From NCBI GenBank assembly GCA_029194535.1, contig JARFXR010000001.1, positions 2,364,721-2,428,720 on the forward strand: DNA of 64,000 nt, read 5' to 3'. Origin of the DNA: Nitrospira sp. (GTDB lineage: Bacteria; Nitrospirota; Nitrospiria; Nitrospirales; Nitrospiraceae). A program made the translations under genes and the position numbers. Shown in pieces: positions 1 through 64,000 of this stretch; position 1 is the stretch's first letter, and each line of letters opens with the position of its first letter. Under the pieces are notes generated by a model. The model was given only the letters and a program-made list of their open reading frames with translations. It searched no databases and was not told the DNA's origin.

Positions 1-216
1 TCTGCTGTTCCCGGCCGGCGCATCTGCGGAAATTTCGAGGTGATCCCTCAGAAGGTCCAAGGCGTGATCGGCCAGCGATTCGAACAACAGCCGATTGCGC
101 AGCGAGTCGAACGGTTGCTCCGGATCGAAGGTATCGGCATCGCCGGCCCATACAGGCGCGATAACAAGCGAACTCGCCAGCATGAGCGGAATCCACATCC
201 GTAACCCAACACGCAT
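1..216 (-). CDS. Exported protein, N-terminal fragment (runs off left edge)
   Basis: An open frame starts at the ATG at 216 and stays open through position 1, giving 72 codons of a longer protein. Residues 1-24 form a clear signal peptide: Arg-containing start, hydrophobic core around LMLASSLVIA, and a small-residue cleavage region ending VWAG. The mature part begins DADTFDPEQ and is polar and helical. No family is recognisable from this fragment. It is divergent from the response regulator at 316, with about 100 nt between the starts. Confidence 0.75.
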   Translation of the reverse strand, partial: MRVGLRMWIPLMLASSLVIAPVWAGDADTFDPEQPFDSLRNRLLFESLADHALDLLRDHLEISADAPAGNSR

Positions 217-315
217 GGCTTTACTGTATTCCGTGATCCAATCAAGGTCAAGCACCGGCGACAGAGATTCGCTCATTCCTTGACGAAGTCGGGTGTTCAG
301 CTTACAGGTAAAAGC

Positions 316-1407
316 ATGCCGTCTACCGCCATGCCCTGCTCACCCGACGTGAAACCGACCGTGCTCATTGTCGACGACGAAGCCGCGCCTCGCGCGGCGC
401 TGACCCAGACGCTTCGCCAGAATTTCAACATCTTGACCGCAGACAACGGGCGCACCGCCATGGCCGTTCTCAACGACCACGGCGTGGATCTCGTGACCTT
501 GGACCTCCGCCTGCCCGACGGCTCCGGCGCCGACCTGCTCACCGAAATCAAGCGGACCCACGCGCAAGTCGAAGTCATTATGGTGACCGCCTTCGGCTCG
601 CTCCAGTCCGCCATGGACTGTATCCGTCATGGAGCAGCCGGGTTTCTGTTGAAGCCCTTCAACACTTCGGAATTGCTCACGATCAGCCTGCAGACCGCGC
701 AAAAAAAACAGCGTCTCGATAGCCTGCGCAGCCTGTTGGCCGAGGACCGGGCGCTCTGGGGACCGGAACCGGGCTGCTCCGCCGCCTGGCGCAGACTGGG
801 TGCCGCCTATGCCGCGTCTCAAAAGAATGGAGCAATTCTGCAGCCGGCCCACATCGGTGAAACGACCTCGCCGATTCAGTTGCTCTCCGACCTATTGGAG
901 GCACGGGACCGGTATCTGGTGAATCATGGCAATCGCGTGAGTTTCTATGCCTCGCTCACCGCGAATCAACTACAGCTGTCGTTGCCCGAGCAAAATATCC
1001 TATCGCTCGGCGCACTGGCTCACGATCTGGACCTCATCCAGGCGGCGGAGGGTCACGCTCTGCAGCATGAATCCAGCCGCGACGGCCACCGCACCGACCT
1101 TGGCGCTCGGATCGGACGCGCTTTGGGCCTGCCGATCGACGCCGTGCAAATCATCGCCCTCCATCACGAACGATGGGACGGCACGGGTCACCCCTTCGGA
1201 TTGCAGGGCGAGCGTATCCCCCTCCTGGCGCGCATCGTCTCACTCGCTCAGGGCTTTGACGAGCTCACCGCCGAACGGCCGGGAGCGACTCCGCTCACAG
1301 TCAAGGCCGCGATCGACGAGATTGAACGCCAAGCCGGCACCGCGTTCGACCCGGCTCTGACCGAACTGTTCTGTAAAACCATGCGCGAGCAACCTCCTCA
1401 AGCCTAG
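316..1407 (+). CDS. Response regulator with C-terminal HD (HD-GYP-like) domain
   Basis: A CheY-like receiver fills about residues 14-130, with acidic pocket D20/D21, phosphoacceptor D63 (TLDLRLPDG), T91 and K113 (LLKPF). A C-terminal HD-type domain follows at about 190-350, with H236-D237 and the HHERWDGTGHP block (283-293). HD-GYP proteins normally hydrolyse c-di-GMP. Here the HD is followed by LDL instead of the usual xGK, and the GYP tyrosine is His (GHP), so activity is uncertain. I chose ATG 316 because the frame upstream can begin only at a TTG (280) inside sequence that is not conserved-looking; ATG 331 is another option. The cognate kinase is not visible. Confidence 0.85.
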   Translation: MPSTAMPCSPDVKPTVLIVDDEAAPRAALTQTLRQNFNILTADNGRTAMAVLNDHGVDLVTLDLRLPDGSGADLLTEIKRTHAQVEVIMVTAFGSLQSAMDCIRHGAAGFLLKPFNTSELLTISLQTAQKKQRLDSLRSLLAEDRALWGPEPGCSAAWRRLGAAYAASQKNGAILQPAHIGETTSPIQLLSDLLEARDRYLVNHGNRVSFYASLTANQLQLSLPEQNILSLGALAHDLDLIQAAEGHALQHESSRDGHRTDLGARIGRALGLPIDAVQIIALHHERWDGTGHPFGLQGERIPLLARIVSLAQGFDELTAERPGATPLTVKAAIDEIERQAGTAFDPALTELFCKTMREQPPQA

Positions 1408-1566
1408 CCGTCTCCTGGTCGGAACGGCCCTTCTTCCCCCCTCAAACCCTAAACCCTCCGTTCACCTCTCGGCGGGCTTAGGGTAACCGGATGCCCCGCA
1501 AAACCTCATGGTATTTCGTTCGTCCTGAGCTTGTCGAAACACGGATTCGGGGTTCTAAAATGACGT

Positions 1567-2172
1567 CTAGCCGAGGCGGACCTCCCACAGTGGTGTGTAG
1601 ACCGAACCGGTCGGGTGCAACTCGCTGCGCATCAATACTACAGAATTTGCCATGAGCGGCCCCGGCATGATCGGTTCGTCCAGCTTGCCGACACGAGCCA
1701 ACAGTGAGCCGAGCTGACGATTGCCTTCCCTGACCCGCGCCAACGTCAGGTGCGGAGCCATCGGCCTTGCGTCCGGAGCGAGATCGACAATCTGACAGCA
1801 TGCCTCGATCGCTTGGTGCATCGTGACGAGTCGCCGATCGTCCTCGCCACGCTCCCACGACTCGCCAGGACCGGCCCAGAGCACTCTCGGCCGCCTGGTA
1901 TCCGGGAAGGCTCCCAGCCGCTCCAGTGGAATCGACAGGGACCTATGGCCGCTCATGGTTTGAACCATCGCGTCATGGAGCACCGGCGCGAGGTCGTCGG
2001 GGATGTCGCCCAGAAACTTCATCGTGAGATGGATAGCCGCGGGCGGTACCCAGGAGAGCCGGACGCTGCGAGGCAGATCCCGCCCCAGACGCCGCTTGAG
2101 GTCCTGCTGCACCAGGGCAAGACGCCCGAGCAGCTCGGCATCCGGTACGACGGCAAGGAATGCGCGAATCAT
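1567..2172 (-). CDS. thpR: RNA 2',3'-cyclic phosphodiesterase (LigT/ThpR family)
   Basis: The 201-residue protein has the two HxT signatures of the 2H phosphoesterase superfamily: H48 in IHLTMKFLGD and H141 in PHLTLARVRE. Length and spacing fit the bacterial ThpR/LigT group, cytosolic enzymes that open 2',3'-cyclic phosphates on RNA and were first described as 2'-5' RNA ligases. ATG 2172 gives the standard N-terminus MIRAFLAV; a longer frame reaching 2313 runs into cinA. The start lies 16 nt downstream of the cinA stop, so the two are probably co-transcribed. Confidence 0.9.
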   Translation of the reverse strand: MIRAFLAVVPDAELLGRLALVQQDLKRRLGRDLPRSVRLSWVPPAAIHLTMKFLGDIPDDLAPVLHDAMVQTMSGHRSLSIPLERLGAFPDTRRPRVLWAGPGESWERGEDDRRLVTMHQAIEACCQIVDLAPDARPMAPHLTLARVREGNRQLGSLLARVGKLDEPIMPGPLMANSVVLMRSELHPTGSVYTPLWEVRLG

Positions 2173-2188
2173 GCGATTGTCTGTCTGC

Positions 2189-3484
2189 TCAAGCGGGCTC
2201 CGCCCGCTCCAGGAGCCAGCGCCGGAGCACATCCAACGCCGCCTGGGAGGCCCGTTGTTTGACGACCGAGCGGTCGCCGCTGAAACGATACTCCTTGGTG
2301 ATCGACCGGCCATCCTCCGTGTCGAGCCCGAGATAGACCAATCCCACGGGCTTGGTCGCCGTGCCTCCTCCCGGGCCGGCGATGCCGGTCACGCTCAGAG
2401 CCACCGAGACGCCGCTTCGCTCTCTCATCCCCCGTGCCATGGCGGACGCCACCTCTGCGCTGACTGCGCCGTGCCGTGCAATCAATAGCGGCGATACTCC
2501 GAGCAGGTCGGTCTTGGCACGGTTGCTGTAACACATCACGCCGCAATCGACGTAGGCTGACGAGCCCGGCACCTGCGTCAACCGATGACCGATCAGCCCT
2601 CCCGTGCAGGATTCCGCCACAGCCACGGTCTTGTGCTGCTCCGTCAGAAGCCGACCGACCACCTCCTCCATGCTGTCTTGCCCCTCGGTATAGAGCCAAT
2701 CGGCGAGCCGCGACCGCACCCCATCGGCCAACCGTTGCAACATCACCTTGCTCAGGGGTGGTGACGGCCTCGTCGTCAGAGAGACCAAGACGCCCATCGG
2801 CGACGCCAAGAGTCCCAAGTCCACCGGCGTCGCAGGTTTGATGAACCCCTTCAGCTTCGCATCGACCTCCGCTTCCGGAAGTCCGAACGTGTGGAACACC
2901 AGACGCGTGAGGGGAGACACGCTCGCGCCTGCGTCAGTCAATTCTGAGGCCAAGAGCGCCAGGACGGAGTCCCGCAGCATCGCTTCCATTTCCCACGGAA
3001 CCCCGGGCAGGGAAATCAGCAAAGCGCCGTTCCATTTCATCCAGAAGCCCGGGGCGGAGCCCACCGGGTTGCGGATGACCGTCGCGCCGGCCGGTATCAA
3101 GGCCTGCCGGCGCTGGCCGGCGTTGGGGATTCGCCCCCATTCAGCAAGCCGAGCCTTGAGTGCTTCGGACGCGTCCTTGCGCAGAGTCAACCGCCGGCCT
3201 GTCACGTCCGCGACAGCTTCGCGCGTGCAGTCGTCCACGGTCGGTCCGAGCCCGCCCGTCAGTACAATGACGCCGGCCCGGCGGGCAGCCGTTCCCACTG
3301 CGGTTCGAATGTCCTTGCGGTCGTCTCCGACGATCGATTTGAAACGGACCGCGATGCCGAGGCGGCCGAATTCCTCCGCGATCCGCAATGAATTGGAGTC
3401 GGTTCGTCCGCCGACCAGGAGTTCCGACCCGACGGCGATGGTTTCGGCAAGGTGCAGCGGCGGCGCGGGGCGTCTTGGCGGCAT
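2189..3484 (-). CDS. cinA: CinA-family protein (competence/damage-inducible; NMN amidohydrolase domain)
   Basis: The 431-residue protein has both CinA domains. The N-terminal molybdopterin-binding-like (COG1058) domain shows VGSELLVGGRTDSNS and LTGGLGPTVDD. The C-terminal PncC-type NMN deamidase domain shows AVAESCTGGLIG and VTGIAGPGGGTATKPVGLVY. In characterised homologues these domains act as ADP-ribose pyrophosphatase and NMN deamidase in pyridine-nucleotide recycling. It is the middle gene of a minus-strand run: the exported protein ending at 3512 precedes it by 27 nt and thpR follows after 16 nt. Confidence 0.93.
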   Translation of the reverse strand: MPPRRPAPPLHLAETIAVGSELLVGGRTDSNSLRIAEEFGRLGIAVRFKSIVGDDRKDIRTAVGTAARRAGVIVLTGGLGPTVDDCTREAVADVTGRRLTLRKDASEALKARLAEWGRIPNAGQRRQALIPAGATVIRNPVGSAPGFWMKWNGALLISLPGVPWEMEAMLRDSVLALLASELTDAGASVSPLTRLVFHTFGLPEAEVDAKLKGFIKPATPVDLGLLASPMGVLVSLTTRPSPPLSKVMLQRLADGVRSRLADWLYTEGQDSMEEVVGRLLTEQHKTVAVAESCTGGLIGHRLTQVPGSSAYVDCGVMCYSNRAKTDLLGVSPLLIARHGAVSAEVASAMARGMRERSGVSVALSVTGIAGPGGGTATKPVGLVYLGLDTEDGRSITKEYRFSGDRSVVKQRASQAALDVLRRWLLERAEPA

Positions 3485-3511
3485 ATTGTCGATCGAGCGC
3501 CGGCGCGTCCG

Positions 3512-4144
3512 TTAGGGGAATTGTGAGAAATCGAGGGCAAAACTCACTTCACCCCCGTTGGCCGGAAAAACGGTCAGGGTCGTGGGGGCATTCGGATCGA
3601 AATCCGCATAGTTGAAGGATGCAATCACTTTGGCCTTGAAGCGGGGGCTGTCCGGCCAGGCCGCGCTACGGCTGCCCTGCCCGTCGAATCGCACGGTCAC
3701 GGGATTGATCGTCCGCCCACTCTGATCAAACACCATGTAACTCTCTGCGGCAATCGTCGGCATATCACCGAAGATGACGGTGCTGACCAGCATGGTCTTG
3801 GTTTCCAACACCTGCATGATGTCCGCGTCGCTGGGTTCCGCTCCGCGAAGCGCCATATGGGTCGCCAACACGGACAACGAACCCAGCTTGGTGATCAGGA
3901 ATCCGCTCGGATGGACCGCGTCCGTCGAGCCGAAGCGCACATAAAAACTATCGGGCGGATCATGGCGTTCAGCCGCGTCCTTGCCGCGAGCCAGCGCCGC
4001 GCGCACCTGCTCGTTGGTCGGGGCGACCTCGATCGCCCCCGCCGGCGTCCCGAAACCGCTCAGCGTCAACAGCATGGCCGCAACCATCGTCCGCGTCGCG
4101 TCCGATCGAAGCCGATACCGATACATTGAACGATGGCGACCCAT
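3512..4144 (-). CDS. Exported protein of unknown function
   Basis: The 210-residue protein has a basic N-terminus (MGRHRSMYRYRLRS) and a hydrophobic stretch (TMVAAMLLTLSGFGTPAGA), a typical signal peptide with a cleavage site near GAIEVAP. ATG 4144 was chosen because ACGGAGGGGACC, a strong Shine-Dalgarno, sits immediately upstream; the same frame is open for another 100 codons but has no such support. The mature region has no motif I recognise. It is the first gene of the apparent exported protein-cinA-thpR operon and is divergent from the Cld-family gene. Confidence 0.75.
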   Translation of the reverse strand: MGRHRSMYRYRLRSDATRTMVAAMLLTLSGFGTPAGAIEVAPTNEQVRAALARGKDAAERHDPPDSFYVRFGSTDAVHPSGFLITKLGSLSVLATHMALRGAEPSDADIMQVLETKTMLVSTVIFGDMPTIAAESYMVFDQSGRTINPVTVRFDGQGSRSAAWPDSPRFKAKVIASFNYADFDPNAPTTLTVFPANGGEVSFALDFSQFP

Positions 4145-4401
4145 GGTCCCCTCCGTCGGCTGTCGCTCTCTGTCCCGTTCCGAATCGCCGGCCCGCCGTC
4201 CCATGGTCGACGGTCGTCTCGCGCGCATCCGCAGCGAACCATCGCAGCGATCACGCGCAGCGACCACGCAATGCCCCAGTGGGAGATCTGAACCCGACAC
4301 ATGGGGCGCCGCCGGGAGTGGAAATTTCCACGGTTCGCCATGCTGGCAGTAACAGATCGCCGGAGCCCTGTCAACGAGCCGCCGACACGTTCCCGGCCCC
4401 G

Positions 4402-4429
4402 TTGACAAAGCAAAAGTCGAAGTGATAAA
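4402..4429 (+). promoter_or_regulatory. Candidate sigma-70-type promoter for the Cld-family gene
   Basis: TTGACA at 4402-4407, a 16-nt spacer, then GATAAA at 4424-4429 (4 of 6 to TATAAT). It lies about 60 nt upstream of the start at 4490. The remaining divergent intergenic sequence (4145-4401) shows no gene. Assigned by eye only. Confidence 0.4.
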
Positions 4430-4489
4430 CACTGCAGTCCGCACGCTAAATCCGCCTTATTAAGACGTTATCGTTACACGGAGGAGTCC

Positions 4490-5212
4490 ATGGCAGCCCC
4501 GGAGCAACAAGCACCACCGCAACCCCCCAAGCGCCAGTATGTGAACTTTGTTTTCTACAAGGTCGATCCGGCGTGGCGGCGGCTCCCGGAAGACGAGCGA
4601 ACGAGGGGCAAGCAAGAGTTTCTCCGCGCCGTCGAAGACTACCAGGGCAAGGTGCTGGTGATCGCCTATTCCGCCGTCGGCATCCGCGGCGATTGCGACA
4701 TCATGCTCTGGCGAATCAGTTACGATTTGGAGCTCTTCCAGGAAATGAGCACCAAGATCATGGCATCCGGCCTAGGCAAGTATCTCTCCACTCCCTATTC
4801 CTACCTGTCCATGACCAAGCGCTCGATCTATGTGGACAACCATTCGCACGAAGGACAGGAGAGCAAGCGGCTGACGGTCGTCCCCGGCAAGAGCAAATAC
4901 ATCTTCGTGTATCCGTTCTTGAAGACCCGTGAATGGTTCCTCCTGACGAAGGCGGCCCGCCAGGGCATGATGGACGAGCACATTGAAGTCGGGCACCGGT
5001 TCCCGTCCGTCAAGCTCAACACGACCTACTCGTTCGGTTTGGATGATCAGGAATGGGTGGTGGCGTTCGAGAGCGACAAGCCGGAAGATTTCCTGGACCT
5101 GGTGATGGCCCTCAGAGAAACGGAAGGGTCCCGCTATACCCTGCGCGACACCCCGATCTTTACCTGCATCCGCCGGAGCCTCAAGGAGACGCTCGACACC
5201 CTCGGCGGCTGA
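4490..5212 (+). CDS. hemQ: Chlorite-dismutase-superfamily protein, coproheme decarboxylase (HemQ/ChdC) type
   Basis: The 240-residue protein has the Cld-fold C-terminal half. VYPFLKTREWF carries Y141 and K145, matching the catalytic Tyr/Lys pair of coproheme decarboxylase, and MMDEHIEVGHRF supplies the expected proximal haem His (H164). It ends with FGLDDQEWVVAFE, the common ChdC block. The Arg needed on the distal side by chlorite-degrading enzymes is absent; Leu176 or a neighbour aligns there. The loop between the catalytic Lys and the EW pair is about four residues shorter than in Gram-positive HemQ. I therefore favour haem synthesis over chlorite detoxification. The CGGAGGAG Shine-Dalgarno fixes the start, and a strong terminator follows. 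Confidence 0.8.
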   Translation: MAAPEQQAPPQPPKRQYVNFVFYKVDPAWRRLPEDERTRGKQEFLRAVEDYQGKVLVIAYSAVGIRGDCDIMLWRISYDLELFQEMSTKIMASGLGKYLSTPYSYLSMTKRSIYVDNHSHEGQESKRLTVVPGKSKYIFVYPFLKTREWFLLTKAARQGMMDEHIEVGHRFPSVKLNTTYSFGLDDQEWVVAFESDKPEDFLDLVMALRETEGSRYTLRDTPIFTCIRRSLKETLDTLGG

Positions 5213-5246
5213 GCCGTCGGACTACAGACCTGGTTCAACGAGAGAC

Positions 5247-5286
5247 GAAGGCCTTCGATCCGCGGGTCGAAGGCCTTCGCATTTTC
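5247..5286 (+). terminator. Rho-independent terminator after the HemQ-like gene
   Basis: Positions 5247-5278 are an almost perfect 32-nt palindrome with arms GAAGGCCTTCGATC and GGTCGAAGGCCTTC. GCATTTT follows. It starts 35 nt past the stop codon and ends just before the next gene, so it separates the two transcription units. Confidence 0.7.
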
Positions 5287-5289
5287 CGC

Positions 5290-5937
5290 ATGTACGACCA
5301 CGCCGATCAACGCGCCGCCGTCCTGTCGGCGATTCTCCCGGGCAGCGGCCATCTCTTTCAACAGCGTGTCGGCGCCGGTTTGGCGAGTTTCTCGGTCACC
5401 CTGCTGCTCATCGGCCTTAGCTTGGCGCTGGGCCGCGTGTCCGGGCGGGCGGCCGAAGTCTTTTTCTTCATGCTCCTGGCGCTGCCGTGGTGGGCCTTTC
5501 AAAGCTACGATGCCTTTCTGGGTCCAAGCGTCGAGACATCGAACTGGCTCCGCACCTGGCAGCGGGTCTGGTCGAGAGGGCACGACATCCGGTTTCTCGG
5601 ATTGCTCCTCGTTGTCAGCGCGGTCAACGACACTTGGATCATCCTCAAGAATCTCGACTATCTCCTGCCCTTCTACTGCACCAAGCTGGAAGGTGTTACA
5701 GGGTTCCTGACCAAAGCCATCTCCCCCGCCTTGCATCTGGGTGTCGGGGTGGGATTCATGAAACTCGCGCGTTGGTCCCTCTTCCTGTACCTCATATACG
5801 CCGCCTACGGCTTCACCAACGGTCTGGTCAATCTCACCTGTTTCGGGTCGGGACGCATCCGAAACACCCTCCTTGTCGCGATCGTCCTGTCGACGTGCTA
5901 TGTCGTCTGGCGAAGGCGGATTCTCCTCACGAAATGA
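5290..5937 (+). CDS. Multi-pass membrane protein of unknown function
   Basis: From ATG 5290 the protein has 215 residues and about five hydrophobic helices: FSVTLLLIGLSLALG, EVFFFMLLALPWWAF, IRFLGLLLVVSAV, ARWSLFLYLIYAAYG and TLLVAIVLSTCYVVW. It begins MYDHADQRAAVLSAILPGSGHLFQQRVGAG, which resembles the PGxGh loop of small TM2-like membrane proteins, but I cannot name the family. The frame is open further upstream into the terminator and hemQ; ATG 5290 is chosen because it falls right after the terminator. The start has no strong Shine-Dalgarno. Confidence 0.65.
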   Translation: MYDHADQRAAVLSAILPGSGHLFQQRVGAGLASFSVTLLLIGLSLALGRVSGRAAEVFFFMLLALPWWAFQSYDAFLGPSVETSNWLRTWQRVWSRGHDIRFLGLLLVVSAVNDTWIILKNLDYLLPFYCTKLEGVTGFLTKAISPALHLGVGVGFMKLARWSLFLYLIYAAYGFTNGLVNLTCFGSGRIRNTLLVAIVLSTCYVVWRRRILLTK

Positions 5938-6034
5938 ATGAGTTGTAGTCAGATCCGATCTTTGACAGCGCGCTCGCGCATATGTTACCTGTAGATCAGT
6001 TTCGACGGCATCCCGACGGACGTTCGTCACTCCC

Positions 6035-6247
6035 ATGGCCGACAACAACGCCCTCTACGCCATCAGACACGCCGACGGTTCGGTGAGCCTCTATATCGAC
6101 GAGGACTACGCCTCGGAGCGCGGGATCAACCCGGCGACATTGACCCGGGTGGAAATTCCGAGAGAACTGTACGTCAACGGCTCGGTCCAGCAAGTGCGGG
6201 AATACGTCGCCAGCTACTTGGAAGCTCAAAGAACGGGAACCGCCTAA
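6035..6247 (+). CDS. Small acidic hypothetical protein
   Basis: A 70-residue soluble protein, MADNNALYAIRHADGSVSL..., with predicted beta strands followed by a helix and no recognised motif. The coding sequence stops 4 nt before the next ATG (6252), so it is probably co-translated with the 396-residue protein. The 97 nt upstream contain TTGACA (5962-5967) without a well-spaced -10. Confidence 0.6.
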   Translation: MADNNALYAIRHADGSVSLYIDEDYASERGINPATLTRVEIPRELYVNGSVQQVREYVASYLEAQRTGTA

Positions 6248-6251
6248 CACC

Positions 6252-7442
6252 ATGTCCACCGCCACATCGCCGCTCACGCCGTCTCTCATCGAATCGGTCA
6301 TCGATGCGCTGCCGATCCAGGCCCGGATCATGCTCCATCTGATTCTGTTGCAGCATTTCGACGTCTCGGATGAAGAAATCAACTACATGACGATGGATCG
6401 GCCGGATCCCAGGTGTGTGGCCGGCACAAAGCCGACTTACAATATTCTGACCCAAGAGGCCGTAAAGGCGGTCCGGGACAAGCGCGACCAGTATTTCCGC
6501 CAAGTCCGGTTGAAGCGCGAACGAACCTGGCTGCAGAGCGAGTGCCTCACCACGTTGTTGCGGCTGCGGGAGCTGATGGCCGAGCGGGCCGCTCACCTCT
6601 TGACGACTCGATTCAATCTGCAGCCCGATGGCCTGCAGGCTCTGCAATCCCAGGCCCGCACCGCCGTTCACAGACCGGCCGTCCGCATGTTGGAACAGCG
6701 GTGGGAGGCGCAGGAGATTCCCCTTGAGGACTATCAGCAACAGAGACTCGGCATCGAGATGCAGGTCCAACTCCGCTTCGCCGAGCGGTACCGGAAGCGG
6801 TTGGCGTTGGCCGCCCGCGAACGCCAGACGGCCGATTATCAGCCGCTTCAGGATCATGAAATCGCCCATATCTGGGGCATTCCCGCCGGCAGCCTGGCGG
6901 CGCGCAAGGTCAAACACATGACGGCGTACCTGCAGGCCCTGCAGGCCGCGCTGCAGGGGGCCGCCACCGGGACTGGACCGGCATCCACGCCGATCGACTT
7001 GTGGAAAGAGACCTTCACCGTACTGGCCGCGCGGCCCGTCCAGCGATCGGTCTCCACCTATGACGGCCTGGAGCGCACGGAAGCGAACCTCATCGAAAAA
7101 CTGACATTGTTGGTTGGAGGAACCCTCGCCGAGGACGTGGAAACTAAGTTCTGGTTGTCGCTCGTCCAGGGCGCCAGCTCGAACGCCGTTCTGTCGGAAG
7201 TCACCAGAAACCTCTTCGGCCTCCAGCGGCTGGCGGCCATTCTGGGCGACACGGACAGCTCGCCGGAATCCATCGACGAGACGCTGCTGGCCCGCGTCAC
7301 CCCCAAACCCCACGATCAGGAAGAAGACACGAAGCAGCTCGAGAAGAAATCCACCGACCCGGCCAACGACATGAGAGAGCACGTGCTCAAGAGCATGTTC
7401 GGGGAACAACATCCCGATCTCTATGGCGGGGGGAAGTGGTGA
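6252..7442 (+). CDS. Conserved-looking hypothetical protein, helical
   Basis: A 396-residue cytoplasmic protein, mostly helical and rich in Gln/Arg/Leu (for example a long helix around VKRKRERTW-like and RFAERYRKRLALAARERQ segments). It has no signal peptide, membrane span or nucleotide-binding motif. The residues around DHEIAHIWGIPAGSLAARKVKHM resemble a helix-turn-helix or sigma-like segment, but too weakly to assign. It forms a two-gene unit with the 70-residue protein upstream. Function unknown. Confidence 0.65.
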   Translation: MSTATSPLTPSLIESVIDALPIQARIMLHLILLQHFDVSDEEINYMTMDRPDPRCVAGTKPTYNILTQEAVKAVRDKRDQYFRQVRLKRERTWLQSECLTTLLRLRELMAERAAHLLTTRFNLQPDGLQALQSQARTAVHRPAVRMLEQRWEAQEIPLEDYQQQRLGIEMQVQLRFAERYRKRLALAARERQTADYQPLQDHEIAHIWGIPAGSLAARKVKHMTAYLQALQAALQGAATGTGPASTPIDLWKETFTVLAARPVQRSVSTYDGLERTEANLIEKLTLLVGGTLAEDVETKFWLSLVQGASSNAVLSEVTRNLFGLQRLAAILGDTDSSPESIDETLLARVTPKPHDQEEDTKQLEKKSTDPANDMREHVLKSMFGEQHPDLYGGGKW

Positions 7443-7599
7443 GTGCTTTGACCCGCGCCGTCGACGTGTCTACGGCCTCATCGATTCAAGCCGGCCTATG
7501 ATCGCCGACCGGCGTCAGAGAAGATACCGCAACAGGAAATTGGACTCTGTTCAAACTGGAAAGGCCACGGTATAGTAGCGGTATTCGTTAGGAGGCACC

Positions 7600-8034
7600 A
7601 TGCGATTTGTGACGCAGCATTCGCAGCGTTCCACCCGACCTCTTGCCGCTCGACTCTGGTATGCCGTCTTCCTGTTTGGAATTCTTGCGGCTCCGCCGAC
7701 AGTCTCCGCCTCCGGCATGTTGGATCTGGCCGAGTTGATCTCCCATCCCGAACAATACGACCGTCAGGAGGTCGTCGTAAGCGGCGAAGTCACCAATGTC
7801 CAGCTCGCGACCAATCGCCAAGGTCAACCCGCCTACGGATTTCTCCTCAAAGACCACGCGGGAACGGTCAAGGTGATCGGTCTCGGTCAGGCGGAAGTGC
7901 GTGAAGGCGATCAAGTGATCGTCGAAGGCATATTCACGAGGCTGCGCCAGGCCGGCCGCACAATCATCTACAACGAGATCAAGGCCATGTCCATCCGTTC
8001 CTTGAATCGCCTCAATCCCGATCTAGTCGGCTGA
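7600..8034 (+). CDS. Exported OB-fold (nucleic-acid-binding-like) protein
   Basis: The 144-residue protein has a signal peptide (ARLWYAVFLFGILAAPPTVSA, cleavage near ASG) and a compact OB-fold-like domain: LAELISHPEQYDRQEVVVSGEV, FLLKDHAGTVKVIG, VREGDQVIVEG. The pattern resembles tRNA_anti/BOF-like OB domains used in the periplasm for ligand or protein binding. A good AGGAGG lies 6 nt before the ATG. It is convergent with the SDR gene. The 157 nt upstream contain TATAGT at 7571 but no convincingly spaced -35. Confidence 0.7.
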   Translation: MRFVTQHSQRSTRPLAARLWYAVFLFGILAAPPTVSASGMLDLAELISHPEQYDRQEVVVSGEVTNVQLATNRQGQPAYGFLLKDHAGTVKVIGLGQAEVREGDQVIVEGIFTRLRQAGRTIIYNEIKAMSIRSLNRLNPDLVG

Positions 8035-8113
8035 GGTCCGCGAAGAATCTTGAGGCGTTGAAGTTTCGAGTCTCGCGTTTCGAGTTTTTCGCTTCCCGCT
8101 TCGCTGCCTCGCG

Positions 8114-8992
8114 CTACTTGGAATTCCACGCGGGCAGCGTCAACACCTTCGTAAGCATCCAATCCTGCGCCCGATCGGGAAGCCACTTGAGCATCAGACT
8201 GCGGATTTTCGCATCGAGCCCCACGAGATATCGGGTCTTCGGTTTCGAGGCGGTCAGGGCATGGAGCACCGTCTGCGCCACAACATCCGGTGAGATCGCC
8301 CTCCTCGCCGCTTGCGCGACCGTATCCTTGACCCGTGCCACCAGATCTCCATAGAGAGCCATCGCGGCCGGACCGACCGAGACGGCGATCTCATCGCCGG
8401 TCTTCGTCGACTTCTCCCAGATCGGTGTCGCAATGGCGCCTGGTTCGATGATCGCAACGCGAATGCCCCAGGGTTGCAATTCCAGACGCAGCGCATCTGT
8501 CAACGCCTCCAGGGCATGTTTCGAAGCTGAATATGGCCCCATGACCGGGATCGTTCCGCGTCCCGCGATGGAACCCATGTTGACGATCCGGCCGCGCGCG
8601 AGCCGGAGCAGCGGCAGGAACGCCTGCGTGACCATGATCTGCCCGATCACGTTCACGTCGAGTTGTCTCCGCAGGGCGTCGATCGGAACGACTTCCAACG
8701 GGCTGCCCACGGCGATGCCGGCGTTATTCACCAGGCCGCTCAGGCCTGTCAGGCCCACGGTTCCACGTACAACCCTTTCCGCTTGCCGGATCGATTCCGG
8801 GTCGGTGACATCAAGATGAACCGGGATGAGACGCTCTCCTCCCTGCCGACGCAGCGCCTCGCCGGCTTCCCGAGATCGCACTCCGGCGAAGACGGTCATA
8901 CCGTGACTCACGCAGGCCAAGGCGCAGGCGGCACCGATACCGGTCGAGGCACCGGTGAGCACGATGAATCGAGGCGGAGACTGCAGTCTCAT
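8114..8992 (-). CDS. Short-chain dehydrogenase/reductase
   Basis: Classical SDR signatures are in order: cofactor loop TGASTGIG (13-20), NNAG (89-92), catalytic Ser141 and YSASK (Y154, K158). The protein has 292 residues. The C-terminal part, with PIWEKSTKTGDE and VARVKDTVAQAARR, resembles SDRs acting on retinol- or steroid-like substrates, but the substrate cannot be told. I chose ATG 8992 over the TTG at 9007 because GAGGA sits 8 nt upstream. It is transcribed divergently from ppx. Confidence 0.88.
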   Translation of the reverse strand: MRLQSPPRFIVLTGASTGIGAACALACVSHGMTVFAGVRSREAGEALRRQGGERLIPVHLDVTDPESIRQAERVVRGTVGLTGLSGLVNNAGIAVGSPLEVVPIDALRRQLDVNVIGQIMVTQAFLPLLRLARGRIVNMGSIAGRGTIPVMGPYSASKHALEALTDALRLELQPWGIRVAIIEPGAIATPIWEKSTKTGDEIAVSVGPAAMALYGDLVARVKDTVAQAARRAISPDVVAQTVLHALTASKPKTRYLVGLDAKIRSLMLKWLPDRAQDWMLTKVLTLPAWNSK

Positions 8993-9046
8993 AGGAATTC
9001 TCCTCAAAGTAGTTGAAATTTCACAATAATTTAACCAATCATGGCC

Positions 9047-9075
9047 TTGACAGGCCTCCGCTCATTCTTTATCGT
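9047..9075 (+). promoter_or_regulatory. Weak sigma-70-type promoter candidate for the ppx operon
   Basis: TTGACA (9047-9052), 17-nt spacer, TATCGT (9070-9075, 4 of 6). It lies about 80 nt ahead of ppx in the only sizeable gap between the divergent SDR and ppx genes. By-eye assignment only. Confidence 0.3.
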
Positions 9076-9153
9076 CGCGGTCGGGTTTGACGATTCTATA
9101 CAGAGGCCGGCGAAGGCTTCAACTCCAACCTATTGATTTTGCAGCAGTGATTC

Positions 9154-10704
9154 ATGACTAAGCTAGCCGTCATCGATATCGGCACCAATTCCATCCATAT
9201 GGTATTGGCTGAAGTCCAGCCGGACGGGAACTACAAGATTGTCGACCGCTTCAAGAATATGGCCCGGCTGGGCGACGGGACGTTCGAATCGCAGCGGCTC
9301 TCCGATGAGGCCATCACGCGCGGACTGGAGGTCCTGCGCCAGCTCGTCACCCTCGCCCGCAACAAGGGCTATGACCGAATCGTGGCCGTGGCCACCAGCG
9401 CCGTGCGCGAAGCCAAGAACGGCGGCGATTTCATCGATCTGGTCGCAGAGCAGCTCCGCCTCACCATCAGGGTGGTGTCCGGAAATGAAGAGGCCCGCCT
9501 AATCTTCCTCGCCGTGAAGAACAGCGTGCCCATGGGGGACCAACCAGTGCTGGCGGTCGACGTGGGCGGCGGTTCGGTCGAGCTCATGGTGGGTAACCGC
9601 GACCAACTGCTGCATGTGAAGAGCCTCAAGCTCGGCGCCATCAGGCTCGCCGACCAATTTTTGAAACGCACGCCTCCTTCGGACGGCATGTTGCACGCGC
9701 TCGAAGATCTGGTCACCGAGCGATTGAAGGAGGCGCTCGATTCGTTCAAGCCCAAGCGATTCGACTCCTTCATCGCTACCTCCGGCATGGCCGGCAATCT
9801 GACCGAAGTCATTCATTTGAAAAAGACCGGGCGGCCGCTCCCCCAGCTCAACCTCGCCACGGTCAGCCTCAAGGACATCAAGGAACTCGAGCAGGAACTT
9901 CGACGCTTGACCATCAAGGAGCGCCTAGCCATCGCAGGCCTGGACACCAAGCGGGTGGACACGTTGTTTCCCGCCGCCATCGTGCTGCGCCGCGTGATGG
10001 AACTCACGGAACGCGACGAGATGGTGCTCTGCGACAAAGCCATCCGCGAAGGCGTCATCTACGATTTTGTCGTCCGCCACAAGGAACGGCTCAAAGCAGA
10101 AGCGGAGATTCCCGATCTGCGCAGGCGAAACGTCATGGCGTTTGCCCGCCGCTGTCAGGCTCCCGAAGCGCACAGTCTGCACGTCGCCGGCCTGGCGTTG
10201 CGTCTGTTCGATCAGACCAAGCGGCTGCACGGGCTCGGCCAGGCCGAACGGGACTGGCTGGAGTACGCCGCCATTCTCCACGACGTGGGTTATCTCATCA
10301 ACGAACGCCAGCATCACAAGCACGCCTACTATCTGATCACCCACAGCGGCCTGGGCGGCCTCTCGGTCGATGAGCTGCAGATCATCGCCAACGTGGCCCG
10401 GTATCATCGGCGTGCCTTGCCGCAGACCAAACATGAAGGATACGAGGCGCTGCCGGCGAAGCGCCAGCGCACCGTGCGCCTTCTGGCCTCGCTGCTCCGG
10501 ATCGCGGATGCGCTCGACCGCACGCGATTTTCCGTCGTGCGCTCCGTGGACGTCAGACTCGGCCGTACCGTCACCATCACCGCTCACGTCACCGGCGACG
10601 CGGAATTGGAAGCCTGGGCGGCGCGAGGCCGCGCGGACCTCTTCGAACGGGTATTCCGCAGACGGGTCCACTTCATTCTTTCGGCACAAGAGGACAACGC
10701 ATGA
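9154..10704 (+). CDS. ppx: Exopolyphosphatase / pppGpp phosphohydrolase (Ppx/GppA)
   Basis: The 516-residue protein has an N-terminal actin-like fold with phosphate loops AVIDIGTNSIHM (about 5-16) and VDVGGGSVELMV, and the acidic SGNEEARLIF segment carrying the catalytic Glu. The C-terminal HD-like domain (EAHSLHVAGLALRLF ... AAILHDVGYLI) is typical of long Ppx/GppA proteins. The family hydrolyses terminal phosphate from polyphosphate or pppGpp. Its stop overlaps the next start by 4 nt (ATGA), so it is translationally coupled to two thymidylate-kinase-like genes. Confidence 0.93.
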   Translation: MTKLAVIDIGTNSIHMVLAEVQPDGNYKIVDRFKNMARLGDGTFESQRLSDEAITRGLEVLRQLVTLARNKGYDRIVAVATSAVREAKNGGDFIDLVAEQLRLTIRVVSGNEEARLIFLAVKNSVPMGDQPVLAVDVGGGSVELMVGNRDQLLHVKSLKLGAIRLADQFLKRTPPSDGMLHALEDLVTERLKEALDSFKPKRFDSFIATSGMAGNLTEVIHLKKTGRPLPQLNLATVSLKDIKELEQELRRLTIKERLAIAGLDTKRVDTLFPAAIVLRRVMELTERDEMVLCDKAIREGVIYDFVVRHKERLKAEAEIPDLRRRNVMAFARRCQAPEAHSLHVAGLALRLFDQTKRLHGLGQAERDWLEYAAILHDVGYLINERQHHKHAYYLITHSGLGGLSVDELQIIANVARYHRRALPQTKHEGYEALPAKRQRTVRLLASLLRIADALDRTRFSVVRSVDVRLGRTVTITAHVTGDAELEAWAARGRADLFERVFRRRVHFILSAQEDNA

Positions 10705-11450
10705 TCGACCAGACCGCGCCTTCCAACGCCCCCCACCCCTATCCCGGAAAGCTGATCATCGTCGAGGGTATCGACGGCTCCGGCAAGAGCACGCAGCTCT
10801 TGTTGCTCCACAAGTGGCTCGAATCGAAAGGCCACAAGGTCTTCTTCACCGAATGGAATTCCTCGGAACTGGTCAAGGACACGACCAAGCGCGGCAAGAA
10901 GAACAAGAGCCTCACGCCGACCACCTTCAGCTTGCTGCATGCGACCGATTTCGCGAGCCGCCTCTATCATGAGATCTTGCCGCCGCTCAAAGCCGGCATG
11001 CTGGTGCTGGCCGACCGCTACATGTACACGGCCTTTGCGCGCGACGTGGTGCGCGGGGTCTCCCCCGAGTGGGTGCGCAAACTCTACAGCTTCGCGATCC
11101 GGCCGGACATGGCCTTCTATTTCAAAGTTCCTATCGAAGTCGCCATCTCTCGCCTGCTCGGCGGCACGCGCGGCCAGTTCAAGTACTACGAGGCGGGGAT
11201 GGACATGAACCTGAGCCAGGACGTGACCGAAAGCTTCCGCATTTTTCAGTCGCGGATCCTCTCGCAATACGACAAGATCGTGGACGAATATCAACTCATC
11301 CCGATGGATGCCACGAAAGACATTGCCGCCCAGCAGGACGGCATGCGGGCCCTGGTGGATGAGGCGTTGAAGGACTACAAACCGAGACGGGGGACTCATG
11401 GGAGACGCTCACTATTTTGGCGACGGTTTGACGTACCTAAATCCGAGTGA
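10701..11450 (+). CDS. Thymidylate-kinase-like P-loop kinase, first of a pair
   Basis: The 249-residue protein has a canonical Walker A (GIDGSGKST, 23-31), the DRY motif of nucleotide kinases (LADRYMYTAFARDV) and overall dTMP-kinase layout. It differs from ordinary Tmk: the region after the P-loop reads FFTEWNSSELVKDTTKRGKKNK and the C-terminus is extended. Coupling to ppx suggests a phosphate or polyphosphate link rather than housekeeping dTMP synthesis; that is inference. It overlaps the next gene by 53 nt in another frame. Confidence 0.75.
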   Translation: MIDQTAPSNAPHPYPGKLIIVEGIDGSGKSTQLLLLHKWLESKGHKVFFTEWNSSELVKDTTKRGKKNKSLTPTTFSLLHATDFASRLYHEILPPLKAGMLVLADRYMYTAFARDVVRGVSPEWVRKLYSFAIRPDMAFYFKVPIEVAISRLLGGTRGQFKYYEAGMDMNLSQDVTESFRIFQSRILSQYDKIVDEYQLIPMDATKDIAAQQDGMRALVDEALKDYKPRRGTHGRRSLFWRRFDVPKSE

Positions 11451-12147
11451 TCTCAAAGGCAAACTGATCGCCATCGAGGGCACGGACGGGGTCGGCCGCT
11501 CCACGCACATCGAGATGTTGCAGGAATGGCTCGAAGTGCAGGGCTATGGGGTCATCACCACCGGTTGGACCAGGTCAAACCTGATGTCCAAGACGATCGA
11601 GGTCGCCAAGGAGGGCAACATCATCGATCGCTGGTCGCTGAGCCTGCTCTATGCGACCGACTTCGCCGATCGGCTGGAACACCAGATCATTCCGGCTCTC
11701 CGATCCGGCTTCATCGTCCTGGCGGACCGCTACATCTTCACGGCCTTCGCACGAGACTTCGTCCGCAGTAACGACCGTAAATGGATCCGGGACGTCTTCG
11801 GCTTCGCGCTTGTGCCGGACCTCGTCTGCTATCTCCGCATCGACGTGGAAACACTGGTCTTGCGTGTGATCGAAACCAAGGCGATGAACTACTGGGAATC
11901 GGGAATGGATCTCAGATTGGGCGCCGACCTCTACGACAGCTTCAAGAAATACCAATCGCTGCTCATCGGAGAATTCGACAAGATGGCGGAGGAATTCAAG
12001 TTCGAAGTGGTAGACGCCAGAAAGTCGCCTGAGGAGATTCAGGACGAGTTACGAAGCAAGATTCAGCAGCTCTTGAGGCAGGGAGGCTTGGCCCGCACCA
12101 CGATGCCTGCTCCGATCAGGGAAGAAGGCGCGCTCCCCAAATCTTAA
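11398..12147 (+). CDS. Thymidylate-kinase-like protein with Arg-substituted Walker A, second of a pair
   Basis: Also 249 residues and clearly paralogous to the gene before it: YLNPSDLKGKLIAIEGTDG, SLLYATDFADRLEHQI, VLADRYIFTAFARDFV, NYWESGMDL. The Walker A reads GTDGVGRST (28-36), so the usually invariant Lys is Arg34. That could lower or abolish kinase activity and suggests a regulatory or heterodimer role for the pair. The start must be at or near ATG 11398 because the P-loop begins at residue 28, which makes the 53-nt overlap with the upstream gene real. It ends tail-to-tail with sixA, overlapping by 4 nt. Confidence 0.75.
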   Translation: MGDAHYFGDGLTYLNPSDLKGKLIAIEGTDGVGRSTHIEMLQEWLEVQGYGVITTGWTRSNLMSKTIEVAKEGNIIDRWSLSLLYATDFADRLEHQIIPALRSGFIVLADRYIFTAFARDFVRSNDRKWIRDVFGFALVPDLVCYLRIDVETLVLRVIETKAMNYWESGMDLRLGADLYDSFKKYQSLLIGEFDKMAEEFKFEVVDARKSPEEIQDELRSKIQQLLRQGGLARTTMPAPIREEGALPKS

Positions 12148-12680
12148 GTCTTCAGCGGCAGCTTGTCGCCTCTGCGTTTCTTTCTGCCGAGCCCGCGCAG
12201 GTGGCTCGGCTCCATCCACCAGCGCAGGATGCCTCGGCCCGGCTTGAGCGGCATCGCGATCTCAATAAGACAGGCGCCGGCTTTTTTGAAGGGAAATCCC
12301 ATCGACGGCTTGCCCGTGAGCATCAGCGACGCGATCAGCCCCAGATGGGGTTCATGACCGACGCAGAACACACAGGATTCAGGCGGCAGATCCGACAAGC
12401 GCGTCAACAAACGCTCCGGAGAGGCGTCGGGCAGCAATTCATCGGCGATCTGCACGGCGGACCGGACGCGGTGCGTCTCTTGTAGAATCTTCGCCGTCTC
12501 GATCGCGCGCAGCAAGGGGCTGGCCAGCACGTGCGTCGGCTGCAGTTCAAGCCACCTGAGTCCTTCCGCCACCTGAGCCACTCGCTTCGCCCCTCGATCC
12601 GTGAGGGGACGATCCTCATCCGGTCCTTCCCATTCCTCCCGATCGATCGCGATGCCATGCCGAATCAAGACACAATCCAT
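12144..12680 (-). CDS. sixA: Phosphohistidine phosphatase SixA
   Basis: The 178-residue histidine-phosphatase-superfamily protein has RHG at residues 7-9 (VLIRHGIA), PLTDRGAKRVAQVAEGL, and the second catalytic His in FCVGHEPHLGLIASLM. SixA removes phosphate from His in phosphorelay (HPt) proteins. SixA-like genes are often found near polyphosphate genes, as here. ATG 12680 is preceded by GGGAGGGG. A GTG 12 nt further upstream is in frame but falls in that Shine-Dalgarno. Confidence 0.88.
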   Translation of the reverse strand: MDCVLIRHGIAIDREEWEGPDEDRPLTDRGAKRVAQVAEGLRWLELQPTHVLASPLLRAIETAKILQETHRVRSAVQIADELLPDASPERLLTRLSDLPPESCVFCVGHEPHLGLIASLMLTGKPSMGFPFKKAGACLIEIAMPLKPGRGILRWWMEPSHLRGLGRKKRRGDKLPLKT

Positions 12681-12716
12681 ATCCCCTCCCACTACCCCAG
12701 TAGCCCGTTACCCCTA

Positions 12717-13304
12717 TTATGATTCCGTTCGCTCTTCCAAGACGAGTCCAAGAGCCGTAAACCGTTTTTCAATCGACGCCAGGATGAGACGTTTCAATTC
12801 TGTTCGGTACGGAGCCAGCTGTTCTCCTTCGAGATACCGATCGACGGTGGGTGGCAATCTCCGCCACCAGGCTTGCGCGGATTTCCTAGCCTCCACGGCA
12901 CCTCGTCCTCCTTGAGCCAGCAAATTCCGCACTTCTCCCTCGAAGAATTCGACGTGGACCAGCTCATCCTCGAGAATCGACTGCAGCTCCGGCTGTACCT
13001 GCACCAGGAGCTTGGCAAACTCCAATCCGAGCGTCTCGTAGCCGTAGAGGTGAATGACCAGTGCCCACCATTGGCTGGGCACCCGTGGGAGCTTCTCCCG
13101 CCGGTGCGAGATCACCCCGAGCCGAGCCTCGAATTCACGAAGATGCTCGGCTTCCTCTTCCTCATGCCGGCGGAGGAACGTCAAGACGCCGGGGGGTACG
13201 TCCCTCACCTGCGCCGCCCGCACGGACCAGAGGGCCATGGCCTCGGCTTTGAGAAATCGCTCCAAGAGAGCCGGTTCGCAGGAGGATGGGAGATTGGGAA
13301 TCAT
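12717..13304 (-). CDS. Ferritin-like di-iron protein, uncharacterised
   Basis: The 195-residue, all-helical protein has two di-iron half sites: E21 and E51-x-x-H54 (EX29EXXH, in EEEEAEHLREFE), then E90/E95 (YGYETLGLEF) with E114-x-x-H117 (DELVHVEFFE). This is the ferritin/rubrerythrin-like superfamily pattern. Substrate or partner is unknown. A truncated relative of its first 31 residues lies at 14190-14306, on the other side of the PIN/Phd pair. Confidence 0.7.
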   Translation of the reverse strand: MIPNLPSSCEPALLERFLKAEAMALWSVRAAQVRDVPPGVLTFLRRHEEEEAEHLREFEARLGVISHRREKLPRVPSQWWALVIHLYGYETLGLEFAKLLVQVQPELQSILEDELVHVEFFEGEVRNLLAQGGRGAVEARKSAQAWWRRLPPTVDRYLEGEQLAPYRTELKRLILASIEKRFTALGLVLEERTES

Positions 13305-13338
13305 GTGGCACTCTGAGTGTGGTTACGCAAGGGTCTAC

Positions 13339-13767
13339 CTAGCTACTGGGAAGGAGAAGGAATCCCTCCCGTCGAGCTGCATCCCTTAATCGCTGATCCA
13401 GACACACAAACGAGTGATTGTCTGGATTCCCCTGACACCACACCAGCGCCGCGGCTAACTGGAGGGCATCGGCTGCCCGCAATGGATGGAGCCGCAGCAC
13501 ACGCCCTGCTTGTTCTCGGACATGCCCGCTGGGTTCAACCTCCGTCCAAGCCTCCATAAGCGCCCGTAAGATCGCCTGTGCCTGTCCTTCCTCAGCGACA
13601 CTGAGACAACGTTCTCTTCTCAACCGGGCGAGGGCGGAAAGGCATTCGACGGGCGACGCCCACCAAGCCACGATTTCCTCATCTTCCTGAACAAGTTTCT
13701 TGAGGAAACCGGTTTGTCGCTCATGGAGGCAGAGCGGGATAAGAGCCGAGGCGTCCCAAAACCTCAT
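13339..13767 (-). CDS. PIN-domain toxin (VapC family)
   Basis: The 142-residue PIN-domain protein has first acidic residue D5 in MRFWDASALI, a middle Glu in SPVECLSALARL and the C-terminal RAADALQLAAAL ... SFVCLDQRLRDAA with the paired Asp. PIN toxins are metal-dependent RNases. Its start overlaps the stop of the antitoxin by 4 nt (ATGA), the usual order antitoxin then toxin. Confidence 0.85.
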   Translation of the reverse strand: MRFWDASALIPLCLHERQTGFLKKLVQEDEEIVAWWASPVECLSALARLRRERCLSVAEEGQAQAILRALMEAWTEVEPSGHVREQAGRVLRLHPLRAADALQLAAALVWCQGNPDNHSFVCLDQRLRDAARREGFLLLPSS

Positions 13768-14057
13768 CGTCCCACTGCTCGGTCAGCCAGGAGGGCCTTC
13801 AACCCTCGCCGCTTTCGATCCTTCGGCCGTGGCATTTTCCAGAATCCGGCCGGCAACTTGCTGGTTCCCACACGGACCAATCCGGCGCGAGCAAGGTCCT
13901 CCAGATGAGCCGCGGTGCCGTCAGTGCCTTTGCGCAAGGGAACAAGCTTGGCGATCGGTTTTCCCCTTTCCATGACAAGCACTTCGTCACCTGCCTTCAC
14001 TCTGGCCAGGCAGGCACTCAACGTAGCCTTGAGCGTTGAGACCCCCGTTCGTTTCAT
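13764..14057 (-). CDS. Phd/YefM-type antitoxin
   Basis: 97 residues: MKRTGVSTLKATLSACLARVKAG followed by EVLVMERGKPIAKLVPL, the classic Phd/YefM DNA-binding fold, then a C-terminal tail likely to wrap the toxin. It is expected to neutralise the PIN toxin and repress the pair's own promoter, which would lie at about 14060-14150. Confidence 0.85.
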   Translation of the reverse strand: MKRTGVSTLKATLSACLARVKAGDEVLVMERGKPIAKLVPLRKGTDGTAAHLEDLARAGLVRVGTSKLPAGFWKMPRPKDRKRRGLKALLADRAVGR

Positions 14058-14189
14058 AGATCAGACCTCATTGTACTAGTTTATATGACCACTATAGTCC
14101 ATAACGATACATCTCCACAAGCACGGAAGAAACCACAGAACTTTCCTTCAGCAGATATGTACGGCATCACGCGTGGCGAATGACCGGAA

Positions 14190-14306
14190 TCAAGCGGCAG
14201 TTCTTTCCTGCTGCGCTGCTCGGACCGACCAGAGGGCCGTAGCTTCGACTTTGAGAAAGCGCTCCATGAGAGCCGGCTCACAAGAGGATGGGAGAGTAAG
14301 AGACAT
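14190..14306 (-). pseudogene. Truncated copy of the ferritin-like gene 5' end
   Basis: From ATG 14306 a 38-codon frame repeats the first 31 residues of the ferritin-like protein with few changes (LPSSCEPALMERFLKVEA, then ALWSVRAAQ), diverges after AAQ and stops at 14190. It looks like a partial duplication rather than a working gene; both ExxH motifs are missing. Confidence 0.7.
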
Positions 14307-14360
14307 CAGGCGATGTCTATCGGAACCGACGGAAAGATCCAACCATCCGAGAATCCGTTC

Positions 14361-14514
14361 TAGAACCTATCCCAAAATGGGTATTCCGGTAAGAACCGGT
14401 CATGCCCGCGAAAGCGGGCATCCAGAGTGACCTGAATAGTCTGGATTCCCGCCTGCGCGGGAATGACGACAGCAGACCCCATCCCGTCATGGACGAATTT
14501 TGAGATAGTCCTCA
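14361..14514. repeat. 154-bp MITE-like repeat, copy 1
   Basis: It begins TAGAACCTATCCCA and ends TGAGATAGTCCTCA, and contains two internal REP-like hairpins (CCCGCGAAAGCGGG at 14405-14418 and CCCGCCTGCGCGGG). It aligns without gaps over its full 154 bp to 50098-50251, with about 20 mismatches by eye. The right terminal inverted repeat is decayed in this copy. Confidence 0.7.
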
Positions 14515-14544
14515 TGAGCGATTGGCTCACCCTGCAACATGAAA

Positions 14545-14729
14545 ATGCACTATCCTACAGGGGGCCGTGGCCCGGGTGACGTCGGAGACCCTTGGTACCC
14601 GTGAGTCCGAGAGATAGTCTGACGCGGGAGCGTGCGGCACCCCGCAGTGTTGCCACGAGCACGAGAAGCAGAATCGTTCACCAGCAGGCTCCTCCGGGCC
14701 CCGGCCCCCTTAACCGGAAGGAGGTTGCC
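14545..14729 (+). ncRNA. Candidate IS110 bridge-RNA region
   Basis: The non-coding 5' flank of the transposase is GC-rich and foldable (GGGGGCCGTGGCCCGGGTG, GGAGACCCTTGGTACCCG, GTGCGGCACCCCGCAGTG). In IS110 elements outside the IS1111 group this is where the bridge RNA guiding target and donor DNA is encoded. Assignment rests on position and apparent structure only. Confidence 0.35.
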
Positions 14730-15959
14730 ATGGATGCGTTGATTGAGCGTTGCGCTGGACTGGATGTGCACAAAAAAACGGTGGCGGTGTGTGTGCGGGT
14801 GCCAGGCCCTGATGGCGCCCGCCAGCAGCACATCCGTACGGTTGCCACGATGACTGCGGACCTGCTAGCGCTGCGCGCCTGGCTGACGGCGCACCGCGTC
14901 ACCCACGTCGCCATGGAGAACACCGGTGTCTACTGGAAGCCGGTCTACTATGTGCTTGAAGACGCCTTCCGCTGTCTCTTGGTCAACGCCGCCCATATGC
15001 ACAACGTGCCGGGGCGGAAGACCGACGTGCAGGACTGTGTCTGGATCGCGCAATGGCTGGAGTGCGGGCTCTTGCGGGGGAGCTTCGTCCCGCCGGCGCC
15101 GATCCGAGAGTTGCGGGACCTGGTCCGCTCTCGCAAGGTGCTCACCCAAGAACGCGCCCGCGAAGCACAGCGGCTGCACAAGGTGCTGGAGGATACCGGC
15201 GTGAAGCTGGCCTCGGTCGCCAGGGATATTCTCGGCGTGTCGGGTCGCGCGATGCTGGACGCTCTGGCGGCCGGCACCACGGATCCTGACGTGCTGGACG
15301 AGCTGGCCAGAGGCCGTCTGCGCGCCAAGTTGCCGGCGCTGCGACAGGCCCTGGTTGGACGCTTTCGGCGGCATCACGCGTTGCTGGTCAGTGAACTGTT
15401 AGCACATCTCGATTACTTGGAGGGGGCGATCGTCCGGCTCAGTGAGCCGATCGCGGAGCAACTGCGCCCGTTCGGGGCGAGGCTGACCCCTCTGGATGCG
15501 ATCCCGGGGGTGAACCAGCGAACGATTGAAGGGGTCGTGGCGGAGATCGGCCTCGACCTCCGCCTCTTTCCGTCAGATCGTCATCTGGTCAGTTGGGCTG
15601 GTCTCTGCCCAGGTCACCACGAAAGCGCGGGCAAGCATACGAGCGGCACGCCCCGGAAGGGCAACCGTTGGCTGCGCGCCACGTTAGTGGAAGCGGCGCT
15701 GGCCGCCGTCCGGGTCAAAGAGAGTCGGCTCGCAGCCCGCTATCGGCGCATCATGCGTCATCGAGGGCACAAGAAGGCCGTGGTGGCCGTGGCCCACACA
15801 ATCCTTGTGATGGTCTATCATATGCTGAAGCACGGGGTTCCGTACCACGAGCTCGGGGCAAACTATCTCGATCAGCGGGAGCGGGAACAGGCCACGCGCC
15901 GACATGTCAAGCAACTGGAGCGGTTGGGACATCACGTGATCCTCGAACCAGTGGCGTAA
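14730..15959 (+). CDS. IS110-family transposase
   Basis: 409 residues. The N-terminal RuvC-like DEDD domain shows D12 (AGLDVHKK), E63 (MENTGVYWKP), and D99 and D102 (GRKTDVQDC). The C-terminal Tnp20-type domain carries VNQRTIEGVVAEIGLDL and HHESAGKHTSGTPRKGNRWLR with the candidate catalytic serine (S299 or S305). The start at ATG 14730 is supported by GGAAGGAGG just upstream; 46 extra in-frame codons before it are part of the non-coding flank. It appears intact. Confidence 0.93.
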   Translation: MDALIERCAGLDVHKKTVAVCVRVPGPDGARQQHIRTVATMTADLLALRAWLTAHRVTHVAMENTGVYWKPVYYVLEDAFRCLLVNAAHMHNVPGRKTDVQDCVWIAQWLECGLLRGSFVPPAPIRELRDLVRSRKVLTQERAREAQRLHKVLEDTGVKLASVARDILGVSGRAMLDALAAGTTDPDVLDELARGRLRAKLPALRQALVGRFRRHHALLVSELLAHLDYLEGAIVRLSEPIAEQLRPFGARLTPLDAIPGVNQRTIEGVVAEIGLDLRLFPSDRHLVSWAGLCPGHHESAGKHTSGTPRKGNRWLRATLVEAALAAVRVKESRLAARYRRIMRHRGHKKAVVAVAHTILVMVYHMLKHGVPYHELGANYLDQREREQATRRHVKQLERLGHHVILEPVA

Positions 15960-16226
15960 CAGCGGCGGCATTTTCGAAGCAGGGTCTAGTCTGGCAATTA
16001 GCATCAAATTCGATCCTAGCTGTACCCAAAGAGATTCAGCCTATTACTTCGGCATGTAGTTGGCGCGAGTGAGCAGTCATGATGTGAAGGCTCCTGAAAC
16101 CAGGTAATTAGGCGCCTAACACTCGGGCCGGATACCCTGGCCTGTGGATTGCTGGAGGGAAAAGACGCACGCATCGCTCCTGAACTGATCCTCCGGACTT
16201 CGGCAACCCTCGGAAACTATCTGTCC

Positions 16227-17246
16227 ATGGTCCCACATCACATAGTTTTCGTCCATGGGATCGGGGATGAACCAGGGGGTTTTAGCGAGTGGATACAACC
16301 TCGGATCTTCCACACCTTCTCCGGGACAGTATCTCGTCTCATGGGAATAATACCCCCTCCAGAGTCGCTCAACTTTAAGGAGGCCTTGTGGTCCGACGTC
16401 ACTCAACCACAGCAAGACAGGTTGTGGAATGATTTGTTCCCTACCATGCGTATCAAAGGCAAGTCGATGAGGGCAAAGTTGCCGTGGAGACTAATTCTGA
16501 CGGACGTGCCTTCTAATCCCAAGAGTTGGCTACATCAGCTGAAGTATTGGTCCCGACTCAGAAAACTTGCTGTCGTGTATCAGGGGGACTTGATCGCCTA
16601 TATCAAATCCCCCGGTGACAACAAGTACGCGCGCATCCACGACATCATCACTGCCACGATTGCCGAATGTATGAGCGAAACGATGGCGACCGAAGCTACA
16701 GGGCAGAATCCGGCGCCTGTGACGATCGTCGGGCACAGCCTGGGCTCTGTCATCGCTTCCGATGCACTGTACGATGCGCGTCGGAACGGGAACTGTTGGT
16801 GGCCGGCGCAGTTGCGATTGGCGAATTTCTTCTCTCTCGGTTGCCCTCTATCGCTCTATACCCTTCGTTACAAGATGGATACGGAGAAATGCTTCCAGAA
16901 GGCAATTCGCATGCAGAATCCCAACGGTCTCTGGATCAACATTTTCGACCCGCAGGACATCGTCGGATACCCCCTGAAACCACTCAACACAGCCTATTGC
17001 GAGGCCGTCTTTCTGGACAAGGAGATCAGCCTGGGCCACTGGTGGAATCCTTGGCATCTACTCTTACGGTGGACTCCCCTCAATCATTATATGTATTGGG
17101 AGGATTATTCGGTGGCGTACATCATCGGGAAAAAGGCGGCCCTAGATTGGATGCAGACAAACAGGCCTGACCTTGCCCCACAGCTCAACTTCGAGTACGC
17201 CGCCTATCAGGATGAGCTCAGGACAAATCGCTCCAAGTATTCCTAA
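16227..17246 (+). CDS. Alpha/beta-hydrolase-like protein (lipase/esterase-type)
   Basis: A 339-residue protein from ATG 16227 begins MVPHHIVFVHGIGDEPGG, the oxyanion HG strand of alpha/beta hydrolases, and has a nucleophile elbow GHSLGS with Ser171. Candidate acid and His lie in FDPQDIVGYPLKPL and ISLGHWWNPWH. No signal peptide is visible. A TTG start 78 nt upstream would add 26 residues without supporting a domain. It heads a same-strand run with the hypothetical protein, DyP-P450 fusion and FadL-like porin, suggesting ester hydrolysis of a lipophilic substrate. Confidence 0.7.
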   Translation: MVPHHIVFVHGIGDEPGGFSEWIQPRIFHTFSGTVSRLMGIIPPPESLNFKEALWSDVTQPQQDRLWNDLFPTMRIKGKSMRAKLPWRLILTDVPSNPKSWLHQLKYWSRLRKLAVVYQGDLIAYIKSPGDNKYARIHDIITATIAECMSETMATEATGQNPAPVTIVGHSLGSVIASDALYDARRNGNCWWPAQLRLANFFSLGCPLSLYTLRYKMDTEKCFQKAIRMQNPNGLWINIFDPQDIVGYPLKPLNTAYCEAVFLDKEISLGHWWNPWHLLLRWTPLNHYMYWEDYSVAYIIGKKAALDWMQTNRPDLAPQLNFEYAAYQDELRTNRSKYS

Positions 17247-17312
17247 GTACATCATGGAGCTTGCGGAGATGACTTCAAACATCACAAGGTCCCGGGCAGG
17301 AGGAGGTGACGG

Positions 17313-17966
17313 ATGCCTGAAATTCGCAAAGGAATTCAGCTCTGCAACAACGTCACGGAATTGACGGCTATCGCTCCGCTGAACCCGGGAGGGGCCGAGC
17401 GGTTACGAATGATCTTCGATCTCCGGAAACGTGCGGAGCAGGCCGGTGATTCGAGCCCGATTGAACAGATCGAATCCATTCACTACGCGCGGTGGGTCAT
17501 TTTGGATGGAGGCACTCGGCTGCTATTTACGAGCAATTTTGATGGTGATCTTGAAGGGTATTTGGCTGAATTCGCGGAGCGGGACGAAGGCCCGCTCAAT
17601 ATGATTTTCGGAAATTGCATCGGCTGGCCCGGCGCAAGACCCGTAGGGCCGTTCATTCAATATGTACGCGATCACATGGTCCCCGCCGAGTACTACTATT
17701 CCGCGTATCCGCGGCATACGGTCAAGGAAGTGAAGCGGGCTCTCTATTGGAAAGGGAGAACGGAACACGCGATCGCCAGGTTGCTCCCGGAACTGGCCGA
17801 TACGGTTGAAGCCATTTCGGAGTGCTGCAAACAATACTCTCAACTCCAGCAGCCCCTTGGCGCCCGGATGATCACGCCAAAAAGCCTCGACGACGCCAGA
17901 GGAAAGATTCACGCCTTTTTGACAGAGCTGGCGCTGCCCACTCCCGAAGATTTCGATAAGCACTGA
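17313..17966 (+). CDS. Hypothetical protein associated with DyP-P450 fusion
   Basis: A 217-residue soluble protein with AGGAGGAGG 6-9 nt ahead of the ATG. The central part (ARWVILDGGTRLLFTSNFDGDLEGYLAEFAE) is a ferredoxin-like strand/helix pattern that recalls the dimeric alpha-beta-barrel fold shared by DyP peroxidases and Cld proteins, but no haem-ligand motif is visible. It ends 14 nt before the fusion gene, so the two are almost certainly co-translated. Function unknown. Confidence 0.7.
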   Translation: MPEIRKGIQLCNNVTELTAIAPLNPGGAERLRMIFDLRKRAEQAGDSSPIEQIESIHYARWVILDGGTRLLFTSNFDGDLEGYLAEFAERDEGPLNMIFGNCIGWPGARPVGPFIQYVRDHMVPAEYYYSAYPRHTVKEVKRALYWKGRTEHAIARLLPELADTVEAISECCKQYSQLQQPLGARMITPKSLDDARGKIHAFLTELALPTPEDFDKH

Positions 17967-17980
17967 TCGGAGGTTCCGCC

Positions 17981-20900
17981 ATGAGCCCGGAGCAACCCCT
18001 ACTAGACCTTCAGGATGTCCAAGGCAATATCCTGAGTAAATACGATGCCGGCTACGCAACCTATTTGTTCTACCGAGTGGACCTCGTCGAACAGGCACTG
18101 CAATGGCTTGATGCTCTCCTCGAATTCATTACCACCGAGAAACGCAAAGTCCACGAGAGGCCCCAGTCAATGGTAAACATCGCAGTCACGTTTCAGGGGT
18201 TCCGGGCACTCGGCCTGTCACCGACCTCTCTCGACAGTTTTCCACCGGAATTCCAACAGGGCATGAAGAATCGGGCGGGTGTGCTCTGTGATTTCGGCGG
18301 AAGCGCGCCGGAAAACTGGGAGCGACCGCTCGGCTCACCCCAGGTCCACATCCTCGCCATCATCCACGGCGCCGACAGGACGCACTGCGATGACCTCGAG
18401 AAGAAGGCTCACGACCAGATTGAGCGCACAACCGGGTTTCCAGCGGGAGTGACCTTGCTGGCGAGGATGGAGGCGGACGGTCTCCCGGGCAACAAAGAAC
18501 ATTTTGGCTTCAAGGATGGAATCAGCCAGCCGTGGATCGAGGGAACGAATCCAGGGCCTCCCATCGAACCATACGGGGGAAAGCGGATCAAACCTTCGAG
18601 AGCCGACGCAAACCTGGCGGATTCCTTTGCACCTTTGAAACTCGGTGAGTTTCTTCTGGGTTACAAAGATGAGCTCGATCGCATCAATCAGCCGCTGATT
18701 CCTCCGGAACTCGGAACCAACGGGACCTATCTCGTCCTGCGAAAGCTCCATCAAGACGTGGCCAAGTTCCATGCACAAATGAAAGAAGAGGCGAAATTCG
18801 TCTTCGGGGATACGGCGGCCAAAGACCGGTTGGCAGCCCTCATGGTCGGTCGCTGGCCGAGCGGTTGTCCCGTCGATCGATCCTGGGAACGTGATGATCC
18901 TGCGTTCACGACCGATGAAACAATCAACGCCTTTGCGTTTGTGGATGAAAACACCGGAACGGTCGATGACAAGGGGATCCATTGTCCCGTCGGCGCGCAC
19001 ATTCGCAGGACCAATCCGCGGGATTTAAAGCTGGACACACACGGCAATCTGATTCTTGAATCGATGAGCACGAGACACCGGATGATCCGGCGCAGTTTAC
19101 CCTATGGGCGGCCGATACAAACAAAAGACGACGAGACCGAAGATCGCGGTCTGGTGTTCATAGCCCTGGTGTCCGATATCGAAAGGCAATTCGAGTTCGT
19201 TCAGCGCAACTGGGTCAACGACGGCGATCCGTTTCGCTTGGATCGAACCGACCGCGATCCACTCCTTGGGAACAATCGAGATCAACGGGATGTGACCCCC
19301 TCCCATGCTCCGCAGACCTATTCTGACATTCTCACAAGAATGTGTCTCGCAGGCGGCATCGCCGGCGCCGTCACAGCAGTCGTCCGTAACCCCACCACGA
19401 TCGAGATTACTTACAAACCATCCTCCGGAATCAAACTGGACAGGACGGCTGGGTTTCCGGAGAAGTTAGCGCTATCGCTTCAAGTTGAGAAGGTAGAGAT
19501 AACCCCCCACCCCGACGGCGTTTCGGCGATTGTCACGATTTTCTCATTCAATGAAACCGCTCGGAAGTTCACAGTGCCCGCTGGAACGCGGCGACCTTGG
19601 GCGCTGAATCTCCCGGAGTTCGTCACGACGCGAGGTGGAGAGTATTTCTTTCTTCCCAGCCTAACCGCGTTGAAGTCGCTTGTGCAGGGCGATCTGTCTT
19701 CCTTCCGGAGAGAATTCGAATTGATCTCGACACGGTATCGAGACCCCGCCAAACGATCTGAGGAGCAGGGGCAGATGATCAGGAGCTGGCTGGTCTATCG
19801 TCCAAAAGAAATGTTGCAAGAATTGCGAGAGATGGCCGATGGACCGCAAGGGACAATTTTTACAATGGACGGGTATAAAGTATTCGGAAATCCAATTTAC
19901 ACTGCCAACCCTCCGATTGCCGTCATCACGAAGTACGCGGACGTCGTCGAAGTGCTCGACGGGAGGAGACATCCTGAGTTTAGTGTGGCGCTGTACCGGA
20001 AGCAGATGGATCTTCCGCCTGGGCATCCGCCACGAGGTCCGTTTATTCTCGGCAGGGAGCTGTCGGACCCGCTGTATCAGAGGGAGATGCCCATCCTCGC
20101 CAAGGCCGTCCAAGACAGCCCCGTCACTCACCAGCTCGGTCAGATCATCACCGCGATCCTTGATCCGATTTTCAACGATCTCAAGCAGCGCAAATCGGGA
20201 AAGATTGATGTGATTCAGGATCTCGCCTGGCCCATTCCGCTCGGCATCAATGCGAGATATTTCGGAGTGCCCGGTCCGGATCCGGAAAGCTTCAAACGCT
20301 GGTTGCGCGATATCTACCGTGACCTGTTTCTGAACCTGAGGGGAATTCCGGAATGGTCACAGGCTGCAGATAGGGCCGCAGCGGAAATGAACCCCTATCT
20401 GGACGGCCTGATCCAGGAATATGACATGCGGACGGAGTCCGTGTTGAAACAGCTCATCTTGGAGGAACAGAAGGCGCAGCCCGCATTTGCTCCGCACTTT
20501 GTCAGACGCAACATCATGGGGCTCACGGTCGGGGTGGTGGAAACCACCCTGAAGGCCGTCGCCAGGACGATCGACCAACTGATCCGCCGCCCGCGGCAGC
20601 TCAAAGAGGCTCAGGAGGCCGCAAGGCTCAACGATAAGGCTCTCGTGCTCCGGTACACCTTTGAAGCCATGAGATTCAACCCACAAAACCATCTCCTATT
20701 TCGAATGTGCACGAGCGACACGGAAATCGCGGTTGGGACCCCACGACAGACGACAATCAAGAAGGGCACGGTGGTTTTTGCCGCGACCCTGCCGGCCATG
20801 TTCGATGCCGAAGGACCGTTCAAGCAGCCGAACGAGTTCAGGACCGATCGGAACCAGCGTGACTATTTGTTCTTCGGGTACGACGGACATGAATGTATGG

Positions 20901-21040
20901 GCCGTTGTTTGATACCGGTTGTGTTCCAGGAATTGTTCACGCGTCTGCTTCAACTCAAGGATCTCCGAAGGGCGATCGACGATCCGTTCGACCCGATCGA
21001 CTTGTTTCCGAAACACTTCTACCTGGAGTTCCAGGCATGA
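17981..21040 (+). CDS. DyP-type peroxidase fused to cytochrome P450
   Basis: A continuous 1019-residue frame. Residues 1-430 are a DyP-type peroxidase: VQGNILSKY, GXXDG motif GFKDGISQP (176-184, catalytic D179), haem ligand H340 in PVGAHIRRTNPRD, and FIALVSDIERQFEFVQ. Residues 440-610 are a linker or small beta domain of unknown type. Residues 620-1019 are a P450: I-helix GVVETT (851-856), K-helix ExxR E895-R898 (FEAMRFNP) and the haem-thiolate loop FGYDGHECMGR with C972, where the usual Gly at C-4 is Asp. It carries two haem sites in one chain and has no signal peptide. The organisation recalls fungal peroxidase-P450 dioxygenase fusions, but the peroxidase half is a different family. Confidence 0.9.
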   Translation: MSPEQPLLDLQDVQGNILSKYDAGYATYLFYRVDLVEQALQWLDALLEFITTEKRKVHERPQSMVNIAVTFQGFRALGLSPTSLDSFPPEFQQGMKNRAGVLCDFGGSAPENWERPLGSPQVHILAIIHGADRTHCDDLEKKAHDQIERTTGFPAGVTLLARMEADGLPGNKEHFGFKDGISQPWIEGTNPGPPIEPYGGKRIKPSRADANLADSFAPLKLGEFLLGYKDELDRINQPLIPPELGTNGTYLVLRKLHQDVAKFHAQMKEEAKFVFGDTAAKDRLAALMVGRWPSGCPVDRSWERDDPAFTTDETINAFAFVDENTGTVDDKGIHCPVGAHIRRTNPRDLKLDTHGNLILESMSTRHRMIRRSLPYGRPIQTKDDETEDRGLVFIALVSDIERQFEFVQRNWVNDGDPFRLDRTDRDPLLGNNRDQRDVTPSHAPQTYSDILTRMCLAGGIAGAVTAVVRNPTTIEITYKPSSGIKLDRTAGFPEKLALSLQVEKVEITPHPDGVSAIVTIFSFNETARKFTVPAGTRRPWALNLPEFVTTRGGEYFFLPSLTALKSLVQGDLSSFRREFELISTRYRDPAKRSEEQGQMIRSWLVYRPKEMLQELREMADGPQGTIFTMDGYKVFGNPIYTANPPIAVITKYADVVEVLDGRRHPEFSVALYRKQMDLPPGHPPRGPFILGRELSDPLYQREMPILAKAVQDSPVTHQLGQIITAILDPIFNDLKQRKSGKIDVIQDLAWPIPLGINARYFGVPGPDPESFKRWLRDIYRDLFLNLRGIPEWSQAADRAAAEMNPYLDGLIQEYDMRTESVLKQLILEEQKAQPAFAPHFVRRNIMGLTVGVVETTLKAVARTIDQLIRRPRQLKEAQEAARLNDKALVLRYTFEAMRFNPQNHLLFRMCTSDTEIAVGTPRQTTIKKGTVVFAATLPAMFDAEGPFKQPNEFRTDRNQRDYLFFGYDGHECMGRCLIPVVFQELFTRLLQLKDLRRAIDDPFDPIDLFPKHFYLEFQA

Positions 21041-21049
21041 GGTGACAGC

Positions 21050-22417
21050 ATGCGAAACGCAACAGGCTCGAGTGCGGCATTACCGTGGTTATCTCTGGCA
21101 TTGCTGCTTATGTTGTCAATGCCCGCCATAGCCCGGGGAGAAGCCTTTCGTGTGCTGGATCAAGGTGCGGCTGCGTCTGGGCAGGGGACCGCCTTTGCCG
21201 CTCAGGCAGACGACCCATCCGCAATCTACTACAATCCTGCCGGCATGACGCAACTGCAGGGAGTCCAATTTTACGGAGGACTCCTCTTGGTTGGAGGGTC
21301 CTACAACTACACCAGCCCCACCGGCGGCAACTACAAGGGCAACCTGGACGGATCCATCGCCTGGCCGCCACCGACGAATTTTTACCTCACGGCAGGCCTA
21401 GATCGCTATGACATTGGTTTCCTAAAGAATTTGACCTTGGGGGTCGGCGTCAACTCCCCCTATGGGCTCATCATTAATTGGCCGCAGAATGTGCCGTTTT
21501 CAGCGTTGGATACCTTTGCAACCTTGCCGTTGCTTGATATCAAGCCGACCATGGCCTACCGGTTCAACGACTATCTCTCCATTGGTGCCGGTCTTGATAT
21601 CTATACCTTTGCCAATTTTGCCGGAGAAGGCGCGGTCCAGGTGAACTCATTCATTCCTCCTTCGACAAGTCTGGAGTTGAACCTGAAAGATACCGCCGTC
21701 GGTTACAACATTGGTGTGATGCTGACGCCCTGGCGAAACGAAGCCGGCAAACCACGTTTGAACTTGGCCTTTGTGTACCGTAGCCAGACCACGTTAAATC
21801 TCAACGGAAACTTCCTGGTGAACGGTGGGTTACTCGCAGATGCTAGAGTGGACCTCACTCTGCCAAATGTCTACACGGGAGCTGTGGCCTACTGGCCGGT
21901 ACGCGATGCAGAGCACGAATGGAAATTGGAGTTTGATCTTGATTACGCTGACTGGCACAGCATGAAGCAACTGAACATCCAGCTCAGCAATGGGACTACG
22001 CTGCCGGAGCCACGCGGTTGGAGCGGCGTGTTTATCCCCCGCGTAGGCACCGAGTATAAGTGGCTGGGGCCAGACGTGCTCCCTGAATGGGAAGTCGCCG
22101 CTCGGTTCGGATATATTCGTTCACAAACGCCTGTTCCCGAACAGACGTTTGAGCCAGCCGTGCCCGACGCCAATTACAATTCCTTCTCCGTAGGTCTCGG
22201 CTTTCTCTGTAAAGACCGGGGACGATTTCTCGGAATTATCAAATGCAACACTCCACTGTTGGGTCCTGTCGGCATAAAGGGCATCGGGTTGGATGTGGCG
22301 TATAAGAACCAGCTTTACGAATCCAGGACGATCACGAACAATCTCCGCCCCGTAATCAACGGCACATATGATACGATCTTGCACGCCGGTGTCTTGAATC
22401 TCCGAATAAACTTCTGA
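21050..22417 (+). CDS. FadL/TodX-type outer-membrane transporter for hydrophobic compounds
   Basis: The 455-residue protein has a signal peptide (LALLLMLSMPAIARG) followed at once by EAFRVLDQGAAASGQGTAFAAQADDPSAIYYNPAGM, the hatch-domain signature of OMPP1/FadL. Alternating beta strands follow, ending in a C-terminal Phe (LRINF), as expected for a BAM substrate. The family moves long-chain fatty acids or hydrocarbons across the outer membrane. It starts 9 nt after the DyP-P450 fusion, so uptake and oxidation are probably coupled. Confidence 0.9.
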   Translation: MRNATGSSAALPWLSLALLLMLSMPAIARGEAFRVLDQGAAASGQGTAFAAQADDPSAIYYNPAGMTQLQGVQFYGGLLLVGGSYNYTSPTGGNYKGNLDGSIAWPPPTNFYLTAGLDRYDIGFLKNLTLGVGVNSPYGLIINWPQNVPFSALDTFATLPLLDIKPTMAYRFNDYLSIGAGLDIYTFANFAGEGAVQVNSFIPPSTSLELNLKDTAVGYNIGVMLTPWRNEAGKPRLNLAFVYRSQTTLNLNGNFLVNGGLLADARVDLTLPNVYTGAVAYWPVRDAEHEWKLEFDLDYADWHSMKQLNIQLSNGTTLPEPRGWSGVFIPRVGTEYKWLGPDVLPEWEVAARFGYIRSQTPVPEQTFEPAVPDANYNSFSVGLGFLCKDRGRFLGIIKCNTPLLGPVGIKGIGLDVAYKNQLYESRTITNNLRPVINGTYDTILHAGVLNLRINF

Positions 22418-22444
22418 AGAAAATGAACACATCGAGAGGAAGTA

Positions 22445-24760
22445 TTGGCTACCGACAAGCATCAAGGGTCAGCACCTGACCGAATGGAGAGTCTCCACTC
22501 TAGCCCTCCTTGGGATACCCCTGACATTCGCGCCCATGCTCCGTCCGCTACAACACCAATGCTGTATCCAAAGGCGCATCGGATACTCGAGCGTCCGTTT
22601 ATGGAATTTCGTCCGTTCGGGAAGGACGTCGACGGCAGCTCGATTCGAGACATGACAGGCGTATCGATCCGATCCAACGTGGAATACCTGGAGGAATCAG
22701 TCGCGCGAACTCACGGGACAGATGCCGGAAAGCGAGCAGTCGAAGACTTGATTCAACGTCTCAATGCGCGGATCCCAGATCGCGCCTACCATGTCACGGC
22801 GCAATTCTTGAAGAATCCCTGGACATCCTATTCCAATGAATTTACCGCCTATCTGGTTGAGTTTTGCGTGGAGCTCTCCGGCGATCCGGACTTCCAATTC
22901 CACATGGGACGTGAAAAGCTGATTCCACCCATCATGCAAACCCTCATGCGTCCATTCTCGGTCAAGAGCATCTACCGAGGCGCCGCTCGCTGGATTCAAC
23001 ATTACGCGAAGGATTCTTACGATCTGCATGGCATCGAAGTCGCCGACGACTATGCGATTCTCAGGATGACGCTGATGGATCGGGCCTTACGGCAATTTGG
23101 ACCATATCGCCGCGCCTGTGCCAAAATTTGGTGCAATGCCCTGAAAGTCGGCGTGTCGATCGTTCCCGAAAAGGTGCATCACTTGGAACAGGCCACGATG
23201 GTCGACCGGCGATGCATTGTGGAAGGAGATGACTACTGTGAATGGGAGGTCCGTTGGACTGAGCCGACGAGATGGTACCCAGGCAAACGGATTGCTACGG
23301 GTGTGGCGCGTAAGGTGTTAAAGGATGAGATTGGCGGACGAGAGCGCGTTATCGAGGAACAAACTTCCTCACTGAACACTCGGCATGAGGAACTCGAAAA
23401 AGCGTACCTTGAACTCCAGCAGACGGCGGTCGAATTGCGGCGACGAGTCGATCATCTCACTACCCTGTACGAGGTCGGCCTTGCCTTCACATCCAGCCGT
23501 GATCGAGAGACCCTCGTTCGTCACGCCATGGAAACATTGATCCATAAACTGACCTTTGACCGGGTCATGATCGTCTTCTATGATCCGCTACGACAAGTTG
23601 CTCACAGCGCACGCCTTGTAGGCGTCTCCTCAGAAGTAGCCCGCTTTGCCGAACAGCTTGAAATTCCTGTCACAGACCCAGCTAGTTTCGAAGGCATCGT
23701 CTTACAGCAGGGACAACCGATCCTGATTCATGAGATATCCCAAGTCTTGGATCAACTCCACCCACTGTACCGGGAACTGGCGACGAGAACAGGAACCAAG
23801 TCCTTTATTACTGTTCCTCTGAAGGTCAAGGGGTGGATCCTCGGGTCTCTCACTGTAGATCGAGGCCAGGCACACAGTTTGACCCAGGATGATCTTGAAG
23901 TGATGGTCACCTTCGCCAATCAACTGGCCATCGCCTTGGACAACGTCGCGGCGTATCGGGAGATTGAGGAGCTGAACACCGGGCTTGAGCAGAAAGTCCT
24001 TGAGAGGACGATCCAGCTCGAGACGGCGAACAAGCAGTTACAAGAGTTGAATCAACTGAAGTCCTCGTTCGTGTCCATGGTGTCGCACGAACTGCGCACG
24101 CCGATGACGTCGATTCGCACCTATGTCGAGAATATGCTGGACGGCGTGACGGGCGCCGTGAACGACAAGCAATCGCAGTATCTGCGCCGCATCCAATTCA
24201 ACATCGACCGGCTGACCAGAATGATCGTCGATCTGCTCGATCTCTCGCGCATCGAGGCCGGCCGGGTCGAGCTCAGACGGGAGTCGATCCCGATCGTCGG
24301 CTGGATGAACGAGCTGGTTGAAGGATTGCAGTCGCTCGCGGCCGGCAAATCCGTGACCATCGAATCGCACTCTCTTGCGACTCTGCCGGCTGTTCATGCG
24401 GACCGGGACAAGCTCACGCAGATTCTGACGAATCTCATCGGCAACGCGATCAAATTTACCCCGGCGGGGGGACGGATTGCCGTGGAGGCACAGGTCCACG
24501 ATGACAGCGACTTTCTGCGGATCTGTGTGTCCGACACCGGCTGCGGCATCCCGCCTGCCGAGTTGCCGAAAGTCTTCGAGAAATTCTTCCGAGGAACGAC
24601 CACATCAGCGGAGGCCAGAGGAGCCGGGTTGGGTCTAGCGATCGCCAAGAGTCTCGTCGAGTTGCATGGCGGCTGCATCTGGGTTGAAAGCATGGTCGGT
24701 CAAGGCACGTCGTTCTACTTCACGCTTCCCTTCTATTCGACACAGGAAACAATCAGGTGA
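22445..24760 (+). CDS. Soluble hybrid sensor histidine kinase (V4R-like, GAF, HisKA, HATPase_c)
   Basis: 771 residues with no membrane span. Residues about 60-280 form an HNOB/V4R-like sensory domain ending RRCIVEGDDYCEWEVRW, the Cys-containing V4R signature. A coiled-coil and then GAF (about 345-495) follow, then HisKA with phosphoacceptor H548 (SHELRTPMTSIRTYVENMLDG), then HATPase_c with N box NLIGNAIKFTP, G1 DTGCGIP and G2 GAGLGLAIAKSL. It starts at TTG 22445 behind GAGAGG; ATG 22484 is an alternative. Placed right after the fadL-like gene, it may sense the substrate of that module. No response regulator is adjacent. Confidence 0.85.
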   Translation: MATDKHQGSAPDRMESLHSSPPWDTPDIRAHAPSATTPMLYPKAHRILERPFMEFRPFGKDVDGSSIRDMTGVSIRSNVEYLEESVARTHGTDAGKRAVEDLIQRLNARIPDRAYHVTAQFLKNPWTSYSNEFTAYLVEFCVELSGDPDFQFHMGREKLIPPIMQTLMRPFSVKSIYRGAARWIQHYAKDSYDLHGIEVADDYAILRMTLMDRALRQFGPYRRACAKIWCNALKVGVSIVPEKVHHLEQATMVDRRCIVEGDDYCEWEVRWTEPTRWYPGKRIATGVARKVLKDEIGGRERVIEEQTSSLNTRHEELEKAYLELQQTAVELRRRVDHLTTLYEVGLAFTSSRDRETLVRHAMETLIHKLTFDRVMIVFYDPLRQVAHSARLVGVSSEVARFAEQLEIPVTDPASFEGIVLQQGQPILIHEISQVLDQLHPLYRELATRTGTKSFITVPLKVKGWILGSLTVDRGQAHSLTQDDLEVMVTFANQLAIALDNVAAYREIEELNTGLEQKVLERTIQLETANKQLQELNQLKSSFVSMVSHELRTPMTSIRTYVENMLDGVTGAVNDKQSQYLRRIQFNIDRLTRMIVDLLDLSRIEAGRVELRRESIPIVGWMNELVEGLQSLAAGKSVTIESHSLATLPAVHADRDKLTQILTNLIGNAIKFTPAGGRIAVEAQVHDDSDFLRICVSDTGCGIPPAELPKVFEKFFRGTTTSAEARGAGLGLAIAKSLVELHGGCIWVESMVGQGTSFYFTLPFYSTQETIR

Positions 24761-24884
24761 CGTGCTGAGTTCCGGCTCAGCATTCAGCAGACTCACCGCG
24801 GAGCGTTGACAGAAAGTCCTCAATCGTAATCTTGATTCCTGATTTACATCTCCTGGATCAAATCTGATGCCGTTACAGGACGAA

Positions 24885-24912
24885 CAGATTCAGTTTGTGC
24901 CGTATCGATTCA
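24885..24912 (+). promoter_or_regulatory. Possible degenerate enhancer site for peptide copy 1
   Basis: Two GATTCA half-sites (AGATTCAG at 24886 and CGATTCAC at 24906) lie about 110-135 nt upstream of the sigma-54 promoter at 25024, the position of the palindromic sites in other copies. The full palindrome is not preserved. The rest of 24761-25023 shows no gene, only a short hairpin (TGCTGAG/CTCAGCA, 24763-24782) after the kinase stop. Confidence 0.3.
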
Positions 24913-25023
24913 CTCCGTCGTGACAGGCATGTGACGAGATAAATGCGAATCGCCCCTAAAACTGCGACCAATGACGCTGTGTATGGATCAACCGACATGT
25001 CCCCGATCCCATGGCCTAGGTGA

Positions 25024-25039
25024 TGGCATATGTATTGCT
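25024..25039 (+). promoter_or_regulatory. Sigma-54 promoter (-24/-12) of peptide copy 1
   Basis: TGGCATATGTATTGCT matches TGGCAYR-N4-TTGCW with the required GG and GC 10 nt apart. The -12 GC is 68 nt from the peptide start at 25106. Confidence 0.65.
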
Positions 25040-25105
25040 CTATCCGAGAGCAAGGGTCACGCAGACAATCCATCGTCGGACCACAGGACGAGAAGGAGAT
25101 CCATC

Positions 25106-25192
25106 ATGGACTTCGCGGTGATCCTGATCCTCGGCAATACACTGATGGCCGTTCTCATTTACATTGTGATTACCAAGATCTGGCAGGACTGA
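25106..25192 (+). CDS. 28-residue single-span membrane peptide, copy 1
   Basis: ATG 25106 with AAGGAGAT 6 nt upstream encodes 28 residues: an acidic MD start, an uninterrupted hydrophobic core from about residue 3 to 22 (AVILILGNTLMAVLIYIV), and the C-terminal KIWQD. Four other copies of exactly 28 residues occur in this window; across all five, M1, D2, V5, M14, A15, L17, Y19, V21, I25, W26 and Q27 are invariant and residue 28 is Asp or Glu. It is most divergent at positions 3, 4 and 22-24. It probably inserts in the inner membrane. Function unknown: it could be a subunit-like modulator or a small toxin. Confidence 0.8.
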   Translation: MDFAVILILGNTLMAVLIYIVITKIWQD

Positions 25193-25420
25193 TCGACGGA
25201 GTCCTGAGTGGTGATTCCTGAGTTGGCGGCCTTTGGCCCTCCGAGAACAAGATAAATGTCCTCTGAATCATGACCGAAACTCAGCACGGCAATCTCAGAA
25301 CTCCTGTGAGCTTCCGGCGCGGAGCCGACCACCGGATGTTCGACCGTCGCGAGACGGCCGCCGTCCAGGCTGGTTCTGGTCCTGACCCTTCCAGAGTCCG
25401 CAGGTCGCCTCTGCGCCACT
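25193..25420. other. Intergenic stretch, nothing recognised
   Basis: Between the peptide copy 1 stop and the strong terminator hairpin I see no start codon with a convincing ribosome site, no RNA gene and no repeat shared with other parts of the window. It may simply be the 3' untranslated part of the peptide transcript, which would then be about 400 nt long. Confidence 0.4.
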
Positions 25421-25463
25421 AAGGCCGCGCTGTCCTCATTACTGACAGCGCGGCCTTCCTTTT
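25421..25463 (+). terminator. Strong rho-independent terminator
   Basis: A perfect 12-bp stem, GGCCGCGCTGTC (25423-25434) with GACAGCGCGGCC (25444-25455), 9-nt loop, then TTCCTTTT. It lies 230 nt after peptide copy 1 and before the gene at 25562. Confidence 0.8.
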
Positions 25464-25561
25464 GGGACCCGCGAGCCTCCCGGCCGGTGCCTATCCTTCT
25501 ACTCGTCCGCCAAGGTGTCCGGCGCTTCCTGACGGATCAAGCGCTGTGGTAGACTCGCGCC

Positions 25562-25903
25562 ATGCACGAGGAAGCTCGACTTAGTCCAGTCGAAAACCCT
25601 CTCCGCCTATTGCCGGCCTATCTCGGCACGGACTCCATTGCCGAGGCCGTGAAGACCGCACGAGGCCGACGGATGCTATGGCTCGAAATCCTTGTCAATG
25701 ATCAACTTGATCTCTCGCCTTGGGCATCTGATCCCGCTGTTGAAGCCGCGTATCGAAATGCTTGCCGTTGGTACACGCAATACAGACGCCTGATCACCCA
25801 TCTTTTGAACAGAACGCCGCTTCCGTCGGATCCGGGTCCTATCGACTCCCGCGATTATCGGGCGTTTGCCGAGGCTCTCTCCTTTGTCTGCGCTCACCGT
25901 TGA
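25562..25903 (+). CDS. Hypothetical protein paired with a nucleotidyltransferase-like gene
   Basis: A 113-residue helical protein (LRLLPAYLGTDSIAEAVKTARGRRMLWLEILVNDQ). No motif recognised. Its end overlaps the next gene, so the two form a pair resembling the AbiE or type IV toxin-antitoxin arrangement in which a small partner precedes a nucleotidyltransferase. The function in such a pair is inference. Confidence 0.55.
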   Translation: MHEEARLSPVENPLRLLPAYLGTDSIAEAVKTARGRRMLWLEILVNDQLDLSPWASDPAVEAAYRNACRWYTQYRRLITHLLNRTPLPSDPGPIDSRDYRAFAEALSFVCAHR

Positions 25904-26414
25904 GTATATTGTCGGCTTACTGAGAACGTATGCCGGCCAAACCAGCGACCCGGTAGATGTCTTGCTCGTGGGAGCGTTGGCTCTGCAGGCGTATGGTTAC
26001 CAGGACCGTGTGACCCGGGATGTGGATGCGGAGCTTGTTGGGGCTGTTGAGCCTTTAGCCGAATTCCTGAATCAACATCAGATTCCAGCCGACCTCACCA
26101 CCAATTTTTCCGGGTGGTCGGTCATCGCGATGCCGGTTGGGTACCGAGATCGCGCAAGCGACTTGGTGCATCACGCAAATCTTCGAGTAAGACTGATGGC
26201 TCCTCTCGACTACGTCATTGCCAAGTTGCGGCGGGGAACGGAGATTGACCTGGACGACGCTGCTTTTGTAGTCAAACGGTTTCATCTCACAGCCGATCAG
26301 ATCCGCGCAGCGGCGGGTGCGGCCATTGCCGCCTCCCCTCGCGATACGGTGCTGTTCCTTTTTCGAACGACGGTTGATCTCTTCTGTCAAAGTCTTTCCG
26401 CCGGGCAATCGTAA
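25866..26414 (+). CDS. Nucleotidyltransferase-like protein (AbiEii/MNT-type)
   Basis: Up to 182 residues, containing VLLVGALALQAYGYQDRVTRDVDAEL, the G-x-x-A...R-x-T-x-D-x-D pattern of the nucleotidyltransferase toxin/AbiEii-like fold, and later RVRLMAPLDYVIAKLRRG, which fits the domain's catalytic core and Lys-containing helix. The likely start is TTG, at 25866 or 25884, overlapping the previous gene by 20-38 nt. It could be the toxin of a type IV-like pair or an orphan resistance-type enzyme. Confidence 0.6.
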   Translation: MPRLSPLSALTVEYIVGLLRTYAGQTSDPVDVLLVGALALQAYGYQDRVTRDVDAELVGAVEPLAEFLNQHQIPADLTTNFSGWSVIAMPVGYRDRASDLVHHANLRVRLMAPLDYVIAKLRRGTEIDLDDAAFVVKRFHLTADQIRAAAGAAIAASPRDTVLFLFRTTVDLFCQSLSAGQS

Positions 26415-26479
26415 AGGACAACCACCCTTCCGGCCGGTGGCTGCCCCGCTTCCACAAAACACACAGCCTCCCCTCTCCA

Positions 26480-26516
26480 TGAATCGCTTTTGATTCATCC
26501 CAAACTCTTTTAGAGC
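26480..26516 (+). promoter_or_regulatory. Tandem palindromic enhancer site, peptide copy 2
   Basis: TGAATCGCTTTTGATTCA (26480-26497) is a perfect TGAATC-N6-GATTCA palindrome; a degenerate second site (AACTCTTTTAGAGCC) follows. It sits about 120-140 nt upstream of the sigma-54 promoter at 26637. Confidence 0.6.
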
Positions 26517-26636
26517 CCATCCCGTCCGGTACATAGATCCTTCTCTCTCCATGTGCTTGGTCACGCGCGGCGGATTTCCTTGTCTTCGGTGCAGCCACGC
26601 ACGTGCAATGCAGGCGGAGCCTTCTCGGACTTCTCC

Positions 26637-26652
26637 TGGCCTGCTGATTGCA
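26637..26652 (+). promoter_or_regulatory. Sigma-54 promoter of peptide copy 2
   Basis: TGGCCTGCTGATTGCA, with GG and GC at the correct 10-nt separation. The -12 GC lies 47 nt from the start codon at 26698. Confidence 0.7.
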
Positions 26653-26697
26653 CTTCGATACATGCAGCAGTAACCCCAATCGGCAACGGAGGCTCTC

Positions 26698-26784
26698 ATG
26701 GACATCGGCGTAATCTTATTCTTGGTGAACGCAGTGATGGCGGCGCTGATCTATATCGTCGTCGGGATCATCTGGCAGGACTAG
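26698..26784 (+). CDS. 28-residue single-span membrane peptide, copy 2
   Basis: MDIGVILFLVNAVMAALIYI is followed by VVGIIWQD. ATG 26698 has CGGAGG about 6 nt upstream. It has the same length and conserved positions as the four other copies, with the hydrophobic span from residue 3 to 25 and acidic ends. The upstream unit (palindrome, about 120 nt, sigma-54 promoter, about 47-nt leader) is complete. The 166 nt downstream, before the lipoprotein gene, contain no clear terminator, so read-through into it is possible. Confidence 0.85.
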   Translation: MDIGVILFLVNAVMAALIYIVVGIIWQD

Positions 26785-26950
26785 GAAATTGTCTACCGGC
26801 AAGACAGTAGGTCCATATGATTCGCTGGACATGAACGCCAGGGGTTGCTCGGAATTGCTTGTCGAACGACGCAGAAGAGCATATCGTGTGCATGGCGTGT
26901 CCATGAGATGCTGACACTCCTACGACACCTCACCTAGCCATGAGACTTCT

Positions 26951-28396
26951 ATGCTCCTGCGCCTGATCAGTTTGTGTGTGCTGCCGTTGGTGATTTTCGG
27001 TTGCACCGGAGCACTTCGGAACCAACAGCTTGAAAAGGTGGCCAAAGACTGGGCCCTCGTTATCCGGGCCAGCCAGGTCATCCCAGTCTACCCCTTGACG
27101 GAAGATCTGCAACCCGGCGATGTCTTGCTCGTCAGCACGCCGATCGAAGATCAAGTAAGGACATATAGAGAAAAAGGGTTCCTGGCTTTGGACCAGCATC
27201 TGGTTCGGCTCTACTCAAGCGACTTTACGAAGTTCTACAATTCCCGCTATGGAATCAGCGACGAAATGATTCCACCCGCCATGTGGCAGACGCTTGACCG
27301 TGAAGGCAAGCATCAGTGGGGGCTGGCGCCACGTGCCGCATTTCCGACGTATAGTTTTTCGGCGTCGTCCGGCTCCGGGCTCAATCTGGCGGTTCCGGTC
27401 CAAGGTGTGCCCTTGGCTATTGGTCTGATGCATGCGGGAAAGGCAAGCGGCACGCTGACCATTGCTGACTCCTTCACCTATGGTTTGGATCATGTGCACC
27501 TGTTAAGTCTGGTACAAACCTGGGCGAATGAAAATCGACGCATCCTACGGCAGTACGCGTCTCAGAATAATCAACAGCAATTTTTGAGAGTGGTGAGTCG
27601 TGTGTACAGCACCGGTCAGATCACGGCCACGGTCAATAACGACGACTCCGTTTCTGGAGAAGCACGTGGGGGAGCCAATAAGCCTGTCGAGCTACCGGGA
27701 CTGACGCAGGGCGAGCCCGAAAAGAACTATGCCGATACCCTCGCTGCACTCAACCAGTTAGTCTCCGATGAACTGCCAGGAGGGAAGGTAAAGTTTGCGG
27801 CGGCAACCAGCCGGTCCATTACCTTAAGCGAGACGTTCCCGCGTCCACTGGTCATCGGCTACGTGGGGTTTGACCTGCCTATCTTGGAGGGAGGTCGATT
27901 GGGATCGCCCATATCAACTTTGGCTCAATTAGGCGCCGAGCGAACGATCCCGTCGCAGAATCCAACCTCCAGTACTTACCGACTGGCCACATATGCCCAT
28001 CTGTACAAGACGTTGAAGGACACCAAAGGATCCGAGGCAGAGCAGCTTCGCCGGGACCTCGATGCCCTCGCTCAGAAGCTTCCCGTCTCATATCCGTTTT
28101 CGTTGTATGAATTCTCTGCGCCCGGAGTTCTTCAAAGAGACACAGAAGTGGTGGCAGGCAGGCCCGTTAGCCGAGGAGGATTCCAGGATGTCGTGGACTA
28201 CATCAGCCTGGCGAGGAAAACGTCCAGCACACTTGAGTCGTATCTCGCGGGGCTGTCGGAGAAGAACCCAGAAGTAGATGTCAATTTCCTGGAACAAGAG
28301 CGACAAGCGGCCATCAAAGCAGCTGATGAAGCATCCCGGTCGCTCTCATCCGAACCTGCTGTTATGCGCGCCGTCGATTTCGTGTTGTTTGAATAG
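26951..28396 (+). CDS. Large lipoprotein of unknown function
   Basis: 481 residues. The N-terminus MLLRLISLCVLPLVIFGCTG is a lipoprotein signal with lipobox VIFGC (modified Cys18). The rest is mixed alpha/beta without a recognised domain; residues 310-350 (RPLVIGYVGFDLPILEGG) and the C-terminal helical region are the most ordered-looking parts. There is no strong Shine-Dalgarno before the ATG. It may be partly transcribed from the sigma-54 promoter at 26637, and a 63-residue gene follows after 19 nt. Confidence 0.7.
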   Translation: MLLRLISLCVLPLVIFGCTGALRNQQLEKVAKDWALVIRASQVIPVYPLTEDLQPGDVLLVSTPIEDQVRTYREKGFLALDQHLVRLYSSDFTKFYNSRYGISDEMIPPAMWQTLDREGKHQWGLAPRAAFPTYSFSASSGSGLNLAVPVQGVPLAIGLMHAGKASGTLTIADSFTYGLDHVHLLSLVQTWANENRRILRQYASQNNQQQFLRVVSRVYSTGQITATVNNDDSVSGEARGGANKPVELPGLTQGEPEKNYADTLAALNQLVSDELPGGKVKFAAATSRSITLSETFPRPLVIGYVGFDLPILEGGRLGSPISTLAQLGAERTIPSQNPTSSTYRLATYAHLYKTLKDTKGSEAEQLRRDLDALAQKLPVSYPFSLYEFSAPGVLQRDTEVVAGRPVSRGGFQDVVDYISLARKTSSTLESYLAGLSEKNPEVDVNFLEQERQAAIKAADEASRSLSSEPAVMRAVDFVLFE

Positions 28397-28415
28397 CCGT
28401 ACACCGGAGGATTCG

Positions 28416-28607
28416 ATGGCATTAGAAGAAAAGAAGACGTTCATCCAGGATGAAAAGCCAAACATGACGTTCGAGGAGAAAAACCTCCAACTCTCGGCTG
28501 AACTCGCAGTGGCGCCGAACGTAAAACGGAAGATCGTACAGATTGACCGGATTGAAATTGGAGCATCAGGCTGGTGGATCACCTATCGAGTGGGCTCACC
28601 GGACTAG
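28416..28607 (+). CDS. Small hypothetical protein following the lipoprotein
   Basis: A 63-residue protein from ATG 28416, which has CGGAGGATTCG directly upstream; the same frame extends further into the lipoprotein gene, but the Shine-Dalgarno decides the start. It is charged at the N-terminus (EEKKTFIQDEK) and ends with a beta-rich stretch (VQIDRIEIGASGWWITYRVG). No family recognised. It probably forms an operon with the lipoprotein. Confidence 0.65.
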   Translation: MALEEKKTFIQDEKPNMTFEEKNLQLSAELAVAPNVKRKIVQIDRIEIGASGWWITYRVGSPD

Positions 28608-28689
28608 TTTCTCCGCGAACTACAAATAGCGGCGTCTCTTAAGCCACACCTCAGCTCGAATTCGACATGCCGCAATCTCCCGCCTCGGA

Positions 28690-28727
28690 TGAATCACTTT
28701 GGGTTCAGTCTGAATTCTTTTACGTTC
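28690..28727 (+). promoter_or_regulatory. Tandem palindromic enhancer site, peptide copy 3
   Basis: TGAATCACTTTGGGTTCA (28690-28707) and GAATTCTTTTACGTTC (28712-28727), centred about 140 nt upstream of the -24/-12 promoter at 28848. Confidence 0.65.
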
Positions 28728-28847
28728 CGCGTCCTCCGCCATCTCAGAAACTCAGGCAAGTCCCTCGACTGAGCCGAACGCCGAATCGCCTTTTCTGATT
28801 TGCGGTTTTGCGCATCCAGCACTGAAGTGGCTCGCTGCATCCGCACC

Positions 28848-28863
28848 TGGCCTGGCCATTGCT
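28848..28863 (+). promoter_or_regulatory. Sigma-54 promoter of peptide copy 3
   Basis: TGGCCTGGCCATTGCT. The -12 GC is 39 nt before the start codon at 28901. Confidence 0.7.
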
Positions 28864-28900
28864 ATTGGGTCATGTAGATGTCTCACCATGGGAGGAGATC

Positions 28901-28987
28901 ATGGATATCGGAGTAACACTGATCATGGCCAACTTGCTGATGGCGGCGCTGGTCTATGTCGTCATCGGAATGATCTGGCAAGAGTAG
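28901..28987 (+). CDS. 28-residue single-span membrane peptide, copy 3
   Basis: MDIGVTLIMANLLMAALVYV is followed by VIGMIWQE. GGAGGAG lies 3-9 nt upstream of ATG 28901. It keeps all family-invariant positions and the hydrophobic span is intact. It is the member most similar in DNA to copy 4 because both lie in the 352-bp duplication. Confidence 0.85.
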   Translation: MDIGVTLIMANLLMAALVYVVIGMIWQE

Positions 28988-29471
28988 CAAGATGTTGAAA
29001 TCGCCCGCTGGAGTCGTTCTCGTATCTCTCAAGGCCTCGATGTACGGCCCCGGGAAAACGACTGTTCCCGCAGTCGATGGGTGGGCGGGGGAAAGCAGTC
29101 TACGACTCGACCTCTCGCTCACTGCGGCCTAATCGGCGAACGTTTTGACCGTCTTGCAGGATAATGGAAGAAGTTCTGAATGTTGAGTTCGGGGTTCGGA
29201 GTTGATTGCACCTCGTTCGGAATGAGGAATGGGCGTGCGGGAGGCGAACGGGACTGGTGAGAGTCACACAACGAGCCTCCCTTGCTGGCCCCGTTCAGAA
29301 GTGGCGGCTAACTCTTCTCGCTTCTCACGCTCATTTCGCTTTTCGCGCTTCTCTCGCCTTTCTCGCGTGGCAAAGACAGATCCAGATGACGGTATGGCCG
29401 AAAAATGCGAAAGAATAAACGGTTCTGGCACTTTCATCTCAGACGAAAACAGATAGACATAACTATTGGCT
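28988..29471. other. 484-nt intergenic stretch, no gene supported
   Basis: Contains a C/T-rich degenerate stretch (about 29310-29370, repeated CGCTTCTC-like words) and short self-complementary segments, such as GAACGGG/CCCGTTC around 29247-29306. Open frames of 70-75 codons here have no ribosome site or conserved-looking sequence. It is bounded on the right by the stop of the PIN toxin on the other strand. Confidence 0.4.
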
Positions 29472-29891
29472 TCAACCGGCCTCCTGCTTCCAATTCTCGA
29501 TGATCAGATTCGGAATGCGCTTGAAGTGTAGGATGTTGTTCGTGGCCAGAATGCGTTGGCCCTCCAAGGCAGTTGCCGCAATGAGGAGATCGGCATCAGG
29601 TAGCAACTCTCCACGCCGATACAGTTCGGCATACAAGGTGGCGGCACATTCGGTTACACGATCAGTTAAGGGGAGGATGAGGCTGACTTCACACAGAGCC
29701 TGGAAGGCCAACTCTTGGGTGCGGGCTTGCTTGGCTCTAAGCCCACGCAGAATCTCATAGCGTGTGATGATGGAGAAACCTAACCGATCATGCTCAGTCA
29801 AGTACAGCCCGGCTCGTTGAGTCACCGCCGGATTCCGCTTCAAAAGTTCAGAGAGAATATCGGTATCGAGGAGTGCGAGCCGCTGGGCCAT
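29472..29891 (-). CDS. PIN-domain toxin (VapC family)
   Basis: 139 residues starting MAQRLALLDTDILSELLKRN, with D9/D11 as the first metal ligands, a Glu in ITRYEILRGLRA, and DADLLIAATALEGQRILATNN supplying the C-terminal Asp pair. It is the classic VapC fold and a predicted RNase. Its ATG overlaps the stop codon of the antitoxin upstream. Confidence 0.88.
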   Translation of the reverse strand: MAQRLALLDTDILSELLKRNPAVTQRAGLYLTEHDRLGFSIITRYEILRGLRAKQARTQELAFQALCEVSLILPLTDRVTECAATLYAELYRRGELLPDADLLIAATALEGQRILATNNILHFKRIPNLIIENWKQEAG

Positions 29892-30127
29892 CAGGCAGCC
29901 GGCTCACGAAAGAAGTGTCGGCGGTTCAACGCGATGGTCTCAACTTCTTTAACTTGCTCCGGCGGCAAGCCCTGATAGACATTCGCTGCTCGGTGGAGAA
30001 TCTCCTCGGCGCTCACCGAAGAAACCGTCTCCACTGTCACCTGAACTTCAGCTTCATCGGCGAGAGTGAGCGGTTCTAGCGGTTCCAGCACGCCGTCATG
30101 ATAGCGAGCTTTGACTGTTTGTCGCAT
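29891..30127 (-). CDS. Antitoxin of the DUF104 (AF2212-like) family
   Basis: 78 residues: VKARYHDGVLEPLEPLTLADEAEVQVTVE is the strand pattern of DUF104 antitoxins, which pair with VapC toxins. It overlaps the PIN toxin gene by one base. The pair sits exactly between the two 352-bp duplicated peptide units. Confidence 0.8.
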   Translation of the reverse strand: MRQTVKARYHDGVLEPLEPLTLADEAEVQVTVETVSSVSAEEILHRAANVYQGLPPEQVKEVETIALNRRHFFREPAA

Positions 30128-30312
30128 CGTGATCGTTCCTCGCTTCAGCGGCTGGTTGCCGCTGCGTCAGTCTTCAGTGAGGCACATTGTACCTAATCTA
30201 CGGAGAAATCGCACTTTTTCTGGTGGATCCCAGCCACCTCCTGCTAAAAATAAAGACTCCTCTTAAGCCACACCTCAGCTCGAATTCGACATGCCGCAAT
30301 CTCCCATCTCGA

Positions 30313-30350
30313 TGAATCACTTTGGATTCAGTCTGAATTCTTTTACGTTC
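30313..30350 (+). promoter_or_regulatory. Tandem palindromic enhancer site, peptide copy 4
   Basis: TGAATCACTTTGGATTCA (perfect TGAATC-N6-GATTCA, 30313-30330) and GAATTCTTTTACGTTC (30335-30350). Confidence 0.65.
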
Positions 30351-30470
30351 CTCGTCCTCAGCCATCTCAGAAACTCAGGCAAGGTCCTCGACTGAGCCGA
30401 ACGCCGAATCGCCTTTTCTCATTTGCGGTTTTGCGCATCCAGCACTGAAGTGGCTCGCTGCATCCGCACC

Positions 30471-30486
30471 TGGCCTGGCCATTGCT
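30471..30486 (+). promoter_or_regulatory. Sigma-54 promoter of peptide copy 4
   Basis: TGGCCTGGCCATTGCT, identical to that of copy 3. The -12 GC lies 39 nt before ATG 30524. Confidence 0.7.
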
Positions 30487-30523
30487 ATTGGGTCATGTAG
30501 ATGTCTCACCATGGGAGGAGATC

Positions 30524-30610
30524 ATGGATATCGGAGTAACACCGATCATGGCCAACTTGGTGATGGCGGCGCTGATCTATATTGTCGTCGAGAACATCTG
30601 GCAGGAGTAG
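30524..30610 (+). CDS. 28-residue single-span membrane peptide, copy 4
   Basis: MDIGVTPIMANLVMAALIYI is followed by VVENIWQE. It has the same Shine-Dalgarno and spacing as copy 3. Pro7 and the polar pair E23-N24 shorten the hydrophobic span compared with copies 1-3, so it may be diverging in function. A terminator-like hairpin begins 2 nt after its stop. Confidence 0.8.
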   Translation: MDIGVTPIMANLVMAALIYIVVENIWQE

Positions 30611-30611
30611 A

Positions 30612-30644
30612 GGGACTGGCTCCGGCGAAGCCGGTGCCTGTCCC
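30612..30644 (+). terminator. Terminator-like hairpin after peptide copy 4
   Basis: GGGACTGGCTCCGGC and GCCGGTGCCTGTCCC pair through 13 bp with two T-T mismatches around a GAA loop. The same palindrome family follows the TpsB stop codon at 53044. No long T-run follows here, so it could act as a processing or stability element. Confidence 0.5.
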
Positions 30645-30725
30645 GGTTCGTTCAGTTTGTTTGGCTTCGGCTGTTGAGTTCGACATTGACGGAACAAGCT
30701 AAACAAACGAGACAAACTATAAAAT

Positions 30726-30770
30726 ACGGCTTTTACAAGCGTCCAACGACCCCACGCGAAAGGGTTATTG
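30726..30770 (+). promoter_or_regulatory. Leader element shared with the zincin-like gene, site A
   Basis: CGGCTTTTACAAGC (30727-30740) and, 10 nt on, CCCCACGCGAAAGGGTTATTG. Both words recur at 40936-41030 before the other predicted protease. It ends about 80 nt before the subtilase start. Confidence 0.45.
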
Positions 30771-30851
30771 CGGCAAACCACCTATGAAACTACCAGGGTT
30801 GACTTCACTAGGCGCAGAAGCGAAGAAATGACTGGCTAGTAGGAGGTTCAC

Positions 30852-32297
30852 ATGCCACCTGAATCTCTCCGGGCTTCCACGAGAAAACAGACCAAGAAAA
30901 AAGACCTTCGAAGAAAGAGTGGGGCTCGATGGCCGACGAATTATGTTCCCCGTGTCGTAGTAAAGTTTTATCCCGACATGAAAATCCCAGACAAAGACTC
31001 CACATTCCAAAAGTATCTTAAGGAAGGCAAACTGGGACCATGGAAGCAGCTCTTGAAGTCTTTCCCAGAAATCAGAATGCAACGGCTTGTTACGAGGCTC
31101 TCCCCTCGCAGGTGTCGCTTGCTGGCAGATAAGACCAAGAGCCTAGATGGGCCGTTTCGGCCAGCAAAATTGGAAAACTACTTTGTTGTCGAGTGTCCGT
31201 CCAGCAAGTATGTAGAGGGGATTGCAAAGAAACTGGATGCATGGAACACCACCGAAATAGCCTACATCGAAGGTGGGCCTACGCCTTCTCCTCTAGTGAA
31301 CCGGGCAGGAAATCTACCATTTGGGCCGAGGCAAACATATCTTGGACCAGCACCTGACGGAATCGATGCTGAGTATGCATGGACAATGCAAGGTGGGGAT
31401 GGCTCCGGAGTTAGCCTTCGATTTGCAGATGTGGAACAAGGCTGGCATCTCAATCACCAAGACCTTCCAGCCGGCATTCAGTTAATTCATGGTGTTAACC
31501 AAGACCTTGCTCATGGGACTGCTGTATTGGGCATAGTAGCTGCGCAGGATAACGGGATTGGCTGTGTGGGAATTACTCCATACATACGAACCAAGATGGT
31601 ATCGTCCATATGGCCTGACCCAGACGCGCAATATCCGGATCGGTATCAGGCCATCCTAGCAGCTATCGAGAAACTTGATTACGGTGACGTGATGCTATTG
31701 GAACTTCAGGTCGACGCGAAAGGATATTATCCCGGACAAGACAAGTTGGATTGGTATCAGAATCTTCCAGTGGAAGTCGATCCTCTATTGTTTGAATTGA
31801 TTCAGACCGCCACTTTCAATAAGGGGATCATTGTAGTTGAGGCAGCCGGTAATGGGGGATTGGATCTGGATCAGTTTGACCCATATGCCGCTCCTCACTG
31901 GGGGAAAGACTCAGGAGCGATCATGGTGGCCGCAGTTGACGCACCGGCAGGCAGATCGGGTTATGTTCGAGTTCTGCAAAGCAACTATGGAAGCAGGATC
32001 AATTGCTTTGCGTGGGGGAGCCAGATTTGTGTCCCCTACGATCTAGCCGGTCCTCAGACTTGGGTCTCTGGTTTCGGATATACGTCTGGGGCTTCTGCCA
32101 TCATTGCGGGAGCGGCGCTGGCGGTTCAGGGTTACGCTAAATCAAATCTTAATAGGACCCTATCTGCGGATGAAATGCGGAGTGTGCTGAGCAATGCGAC
32201 TACTGCAACACATTCAGAGAATTCGACCCAGGCCGATCCAAATGCTGACAGAATTGGGGTGATGCCTGATTTACGGGCAATCATTGATGAGCTGTAG
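30852..32297 (+). CDS. Subtilisin-like serine protease (S8 family)
   Basis: 481 residues. The catalytic set is in S8 order: D193 (RFADVEQGW), H221 (LAHGTAVLGIVAA), oxyanion N334 (VEAAGNGG) and nucleophile S412 (YTSGASAIIAGAAL). An N-terminal region of about 170 residues precedes the catalytic domain and may be a propeptide. The N-terminus is strongly basic (TRKQTKKKDLRRKS) with no signal peptide, unusual for a subtilase beside exported genes. TAGGAGG precedes the ATG. Base composition is visibly more A/T-rich than the first 24 kb, consistent with transfer. A small exported Cys-rich protein follows. Confidence 0.88.
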   Translation: MPPESLRASTRKQTKKKDLRRKSGARWPTNYVPRVVVKFYPDMKIPDKDSTFQKYLKEGKLGPWKQLLKSFPEIRMQRLVTRLSPRRCRLLADKTKSLDGPFRPAKLENYFVVECPSSKYVEGIAKKLDAWNTTEIAYIEGGPTPSPLVNRAGNLPFGPRQTYLGPAPDGIDAEYAWTMQGGDGSGVSLRFADVEQGWHLNHQDLPAGIQLIHGVNQDLAHGTAVLGIVAAQDNGIGCVGITPYIRTKMVSSIWPDPDAQYPDRYQAILAAIEKLDYGDVMLLELQVDAKGYYPGQDKLDWYQNLPVEVDPLLFELIQTATFNKGIIVVEAAGNGGLDLDQFDPYAAPHWGKDSGAIMVAAVDAPAGRSGYVRVLQSNYGSRINCFAWGSQICVPYDLAGPQTWVSGFGYTSGASAIIAGAALAVQGYAKSNLNRTLSADEMRSVLSNATTATHSENSTQADPNADRIGVMPDLRAIIDEL

Positions 32298-32345
32298 CCC
32301 ATAAGGTGCCATCAAGAGCAGTTCACCTTACAAAAGGAGTAGGAG

Positions 32346-32747
32346 ATGATACCGAATTCGGTTTGTGCAAGTCTTGATTTCCGAGTTCTGTTCGGGACGC
32401 TCTTCTTGGTGATCGTCATGGGAAGCCTTGGTTCGGGCACGTCATTTACCATTCAGCCAGCATTCGCAGATGAAACAGTACTTTCGGCAGCCGACGCACC
32501 AGTTATGCAAGGCAAAGGTCAAGAACCAAAAACAGATGGGGAACCAAGTGGAGAGAAGAAGAAAGATTGTGTCGAAGATCCTGTCATGTGTGTTGGCGTT
32601 GATATAAGCCAACTTTCTTACCCTGGCTGTACGAGCGGTCAACGATGCAGCCTCGATACAGCGGGTAAGATATGTGGGCAATTTCCGACAAGGAGATGCC
32701 AAACAGTCAATAACAATGGGGCCTGCAGTTGTCAGTGTATTCGGTAG
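32346..32747 (+). CDS. Small exported cysteine-rich protein
   Basis: 133 residues. The signal-like hydrophobic segment is FGTLFLVIVMGSLGSG, with a cleavage region near QPAFADE. The mature part has eight or nine Cys (DCVEDPVMCVG, YPGCTSGQRCSL, ICGQFPTRRCQT, GACSCQCIR), a pattern of small disulfide-bonded domains. AAGGAGTAGGAG precedes the ATG. It follows the subtilase by 48 nt and could be its inhibitor, chaperone or substrate; no family recognised. Confidence 0.7.
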   Translation: MIPNSVCASLDFRVLFGTLFLVIVMGSLGSGTSFTIQPAFADETVLSAADAPVMQGKGQEPKTDGEPSGEKKKDCVEDPVMCVGVDISQLSYPGCTSGQRCSLDTAGKICGQFPTRRCQTVNNNGACSCQCIR

Positions 32748-32786
32748 AGGGAATAGCAGTAACTGACAACGATGATTCCGTGAAAA

Positions 32787-32827
32787 CCTGATTCAGTTCC
32801 TGCTCATTTGGCAGGAACTGAATCAGG
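32787..32827 (+). promoter_or_regulatory. Perfect 17-bp hairpin overlapping the TpsA1 ribosome-binding site
   Basis: CCTGATTCAGTTCCTGC (32787-32803), 7-nt loop TCATTTG, GCAGGAACTGAATCAGG (32811-32827), no mismatch. The following GGGAG Shine-Dalgarno overlaps the last stem bases, and the start codon is at 32833. No U-tract follows, so translation control is more likely than termination. Confidence 0.6.
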
Positions 32828-32832
32828 GAGAA

Positions 32833-35800
32833 ATGGCCTTTATGTCACCCGGCCATCTGAGAGGTTCCACGGTGAAGCCATGCATGGAGACTTATTTCCA
32901 AGGTTGTTGCTCTATTGTCATTGGATCCTTATGGCTACTATTTTCCTTCCAGAGTGTGGACACCCATGCCGCGCCCCCTATCACACCATCTGGGCTTAAC
33001 ACACAGGTTAACCTTTCCCAGACCCCTCCAATAGGCAAGGTGCAGTACGACATTACGGGTGGCACGAGAGCGGGAACCAATCTGTTTCACAGTTTGGGTG
33101 ATTTCAACGTTCCGACCAACAACATCGCTAACTTTTTGAACGATTCCGGACTAGCCACTTCAAACATACTCAGCAGGGTGACTGGAGGAAATCCATCCAA
33201 CATCTTCGGGACGATCCAGACAACCGGATTTGGAAATGCGAACCTGTTTCTAATGAATCCGGCTGGAGTGATCTTCGGTCCGAACGCGACGTTGAATGTG
33301 GGAGGGATGGCGACCTTCACGACAGCAGATTACCTGAGACTCGCCGAAGTCAACGCTGGAGCTGGAATGTTCTACGCCAATCCTTCAGCCAACAGTATTC
33401 TGACTACAGCCCCTGTCGCTGCCTTCGGATTCCTTGGAACAAACCCCGCTGCCATCACCGTGCAGGGCAGCCAACTCTCCGTCCAGCCGAATCAAAGCAT
33501 TTCTTTAGTTGGTGGTGATACGACGATTCAGGGAGGCACGTTGCATAACGGAGCTGTTCAGTCAGCCAAGCTTTCGGCACCCGGTGGTCATATTAATCTT
33601 GTGAGTGTGGCATCGCCCGGCGAAGTGCTCTACTCCACATTTCAAACCGGCCCAAACGTTAACGGTCAGTCATTCAGCAGTATGGGAAATGTTACCCTGT
33701 CTGGCGGTTCACTTTTGGATGTGTCGGCAAACGCCGCTGGTATGGTGCAGATCCGCGGAGGCCAGCTCGTGATAGATGACGCCACTATCTTAGCGAATAC
33801 CATCGATGGCAATGCAGCACCCGTTGCTGTCAATATTAAGATGACTGGCGACGTGACGATTTCAGATACGCGTGCCGTGACTGCTATCTCTGCTACGACA
33901 AGCGGAACCGGAAATGCCGGTGAGGTTCAAATCACGTCCGCTAACATGCGAGCTACCTCGACCGACCCCGACCTCACATTGTTTGCCTTGATTGATACTC
34001 ATTCGACCGGTGACGGACGTGCTGGAAACGTGAACATCACGACGGGCAACCTGACCGTGACGAGCCCGAGCACTGGACCAACCTGGTATTTCATTGATAC
34101 CGGTCCTCAAGGAGCCGGACTCGGAGGTGATGTCACAATCACGGCCAGCAATCACATCGAACTGACCAACACATACCTCAGCACCGGCACGCAGAATGCT
34201 GAACTACTTGGCTTGGAACCCAGCACTTCTGCTGGAAAACTTACGATTACGGCGAATAGTCTTCAGACGAAGAACGTCATTCTAGATACGCACGCGACGA
34301 CTGCCTTCGACGAGACTCAATTGGGTGGCGATATCACGCTCAATGTTCATGATATCAACATGGTCAACACTCAGGTGGCGGCTAGCGCGCTGGGTCGAGG
34401 GGGCGCCATCACAATTGATGCCGACAGTCTTATTGCTACGGACAATTCACAATTTCAAACATTTAATGCATTTGGAGGACCAGGTAGTGGAATTGACTTT
34501 ACCGGTCGCATATTGGAGATGAGAAACGGGAGCAATTGGAACACGAGCACTTTCGGTGACTTTAAGGCAGGGGATATCGTTGTGAATGCCACTGATCACG
34601 TCAGTCTTGCGGGGATAGCCAATGAGTTTGGGCATTTCAATCCTAGTGGTTTGTTCAGCAATTCGGTGGGCGGAGCGGGCACCCAAGGCGTCGCTGGCAA
34701 CATTACCGTGACGACGCCGAAACTGACAATGGAACAAGGCCGAATCAACACAAGTACCGCAACCAGCGGCTCCGGAGGTACTGTAACCATCAATGCCGGT
34801 ACAATGGAAATATCCGGTGAGTTCCCCTTCCCGGACTTTGGAGGATTTTTCGGTATTACCAATATCCATCCCAGTGGAATCTTCACACAGACAGTTGGAA
34901 GCGAATTCTGTTCAGGTGCCTGTGGCAACGCTGGAAACATCAACATTACGACCGGTTTTCTAATTATGGGGAACGGCTCACAAATTAATAGTGGCACAAC
35001 AAATTCTGGTCACGGCGGCAACATCATGATTCAAACAACAAACCAGATCGCGATGTCTGGTACGTTGAGCAACGGAGACTCGGTCGGAGTTTTTAGCCGC
35101 ACGGTCGGAACTACCCCAGATTCTGGCTCCGGCGGGAACATATCTCTTACTGCTGGTCGATCGGTCACTATGTCAAATGGCGCAACTATCTCCAGCAGCA
35201 GCACCGGCCCAGGTAATACTGGCAACATCGATATCAGTGCCGGTAATCAGTTCACCATGGCGAACAGCTCGGTCACGACGGAGGCCAATCAATCGGGTGG
35301 CGGCATCATCAAGATCACGACCGAGCCCAGCGGCACGGTGCAACTCTCGAACAGCAGGATCAGCGCGTCGGTGCTCGACGGCACCGGCGGGGGCGGGAGC
35401 GTGAACATCGATCCGCAATTTGTGATTCTACAGAACAGTCAGATCCTGGCGCAGGCGGTGCAAGGGCCGGGCGGCAACATCAACATCACGATCACCAATG
35501 ATGGGCTCTTTTTACCGGATGCCACAAGCGTCGTGAGCGCCTCCTCGCAATTCGGCCAAAGCGGTAGCGTGATTATCCAATCTCCCAATGCCCCGGCTGG
35601 CGGCAAGATCCAGCCTCTGAACAGCACTCCGCTACAAGTGACCGCGTTGCTCAGTCAGCGTTGCGCGGCCATCGCACGCGGAGAAGTCAGCAGCTTTGTC
35701 GTGGCAGGCCGCGACACCTTGCCGACCGAACCAGGCGGGTGGCTGACGAGCCCCTTGGCGTCCATCCCCGCCGAGGGAGGAATCTCGGTGGAGGCCGGTG

Positions 35801-35925
35801 TGCCGGCGATCGCAACTCACTCCGACGGGTCGCTGTTCGTGTCCCTGCGCCGGCTCCCCTCTCCAAGCCAAGTGGCACAGATCCTTTCAGAGGAAGATTG
35901 GATCGCAGGCTGCGAATCTTCGTAG
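32833..35925 (+). CDS. TpsA-type exoprotein (filamentous haemagglutinin-like), first copy
   Basis: 1030 residues. An extended signal peptide (CCSIVIGSLWLLFSFQSVDTHA) is followed by the TPS secretion domain: NLFHSLGDFNVPTNN, ATSNILSRVTGGNPSNIFGTI, NANLFLMNPAGVIFGPNATL, VGGMATFTTADYL. A long beta-helical passenger follows, with Asn/Thr/Gly repeats (NAGNINIT, GGNI). The C-terminus carries LLSQRCAAIARGEVSSFVVA and GRDTLPTEPGGWL, resembling the SSFVV-GR-LP motif of cyanobacterial TpsA proteins. It is expected at the cell surface, exported by the TpsB at 51245. The start is set by GGGAGAA next to the hairpin. Confidence 0.9.
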   Translation: MAFMSPGHLRGSTVKPCMETYFQGCCSIVIGSLWLLFSFQSVDTHAAPPITPSGLNTQVNLSQTPPIGKVQYDITGGTRAGTNLFHSLGDFNVPTNNIANFLNDSGLATSNILSRVTGGNPSNIFGTIQTTGFGNANLFLMNPAGVIFGPNATLNVGGMATFTTADYLRLAEVNAGAGMFYANPSANSILTTAPVAAFGFLGTNPAAITVQGSQLSVQPNQSISLVGGDTTIQGGTLHNGAVQSAKLSAPGGHINLVSVASPGEVLYSTFQTGPNVNGQSFSSMGNVTLSGGSLLDVSANAAGMVQIRGGQLVIDDATILANTIDGNAAPVAVNIKMTGDVTISDTRAVTAISATTSGTGNAGEVQITSANMRATSTDPDLTLFALIDTHSTGDGRAGNVNITTGNLTVTSPSTGPTWYFIDTGPQGAGLGGDVTITASNHIELTNTYLSTGTQNAELLGLEPSTSAGKLTITANSLQTKNVILDTHATTAFDETQLGGDITLNVHDINMVNTQVAASALGRGGAITIDADSLIATDNSQFQTFNAFGGPGSGIDFTGRILEMRNGSNWNTSTFGDFKAGDIVVNATDHVSLAGIANEFGHFNPSGLFSNSVGGAGTQGVAGNITVTTPKLTMEQGRINTSTATSGSGGTVTINAGTMEISGEFPFPDFGGFFGITNIHPSGIFTQTVGSEFCSGACGNAGNINITTGFLIMGNGSQINSGTTNSGHGGNIMIQTTNQIAMSGTLSNGDSVGVFSRTVGTTPDSGSGGNISLTAGRSVTMSNGATISSSSTGPGNTGNIDISAGNQFTMANSSVTTEANQSGGGIIKITTEPSGTVQLSNSRISASVLDGTGGGGSVNIDPQFVILQNSQILAQAVQGPGGNINITITNDGLFLPDATSVVSASSQFGQSGSVIIQSPNAPAGGKIQPLNSTPLQVTALLSQRCAAIARGEVSSFVVAGRDTLPTEPGGWLTSPLASIPAEGGISVEAGVPAIATHSDGSLFVSLRRLPSPSQVAQILSEEDWIAGCESS

Positions 35926-36004
35926 GGATCTGAGTACGGAGTTGGGCTGATTTGGACGGCTTACGGATCAACGGATCATAGCTGAGTTGGCAAAACGCTC
36001 GGAC

Positions 36005-36322
36005 CTACAAATCACAGATAAAGCGTAGGGCCTCTTTGACCTTGGTGAAGGTGTCGGCCGGCAAGCTGCCGAGCTTGCGTACCAGGCGAGGTTCGATTAC
36101 TGCTCCTACTCCTTGAACATTGACGACAGACGCCTGATCGAGAAACTGGAGTGATCCCACGGGAACTTCGTATGGACTGCCGCGGTGCTGGGTTGTGAGT
36201 GGAAGATAGATCGTAAGGGCGCGAGGAGCATCGGGGTCATGCCGCGAAACGACCAGCACGGGACGGACTTTGGCAGCCAAGCCGAGATCGGCTAGCCAGA
36301 TCTCACCCGGCCTGGTCTTCAT
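36005..36322 (-). CDS. MazF/PemK-family toxin
   Basis: 105 residues from ATG 36322: MKTRPGEIWLADLGLAAKVRPVLVVSRHD is the MazF N-terminal signature (PGEIW and RPVLVV strands), followed by YLPLTTQHRGSPYEVPV. It is a predicted ribosome-independent mRNA interferase. The start overlaps the small upstream gene by 20 nt. An upstream in-frame ATG at 36379 would add 19 residues unlike MazF. Confidence 0.88.
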   Translation of the reverse strand: MKTRPGEIWLADLGLAAKVRPVLVVSRHDPDAPRALTIYLPLTTQHRGSPYEVPVGSLQFLDQASVVNVQGVGAVIEPRLVRKLGSLPADTFTKVKEALRFICDL

Positions 36323-36488
36323 CGAGCGAATCGAGAACTTCTTGCACGACGGCGCGAGAGGGCAAAAGATCGACCGCATTCGCGTCGGCCAACTCTATAA
36401 CTTCGGTGACAATCTGCTCCACTTGCGCAGCGATCTCGGGACGCCAGCTTGCGAGCTTGCTATCGAGTTTTTTTGCTAATTGCGTCAT
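36303..36488 (-). CDS. Antitoxin partner of the MazF-like toxin
   Basis: A 61-residue acidic helical protein (KKLDSKLASWRPEIAAQVEQIVTEVIELADANAVDLL). It has no recognised DNA-binding fold, but its position (upstream, 20-nt overlap with the toxin), size and acidity are those of an antitoxin. Confidence 0.7.
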   Translation of the reverse strand: MTQLAKKLDSKLASWRPEIAAQVEQIVTEVIELADANAVDLLPSRAVVQEVLDSLDEDQAG

Positions 36489-36659
36489 GTGCGAACCGTA
36501 GCATTTTCCCCGCGCGCACGCAAGCCGCCGACGGTCCCTCCTCAGCGGGCAATCCCTCCCACGTTGTGTGTGAAGCGGCTGATTTTTCGTTGAGGAATTG
36601 CCAGCATTCTCAGGAACAAGCCCAAATCGCTTTCCCGTGGCCTGTCAGTGCCTTAGTCC

Positions 36660-36855
36660 TAACCAGGGCGGGTGGCTGACGAGCCCCTTGGCGTCCATCC
36701 CCGCCGAGGGAGGAATCTCGGTGGAAGCCGATGCGCCTGCAATCGCGACTCACTCCGACGGATCGCTGTTTGTGTCCCTGCGCCGGCTCCCCTCACCAAG
36801 CCAAGGTGGCGCAGCTTGTCACCGACGATTGGATCAGTAGTTGTGGAGCCTACTG
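36660..36855 (+). pseudogene. C-terminal remnant of a TpsA gene
   Basis: GGWLTSPLASIPAEGG to FVSLRRLPSPSQ matches TpsA1 residues encoded at 35735-35870 almost exactly. An extra G in CCAAGGTGG shifts the frame so the final DWIxxC segment is out of phase. No start or signal is present. It is the leftover of a third TpsA gene or a recombined 3' end. The flanks (36489-36659, 36856-36964) show nothing else. Confidence 0.75.
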
Positions 36856-36964
36856 CAGTTCTGATTCGGAGATTGAATTGAGGCGTGCGAGGGAACGCTC
36901 TCAACAACATGAATGCATGTGAAATACTCTCACCTGTCTCCTATGGTCATGCTTTGAGAAATCA

Positions 36965-37333
36965 TCAGGTTGATGTCTTCCCTCTTACGTTCCGTATGCG
37001 AATCGCAATCGGCGAGATCACCGTAAAGGCCCCCGCTAATTCTGCGGGATGTGAATGGAAGCACGAGGCAACGAGTTTGGCTTTGCTTGCTGATGAAAGT
37101 CCGGCTAAGCGGAGCAACACGACTCCCGCATTTGTTCGACGTTGTCGAAATACGAGGTCGCCAAACCCCTTATCGGCTGTAACCAAGACGGCCTGTTCTC
37201 GATTGGCTTGCTCAAGGACCGCATCATCACTGATACCGGGCTCCATTTCGGCAACCGACCAGACTCGATGGCCATCCTCTCGGAGACGACGCACGATTGA
37301 CTGGTCGACACTTTCGTCCGCGAGCAGATTCAC
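36965..37333 (-). CDS. DUF5615-type PIN-like toxin
   Basis: 122 residues: MNLLADESVDQSIVRRLREDGHRVWSV, ISDDAVLEQANREQAVLVTADKGFGDLVF. The DES and TADKGF blocks are those of DUF5615, a compact PIN-like nuclease family paired with DUF433 antitoxins, as here. It lies 8 nt downstream of its partner. Confidence 0.85.
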   Translation of the reverse strand: MNLLADESVDQSIVRRLREDGHRVWSVAEMEPGISDDAVLEQANREQAVLVTADKGFGDLVFRQRRTNAGVVLLRLAGLSSASKAKLVASCFHSHPAELAGAFTVISPIAIRIRNVRGKTST

Positions 37334-37341
37334 ACAGACGC

Positions 37342-37566
37342 CTAGGTCACAGGGTACACAACGTCAGTTCGTAACACGTCGGCGGCAAACGCCAGGGCTG
37401 CCTGGATTGCCTGACGGGTCAGCCGAGGATGGGCCTCCAAGATCTGCTCAATGCTCTCGCCTGCCGCGAGCTTCTCGATGATGAGTTCTACGGTAATCCG
37501 CGTTCCTGCGACTACAGGTTTTCCCATCATGACTGCGGGATCCGACACAATGATATTTTCGGCCAT
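37342..37566 (-). CDS. DUF433-family antitoxin
   Basis: 74 residues: VSDPAVMMGKPVVAGTRITVELIIEKLAAGESIEQILEAHPRLTRQAIQAAL is a clear DUF433 winged-helix-type domain, the usual partner of DUF5615 toxins. AGGAGGACAAC precedes the start. Confidence 0.88.
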   Translation of the reverse strand: MAENIIVSDPAVMMGKPVVAGTRITVELIIEKLAAGESIEQILEAHPRLTRQAIQAALAFAADVLRTDVVYPVT

Positions 37567-37694
37567 GTTGTCCTCCTGAAAAGCAAACCAAGCCTAGCAA
37601 AGCTGGCACTTCCTAGCAAGCTACGGCATGATCGTATGAGTCACAGTTGGCAATACGCCTGCGTTCCATCACTCTATTTCATTGCCTAGAGCGG

Positions 37695-37832
37695 TCTTTG
37701 TTGTCGCGCTCGCACTGCCTCTCCCAGTCGTCTATATTGTCATCGAGGGCAAGGCCGGCTTTCTTCACTTCCTTTCTGGCCTTCTAGACCAATGGATCAA
37801 TTTCCCTTTCCCCGGACTTTGACGAGCGCCAT
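37695..37832 (-). pseudogene. Deleted remnant of an AbrB-type antitoxin
   Basis: From 37832 the minus strand reads MALVKVRGKG and then, after a deletion that removes most of the AbrB domain, matches the 3' half of the antitoxin at 39363-39626 (the part encoding the KQARKEMKKAG region). It is a decayed copy, without a toxin next to it. Confidence 0.65.
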
Positions 37833-37890
37833 GGTGTTGAGACTCAAGCGCTCAGCCTTTCGGGTAGTGGGTTAGTTTGCCATCAGAAGG

Positions 37891-37936
37891 ACTGACGTGT
37901 GTCATTCCCGCGGAAGCGGGAATGACACACGTCAGT
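37891..37936. repeat. Perfect 46-nt palindrome (REP-like)
   Basis: Two 21-nt arms (37891-37911 and 37916-37936) pair without mismatch around a GGAA loop. The inner part is the REP word CATTCCCGC/GCGGGAATG. A related but asymmetric copy is at about 40815-40846. It could be a bidirectional terminator or a transposase-associated REP. Confidence 0.7.
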
Positions 37937-38048
37937 GCTTCTCCCACAACCAAGTTGTCTGTTCTGCTAGCCTGAGTTCATTCCATCTTCTCTCCACGTC
38001 GTTTCTTTTGACGCTGAAACAAGGTAGGATCGCAACTGATCTGACCAT

Positions 38049-38546
38049 ATGGATCGAACACTCCAAGTCCTGAACGAGCTTGAGCGCGATGGCGTGTTGG
38101 GCCGTTACGCCATCGGCGGTGCGATGGGGGCGACCTTTTACGTCGAACCGCTCCTGACATTCGACCTCGACATTTTCGTGTTGCTGCCGGAGATGAAAGC
38201 CGGAGTACTGACCCTCACCCAGCTCTATACCGTGCTGCGCGCGAAGGGGTATATCGAAGAGGGCGAATGTGTCGTCATCGAGGGGGTGCCGGTCCAATTC
38301 CTCCCTGCGTATAACACGGTCTTAGAAGAGGCGTTACGAGACGCGCATGAGATGTTGTATCAATCAGTCCCCACGAGGGTCCTCCGAGTCGAACACCTGG
38401 TGGCGATATGTCTCCAGACCGGTCGAGCCAAGGATCGTGAACGAGTGCGGATCTTGCGCGAGCAGGCCACGCTGGATGAAGACTATCTCACAATGATCCT
38501 CCGCCGGCATAATCTGGAAGGAAGATGGAAGGAATGGATCGGATAA
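38049..38546 (+). CDS. Nucleotidyltransferase-like protein with coupled small gene
   Basis: 165 residues: RYAIGGAMGATFYVEPLLTFDLDIFVLLPE gives the GG...TxDxD core of minimal nucleotidyltransferases, and LRVEHLVAICLQTGRAKDRERVRIL the downstream helix with the conserved Lys-Asp-Arg. It overlaps the following 67-codon gene by 22 nt, a two-gene cassette similar to type IV or VII toxin-antitoxin pairs. Activity is inferred from the fold only. Confidence 0.75.
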   Translation: MDRTLQVLNELERDGVLGRYAIGGAMGATFYVEPLLTFDLDIFVLLPEMKAGVLTLTQLYTVLRAKGYIEEGECVVIEGVPVQFLPAYNTVLEEALRDAHEMLYQSVPTRVLRVEHLVAICLQTGRAKDRERVRILREQATLDEDYLTMILRRHNLEGRWKEWIG

Positions 38547-38728
38547 CGCCGGAGATCGAGAAGCTCTTCCAGGCAAAGGAACAGCGCCGAGCTCGGCTGG
38601 CAGCCTTGCCATTTCCTGAGAAGGTGCGGGCGGTCGTCCAGATGCAGCGGATGGCGGCCCCGTTGTACCGCAGTCGCGGCAAGCAGGTCCGGATCTGGGA
38701 ATTGGAATTGACCAACGAGCGGCACTGA
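38525..38728 (+). CDS. Small protein paired with the nucleotidyltransferase
   Basis: 67 residues, basic and helical (PEIEKLFQAKEQRRARLAALPFPEKVRAVVQMQRMAAPLYRSRGK). It starts inside the nucleotidyltransferase gene. The combination of size, charge and overlap suggests a cognate partner, probably antitoxin or substrate-like, but no family is recognised. The following 195 nt (38729-38923) hold nothing recognised. Confidence 0.6.
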   Translation: MEGMDRITPEIEKLFQAKEQRRARLAALPFPEKVRAVVQMQRMAAPLYRSRGKQVRIWELELTNERH

Positions 38729-38923
38729 GACGATTGAGAAAATGGGCCGCCCTGCCTCCAGCGACCTTGTGTCCACCATCGATCAGGGAGCACAGCCTCG
38801 CTCGTTTTCGTCTCTCAGCACGTATATGTCACGGCGGTACCGACTACTGACAACGTTCTCTGCCCTCGAATTCGTTCTGATCCACGAGCATGCTGCTTGA
38901 TCCGTGTGGACCATCCCGCTTTA

Positions 38924-39370
38924 TCATTCTTTCAGTAAGGACTGGCGGAAGACTTCGAGAAATTCCCCTGGTGTGAGGATCGGGAATTGGACGTAGGCAC
39001 GAACGGCCTTCTTCTGAAAGTGTTTCGTGTTCCAGGTGATGAGGAAGTCCACCGATGCTTGCATCGCCGCGGCGAGAATAGGGGCATCCTTGTGATGGAT
39101 CACATTGGCCGCTTGTTGAACAGATTCCCGTGTTGGATCCTCCCTGACTGCAGGTGCAAGTTGCTTGAGGAAGGCGCGGTACTCCGGCAATAGACTTGGC
39201 ATCTTCTGTGATACATTGCGACCCGCTTCCACCAGGACTTGCCTAGAGACTGTGGCTTGAACAACTCCGGCTTCGCATAGACGCAGTACTTCATGCGCGG
39301 CTCCAGTCGAAGAGTACACTCCTGCGATCAGCGCGCTGGTATCAAGGACAATCGTCCAGCGCTTACGTTC
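38924..39370 (-). CDS. PIN-domain toxin (PilT N-terminus-like)
   Basis: 148 residues from ATG 39370: RWTIVLDTSALIAGVYSSTG carries the first Asp, VSRQVLVEAGRNV the Glu, and HHKDAPILAAAMQASVDFLITWNTKHF the C-terminal Asp cluster. It is the putative PIN family toxin type. Its start overlaps the antitoxin by 8 nt. Confidence 0.85.
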   Translation of the reverse strand, partial: ERKRWTIVLDTSALIAGVYSSTGAAHEVLRLCEAGVVQATVSRQVLVEAGRNVSQKMPSLLPEYRAFLKQLAPAVREDPTRESVQQAANVIHHKDAPILAAAMQASVDFLITWNTKHFQKKAVRAYVQFPILTPGEFLEVFRQSLLKE

Positions 39371-39626
39371 CATATCGTTCCTTGTTATAACGGTCTCGCT
39401 CTCTGTCAAGATCCGCCAGGATCTCCTCAATCGACAGTCCGGCCTTTTTCATTTCCTTTCTTGCCTGCTTGGCCAACGCATCAATTTCCAGCACTTTTGG
39501 TGTCATGAGGATCACGTTGCCGACCTTGACGAGAGTTAATGGAGTCTCTTCCTTCAGATTCAACTCCTTCCGGATCGACGCAGGAATCGTGAGCTGACCC
39601 TTTCCCCAGACTTTGACAAGCGCCAT
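39363..39626 (-). CDS. SpoVT-AbrB-type antitoxin
   Basis: 87 residues: MALVKVWGKGQLTIPASIRKELNLKEETPLTLVKVGNVILMTP is a complete AbrB swapped-hairpin domain; the C-terminal helix (KQARKEMKKAGLSIEEILADLD) should bind the toxin. A degenerate relative lies at 37695-37832. Confidence 0.9.
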   Translation of the reverse strand: MALVKVWGKGQLTIPASIRKELNLKEETPLTLVKVGNVILMTPKVLEIDALAKQARKEMKKAGLSIEEILADLDRERDRYNKERYGT

Positions 39627-39739
39627 GGACAGGCTCCTTTCTATATTCTGACTACTTCAGATTTTCTGACTTTATCTGACTTATGGTTGCAATTCAACGT
39701 CGACAGCCTTTTTCATTCGTCATTCGCTGACTTGCTTAC

Positions 39740-39777
39740 TGAATCACTTTCGATCCATCGCGAATGCTTTTAGGTCC
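39740..39777 (+). promoter_or_regulatory. Tandem palindromic enhancer site, peptide copy 5
   Basis: TGAATCACTTTCGATCCA (39740-39757) and GAATGCTTTTAGGTCC (39762-39777), about 125-160 nt before the sigma-54 promoter at 39900. Confidence 0.6.
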
Positions 39778-39899
39778 TTTCGGCCTGATACCGGTAGATC
39801 CTTCCGTCACCGGGTTGTGAATCCCCGCACAGGCAGATCTCCTTGTTCACATTGCAGTCTCACGCTGAAAGAGCAATTGATTCGCGCGAAAACTCCCGT

Positions 39900-39915
39900 T
39901 GGCCTACCCATTGCA
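39900..39915 (+). promoter_or_regulatory. Sigma-54 promoter of peptide copy 5
   Basis: TGGCCTACCCATTGCA. The -12 GC is 46 nt from ATG 39960. Confidence 0.7.
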
Positions 39916-39959
39916 ATCTCGCGATGGCAGCAGTGAATCGAATCACCAGCGAGGTTCCC

Positions 39960-40046
39960 ATGGACATCGGAGTGAGCTTGCTTCCCGCCCACGCCCTCAT
40001 GGCGGCGCTGGTCTACATCGTCGTCGAGATCATCTGGCAGGAATAG
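39960..40046 (+). CDS. 28-residue single-span membrane peptide, copy 5
   Basis: MDIGVSLLPAHALMAALVYI is followed by VVEIIWQE. Position 11 is His instead of Asn and position 9 is Pro; all other family-invariant residues are kept. The Shine-Dalgarno is the weaker GCGAGG. Its last codons overlap, on the other strand, the unusual C-terminal extension of hicA. Confidence 0.83.
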   Translation: MDIGVSLLPAHALMAALVYIVVEIIWQE

Positions 40047-40389
40047 AGAAGAAGTGCTGAGCCTTGACTGCTAGGTGCTGAGATCTGAGTGCTGGGTCCT
40101 GAGTGATGGACGGAGGCTGATCGAGAATGAGGAATTTGGAATCAGAGGAGTGAACGCAGAGGGTATCGAGCTCATGACGGAACTGCTCAGGCGTACAGTC
40201 AATTTCTCGCAGAATCTCTCGAATCAACGGCCGAGCCAGATCACTTCCCGGGTGGTGAGGCACGGTGGTGCTCCGCCCGTCGGAATGCCGGTAGAATATA
40301 TGGCTCCCCTTTTGCCTTACCACCGAAAATCCGAGGCGAAACAGCACTTTTTCCATAGTCTTGCAATCGACAATCGGAAGCCGGCTCAC
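40030..40389 (-). CDS. hicA: HicA-type toxin with C-terminal extension
   Basis: MSRLPIVDCKTMEKVLFRLGFSVVRQKGSHIFYRHSDGRSTTVPHHPG is a complete HicA double-stranded-RNA-binding-like fold with the catalytic His in GSHIFYRH. HicA normally ends near REIDCTPEQFRHEL; here the frame continues about 50 residues through low-complexity intergenic-type sequence, so the native stop appears lost. Its ATG overlaps the hicB stop by 4 nt. It is a predicted mRNA interferase. Confidence 0.8.
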   Translation of the reverse strand: MSRLPIVDCKTMEKVLFRLGFSVVRQKGSHIFYRHSDGRSTTVPHHPGSDLARPLIREILREIDCTPEQFRHELDTLCVHSSDSKFLILDQPPSITQDPALRSQHLAVKAQHFFSIPAR

Positions 40390-40604
40390 CCGGCCACCTC
40401 AATCTGCTGCAGCCCGATGAATCGTGGGAGATCTTCACCCGTCGCGTGGGACTCTTCAAGACACAGCTCCAACACCTCCTTGAGATTTCTCTGCAAATCA
40501 TCCAGGGTTTTCCCCTGCGTATGGGCACCGGCGATACCCGGTACGAAGCCAACATACAGCTTTGTTTCCGGATCCCATTCCACATATGCCGTGAACGTTT
40601 TCAT
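40386..40604 (-). CDS. hicB: HicB-type antitoxin
   Basis: 72 residues with the HicB partial RNase-H fold (FTAYVEWDPETKLYVGFVPGIAGAHTQGKTLDDLQRNLKEVLEL). The gene order hicB-hicA is one of the two known arrangements. It lacks a long C-terminal DNA-binding domain, as in short HicBs. Confidence 0.88.
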   Translation of the reverse strand: MKTFTAYVEWDPETKLYVGFVPGIAGAHTQGKTLDDLQRNLKEVLELCLEESHATGEDLPRFIGLQQIEVAG

Positions 40605-40814
40605 TCAGCACCTCCGTCACTCCTACGATAGCAGATCAGACGGAATTTGGGGAGGCTATGAGTATCAGAAACAATGCTCAGTGCTGAGTGCAGGCTGCAG
40701 AGTTCTGGACGGTGGCAATTGGGAATGAGGATGAGACAAGACAAACGAGATGAACCGGACAAACCAGATAATACGGCTTTTGATAGTGGGTCAGTACGCA
40801 ATTAGCAGGACTGA

Positions 40815-40930
40815 ACTGTGTCATTCCCACGGAAGCGGGAATCCAGTCAAGGCCTTCTCCTCAGCATTGAGGCCTGATCGAGGCGTGGATGCCCGCCTTC
40901 GAGGGCGTGACGCAGGAGGAAACTGACCCA
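40815..40930. repeat. REP-like palindromic sequence cluster
   Basis: TCATTCCCACGGAAGCGGGA at 40821 and the facing GCGTGGATGCCCGCCTTCGA at about 40883 form the two arms of a REP-pair, flanked by AGTGGGT and AGGACTGA words also present around 37865-37895. The remainder of 40605-40935 has no gene. Confidence 0.5.
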
Positions 40931-40935
40931 CGACC

Positions 40936-41030
40936 CGGCTTTTACAAGCTGTGGGGGGAATTGGAGGGATAACAGCGACAGCTTGGGATGAAGAAGCAGA
41001 GGCCATCGCCCCTAGTCGAAAGGGTTATTG
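40936..41030 (+). promoter_or_regulatory. Leader element shared with the subtilase gene, site B
   Basis: CGGCTTTTACAAGC at 40936-40949 and, 59 nt on, CCCCTAGTCGAAAGGGTTATTG ending at 41030. CGAAAGGGTTATTG is identical to the word at 30757-30770. It lies about 67 nt before the start of the zincin-like gene. Confidence 0.45.
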
Positions 41031-41096
41031 AGCATTTCTCACGAAAGGCATAGCTAGGCAGCTGATTCGCACCTAGACGAAACGGGGTACCACGTC

Positions 41097-43079
41097 ATGG
41101 CGCTTCACCTTCACCGGAATAGTTATACCTCACCACCCGCTCAGCAATCAGTTCCTTCGCCTGGCTGGGTGTATTGGAAACAGTTCCTGACACGTACGGT
41201 AATCCCGCTTATAATAATCTTTACGTTTGGTCATGGCACTTCGAGAGCTTCCGCTTCAGATTCTGCTAATGGGCTTCCGGCATCCTTCGGGTCCGAATTC
41301 ACGGCTTGTCTCAACGAATTGCTTGAATTCTTCAATCGCCCGATTCCTGAAATTCCACCAGGCCCACATCCAATACCATTCCTTATCGGATGTGAAATTC
41401 CTGGCTGTGACGCTGGATCGTCTGGCCCTATAGACCTCCGCATTGATCTGCGCGGCGACGTCATCGAATCAGCCAACCTCGACATTGAAGGACTGCCTCC
41501 AAATACGGAGCTGAACTTTACAGGAGTGGGCGAACAATCCCTCACTAACCCAAGCCGATTCTTGATCGGAAAGAGCAAAGAGCGTTTCTTTATGGGGAGA
41601 AAAGTTGCACGCATCAGTGGAATCCCTGAAACAAGCATGAAGCATCGTCTAACACCGACTAGACTGATTGACGCCATATTGGATATGCGGTCGGCCATCG
41701 CGTTTCCGGCGGGTAACATCAGCTTGTCGTTCGATAGAGCCGCTCTCGAGAGATTGGACCGCGAGGCTAGGAAAGCCGGCACGCCGCACGGCCGGGAGCT
41801 TGCAGCGGTTGAACTAACGGTATCTGTAACCAGCGGCAAGACTGTACTGAGCCACCGTAAGATCGGCTATCACGTTATGTGGTGTTTGAGCCTGTCCCCA
41901 GACCCCGTACATTCGGATCCTGTCGATCAGATTCAACTGCTCGAAAACGAAGCCATGGGAGTGAGCTTTACGGAAGAGGCAATGGTATTAGCAAACGGAC
42001 GCATTCCTGTGATCGGAGAAACAACAGCCGGGAGGTGGATTGAGCCCGAGGCCTTTAAGTCTGCAACAATTTTCAAAATGAGAGAGAACAGGTTGAGGGA
42101 CGATGGATCTTGTACGGCGGAAACTTACTCCGGTACCACCGAACAATGCAGTCCTGAGATCTCGGTGTTTTCGCAAGGCAGAGGCATGAAACTTGTGACT
42201 CCGGTTACAAGTTGGACTGACAGACTGGGCGACAAGGCGAAAGCCGAGGTTAAGGGTACGAATAGTATGCTTAAGATCCCCATTCATTTTTATATCGCCT
42301 GGGAACATTCCGCTGCTCCATGTCCTGAACGAATAGAGCAGTTCCCATGTCCTGCCGTGCCGCCGACCACCCAATCACTCGCCGAGAATTGGCTGACCGA
42401 AGCCAGAACGATTCTCGACAACATGCGTTCGGGCATTACATTTGACACGCCGGAAATTACGAGCAAGGCTTCCAACCCCGTACTGTATGAGGCCGGCTGC
42501 GCCGACCGAGACTTACTCTATCCTCATTTTGATATCAAACCAGACGAAAGGCCTACGACAGTGAGGGTATTCTTTGTGCAACTCTCAAAGGAAGCCGATA
42601 TCAATGGAATACCTGTCCACGCTAACGGATGGGCTTGTGACATCCCCCCAAACGGCGCAAGCAATGATCACCTTGACTTACACCGGTACAACGACATCCT
42701 CATCAGCACGTCGATCGCCAATTCCACCACCTTGGCTCATGAGCTCGGCCACGCCCTCTTTCTACAAGATCTCAACGATGCGGGCGGCGACATTACCGAA
42801 CCCCTTGAGTGGGCTAGCGGCCTCGGCCGCTGTCTGCCCCCTGCATCAGTGGGACAGCCTGGCTATCTGGAACCAGCCTGCAAATTTCTCATGTGGTCCG
42901 GCAGTCCAATTCGTAGCGTGTTGACCAAAGGACAGAGCTTTAGGTCGAATGTCAACCATCTATCAGCCATTCATCGACACACCTTAGCAACGAGACCCTT
43001 GGATGGGTTGTCACCCAGAGATTGTCTGGACTCCATGCGTACTGCAACATGTCCAGCTCTGACGCTTGACATCAACTGA
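41097..43079 (+). CDS. Exported zincin-like metalloprotease candidate
   Basis: 660 residues. An N-terminal hydrophobic segment (TVIPLIIIFTFGHGTSRASA) acts as signal peptide. In the last third, TTLAHELGHALFLQDL contains the zinc-binding HELGH (H548, E549, H552); a third ligand could be Glu or His in the following EPLEWASGLGRC region. The large central region is beta-rich, with paired Cys (IGCEIPGCDAG, CPERIEQFPCPAVP), and is not recognised. It probably acts outside the cytoplasm and may process the TPS exoproteins; that role is inference. Confidence 0.7.
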   Translation: MALHLHRNSYTSPPAQQSVPSPGWVYWKQFLTRTVIPLIIIFTFGHGTSRASASDSANGLPASFGSEFTACLNELLEFFNRPIPEIPPGPHPIPFLIGCEIPGCDAGSSGPIDLRIDLRGDVIESANLDIEGLPPNTELNFTGVGEQSLTNPSRFLIGKSKERFFMGRKVARISGIPETSMKHRLTPTRLIDAILDMRSAIAFPAGNISLSFDRAALERLDREARKAGTPHGRELAAVELTVSVTSGKTVLSHRKIGYHVMWCLSLSPDPVHSDPVDQIQLLENEAMGVSFTEEAMVLANGRIPVIGETTAGRWIEPEAFKSATIFKMRENRLRDDGSCTAETYSGTTEQCSPEISVFSQGRGMKLVTPVTSWTDRLGDKAKAEVKGTNSMLKIPIHFYIAWEHSAAPCPERIEQFPCPAVPPTTQSLAENWLTEARTILDNMRSGITFDTPEITSKASNPVLYEAGCADRDLLYPHFDIKPDERPTTVRVFFVQLSKEADINGIPVHANGWACDIPPNGASNDHLDLHRYNDILISTSIANSTTLAHELGHALFLQDLNDAGGDITEPLEWASGLGRCLPPASVGQPGYLEPACKFLMWSGSPIRSVLTKGQSFRSNVNHLSAIHRHTLATRPLDGLSPRDCLDSMRTATCPALTLDIN

Positions 43080-43118
43080 AATCGCGTGGGCCATGGCGAA
43101 AGGTCACAAGGTTGAATC

Positions 43119-43667
43119 ATGATGAGACATCCCGGCGGTACACGTCGTCTACTAACAACCGCCTACGTGGTAATGATGAACTTCTCAAATGGTGAGATTG
43201 TCAGTGCCCAGCTGGCTCCTCCCTCAACGGAAGAACGAACCATCGCTGTTCATCGTATAGTCCTGAACTGGTTGCAATGCGAGGAATGCACTCCCCGTCA
43301 GCTCCAGGCAGTGGTCCGACTTGGTCCCAAAGCCGTGCCATTCCTCTCGGCTGCACTGCAAGACGGCCCCACGATGATTGAATTGGCACCTGTGACCCGC
43401 TTTCTCCAACGACGCTACGCAGACCTCCGGAAATATTCTTCGTTACATTCTGATGCTCCGCTGCGACTCACCGAGAGCGAGTACATTAGTTTCCACGTGT
43501 CACAGTTGAAAACCCAATATCAAATTCGAGCTGCAACGGCTTTGGGAGCCATTGGCGGCCCCTTGGCTAAGCAAGCGCTGGAAGTTTCCCCGGATCAGCC
43601 ACTTTCAGCGACGGTGAACCGGGTTGTCAAACAAGCGTTGTCACGGAGCAATCCGCTGATCCCTTGA
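43119..43667 (+). CDS. Exported or membrane-associated helical protein
   Basis: 182 residues. A weak signal segment (RRLLTTAYVVMMNFSNGEIVSA) is followed by a helical repeat region (HRIVLNWLQCEECTPRQLQAVVRLGPKAVPFLSAAL ... IRAATALGAIGGPLAKQAL) reminiscent of HEAT-type repeats. It starts 39 nt after the zincin-like gene. Function unknown. Confidence 0.6.
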   Translation: MMRHPGGTRRLLTTAYVVMMNFSNGEIVSAQLAPPSTEERTIAVHRIVLNWLQCEECTPRQLQAVVRLGPKAVPFLSAALQDGPTMIELAPVTRFLQRRYADLRKYSSLHSDAPLRLTESEYISFHVSQLKTQYQIRAATALGAIGGPLAKQALEVSPDQPLSATVNRVVKQALSRSNPLIP

Positions 43668-43779
43668 GCGCATTTGAAGGAGATTAAGCGCACAGCCGAG
43701 AGTCTGGGTCGATTACAGCCCTGGCCTGTTTCAACACTGACTAGCTGGCAAATTCATTCACCTAAATAAGGGAGGCGAT

Positions 43780-44847
43780 ATGAGGTTTCGTCGAGAATGG
43801 ACGCTTGTAGTGCTTTTCCTTTTTTTATGCCTTCCGGTGACTACATTCACCAGATCCCTCTCGTACGCGGGGAACATCAACGTCACGATTGACGGACAGG
43901 TACCGCCGAACCCGGCCCCCGCTAACTGCAATGATCCGACTAAATGTATAAACATCGGAGGTTCTTACGGAGTGCTCACTGTAGCTCCCGTCTCTTCAGG
44001 CTCAGGCCGAGGTGCTTACGCGCGTGTCGAATTCCCTCAAGCACTGACTGATCTGACCCACGACTCCCTTCAGATTACCAACGCCAGAATTACCAACACG
44101 GGTGGGGACAAGACCTTCACGATCGTTCTTGAACAGCAAGACGCTCAGCAGCCGAATTCCACCAAATACTACAATACCTACTTGAACGGAAACTTCGGGG
44201 CCGTTGCCGGGAATTCGATAACGTCCAGAAGCTTTTACAAGGTTTCCACCTATGAGCAGGTTGGCTCGACGCTCAGTCACTCGGTGACATGTTCGAGTAC
44301 CTGCGCAACTGCCTTCTCGAAAAAGACCGGGGCGCAGAAGAATCCGGGAACCAGTCTCCGTTGGGTAAAAAGCGAAGTGACCATTACGCTCAAAGCCGGC
44401 AGCTACGTGGATCTCAATAGCGGAGCTCAAATCATCACATCTGGAACGCCGCCGGACCTTTCGGCAAACGAGCTCGTGGATGGGTCTCCACTGCCATGTC
44501 CTGGATGTGTGCCAAAGTCAGACTTGAGCGTCCTCTGTTCCACAACTTACTCCACCGCAAAGATGTTCGGCTGTCCTTCTTGCGTCACCGAAGACGGTCA
44601 AGTAGCTACAAACGCGAAAGTCAAACTCTTTGCGTTGGCCAACGGAAGCAGCATTGCCCAGGAAATGGCAAGAGGCAAAGGTGAGCACCTTGCTTCGCTG
44701 GCCGCCCTACTGAAAGTCTCGCAAAGCCAGGAGACGACTTTCTTTGCTTTAGCTCAAGAGCAATACCGTATATCCGCTGGGATTGAAGCACCGGAGCAGC
44801 TCGTTAGCGCACTCCAGGTGGCATGGAGCAATCAAAGGGAGAGGTGA
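43780..44847 (+). CDS. Exported protein with Cys-rich C-terminal half
   Basis: 355 residues. The signal peptide is WTLVVLFLFLCLPVTTFT. A beta-rich domain of about 200 residues (ITNARITNTGGDKTFTIVLEQQ) is followed by a short Cys cluster (PCPGCVPKSDLSVLCSTTY, FGCPSCVT) and a helical tail. GGGAGGCGAT precedes the ATG. No family recognised. It lies directly before the second TpsA gene. Confidence 0.65.
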   Translation: MRFRREWTLVVLFLFLCLPVTTFTRSLSYAGNINVTIDGQVPPNPAPANCNDPTKCINIGGSYGVLTVAPVSSGSGRGAYARVEFPQALTDLTHDSLQITNARITNTGGDKTFTIVLEQQDAQQPNSTKYYNTYLNGNFGAVAGNSITSRSFYKVSTYEQVGSTLSHSVTCSSTCATAFSKKTGAQKNPGTSLRWVKSEVTITLKAGSYVDLNSGAQIITSGTPPDLSANELVDGSPLPCPGCVPKSDLSVLCSTTYSTAKMFGCPSCVTEDGQVATNAKVKLFALANGSSIAQEMARGKGEHLASLAALLKVSQSQETTFFALAQEQYRISAGIEAPEQLVSALQVAWSNQRER

Positions 44848-44913
44848 ACTTGAACTCTAGGGAGCGATCGTGCACCGTCACCGCTTCTTAGGAACTCATT
44901 GGAGGGACCGGAT

Positions 44914-47900
44914 ATGCCGCGCTGGGATCTAGGGAAACACCCGCGAGACATACTTCTTCGACAAGTCGGTTGCGTGGTTTTATGCATCGGACTACTTCTT
45001 ATGGACCATCATTCAAGCCCCTCTGCCCGCGCTGCCACTTCGCTCACGCCGACACCGGGCCCTGCCGGGCTCGGCACCCAAGTGCTGCCGCCCAGCGGCG
45101 GCAACACCTACGGCATTCGGGGCGGAACCACGGTGGGCACAAACTTGTTCCACAGTTTCGGTCAGTTCAGCGTGGCCACGGGAGATATCGCGCAATTTCA
45201 AACGTCCAACCTACTCCCCAACGGTGCGATGAGCAACATTCTCAGCCGGGTGACCGGCGGAAACCCCTCCGCTATCTTCGGGACGATCGACAGCGCGACC
45301 TTCTATCCCGGCGCGAACCTCTTTCTCATGAACCCCGCCGGCGTTCTCTTCGGGCCAACTGCGACTTTGAATATCGGTGGGATGGCGACGTTTACCACTG
45401 CCGATTACCTCCGTCTCGTTGAGGTCGATGGCGTGAGTGGAATCTTCCACGCAAATCCTGCAACAACAAGTGTATTGACCACTGCCCCAGTCGCCTCCTT
45501 CGGCTTTCTGGGCTCGAATCCCGCCGCCATCGCCATACAGGGCAGCCAACTTGCTGTGGCAACCGGAACAGGACTCTCACTAGTCGGAGGGAAAACCGGT
45601 TTCACCTTTACCGATCCGGACACAGGACTGACCGCCTCTGCTCCTGACGGCGTGACGATGACCGGCGGTAGCCTCTCAGCCCCCAGCGGGCAGATCAACC
45701 TGGTGAGCGTCGCGTCAGCGGGAGAGATTTCAACCGTGGACTTCCTCCCCGATCCAAGCATGGCAATGGGCCCCATTTCGCTCTCCCAAGGAGCAGTCGT
45801 TGACGTGTCGGGTGACGGCGGGGGGACCGTCCGCATTCGTGGGGGCCGGTTCGTGATGGACCAGGGAGCGATCCTGATCGCCCATACAACCGGCGCCAAT
45901 GACGGAGCGCCCACAGCAATCAGCATCAATGTGACCGACGAAGTTTCGCTTAATCACCAGAGCGGATTATTCGCCTGGGCCAGAGGTGCGGGACGAAGCG
46001 GCAACATCGAAGTTACCGGCCGGACCATCGAAATCGCGGACGGTTCCCTTGTCTATACGAACAGCACCGACGCAGGGACTCCGGGAAATATCACCGTGAC
46101 GGCAACTGATACAGTCTCAGTCCGTGGAGCCGACGAGCTTGGCAACCCCAGCGAAATACTCAGTGATTCATTGGGGCTGGCATCAACCGGGTCGATAACG
46201 CTCCGGGCCCCGGTCATCAACCTACTAGACATGGGCGCAGTTGAGACTCGCATGTTTGGTTTCGGTGAAGGAGTTCGTGCCGGAGACATCACGATCGAGG
46301 CGACGAATCTAAATCTGCTCAGCGGAGGGAAGATTAACATCGTGAGCGGAAGCGGCGCGCCGACCGGAAACATTGCCATCACCGCAACGGATTCAATCAC
46401 TCTCGTCGGAACGAACGATTTCGGCACAACGAGTTTCATTACAAATGAGAACACTTCCGGCGGCACCGGCACGATCACGATTCACACAGGAAGTCTGACA
46501 CTTAGCGATCAAGCAAGAATCAATAGCACCACCTTCCTTGACTCAGATCCGGCAGCCGCAAACACTCCGAAAATCGCAATCACCGCGGATTCCTCCATTG
46601 CCCTTTCTTCTGGCAGCAGAATCGACATTGGCGGGTCCATTTCCGATACGGGACGACTGGAGTTGTCTACTCAGAATCTCACGATGTCCGGCACAAGTTC
46701 GATCACGACGTTGTCCAACGCCAACGGGGCATCCGGTCCGATCGTGATGAATGTCCAAAACCTGACCGTGTCAGAGGGAAGCCAGATCGTAAGTTCATCG
46801 GCGCTGGGGCTCGGTCGCGGGGGCGACATCACGGTCAATGCCACTGCATCCGTCGTCGTAACCGGTCAGGGAACAGATCCGTTTGGAGGCACGCTGACGA
46901 GCGGAATCTTCTCGAATACGATCAGCGGTCTTGACGACCCAACCTTCGCTGGCAACGCGGGAAATATCGCGGTTACAGCTCATTCCATCGAAGTGTCCAG
47001 CGGAGCGAGAATCGACAGTAGCAGTCAGCTCCTGGCCTATGGGAACGCTGGGACCATTGACCTCCGGGCTCCGACGATCAACGTGAATGGTGGCATCATC
47101 TCGACCTCGACCGAATTTGCCGGGCAAGCAGGCTCGATCTCGCTGCATGCGGATGCCGTCACAGTCAACAACGGCGGCCAGCTCACCAGCAGCAGTGTCG
47201 TGCGCCAAACACCGATTTTCGAGGGAGAGATTATTCCTCCTCCCACCGGCAACGCCGGCAACATCACCATCCAAGGCGTCGCCAGCCCAGCGCAATCGGT
47301 CGTCATCGACGGCACAGGCAGCGGTCTGTTCACCAACACACAAGGTTCCGGCGCAGGCGGGAACATCTTCGTGAACGGCAACTCCGTCATGCTCTCTAAC
47401 GAGGGCGCGTTGTCGGCCACGACCTCAGGTTCAGGAAATGCGGGGAATATCACTGTAGTGTCCGATACGGTCTCACTCACCAATTTTGCAACGATTTCAG
47501 CAAGCACTTCTGGAGAGGGTGCTGGAGGTAGCATCCACATATCGGCACAAAACACAATCAGCGCTGTTGATTCATTCATCAACGCGAGCGCGAACTCTGT
47601 ACAACCTGGTGCAGGCAGCGGCGGTCACGTTCTCCTAAGTGCTCCGACGATTAACGTTGCTGGGGGCGACATCTCGACGCTGACCATTGGACCAGGAAAC
47701 GCTGGTGATATCAGCTTTCAGGCAGGGCAATTCACATTGAGCGCAACTGAGGGCGCTCCGGGACAAGTCGAAGCCAGCACGTCTGGGCCTGGTCACGGTG
47801 GAAGCATCTCTGTCCTTGGACTCACCGGTCCTGGCAGCCAAGCAAGCGATGTGACGCTATCAGGACTCAGCAGTCTCCGGAGCGAAACCCAAACTCTTAC

Positions 47901-49221
47901 CGGAGGGACAGCAGGGAACATCGGCATTGAAACTGTTCGGCTGTCGCTCACGGAGGGAAGTGCAATCACAACTGCCGCACTTAACAGTCCCGGAAACGCG
48001 GGCAACGTGACGCTAAACGCGACGGACTCGTTCCTGGTATCGGGCAGTCGCGTGACGAGCGATGTCCTATTTGGTAGTAGCGGCAATGGTGGTCAAATCA
48101 CCGTGACTACCCCGAGTCTGACAGTCACCCAAGGGCCTAACGGATTTGGAGGAGTCATAGCCGGAGTTATTTCAACGAGCACAGGCTCATCGGGCAATGC
48201 AGGTTCCGTGACGATCAACACAAACAATCTGACCTTGGCTGATGGAGGAAGAATAACGAGCAGCAGTTTCCTTGACGATCCAATTTTCCCTCCAGCGACC
48301 GGCGCAGCAGGCACCGTGGTTGTTCAGGGACTCAATGGGCCAGGTACGCAAGCCAATTTGATCGCCATAGCCGGGCAGGATAGCTCCGGTCAATCCAGTG
48401 GCATCTTCACGACCACGCAAGGCATTGGGGCCGCAGGCGATATCACGGTCTACGCCCAGTCTGTCACGCTTCAGAATAACGCGCAGATTTCGAGCAGCAG
48501 CACGGGCACGGGGATAGCTGGGAACATCGCTATTACCGCGAATCAGATTTTTACCGCCGTCAACAGCTCGGTCACGACCGAAGCGAATAACTCCAGCGGC
48601 GGCATCATTAAGATCACGACGAACCCCAACGGCACGGTAGAACTGTCCAACAGCACGATCAGCGCCTCGGTCCTCGACGGCACCGGCGGAGGTGGGAGCG
48701 TGAATATCGATCCGCAATTTGTGATTTTGCAGAACAGTCAGATCCTCGCGCAGGCGGTGCAGGGGCCGGGCGGCAACATCAACATCACGATCACCAACGG
48801 CGGGCTCTTTTTGCCGGATGCCACCAGTGTCGTGAGCGCCTCCTCGCAGTTCGGCCAACAAGGCACGGTCACGATTCAAGCACCGATCGCCCCAGCCGGC
48901 GGCAAGATTCAGCCGCTCGGAAAAGCGCCCCTTCAAGTGACGGCGTTGCTCAGCCAGCGCTGTGCGGCGATCGCGCGTGGGGAAGTCAGCAGCTTTGTCG
49001 TGGCGGGTCGCGACACCCTGCCGACTGAGCCCGGCGGCTGGCTGACAAGTCCGTTGGCCTTGGGGTCATCGGAGGCAGGATCGGCAATGCAGGCCGGAAA
49101 CCGAGGGCTCCCGTCTGAATCCTCTGACCCAACGATCGTTTCGCTGCGCCGCCTCCCCTCTGCTTGGGCAGTAGCGGCACAACTCGTTGAAGATGACTGG
49201 GTAGCAGGCTGCGGATCGTAG
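44914..49221 (+). CDS. TpsA-type exoprotein (filamentous haemagglutinin-like), second copy
   Basis: 1435 residues from ATG 44914, which follows GGAGGGACC; the TTG 15 nt upstream is part of that Shine-Dalgarno. The signal region is CVVLCIGLLLMDHHSSPSARA. The TPS domain closely matches copy 1 (GGNTYGIRGGTTVGTNLFHSF, SNILSRVTGGNPSAIFGTI, ANLFLMNPAGVLFGPTATL). A very long beta-helical passenger of GNI/GGxI repeats follows. The last 230 codons, including SQRCAAIARGEVSSFVVAGR, are almost identical to TpsA1 also at the DNA level. It has no catalytic domain, so an adhesin or surface-fibre role is likely. Confidence 0.9.
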   Translation: MPRWDLGKHPRDILLRQVGCVVLCIGLLLMDHHSSPSARAATSLTPTPGPAGLGTQVLPPSGGNTYGIRGGTTVGTNLFHSFGQFSVATGDIAQFQTSNLLPNGAMSNILSRVTGGNPSAIFGTIDSATFYPGANLFLMNPAGVLFGPTATLNIGGMATFTTADYLRLVEVDGVSGIFHANPATTSVLTTAPVASFGFLGSNPAAIAIQGSQLAVATGTGLSLVGGKTGFTFTDPDTGLTASAPDGVTMTGGSLSAPSGQINLVSVASAGEISTVDFLPDPSMAMGPISLSQGAVVDVSGDGGGTVRIRGGRFVMDQGAILIAHTTGANDGAPTAISINVTDEVSLNHQSGLFAWARGAGRSGNIEVTGRTIEIADGSLVYTNSTDAGTPGNITVTATDTVSVRGADELGNPSEILSDSLGLASTGSITLRAPVINLLDMGAVETRMFGFGEGVRAGDITIEATNLNLLSGGKINIVSGSGAPTGNIAITATDSITLVGTNDFGTTSFITNENTSGGTGTITIHTGSLTLSDQARINSTTFLDSDPAAANTPKIAITADSSIALSSGSRIDIGGSISDTGRLELSTQNLTMSGTSSITTLSNANGASGPIVMNVQNLTVSEGSQIVSSSALGLGRGGDITVNATASVVVTGQGTDPFGGTLTSGIFSNTISGLDDPTFAGNAGNIAVTAHSIEVSSGARIDSSSQLLAYGNAGTIDLRAPTINVNGGIISTSTEFAGQAGSISLHADAVTVNNGGQLTSSSVVRQTPIFEGEIIPPPTGNAGNITIQGVASPAQSVVIDGTGSGLFTNTQGSGAGGNIFVNGNSVMLSNEGALSATTSGSGNAGNITVVSDTVSLTNFATISASTSGEGAGGSIHISAQNTISAVDSFINASANSVQPGAGSGGHVLLSAPTINVAGGDISTLTIGPGNAGDISFQAGQFTLSATEGAPGQVEASTSGPGHGGSISVLGLTGPGSQASDVTLSGLSSLRSETQTLTGGTAGNIGIETVRLSLTEGSAITTAALNSPGNAGNVTLNATDSFLVSGSRVTSDVLFGSSGNGGQITVTTPSLTVTQGPNGFGGVIAGVISTSTGSSGNAGSVTINTNNLTLADGGRITSSSFLDDPIFPPATGAAGTVVVQGLNGPGTQANLIAIAGQDSSGQSSGIFTTTQGIGAAGDITVYAQSVTLQNNAQISSSSTGTGIAGNIAITANQIFTAVNSSVTTEANNSSGGIIKITTNPNGTVELSNSTISASVLDGTGGGGSVNIDPQFVILQNSQILAQAVQGPGGNINITITNGGLFLPDATSVVSASSQFGQQGTVTIQAPIAPAGGKIQPLGKAPLQVTALLSQRCAAIARGEVSSFVVAGRDTLPTEPGGWLTSPLALGSSEAGSAMQAGNRGLPSESSDPTIVSLRRLPSAWAVAAQLVEDDWVAGCGS

Positions 49222-49257
49222 CAAGTGCATCACACAAACAAACCAGGAGGTAGAGTC

Positions 49258-49566
49258 ATGCATTTTGATATCCCGAGTGGATACCATTCCAGGGGTGGTG
49301 GTACAGGGCCCTTTCTGTTCGTGTGGAACACCACGGACGGGCCGGGGACAGTCACACAGTATAAGTTTCAGGTCGGAACCCAATCGGGATCGTACAATAA
49401 GTACAACGGCGCATGGATAGTCGGCAATTTCCCTCCAGGTCAGTTGCAGGACAACAAAGTGACGATTAGCGTAACTGGTAGTCCGACGCTCTACGTGAGA
49501 ACGCAATATGTGAAGAATGGCCAACTGTTCAGTACAACCCCCGTTCCCTTCACCTGCGGTACATAG
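49258..49566 (+). CDS. Small hypothetical protein, beta-rich
   Basis: 102 residues from ATG 49258, fixed by CCAGGAGGTAGAGTC upstream; the longer frame from 49225 overlaps that site. The sequence is aromatic and Gly-rich (FDIPSGYHSRGGGTGPFLFVWNTTDGPG) with a PFTC tail. It lies 36 nt after the TpsA2 stop, so it is probably in the same transcript. It may be a small cytosolic or leaderless partner; no family recognised. Confidence 0.6.
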   Translation: MHFDIPSGYHSRGGGTGPFLFVWNTTDGPGTVTQYKFQVGTQSGSYNKYNGAWIVGNFPPGQLQDNKVTISVTGSPTLYVRTQYVKNGQLFSTTPVPFTCGT

Positions 49567-49634
49567 GCGACGGACGTATCACCAAACGGAGTTCGAGCCA
49601 TACGGGAGCTGAGTTAAACCGAGGGAGGCTTGAC

Positions 49635-49961
49635 ATGGCAACGACGCTGACAGCCGCAGTGGAGATTACGAGCCAAACAACGATACCCATTCAGGAGGAC
49701 GTCATTATTGCTTGGAAGACTAACGGCGAAGAAATATTGGGATTCGATATCCGGATCGGCGCTACGGAAGGTGACTGGGATGTACTGAACTGTCATGTTG
49801 GTCCCATGGTGCAGCAGATAAGTCTGCCCGAATTGCCCAAGAATTTGACCAAGCTGTATTTAGAGTTTTCCTACACCATCCCTGCGGCAGCTATGCATCA
49901 TGGGGTCGGCTATGAACACGTCCTGCTCAGCGAAAAGCCAATCCCGATCTGGCGGAAATAA
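49635..49961 (+). CDS. Small hypothetical protein with Ig-like strand pattern
   Basis: 108 residues, MATTLTAAVEITSQTTIPIQEDVIIAWKTNGEEI, an alternating strand pattern with single Cys (VLNCHV). No signal peptide. GAGGGAGGCTTGAC precedes the ATG. It follows the 102-residue gene by 68 nt, and the two look like paralogous-size partners of the TpsA2 transcript. Function unknown. Confidence 0.6.
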   Translation: MATTLTAAVEITSQTTIPIQEDVIIAWKTNGEEILGFDIRIGATEGDWDVLNCHVGPMVQQISLPELPKNLTKLYLEFSYTIPAAAMHHGVGYEHVLLSEKPIPIWRK

Positions 49962-49982
49962 CTGACTCACCTAGGACGGAAA

Positions 49983-50030
49983 GGCTACCTCCACATGCAA
50001 CTGACGGTGGTAGCCGGTCCTTCCACTTTT
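49983..50030 (+). terminator. Candidate terminator of the TpsA2 operon
   Basis: GGCTACC (49983-49989) pairs with GGTAGCC (50009-50015), followed by TTCCACTTTT. The stem is short but is supported by an outer GGAC/GTCC pair. Confidence 0.4.
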
Positions 50031-50044
50031 GCGGTAAGCGCAAG

Positions 50045-50088
50045 GGTGTCAGGAACCGTTTCCCGGTTTTCACTCAGTTCCTGACACC
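50045..50088. repeat. 12-bp perfect inverted repeat hairpin
   Basis: GGTGTCAGGAAC (50045-50056) and GTTCCTGACACC (50077-50088) around a 20-nt loop, followed by TTG. It is probably a second terminator or dispersed palindrome behind the TpsA2 operon. Confidence 0.55.
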
Positions 50089-50097
50089 TTGTTCCAC

Positions 50098-50251
50098 TAG
50101 AACCTATCTCACAATGGGTGTTCCGGTCAGAACTGGTCATGCCCGCGAAAGCGGGCATCCAGAATGACCTGAAAAGACTGGATTCCCGCCTGCGCGGGAA
50201 TGACGACCACAGATCCCATCCCATCATGAATGGAATTTGAGATAGGTTCTA
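50098..50251. repeat. 154-bp MITE-like repeat, copy 2
   Basis: Perfect 14-bp terminal inverted repeats: TAGAACCTATCTCA at 50098 and TGAGATAGGTTCTA ending at 50251. It contains the same two REP-type hairpins as copy 1 at 14361-14514 and no coding capacity. Confidence 0.75.
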
Positions 50252-50269
50252 TTCAGTCCCGCTTCTACC

Positions 50270-50307
50270 TGAATCCTTTTAGATTCACCGAGAATACTTT
50301 TAGGTTC
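50270..50307 (+). promoter_or_regulatory. Tandem palindromic enhancer site without a peptide gene
   Basis: TGAATCCTTTTAGATTCA (50270-50287), a perfect palindrome, and GAATACTTTTAGGTTC (50292-50307). This is among the best-preserved examples in the window. Confidence 0.6.
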
Positions 50308-50449
50308 CATGAACTTGTAAACAAGTCAATCTCTCCTCCCCTTCCCGGGCGACGCTCACTTCAATAGATTCACTCATATCCGGTCCATTTGGCCAGGTTG
50401 CGCGCCTTCTGAACCATCGTCCCTTCACGAGCCATCATCTTTACGTCCA

Positions 50450-50465
50450 AGGCCTGCGCATTGCA
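50450..50465 (+). promoter_or_regulatory. Orphan sigma-54 promoter
   Basis: AGGCCTGCGCATTGCA: the GG/GC core is correct, with the first T replaced by A. It is 143 nt downstream of the palindromes, as at the peptide genes. No membrane peptide follows; the first substantial gene is tpsB at 51245. Confidence 0.55.
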
Positions 50466-50944
50466 TTTTCCTCAATTCACAGATCTGATCACGATGGGTT
50501 TCGGCGGAGAGTTCGGACAACCAGCTACCTCAGACGAGGTTTGAGGCAGCGATGGTTCATTTCAGAAATGTTGAGTTCAGGATGGACGTTCCGACAATGG
50601 CAACACGAGTGAGTTTCCAACAACTGGCTAAGCAGACGCGCCAGAGCCGTTCGACCCTATTCCCAAGGGGGATTGCGGCATTTTCACTAGCGCGCATTAT
50701 TCAGGACGGTTCGTCGCGAAATGAGGATCTCGGGGACTGACACCCTTCCCCGCGTCTGCCTGCCCGCCGCATGGCTTCGGCAGGCGGGCGCGTGGCGTCT
50801 GTCCCCGTCCGAACCGGGACTGGCACCCGCTTTCGCTAGGCTACGGCGGGAGCCAGTCCCCAACCCTAGCAGGCTGTCGAAAGACTGTTTTGACCTCGAA
50901 AACACAGGCCGGGCAGGATCGCTATCGCAAGTCGGAAGCGCTCC
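50466..50944. other. Intergenic stretch downstream of the orphan sigma-54 promoter
   Basis: Holds a 62-codon frame at 50552-50740 that I could not support (no Shine-Dalgarno, no conserved-looking sequence), a CCC...AAGGGGGATTGCGGCA word (50655-50680) resembling the protease-leader element, and two GC-rich hairpins (GACACC...GTCTGTCCCC at about 50744-50806 and GGGACTGGCACCCGC...GCCAGTCCC at 50816-50860). No gene is supported. Confidence 0.4.
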
Positions 50945-51068
50945 CAGGATGTTCAAAAAGGCCTTCCGGCAAGGCCGCAGCGAGCGAAGTGGCGAATCGT
51001 ACTCTCTGCCGTACGTTGAGCCTCTGAGCGACGCGAGAACACAGCCGGAGGGCTTTTTCAACATCCTG
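50945..51068. repeat. 124-bp element with 25-bp imperfect inverted termini
   Basis: CAGGATGTTCAAAAAGGCCT starts the left end and the right end (51044-51068) is its near reverse complement, with three or four differences. The interior is non-coding. It resembles a small non-autonomous mobile element or dispersed palindromic repeat. The 175-codon frame running through it is probably spurious. Confidence 0.55.
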
Positions 51069-51244
51069 CTGGCCGAGCTCATGCAAGGCGGGGAATTCTT
51101 GATGACCACCATGCAAGATGGCAAACGGCCGCTGGCACTTTCGCGCTTCTTAAGAACGACTGCCCCACTCTGTGTCGCCCTTATCCCATCATGCAGTAAC
51201 TCCGCGATATCGTCCTACGATCACCTGCCGACAGGCTGTGGATC

Positions 51245-53044
51245 ATGACGGGACGAGCGGCCGGACAGACGGGACAACCTGGCCGATCTCTGCAGCCGGT
51301 CATCGGATGGGGAAGCCTCATGGGATCATTGTTGGTTGCCTCGATCTCTCATGCTCAGATCGCTCCGCCGATCTTCGATCCGAGCGGCCGGTCCGGCGAA
51401 CCCCCGGCGCCGTTGAAGAAAGAATTCGAGCGTCCTGAGCCCCCTCGTCCTCCCAGTCCGGTCCTGCCACCTCCGCCGCTGCCGCCGGAGGAACCGGCCG
51501 AGCAGCGGTTGGGACAGATCAAGGTGTTCGTCAAAGACATCAGAGTGGTCGGGAGCACGGTTTTTACCGAGGCTCAGCTCGACGAAGTAACGGCGCCGTT
51601 CGAAAACCGCACGTTGACGACCGAAGCTCTCGAGCGGTTGCGTCTGGCTCTGACGGTCAAGTACATCAACGCCGGCTATATCACATCCGGCGCAATCATT
51701 CCCGACCAGGATGTCAAAGACGGGATCATTTCCGTGCAGGTCATCGAGGGCAAGCTGACTCGCATCGACGTGAGCGGCAACCGATTTTTCGCCGATTCCT
51801 ACTTGCGCAATCGAGTCGAGAAGGGTGTCCGCACACCGGTCAGCATGGAACCGCTGCAGGAACAGTTGCAGCTCTTGCAGCAGGACCGGCGCATCGAGCG
51901 CATCAATGCGGAGCTGCGTCCGGGAGACGCGCCGGGAGAGAGCCGGCTGAATCTCAAAGTGACGGACCGCAATCCGTTCCATGCCTACATCGAAGGGAAC
52001 AATTACCAGGTGCCCTTGGTGGGAGAGTTCCGCGGCTTGGGCACGGTGGTGTACGACAATGTGACCGGGCACGGCGACCCCTTCAGCTTGACGTTCGGCG
52101 GGTCTGCCGGGGCCTTTCCCATCATCGATACCTCCTACGCGATTCCGTTGAACCGCTATGACACGACCTTTTCGCCCTACTACCGGCGCACCGATTACAC
52201 TCTGATCGAGCAACCGTTCAAGCCGTTGGATATTAAGACCAATACCGAAATCATCGGCCTGAGTCTTCGCCAACCAATCTACCGCACGGTGACGGACGAG
52301 GTGGCGTTGTCGATCATCGGCGAGCATCTCTTTACCCAGAGCTTCATTTTCTCCGACATCCCGTTCGATCTGTTCCCGGGATTTCAGAACGGCGCGGCCA
52401 CTGTGTCCGCTCTGCGGTTCGCTCAAGACTGGACTCACCGCACGCCGGACACGGTGGTGGCGGCGCGCTCCCGCTTCAGCGTCGGCCTCAACGTCTTGGG
52501 CGCCACCATCAACGCGGACAAGAACCTGCCGGACGGCCAGTTTTTCTCCTGGCTGGGCCAGATGCAGGGCATCAAACAGTTCGGAGACAAGCTGTTCGGC
52601 ATGCAGCTTCTCGGCCGCATGGACCTGCAGTTGTCGAATTCCCCCCTGTTTCCGCTTGAGCAGGTCTCGGTCGGCGGGCGCTACAGCGTGCGAGGCTATC
52701 GGGAGGTGACGCTGCTGAGAGACAACGCCTTCATCGCGTCGGTCGAGTCACGTTTTCCGCTCTGGCGTCGGGCCAGCGGCGAACCGATCTTCCAACTCGC
52801 GCCGTTCGCCGACGTGGGAAACGGCTGGAGTCTGGGCGCGAATAAGACGACCAGTGAAGCGATCGGAAACCCGAATACGCTGGCCAGCGTCGGCGCCGGG
52901 CTCCGCTGGAGCATCCTCCCTCATGATCGTGCAAACTATGAGGTCTACTGGGGTTACAAGCTCGTCCGTGACCCTCCGAATCGTGTCGGCAACACGCTGC
53001 AGGACTATGGGGTCCACATGGGGCTGGTGATTAATCTGTTCTAG
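51245..53044 (+). CDS. TpsB-type outer-membrane transporter (ShlB/FhaC/HecB family)
   Basis: 599 residues. A signal-like start (GSLMGSLLVASISHAQ) is followed by a Pro-rich linker and two POTRA domains (IKVFVKDIRVVGSTVFTEAQL ... TLTTEALERLRLALTVKYINAGYITSGAIIPDQDVKDG, then IDVSGNRFFADSYLRNRV). A beta-barrel of about 350 residues carries the FhaC-type conserved blocks (GGRYSVRGYREVTLLRDNAF near the end) and a C-terminal INLF. It exports TpsA proteins across the outer membrane. It is the only TpsB here, so it probably serves both TpsAs, the second of which ends 2 kb upstream. Confidence 0.93.
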   Translation: MTGRAAGQTGQPGRSLQPVIGWGSLMGSLLVASISHAQIAPPIFDPSGRSGEPPAPLKKEFERPEPPRPPSPVLPPPPLPPEEPAEQRLGQIKVFVKDIRVVGSTVFTEAQLDEVTAPFENRTLTTEALERLRLALTVKYINAGYITSGAIIPDQDVKDGIISVQVIEGKLTRIDVSGNRFFADSYLRNRVEKGVRTPVSMEPLQEQLQLLQQDRRIERINAELRPGDAPGESRLNLKVTDRNPFHAYIEGNNYQVPLVGEFRGLGTVVYDNVTGHGDPFSLTFGGSAGAFPIIDTSYAIPLNRYDTTFSPYYRRTDYTLIEQPFKPLDIKTNTEIIGLSLRQPIYRTVTDEVALSIIGEHLFTQSFIFSDIPFDLFPGFQNGAATVSALRFAQDWTHRTPDTVVAARSRFSVGLNVLGATINADKNLPDGQFFSWLGQMQGIKQFGDKLFGMQLLGRMDLQLSNSPLFPLEQVSVGGRYSVRGYREVTLLRDNAFIASVESRFPLWRRASGEPIFQLAPFADVGNGWSLGANKTTSEAIGNPNTLASVGAGLRWSILPHDRANYEVYWGYKLVRDPPNRVGNTLQDYGVHMGLVINLF

Positions 53045-53093
53045 GGACTGGCTCCCGCCATAGCCTGGCGAAGGCGGGTGCCTGTCCCTTTTA
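53044..53093 (+). terminator. Terminator hairpin after tpsB
   Basis: GGGACTGGCTCCCGCC pairs with GGCGGGTGCCTGTCCC around a CTGGCGAA-containing loop, followed by TTTTAT. It starts in the tpsB stop codon. It belongs to the same palindrome family as 30612-30644. Confidence 0.65.
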
Positions 53094-53250
53094 TAGGCAG
53101 TGTAGAGTCCATATGAGACTGATGATTAGCTGTTTTAGGGATATTGGGGCTATGGGGGTAACTCAACACTCAGGACTTCGGACTCAGCACTCACGGCGAC
53201 AGTCCCCTAAACGCTGACCGAATGGCACGACACTTGATTGTGAGAACAAT

Positions 53251-55581
53251 GTGAACGCCCAAACTAGACAAGGCAGCCTCCATCAGGTCCGGTGGCCTGC
53301 GTCCGCGTTGCTCGCGTGCATGGTGCTGATTCCTTTCCTGCTCTTCGCCGCTACCGCGAACCAGGGGACGCCGGAATCCCTCATGCAACAGGGAGCGCAG
53401 GCCTATCAACGGGGCGCCTTCGAGGAAGCCCTGACCCATTGGCGGGCGGCGGCCACGCAGTATCATGAGGCAGGATCGGCCGATGGTGAAAGTCGCGCGC
53501 TGGTGTCCGCCGCGCAAGCCACCCAAGCCTTGGGACAAAGCACGCAGGCGATCCAATCTCTCGAGCTCGCTCTCGCCCTGGCGCAGCAGGGATCCGACCA
53601 TGCCTGGCATGCGACGGTACTCGACCAGATCGGGCGGGCGTACCTCACAGCCCGGCAGCTGGATCCGGCCGCGCAGTATCTCGCTCAAGCCGAGGAAGTG
53701 GCGCGGCGGCAGCCGACCCCGGCGGTCTCCGCTGCCATCTTGAACGACCTTGGCGTGCTCTACGCCCTCAAACGGCAGGACACGCAGGCGCTGGAAGCCT
53801 TCACGGACTGTGTGGCTGTGGCTCGGGAGGCCGGGCTTCCGATGCTGGCCGTGAACAGTCGCGTGAATGCCGCCAGAATTTCCTTGCGGCTCGGCAAGTC
53901 TGACACTGCCAGACAGTGGGTTGACGAGGCGCTCAATCAACTCAAGGACCTGCCCGTTTCCCGGGACAAGGCCGTCGGCTTCATCAACATCGGTCTGGTC
54001 TACCAAACCCTGCTGCCGGCCCTCCCCGACATCCGCAAGCCGCTACTCCTCCGATCGGCCGGCGCGTTGCAGGAAGCCATCACCGTATCCGAACAGTTGA
54101 AGGACACGCGAACCCTCTCCTATGCCTTGGGCTACATGGGGCATCTGTACGAACTGGAGGCCAGGACCGACGATGCGCTGCCGCTGACCAGGCGGGCCGT
54201 CTTCGCGGCACAATCGGTGGATGCGCCGGAATCCCTTTACCGCTGGCAATGGCAACTGGCGAGGCTGCTGGCTTCGATGGATCAGATTGATGAAGCCCTT
54301 GCCGCCTATCGACAGGCAGCGACGACCCTGCAACCGATCCGGTTCGAAGTGAGCCAGGCGGCGGCCGAAGCCTCGCTGTCGAACCAGGAATCGATCAAGC
54401 CGTTGTTCTTCGAATTTGCCGATCTGCTTCTGCAACGGGCGTCACGGACGGAAGACCAGAAGATTGCGGAAGGCTACCTGCTCGCAGCCCGAGACGCCGT
54501 GGAGGCCTTCAAGGCTGCCGAGCTGCGGGATTATTTCAAGGACGGCTGCGTCGATGCGATCCGGTCCCGCATGACGACCTTCGACCGCCTCTCGCCCGAT
54601 ACCGCGGCCATCTACCCGATCCTGTTCGGCAAGCGGATCGAGCTGTTGGTCACGCTGCCCTCCGGATTCTACCGTACGGCCGTGCCGGTGGCGGTCGAGA
54701 CCGTGACTCAAGAGGTGCGGGACTTCCGACGTCGCGTAGAGAAGCGGACGACCCGCGAGTACCTTCCTCATGCCCAGCAGTTGTACGACTGGCTGATCAG
54801 GCCGCTCGAGACACAGTTGAAGCAGGAACACATCACGACGTTGGTCATCGTGCCGGATGGACCCCTGCGGACGATTCCCATGGCCGCCCTCCACGACGGC
54901 GAATCCTTTTTGATTCAGAAATTCGCGCTCGCCATCACGCCTGGGATCACCATGACAGACCCGAAACCGCTGACCCGTGAGAAAGTCCGCTTCCTCGCGA
55001 CCGGGTTGACCAAGAGCGTCCAAGGGTTTCCGGCCTTACCCTACGTCGCCGAGGAGGTAGATTCGATCCACAACCTCTATGGCGGGGATCAATTGCTTGA
55101 CGAAGACTTTCGCGCTTCACGCCTGGAACAGGAATTGCGTGAAGGACGGTATGGCATCCTGCATATCGCCACACACGGGAAGTTTTCGACCGACGTCAAC
55201 GATTCGTTCTTGCTGACGTTCGACGGTAAGTTGACCATGGCCAAACTGGACCAGATCATCGGGCTCTTTCGCTATCGAGAGGATCCACTTGAGTTGCTCG
55301 CGTTGAGCGCCTGCCAGACCGGCGTAGGCGATGATCGCGCGGCCTTGGGGTTGGCCGGCGTCGCGATCAAGGCCGGCGCCCGAAGCGCGCTCGCGACCCT
55401 GTGGTTCATCAACGACGAGGCCTCCTCGACGTTGATTTCTGAATTCTATCGTCAACTCCGCAATCCCTCGGTCAACAAGGCCGTGGCGATGCAGCGGGCA
55501 CAGATCAAACTCCTGGGTGACCGCATCTATCAACATCCGGCATACTGGTCGCCCTTTCTCCTGTTGAACAACTGGCTGTAG
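53251..55581 (+). CDS. TPR-CHAT protein (caspase-like peptidase candidate)
   Basis: 776 residues from GTG 53251. The signal peptide is ALLACMVLIPFLLFAATA, so it is probably periplasmic or surface-linked. About ten TPR-like repeats (residues 40-400: SLMQQGAQAYQRGAFEEALTHWRAA and others) are followed by a CHAT domain with the catalytic dyad H642 (LHIATHGKF) and C688 (ALSACQTGVGDD), ending GARSALATLWFINDEASS and HPAYWSPFLLL. CHAT proteins are caspase-family cysteine peptidases; in cyanobacteria they commonly sit next to TpsA/TpsB and DUF928 genes. A role in TpsA processing is inference. Confidence 0.9.
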   Translation: MNAQTRQGSLHQVRWPASALLACMVLIPFLLFAATANQGTPESLMQQGAQAYQRGAFEEALTHWRAAATQYHEAGSADGESRALVSAAQATQALGQSTQAIQSLELALALAQQGSDHAWHATVLDQIGRAYLTARQLDPAAQYLAQAEEVARRQPTPAVSAAILNDLGVLYALKRQDTQALEAFTDCVAVAREAGLPMLAVNSRVNAARISLRLGKSDTARQWVDEALNQLKDLPVSRDKAVGFINIGLVYQTLLPALPDIRKPLLLRSAGALQEAITVSEQLKDTRTLSYALGYMGHLYELEARTDDALPLTRRAVFAAQSVDAPESLYRWQWQLARLLASMDQIDEALAAYRQAATTLQPIRFEVSQAAAEASLSNQESIKPLFFEFADLLLQRASRTEDQKIAEGYLLAARDAVEAFKAAELRDYFKDGCVDAIRSRMTTFDRLSPDTAAIYPILFGKRIELLVTLPSGFYRTAVPVAVETVTQEVRDFRRRVEKRTTREYLPHAQQLYDWLIRPLETQLKQEHITTLVIVPDGPLRTIPMAALHDGESFLIQKFALAITPGITMTDPKPLTREKVRFLATGLTKSVQGFPALPYVAEEVDSIHNLYGGDQLLDEDFRASRLEQELREGRYGILHIATHGKFSTDVNDSFLLTFDGKLTMAKLDQIIGLFRYREDPLELLALSACQTGVGDDRAALGLAGVAIKAGARSALATLWFINDEASSTLISEFYRQLRNPSVNKAVAMQRAQIKLLGDRIYQHPAYWSPFLLLNNWL

Positions 55582-55590
55582 AGCACATTC

Positions 55591-56379
55591 ATGCCGTCTC
55601 TGTGTCGCCATTCCGCAACCACCACCCCGCCCGCCGCCACCGGTCTAGTTGGAGCTCGTCGCCAAGGGCTGACGGCGCTGCTGCTCGTCGGCTTGATCTG
55701 CCAGGCCGTGCCGGCCGTCTGGCCGGCCTCGGTCGATTCCGGCTCATCGAACGAGCCGCGTATCCTCTATGTGCCTCCGAAGAAATACATGCCGCGTGCC
55801 CGCCTCGGCGGAACGGATCGGGCAGCCGACAGCGCGGAACTGGTCGTCCAGCCGCTCGTGCCGGATCATGTCGGCTTTACGTCTCAGGAGACGCCGGTGC
55901 TCAACTGGTATCTGTCCAAACCGACGCCGCACGAAGTGCGGTTCACGTTGGTCGACGACAAATCGGTGAGGCCCATCTTCGAAGCGCCGATCCCGTCTCC
56001 AAAAGAGGCGGGCATCTTTTCCATCCGCACCAAGGACCTGGATCTGGTCCTGAAGCCGGGCGTACAGTATCGCTGGTACGTGTCGATCGTCCGGCAGGCT
56101 CCCTGGCCGGACATCGTGACCGGCGGCATTATCGAACGCTGCGAGCTCAGCGACTGCTTGATCGTCATGGATGCTCGCATGACCTGCTCCACGCAGTCCG
56201 TGGCGGAAAACGCGCGGGCGGGACTGTGGTACGACGCCATGGGCTGTCTCTGTGCCTTGATCGACGCGGATCCGGCCGACGCCTCGCTCAGAAAGCTTCG
56301 CGCGTCTTTGTTGACGCAGGTCGGCCTCCACGGCGTGGCCGCCTGGGACCTGCAGGCGCTTCCGTCGACCAGCCGGTAG
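55591..56379 (+). CDS. DUF928-family exported protein, first copy
   Basis: 262 residues. The signal region is GLTALLLVGLICQAVPAVWPA. The DUF928 core follows: PLVPDHVGFTSQETPVLNWYLSKPTPHEVRFTL, PSPKEAGIFSIRTKDLDLVLKPGVQYRWYVSIV, ARAGLWYDAMGCLCALI. The domain has an Ig-like fold in the family's prediction. It starts 9 nt after the CHAT gene and forms a pair with the next gene. Confidence 0.85.
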   Translation: MPSLCRHSATTTPPAATGLVGARRQGLTALLLVGLICQAVPAVWPASVDSGSSNEPRILYVPPKKYMPRARLGGTDRAADSAELVVQPLVPDHVGFTSQETPVLNWYLSKPTPHEVRFTLVDDKSVRPIFEAPIPSPKEAGIFSIRTKDLDLVLKPGVQYRWYVSIVRQAPWPDIVTGGIIERCELSDCLIVMDARMTCSTQSVAENARAGLWYDAMGCLCALIDADPADASLRKLRASLLTQVGLHGVAAWDLQALPSTSR

Positions 56380-56436
56380 CAGGAGGACTCTCTCTCATGA
56401 ACATCGAGCCGCACACCTAATGTGAGGGCCGCCACC

Positions 56437-57237
56437 ATGAACGCTACACATCACAATTGGTCTCCAAACGCCTCGACCGGTTCCTCGTCATTCCGCGCGC
56501 TGCTCTCCTCGCTCATGCTCCTCATGATCGGGTTGAGCGGCGCAACCGCTCAGACCGCCTTCTCCGAACAGCAAGCTGCCACAGTCAAACGAGTCTCGAT
56601 CGACGAGATTCCCCTCTATCAGCTGCCGAAGAAATTCACGCCTCGCGCGCGCGTCGGCGGAGAGCTGCGCGGCACGGAGGGAACGGATCCGGAAGTCCAG
56701 GCACTCGTGCCCGATCATGTGGGATTCACGTCGAGCCAGGCCCCCGTCCTCAACTGGTTTCTGTCCAAGCCGACGCCTCACGAAATGCGGTTCACACTCA
56801 TCGACAATCACTCGGTGAGACCGCTGTACGAAGCGCCGATCCCCACTCCGAAACAGCCGGGGATCTTTTCCATTTCGATCAAGGACCTGGGCCTCGTACT
56901 CGATCCGAATATCCAATACCGCTGGTACGTTTCGGTCGTGCGCGATCCTTCGTCTCCCTCCAAGGACATCGTCGGCGGCGGCGTCATTGAGCGTTGTGAA
57001 ATGAGCGACTGTCTCATCGCGTTGGACGCCAAGATCATCACCTGCTCGGTGCACACGGTCAAGGAGAACGCACGTGCCGGCTTCTGGTACGATGCGATGG
57101 GATGTCTCTGCGCCTTGATCGATGCCGACCCGACCGACGCCTCGCTGAGGAGGTTGCGCGCCGGTCTCCTGAAACAGGTCGGCCTCAACGGCGTCGCTGA
57201 ATGGGATCTACGATCGATCCAAGCTCAACAACGATAG
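56437..57237 (+). CDS. DUF928-family exported protein, second copy
   Basis: 266 residues from ATG 56437 (GTGAGGGCC gives GAGGG upstream; GTG 56422 is a less likely start). The signal is SSLMLLMIGLSGATAQ. It is a close paralogue of the first DUF928 protein, sharing the VPDHVGFTS, LNWFLSKPTPHEMRFTL, GIFSI, YRWYVSVVRD and ARAGFWYDAMGCLCALIDADP blocks. It is a recent tandem duplication with a diverged N-terminus. Together with CHAT, TpsB and TpsA it completes the set. Confidence 0.85.
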   Translation: MNATHHNWSPNASTGSSSFRALLSSLMLLMIGLSGATAQTAFSEQQAATVKRVSIDEIPLYQLPKKFTPRARVGGELRGTEGTDPEVQALVPDHVGFTSSQAPVLNWFLSKPTPHEMRFTLIDNHSVRPLYEAPIPTPKQPGIFSISIKDLGLVLDPNIQYRWYVSVVRDPSSPSKDIVGGGVIERCEMSDCLIALDAKIITCSVHTVKENARAGFWYDAMGCLCALIDADPTDASLRRLRAGLLKQVGLNGVAEWDLRSIQAQQR

Positions 57238-57341
57238 CCATATCCTCTCGTCCGGCGGATTGTGCTCGGTCGATTTCCTGATCTGAAGTTGCCCATGTCG
57301 CCTCGGCTGACTCCCCGCCGTTTGCCGGCTCTCGATGATCG

Positions 57342-57380
57342 CCGATCCATTTGGATTCAGCTGAGAATCCTTTTCGATTC
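57342..57380 (+). promoter_or_regulatory. Tandem palindromic enhancer site upstream of the 59-residue peptide
   Basis: The first site is half decayed (CCATTTGGATTCA ending at 57359); the second is perfect GAATC-CTTTTC-GATTC (57365-57380). It ends about 97 nt before the sigma-54 promoter. Confidence 0.55.
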
Positions 57381-57476
57381 ACAAGCCAAACGACACGGTC
57401 GCGCCTTCAGAGGCATGTCGGTAGAAAAACCATCGGATTCTTTCGCATTCGTCTTGCTCCGGGCACGAGCCGGTGA

Positions 57477-57492
57477 TGGCACAGGGATTGCT
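57477..57492 (+). promoter_or_regulatory. Sigma-54 promoter of the 59-residue peptide
   Basis: TGGCACAGGGATTGCT, the best match in the window to TGGCACR-N4-TTGCW. The -12 GC is 83 nt before ATG 57574. Confidence 0.75.
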
Positions 57493-57573
57493 GACCATCT
57501 CCGCAGTAAGTCTGTCAGGCCACCAGGCCCTCCGAGCCCTTGAAGACGAGCCATTGAAGAAAGGATCCACGCG

Positions 57574-57753
57574 ATGACACAGGATCTTGTCGTTGGAGCG
57601 TTGCTGACCGGACTGGTTGGGCTGATCTGGGCCATGGCCGTTGTCGTGCTGTGGGGCGAGGAACCCGATCATGCGACCTCGGCCCCGGAGGTGACGCCCC
57701 AGCGGGATGACATCGACAAGACCAGCTCCACGCGCCGAACCATCGCAGCATGA
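57574..57753 (+). CDS. 59-residue single-span membrane peptide under sigma-54 control
   Basis: ATG 57574 with GAAAGGAT about 7 nt upstream. Residues 5-27 form one membrane helix (LVVGALLTGLVGLIWAMAVV and VVLW), followed by an acidic-to-basic hydrophilic tail (EEPDHATSAPEVTPQRDDID). It is not alignable with the 28-residue family except for size of the span and Trp near its end, but has the same upstream enhancer and sigma-54 architecture. Its stop overlaps the next start (ATGA). Confidence 0.75.
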   Translation: MTQDLVVGALLTGLVGLIWAMAVVVLWGEEPDHATSAPEVTPQRDDIDKTSSTRRTIAA

Positions 57754-58115
57754 ACGGCCTGCCTTATCCGCACAGTCCTGCTCAGGAACCGCCGCGACTC
57801 CTCGCTGATGAGCGGCCGTTGCGAGTGGACGGAGTCTCGTTACGTCCCACCGCAGGAAGGCAGCGCAAGCAACGTGTCACAATCACTCTGTCCCTGGAGC
57901 TGCTCGAACGGTTACGCAATGCGGTGTACTGGACCGGTCACGGCACGTTGGCTCGTCTCATCACCGAAGCGCTCGACGACTCCGTCTCGCAGATGGAAGA
58001 GAGTAACGGCGGCGCATTTCCCCAGCGACTGGCCCCGTTGAAACGGGGGCGCCCCCGCATCCCCATCCGACCGGCCGGCCGACCGGCCGGCTCCGCCGTG
58101 AATGACGCGACCTAG
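57750..58115 (+). CDS. Small ribbon-helix-helix-like protein
   Basis: 121 residues. The central KQRVTITLSLELLERLRNAVYW and ARLITEALDDSVSQME segments form a strand followed by two helices, as in ribbon-helix-helix DNA-binding proteins; N- and C-terminal parts are basic and Pro-rich. It is translationally coupled to the 59-residue peptide, so it is presumably driven by the same sigma-54 promoter and may regulate the unit. Confidence 0.6.
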   Translation: MNGLPYPHSPAQEPPRLLADERPLRVDGVSLRPTAGRQRKQRVTITLSLELLERLRNAVYWTGHGTLARLITEALDDSVSQMEESNGGAFPQRLAPLKRGRPRIPIRPAGRPAGSAVNDAT

Positions 58116-58294
58116 GCCGGCGGCGTCCTCCCGCGCCGCACATCTTGCTTCCACCCTCACGCACGTTCGACAATCGCGCGCAAGCACAAGACTTGCTTTT
58201 CTCTTCTGTGGCACAACGGATTTCACCACAGAGGATCGATCACTGCGCCTCCTTCAGAAATACGGCCCGCACGGTCCGATACGGTGAGAATGAC

Positions 58295-60679
58295 ATGGAA
58301 CAGACGAGCCCCTATCGGATCCTTGTCGTCGAAGACAACCCCGATATCGTGATCGGCTTGCAGGACCTGCTCCAGCACGACGGCTACGACGTCACCGTGG
58401 CCGATTGTTGTGCGGCGGCCCTTGCCCAAGTCCGCGAACAGCGCTTCAATGCCGTCCTTCTGGACCTCGGGCTGCCGGACGGAGATGGGTCCGACGTGCT
58501 CAAGGAGATGCAGCGTCTGGACGCGTCCGTGCCGGTCATCATCCTCACGGCTCACATCGCCCAGGAACGCACCGTCGGTTCGCTGATCGAGGGGGCGTTC
58601 ACCTACCTCACCAAACCGTACAACCATGAGGAACTCCGCCAGACGCTGCGTCGCGCAATCGGGGTCAAGGAACTCTCGGTGAAGATGCACCGGGTGGAAC
58701 ATCTCCTCAGCGAAAGCGAGGACCGGTTCCGCTCGCTGGTGGAGTCCGCCTCCGACGCCATCATATTGGCAGACGGACGAGGGACGATTGTGTCGTGGAA
58801 CCGCGCCGCTTCCGTCCTGTTCGGGCATGCGCCGGAGGAGGCGGTCGGGCAGCCGTTGACCATGCTGATGCCGTCCCGTTACCGGCAGGCCCACCAACTG
58901 GGCCTGGCCCGCATGGAGGCGACGGGACAAAGCCGGGTCATCGGTTCCATCATCGAGTTGTACGGGCTCAGGAAGGACGGCACCGAATTTCCCATCGAAC
59001 TGTCCCTGGCGACATGGCAGACGCACGGCGGCAACTACTACAGCGGCATTATCCGCGATATCTCAGCCCGTAAACGGATCGAACAGGCGCTCGATCAGCT
59101 GCGACACCGGCAGACGCTGATTCTGACGCATGCCGGAGAAGGCATCTACGGCCTCGATCTCGACGGACGCACGACCTTTGTCAATCGCAGCGCCGCCGCC
59201 ATGCTGGGCTATCGGGTCGAGGAATTGGTCGGGCAGCCCATGCATCGCATCATGCATCACACAAAACCGGACGGCGTTCCGTACCCGGTGGAACAGTGCC
59301 CGATCCACGCCGCAATGAGGGACGGGAAAATCCGTCGCGTCGTTGATGAAGTCTTCTGGAAAAAGGACGGCACCGCGCTGCCTGTAGAATATGTGAGCAC
59401 GCCCCTCAAGGAGGAGAATGACGTAATCGGATCCGTCATCGTCTTCCAGGACATCACGGAGCGGATGACCGCACAGCGGGCGCTTCGAGAGAGCGAAGAG
59501 CGGCTCGAATTGGTGATTCGCGGCTCCAGCGATGGGTTCTGGGACGGGCAACCGGCCCCCGGACAACATTGGACCTCTCCTCAGACCCACATCTGGTACT
59601 CAGCCCGCTTCAAAGAAATGCTGGGCTACGCCGACCAAGACTTTCCCGACATCCTGGACAGTTGGGCGAGCAAGCTTCATCCGGAGGACCGCGGCCGCGT
59701 CTTTGCCGCCCTCGCCGCGCACATCGACCGGCGCGTGCCATACGACATCGAATACCGGCTGCAGACGAAACACGACGGCTACCATTGGTTTCGCGCCCGA
59801 GGCCAGGCCCTGTGGGACGAGAGCGGAACCGTGGTGCGCATGGCGGGGTCCCTCCAGTCCATCATGGATCGCCGGCGAACAGAAGAGACCATCCGCCGCA
59901 ATGAACAATTGCTGCGAAGCGTGGCCGACAACACCACTGCGGTGATCTATATCAAGGATCCAGCCGGCCGGTATCTCCTGATCAATCGCCGGTTCGAGCA
60001 GATTTTCAACCTGACCACGGAACAGATCATCGGGCGAAGCGACCACGAGATCTTCCCGCGCGACGTCGCCGACGCCTTCCGCAAGAACGACCTCGAAGTG
60101 CTCAACCGGAACACCACGATCGAGTATGAAGAAATCGCCCCCCATATCGACGGCCCCCGCACCTACATTTCCATCAAGCTGCCGCTTCACGACCAGGGGG
60201 GCATTCCCTACGCTATGTGCGGCATCTCGACCGACATTACCGACCGCAAGCGGATGGAAGAGACCCTGAAAGGCCAGGATGTCCTGCTGCGGCTCGCCCT
60301 GCAGGCCATCGACATCGGTGTCTGGAACTGGGATCTGGTGACCGGGCGGATCTGCTGGTCGCCGCACATCAACCGTTTTTTCAACGGCGTAACCGAAGCC
60401 ACCATGCTCACGACGCGCGACTGGCTGGCGCTGGTCTTTTCGGAGGATCGAGCGGCGTTCGCCACCGCGCTCTCCGCAGTCACGGACCAACAGCGCGACG
60501 ACCTCGTGCTGGAACATCGCATCAGGAAACAGCATGGCGGCACCCAGCGCATCGTCTGGACCGGCCGGATCGTCCGGGATCAAGACCGGAGACCGATCCA
60601 TGTGCTGGGTACGATGGGTGGCATCGCCGACACGGAGGGGCAGGAGAACAAATCGAATCCGGGATCGACAGCACGATAG
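58295..60679 (+). CDS. Response regulator receiver with five PAS domains and no catalytic output
   Basis: 794 residues from ATG 58295. The receiver (1-125) has acidic pocket VEDN, phosphoacceptor in LLDLGLPDG and Lys in LTKPY. Five PAS/PAC units follow in order: RFRSLVESASDAIILADGRG, ILTHAGEGIYGLDLDGRTTF, LELVIRGSSDGFWDG with KLHPEDR, LRSVADNTTAVIYIKDPAGR, LALQAIDIGVWNWDLVTGR. It ends after the last PAC without a kinase, GGDEF, EAL or HTH domain. An upstream in-frame start at 58145 lies in unlikely sequence. It is first in a three-gene cluster with a substrate-binding protein and a histidine kinase. Confidence 0.85.
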   Translation: MEQTSPYRILVVEDNPDIVIGLQDLLQHDGYDVTVADCCAAALAQVREQRFNAVLLDLGLPDGDGSDVLKEMQRLDASVPVIILTAHIAQERTVGSLIEGAFTYLTKPYNHEELRQTLRRAIGVKELSVKMHRVEHLLSESEDRFRSLVESASDAIILADGRGTIVSWNRAASVLFGHAPEEAVGQPLTMLMPSRYRQAHQLGLARMEATGQSRVIGSIIELYGLRKDGTEFPIELSLATWQTHGGNYYSGIIRDISARKRIEQALDQLRHRQTLILTHAGEGIYGLDLDGRTTFVNRSAAAMLGYRVEELVGQPMHRIMHHTKPDGVPYPVEQCPIHAAMRDGKIRRVVDEVFWKKDGTALPVEYVSTPLKEENDVIGSVIVFQDITERMTAQRALRESEERLELVIRGSSDGFWDGQPAPGQHWTSPQTHIWYSARFKEMLGYADQDFPDILDSWASKLHPEDRGRVFAALAAHIDRRVPYDIEYRLQTKHDGYHWFRARGQALWDESGTVVRMAGSLQSIMDRRRTEETIRRNEQLLRSVADNTTAVIYIKDPAGRYLLINRRFEQIFNLTTEQIIGRSDHEIFPRDVADAFRKNDLEVLNRNTTIEYEEIAPHIDGPRTYISIKLPLHDQGGIPYAMCGISTDITDRKRMEETLKGQDVLLRLALQAIDIGVWNWDLVTGRICWSPHINRFFNGVTEATMLTTRDWLALVFSEDRAAFATALSAVTDQQRDDLVLEHRIRKQHGGTQRIVWTGRIVRDQDRRPIHVLGTMGGIADTEGQENKSNPGSTAR

Positions 60680-60710
60680 CGACAGCCGTCGCATAAAGGG
60701 TCAGCCATCG

Positions 60711-61706
60711 ATGAGATCGCAGGATGCCAACATCGAACGCGTCGCTCCGCCTCCCGCCCGTTCCGGCATCCGAGCCGTCCGGTCGGTCTTCATCCGCGCG
60801 GGACTGCTTCTCACACTCATCGCTCCGGTCTGGTCGATCCGGCCCGCCGACGCGCAGGCGCCGGACATCGCCATCCTGAAATCCTCCAGCATCGCCGCCT
60901 ACGACCAGGCTATCGAGGGATTCAAAGCCACCGCCCCGTCCAATGCCGTCTACGTGGAATTCGATCTGCAGGGAGATCTTGACCTGGGACGGAAGCTCGC
61001 GCGCAAAATCCGCGCATCCGAGGCCTCCCTGGTCGTGGCCGTCGGACTGAAGGCCGCTCAGGCGGCCAAGATGGAAATTCTCGATACGCCGATCGTCTAT
61101 ATGATGGTACTGGATCCCCAGCGCCACAATCTGGTCTCCCCGAACCTCACGGGCACCCTGCTGGAGATCCCCGTTGAACGCCAATTGAAACTCATCCGAA
61201 CCTTCCTGCCCGGCAGGCGGAAATTCGGCACGCTCTACGATCCGCGCAAGAGCACCGGCAAAATTCGGGAGGCCGAACAGCAGGCCGCCGCCCTCTCCGT
61301 CGAACTCAAGAGCCTGCCGGTCGAAAGCGAAAGGGACGTGCCGCAACAACTGCGCACGCTGTTGACCTTCAATGAGACCCTGTGGCTGATGCCGGACTCG
61401 ACCGTCCTGACGAACGAGTCGATCGGCTTCATCCTTGAATCGGCCCAGGCGCGGGGCATCCCGGTGATCGGATTCTCACCCGAGCTGACCAGGCTCGGCG
61501 CCCTGCTGAGTTTCTCGGTGACCTACGGAGAAGTGGGGCGCGAGACAGGCCTACTCGCGAGACGGATCCTGGACGGCGACAAACGGCTCCCCCTGAAGCC
61601 GATCCCCATCGAGCGGCTCAAGATTACCGTGAACATGAAGATCGCCCGATTCCTCGGGATTGAATTTCCCCGGGATGTCAGTCACCTTATAGACGAAGCC
61701 TATTGA
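60711..61706 (+). CDS. ABC-type substrate-binding protein (PF04392/TrpX-like)
   Basis: 331 residues from ATG 60711. The signal peptide is IRAGLLLTLIAPVWSIRPADAQ. The mature part has the PF04392 pattern: PDIAILKSSSIAAYDQAIEGFKA, VAVGLKAAQAAKMEILDTPIVYMMVLDPQ, RRKFGTLYDPRKS, ESAQARGIPVIGFSPELTRLGALLSFSV. Such proteins bind small ligands in the periplasm. No permease or ATPase is next to it; instead it lies between a REC-PAS protein and a sensor kinase, suggesting a ligand-sensing accessory role. Confidence 0.85.
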   Translation: MRSQDANIERVAPPPARSGIRAVRSVFIRAGLLLTLIAPVWSIRPADAQAPDIAILKSSSIAAYDQAIEGFKATAPSNAVYVEFDLQGDLDLGRKLARKIRASEASLVVAVGLKAAQAAKMEILDTPIVYMMVLDPQRHNLVSPNLTGTLLEIPVERQLKLIRTFLPGRRKFGTLYDPRKSTGKIREAEQQAAALSVELKSLPVESERDVPQQLRTLLTFNETLWLMPDSTVLTNESIGFILESAQARGIPVIGFSPELTRLGALLSFSVTYGEVGRETGLLARRILDGDKRLPLKPIPIERLKITVNMKIARFLGIEFPRDVSHLIDEAY

Positions 61707-61717
61707 GGACCCATGCG

Positions 61718-64000
61718 ATGAGCACGCCTCAATCGCCACAGGCCGCCGGAACTTCGGTCCAGCCGTCCGCCTCCAGATTCGTCAGCCTACGCACCAAATT
61801 TGTCGCCTTCTTCAGCCTGATTCTGATCGTCGCCTGTTCGACGCTGACCTGGTACTTCATCGAAACCAGACGGGCGGCGATGATCCAAGACCTCCAGCAG
61901 CTCGGCACCATTCTCCTCACCAGCGTGGTGAACAACGGACAATTCCGCTACGGCGGCTTGATCGCGGAAGATCGCGCGACGCTCCGGCAATTCACCGAAA
62001 GCCTCATGGCGGTCGAGGACGTCGTCTACGTCGTCATCCGCGGGGCGGATCATATGATCCTGGCCCAGCAAAACAAGCTGGTGAAAGAATCATCCGGCAG
62101 TCTCACCTTTTCGCAGGAGCGCCGGTTGTACCCGGACGAGCAGCTCGCGCTGGAGGTCGCACAAACACCCATCACGGTTCCCCGTATGACTCCCGTGTCG
62201 TTGTCCAAGGAGCACATGACCCTCCTCCCCTCTTCAGCCGAGGAGGAACGGTCCTGGCTCCTTTCCCCCTTCGAGCAGCATCTCTACGACTTCGCCCTGC
62301 CGGTGTTCCGCCGGCCGGTCTCCGATCCGTCCTTGTCGCCTCTGCCGCACCAATTCGAGGAGACTCAGTCCCGCGGCAAAGACCGGGCCAAACCCGCCTA
62401 TCTCGGCATGGTGCAGATCGGCGTGAGCGACGCCCAAGTTCGGACCGCCGTAGCCGGCATGGTCAGGAACGTCCTGCTCCTGACCGCGGCATTGATCGGA
62501 GGCGGCATTCTTGGGGCTCACCTCCTGGCCCGGCGCGTGACGACTCCGCTGAGAAGTCTGGCCGGAGTCGCCCGCCAGCTCACGGAGGGTCGCTCCCCCT
62601 CGACGCTCGTCCCCTCGACCAACGACGAGGTCGGTCAATTGACACAGACGTTCAACTTGATGACGCGGGCGCTCTACGAACGCAATCTCGCGATCACCGC
62701 GAACATGGACACGATTCGGCGTCAGATCAGCCAGCTGACGACCGTGCACCAGACCAGCGCGGCGATCGCCAGCACGCTGGAGATGCACGCGTTACTGGAT
62801 ACCGTGCTGCAGCTGCTCATCTCGAACCTCAAGTTCTCCAGAATGGTCCTGATGCTCCGGCACGAAGACCGCGACACGGCCTATGTTGCGCAGGTAGCCG
62901 GCGTGACGGACGAAATCGCCGAAGCGGCCAGATACCTCACGGTGCCGATCAGGGAAGACGGGACGTTGATGGCCGAGCTGATGCTGCATGCCAAACCGGT
63001 GCTCGTCCACGATATCGCGACGGTGCGCGAGCGCATGCATCCGTCGATCCTGGAACTCGCCAACCGGGTCGATGTCACCTCCTTCGCCCTCGTGCCGCTC
63101 CAGAGCCACAACCAGACGCTCGGATTTCTCGGCGGAGACCGCGGCTCTCAACCCTGCTCCCAGGAAGACCTCGAGATCCTCCTGACGATCGCCGGCCATG
63201 TGGCCTCCGCCATCGACAACGCGAGAACCTATGCGCACCTGGCGCAGCTGACTCAGCATCTGGAATACCGGATCGAAGCCCGCACGAAAGAACTCTCCGC
63301 CGCCAACCGGCTCCTCCAGGAGCACGACCATCGCCGGTCGGTGTTCTTCTCGGTCGCCTCGCACGAATTGCGGACTCCCATGACGGCCATCCGCAGTTTC
63401 GCCGACAACATGCTCGACGGCGTCACGGGTCCCCTGACGGATCGACAAACGACCTACTTGAACCGCATCGGCCACAATCTCGACCGGTTGACCCGCATCA
63501 TCAATCAGTTGCTGAACTGGTCGCGACTCGACCTGAACCGGGAAGTGCTGAACATGGAGCCTCTCTGCGTGCGAGAGATCGCCGATCTGGTGGTCGAGAG
63601 TCTCCGGACCGTCGCAGCGGAAAAGGCGATTACGATGGGCCTGACGTTCACCGAGAACTTGCCGAAGGTGCAGGGGGACCGGGACAAGGTCGAACAGATC
63701 TTCTGGAATCTGATCGGGAACGCAATCAAATTCACGCCGCGCGACGGGACGGTGACCGTGAGCATCACGCAGGCGGATCGCGGAGACGTTCGGATCTGTG
63801 TCGCCGACACCGGTTGCGGCATCGAGCCGGAGCATCTCCAACGGGTATTCGAGGAATTTTCACGCGTGCCGTCGTCCATCCCCTCCTCCCAGGGAGCGCA
63901 ATTGGGGCTGTTCATCACCAAGAATCTCGTGGCGATGCACGGCGGCACCATCTGGGTGGAAAGCACACCGGGCCTCGGCACGCGCTTTTACATCGCCTTG
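61718..64000 (+). CDS. Membrane sensor histidine kinase, C-terminus cut by window edge
   Basis: Open from ATG 61718 to the last base, 761 codons. Two membrane spans (FVAFFSLILIVACSTLTWYF; VLLLTAALIGGGILGAHLLA) bracket a periplasmic domain of about 220 residues. HAMP (RRVTTPLRSLAGVARQL), GAF (about 350-510), HisKA with H549 (SHELRTPMTAIRSFADNMLDG) and HATPase_c (NLIGNAIKFTP, DTGCGI, AQLGLFITKNL) follow. The G2 box reads QLGL instead of GLGL. It is paralogous to the kinase at 22445 over the last 240 residues. It starts 11 nt after the binding-protein gene, so the two are probably functional partners. Confidence 0.88.
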   Translation, partial: MSTPQSPQAAGTSVQPSASRFVSLRTKFVAFFSLILIVACSTLTWYFIETRRAAMIQDLQQLGTILLTSVVNNGQFRYGGLIAEDRATLRQFTESLMAVEDVVYVVIRGADHMILAQQNKLVKESSGSLTFSQERRLYPDEQLALEVAQTPITVPRMTPVSLSKEHMTLLPSSAEEERSWLLSPFEQHLYDFALPVFRRPVSDPSLSPLPHQFEETQSRGKDRAKPAYLGMVQIGVSDAQVRTAVAGMVRNVLLLTAALIGGGILGAHLLARRVTTPLRSLAGVARQLTEGRSPSTLVPSTNDEVGQLTQTFNLMTRALYERNLAITANMDTIRRQISQLTTVHQTSAAIASTLEMHALLDTVLQLLISNLKFSRMVLMLRHEDRDTAYVAQVAGVTDEIAEAARYLTVPIREDGTLMAELMLHAKPVLVHDIATVRERMHPSILELANRVDVTSFALVPLQSHNQTLGFLGGDRGSQPCSQEDLEILLTIAGHVASAIDNARTYAHLAQLTQHLEYRIEARTKELSAANRLLQEHDHRRSVFFSVASHELRTPMTAIRSFADNMLDGVTGPLTDRQTTYLNRIGHNLDRLTRIINQLLNWSRLDLNREVLNMEPLCVREIADLVVESLRTVAAEKAITMGLTFTENLPKVQGDRDKVEQIFWNLIGNAIKFTPRDGTVTVSITQADRGDVRICVADTGCGIEPEHLQRVFEEFSRVPSSIPSSQGAQLGLFITKNLVAMHGGTIWVESTPGLGTRFYIAL

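Follow-up and report, generated by a model that had tools for sequence, protein, structure and literature searches.

Does a single reading frame of a Nitrospira genome really encode two haem enzymes, and if so, what might they do together? We approached this question in a 64,000-nucleotide stretch of contig JARFXR010000001.1, from here on called the window (Table 1). The original prediction had described a frame of 1019 residues containing a complete DyP-type peroxidase and a complete cytochrome P450, and this description proved correct. The frame begins with ATG and has no internal stops. Its N-terminal half scores above the cut-off of TIGR01413 (1.8e-33, 116.2 bits; cut-off 100.5) and above both Pfam cut-offs (PF21105, 34.4 bits against 27.5; PF20628, 31.5 bits against 20), its C-terminal half matches solved P450s, and the haem-site residues of both halves are in place. 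The best PDB match of the DyP half is DrDyP (8re3, 3.4e-61). The predicted GFKDG motif and H340 are both present, and D179, H340 and R370/R371 are unchanged across the three fusions compared and across ten DyPs. Judged by its similarity scores together with the GXXDG aspartate, the proximal histidine and the distal arginine, the N-terminal half can be assigned to the DyP family.

The same domain pair was found in one frame in four other genomes: G003 from the same genus, G174 and G319 from other genera of the family, and G060 from another family of the order. These orthologous chains measure 923–994 residues. The DyP::P450 fusion is old and conserved. The gene order lipase-like hydrolase, 217-aa protein (hereafter 217), fusion, FadL and sensor kinase is common to the window, G003, G174 and G319, the three relatives carrying lipase-like orthologues at the equivalent position; the cluster in G060 comprises 217, fusion, FadL and kinase. 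In all four relatives the kinase adjoins FadL, with 51–82% identity to that of the window. Since the genes in the window are separated by gaps of only 66, 14, 9 and 27 nt and show Shine-Dalgarno-like sites, they very likely form one five-gene operon. The lipase-like gene probably starts near position 16227 (Met27). Within the phylum, the 217 family is present in only 12 of 396 genomes. The sensor kinase has an N-terminal part of ~340 residues that matches no Pfam family and could sense a substrate or product. An IS110-family transposase gene (14592–15959) lies directly upstream of the operon, and the two large proteins encoded at 32833–35925 and 44899–49221 have two-partner-secretion (TPS) domains. 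A PADLOC search for anti-phage defence systems returned no match for the fusion, the 217-aa protein or the lipase-like protein.

Table 1. Features of the operon and of the fusion protein, with positions in the window
Feature	Position	Strand	Basis or remark
Lipase-like alpha/beta hydrolase, GHSLGS nucleophile motif	16149..17246	+	Lipase_3 0.001, just under cut-off
217-aa protein, unnamed family	17313..17966	+	homologues beside DyP in many phyla
DyP::P450 fusion	17981..21040	+	1019 aa; orthologous fusion in 4 further genomes
DyP domain, residues 8-434	18002..19282	+	phmmer alignment to DrDyP 8re3 residues 7-400
GFKDG distal motif, residues 176-180 (D179)	18506..18520	+	read in sequence
H340, position of proximal haem ligand	18998..19000	+	invariant in fusions and DyPs compared
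R370-R371, distal Arg position	19088..19093	+	invariant in fusions and DyPs compared
FtsK-alpha-like insert, residues ~444-524 (~80 residues)	19310..19552	+	PF17854; gap in 4 of 4 orthologues
Last DyP segment, residues 529-567	19565..19681	+	aligned to DrDyP 403-441
P450 domain, residues ~603-1019	19787..21037	+	phmmer to PDB P450s; clade tree
I-helix segment with E854-T855	20510..20548	+	alignment of fusions and clade
ExxR, E895-R898	20663..20674	+	invariant in 14 clade P450s
Cys loop FGYDGHECMG, C972, Asp968 instead of Gly	20873..20902	+	clade alignment
FadL/TodX outer-membrane hydrophobic-compound transporter	21050..22417	+	PF03349 2.7e-35; syntenic in 5 of 5 fusion genomes
GAF sensor histidine kinase	22445..24760	+	Pfam scan; conserved beside FadL

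Residues 430–620, initially taken as the junction between the two enzymes, fit this role only in part. An insert within the last part of the DyP occupies residues ~444–524, and residues 529–567 still belong to the DyP. The insert sits between the DyP body and its last strand, with flanks that align to residues 400 and 403 of DrDyP, and it is present only in the window copy among the five fusions aligned. It matches PF17854 with 25.3 bits in a six-frame search (cut-off 22.9) and with 20.8 bits in a whole-protein hmmscan. The FtsK proteins of relatives are up to 36% identical to it over 63–73 residues, and the FtsK encoded in the same genome is 28% identical. A recent copy of this resident ftsK can be rejected as the source, given this low identity and DNA matches that amount to chance words only. 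The GC3 of the insert matches that of the host gene. An AF2 model of the DyP with its insert, the structure prediction that had been called for at the junction, reached a pLDDT of 56 (about 43–65 within the insert) and informs on secondary structure only. We take the insert for a piece of FtsK that a surface loop captured in an old event and that has since diverged; most likely it is a late, lineage-specific addition that plays no part in the chemistry.

The P450 half is divergent. Searched by phmmer against solved P450s it finds many PDB entries (best 1.7e-17), and its score for PF00067 (1.5e-4, 21.1 bits) falls slightly below the cut-off of 22.8. A six-frame PF00067 search of the entire genome consequently returned zero matches, with the fusion itself being missed. 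Pfam-based surveys of P450s therefore overlook the most divergent members of this clade. The predicted ExxR motif and C972 were confirmed, and ExxR, the HxC motif and the haem cysteine are invariant in 14 clade members. The Cys loop, FGYDGHECMG, departs from the canonical FGxGxHxCxG by an aspartate at the usual glycine of FGxG. This substitution, to which the original prediction had drawn attention, is real in the window protein but is not a fixed feature: the fusion of G319 has serine at this position, the loop of the G060 fusion is longer, and glycine or another residue occurs in most other members of the clade. This variation weakens the idea that the aspartate is the key catalytic change. 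The I-helix is altered as well, reading GVVET against AGHET, with the Glu-Thr acid–alcohol pair (E854-T855) retained. Three of the four orthologues also keep this pair, G319 has Asp-Pro instead, and the P450 of Skermanella and the megafusions described below lack it. Pfam and NCBIfam scans detected no reductase domain in the fusion protein.

Further evidence on this P450 comes from the company kept by its relatives. In a P450 tree, a 100/100 branch separates all 17 peroxidase-linked P450s from seven ordinary ones. These 17 had been picked by similarity to the window P450, so a control with ordinary P450s matters. A profile (A3) built from 14 clade P450s was used to search 398 Pseudomonadota and 189 Myxococcota genomes. 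Each of the 19 loci examined, one of which is identical to a profile row, has a haem peroxidase or dioxygenase as neighbour or fusion partner, compared to none of 20 loci with ordinary P450s in Sphingomonadaceae (Fisher p = 1.5e-11). The partner is a DyP at 16 loci (six of them single-frame megafusions) and a RoxA-like di-haem relative of NF040606 at three. Clade members from Methylobacterium and Bradyrhizobium likewise adjoin NF040606 di-haem proteins related to RoxA, the group that also includes the 10S-dioxygenase PA2077 of P. aeruginosa and PA2078 (PMC4496055). Rhizobial clade members adjoin a COX-like protein (An_peroxidase; prostaglandin G/H synthase in the PDB, 4.6e-53). On rhizobial plasmids (L083, L086, L094) the COX-like peroxidase gene directly follows the P450 gene, possibly a bacterial COX–P450 pair in its own right.

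A scan of genome contigs found DyPs mostly unfused. In the DyP tree, the window-type DyPs group with the P450-linked DyPs of Pseudomonadota and Myxococcota (87/99), and the main catalase-linked group is separate from them with moderate support. Chains of ~1420–1620 residues with the order P450-X-217-DyP occur in Novosphingobium, Pararhizobium, Sulfitobacter and other Alphaproteobacteria, and 9 of 200 Sphingomonadaceae genomes hold both halves within one frame. Window-type fusions (100/99) and these reversed fusions (100/100) form distinct clades in the P450 tree, hence the fusion arose at least twice, in opposite orders. Skermanella provides a split form, with a 217-fusion, a DyP and a P450 encoded side by side. 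A cassette of this Skermanella type, followed by a gene that we call glutaminase-like from reading its sequence, is also present on four phage contigs in IMG/VR (L141–L144) that are related to one another and come from different samples. In all four the cassette (2815–8291 in L141) occupies the same site, with an endolysin-like gene on one side and internal-virion/tail genes on the other. It runs on the opposite strand and is apparently phage-borne cargo.

The operon also gives a context to the 217-aa protein, which has no Pfam or NCBIfam name and for which a profile search of the PDB gave nothing credible. Its homologues adjoin DyP genes in Alphaproteobacteria, Acinetobacter, Deinococcus, Streptomyces, Granulicella and Nostoc, frequently in the order catalase-like, 217, DyP, and the family recurs as a domain within the large reversed chains. 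An AF2 model (mean pLDDT 62) has a beta-alpha-beta-beta-alpha core at mostly 78–91. Aligned with VIA-align, this predicted core resembles ABM/NIPSNAP/mutarotase-type barrels (Z up to 7.6, best match an ABM/SchA-like protein), a resemblance that is no more than suggestive of a dimeric alpha+beta barrel. Divergent catalase-like proteins pair with 217 and DyP (L066–L069, L080, L082); the one compared with the PDB had a best match of E 0.07, and the plasmid-encoded DyP of Deinococcus radiodurans is flanked by a 217-family and a catalase-like protein. These partners may be catalase-related hydroperoxide enzymes.

Several neighbours point to lipids. In one pseudomonadotal locus (L114) the genes are ordered 217, a second 217-like gene, DyP, patatin phospholipase, P450 and FadL, and overlap from the second 217-like gene onward. 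Both FadL and a lipid hydrolase, here one of an unrelated type, therefore recur with the DyP/P450 pair. Other 217/DyP pairs have oleate hydratase, 3-hydroxyacyl-CoA dehydrogenase, thioesterase or patatin as neighbours, the first and the last two also being among the lipid genes at distant versions of the module. FadL and the lipase do not fix the substrate.

Direct observation covers the fusion and its conservation, the gene cluster, the catalytic residues and the partner pattern of the P450 clade. The module itself is well supported; its chemistry, meaning substrate, reaction order and independence from a reductase, we infer. Our leading account, still a tentative one, is that the operon encodes a cytosolic two-haem enzyme that oxidizes lipids. 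An unsaturated lipid or fatty acid would be imported by FadL or released by the hydrolase. The DyP domain, aided by the 217-aa protein, would oxidize it to a hydroperoxide or a radical/peroxide intermediate and hand this to the tethered P450, which would split the O–O bond and rearrange the product without a reductase to a diol, epoxy-alcohol, allene oxide or aldehyde. Either the substrate or the product may be the signal for the sensor kinase. Elsewhere, a COX-like or RoxA-like di-haem protein would replace the DyP ahead of the same kind of P450, and a catalase-like protein would replace the P450 beside DyP and 217; in oxylipin pathways, too, P450s and catalase-related proteins are alternatives to each other. 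This division of labour, with the DyP and 217 making or feeding the lipid (hydro)peroxide and the P450 rearranging it as in fungal dioxygenase–P450s, appears the most likely because of the HEC motif, the changed loop glycine, the changed I-helix and the loss of the acid–alcohol pair in relatives. The comparison with fungal peroxidase–P450 fusions, already part of the original prediction, gains independent support from the COX-like and RoxA/10S-DOX-like proteins of the fatty-acid-dioxygenase type next to the nearest P450 relatives, and also agrees with the lipid hydrolases and FadL in the operon. No DyP has been described as a lipid dioxygenase in the literature searched, and at pH 7.5 the nearest DyP with a solved structure, DrDyP, shows no activity (PMC10820274).

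Two other schemes for the pair are unlikely, yet deserve to be weighed. The P450 could be a conventional O2-dependent monooxygenase of lipids or hydrocarbons served by an unlinked ferredoxin and reductase, with the DyP merely removing leaked H2O2 or lipid peroxides. Retention of E854-T855 in the window protein and most orthologues, as in O2-activating P450s, speaks for this scheme, and redox partners of P450s are often unlinked. A Methylorubrum cluster of P450, catalase, 217 and DyP even includes a ferredoxin and a reductase, though its P450 falls outside the clade. We abandoned the redox-partner neighbourhood as a gauge of self-sufficiency, since ferredoxin or reductase genes lie near 2 of 34 clade loci and 4 of 20 control loci, which does not separate the two sets. 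With the Glu-Thr pair kept and this count indecisive, the conventional monooxygenase is a live rival. It is opposed by the Asp-Pro of G319, by the loss of the pair in Skermanella and the megafusions, and by the pairing of the same clade with COX-like and RoxA-like proteins, which are of a dioxygenase type and not scavengers. An equally improbable scheme has the P450 hydroxylate a lipid or aromatic compound as a peroxygenase driven by H2O2, with the DyP acting as a second, radical-forming oxidase on its product in the manner of secondary-metabolite tailoring. Both halves can in principle use peroxide, and the altered I-helix and lack of a reductase domain would suit such a reaction, but we noticed no biosynthetic cluster around the versions examined, and the neighbours are genes of lipid uptake or hydrolysis.

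Much less probable is a non-catalytic half, in which the P450-like part would serve the DyP allosterically or structurally, akin to P450-derived glycosyltransferase activators. The best NCBIfam P450 match is indeed such an activator (TIGR04515, far below its cut-off) and the Cys-loop glycine is changed, but the invariance of ExxR, HxC and the haem cysteine in 14 clade members speaks against this reading. Finally, an assembly error, which had been named as grounds for discarding the prediction, or chance read-through of two genes can be eliminated, as the fusion and its synteny recur in five genomes and GC3 is even along the whole frame.

If the lipid-oxidizing reading is taken further, DyP and 217 would be a bacterial lipid oxygenase doing the job of COX or DOX enzymes, and together with the P450 clade would constitute a widespread, unrecognized oxylipin-forming system that was fused twice independently and is even carried by phages. 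This extension is possible, but we regard it as doubtful. What DyP peroxidases do physiologically, and on which natural substrates, is still unclear (PMC10820274), and a lipid oxygenase, if real, would provide them with a physiological substrate class. A DyP–P450 fusion in an operon with FadL and a lipase, and the partners of its P450 clade, make this role directly testable on lipids and hydroperoxides. Our literature search, with most subscription journals outside its scope, found no description of a DyP–P450 fusion or of such a module, let alone the many characterized bacterial examples that had also been named as counting against the prediction. The gene set is widespread and apparently undescribed.

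How does the fusion compare with known systems? Its closest solved relative, DrDyP from Deinococcus radiodurans (DR_A0145, PDB 8RE2/8RE3; class C / V, PMC10820274), is unfused, has neither a P450 nor the FtsK-alpha-like insert, and contains Met190 within its GXXDG motif. The oomycete CYP5619 proteins also join a peroxidase/dioxygenase and a P450 in a single chain; these are eukaryotic, and DyP is absent from the main text of the report (PMC5919972). As far as the account given in PMC13049297 goes, the cyanobacterial COX-like 10S-DOX and its catalase-related hydroperoxide lyase (Brash 2014) likewise combine an oxygenase with another haem protein for conversion of the hydroperoxide, and involve neither DyP nor P450; catalase-like proteins do adjoin DyP and 217 elsewhere. 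In the oleate-diol synthase pair PA2077/PA2078 of P. aeruginosa, two haem enzymes sequentially make and then isomerize a fatty-acid hydroperoxide. Both are di-haem c-type proteins, in contrast to DyP and P450, yet relatives from their superfamily adjoin P450s of the window's clade. In fungal dioxygenase–P450s, one haem domain makes a fatty-acid hydroperoxide and a reductase-free P450 rearranges it; these enzymes are self-sufficient, and their loop keeps HxC, which is HEC in 9-AOS (PMC13049297). Their N-terminal domain is a COX-superfamily dioxygenase (An_peroxidase), whereas the window fusion has a DyP of unrelated fold and no PF03098 match in Pfam and NCBIfam scans. Because the COX-type domain is absent, the fusion is not a member of the dioxygenase–P450 pairs, even if likened to them in its working. 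Like the fungal linoleate diol synthases and the Ppo/PSI proteins, it carries two haem domains per chain, the peroxidase type first and the P450 second, and its P450 similarly retains the bacterial-type HxC in a Cys loop that departs from the canonical form.
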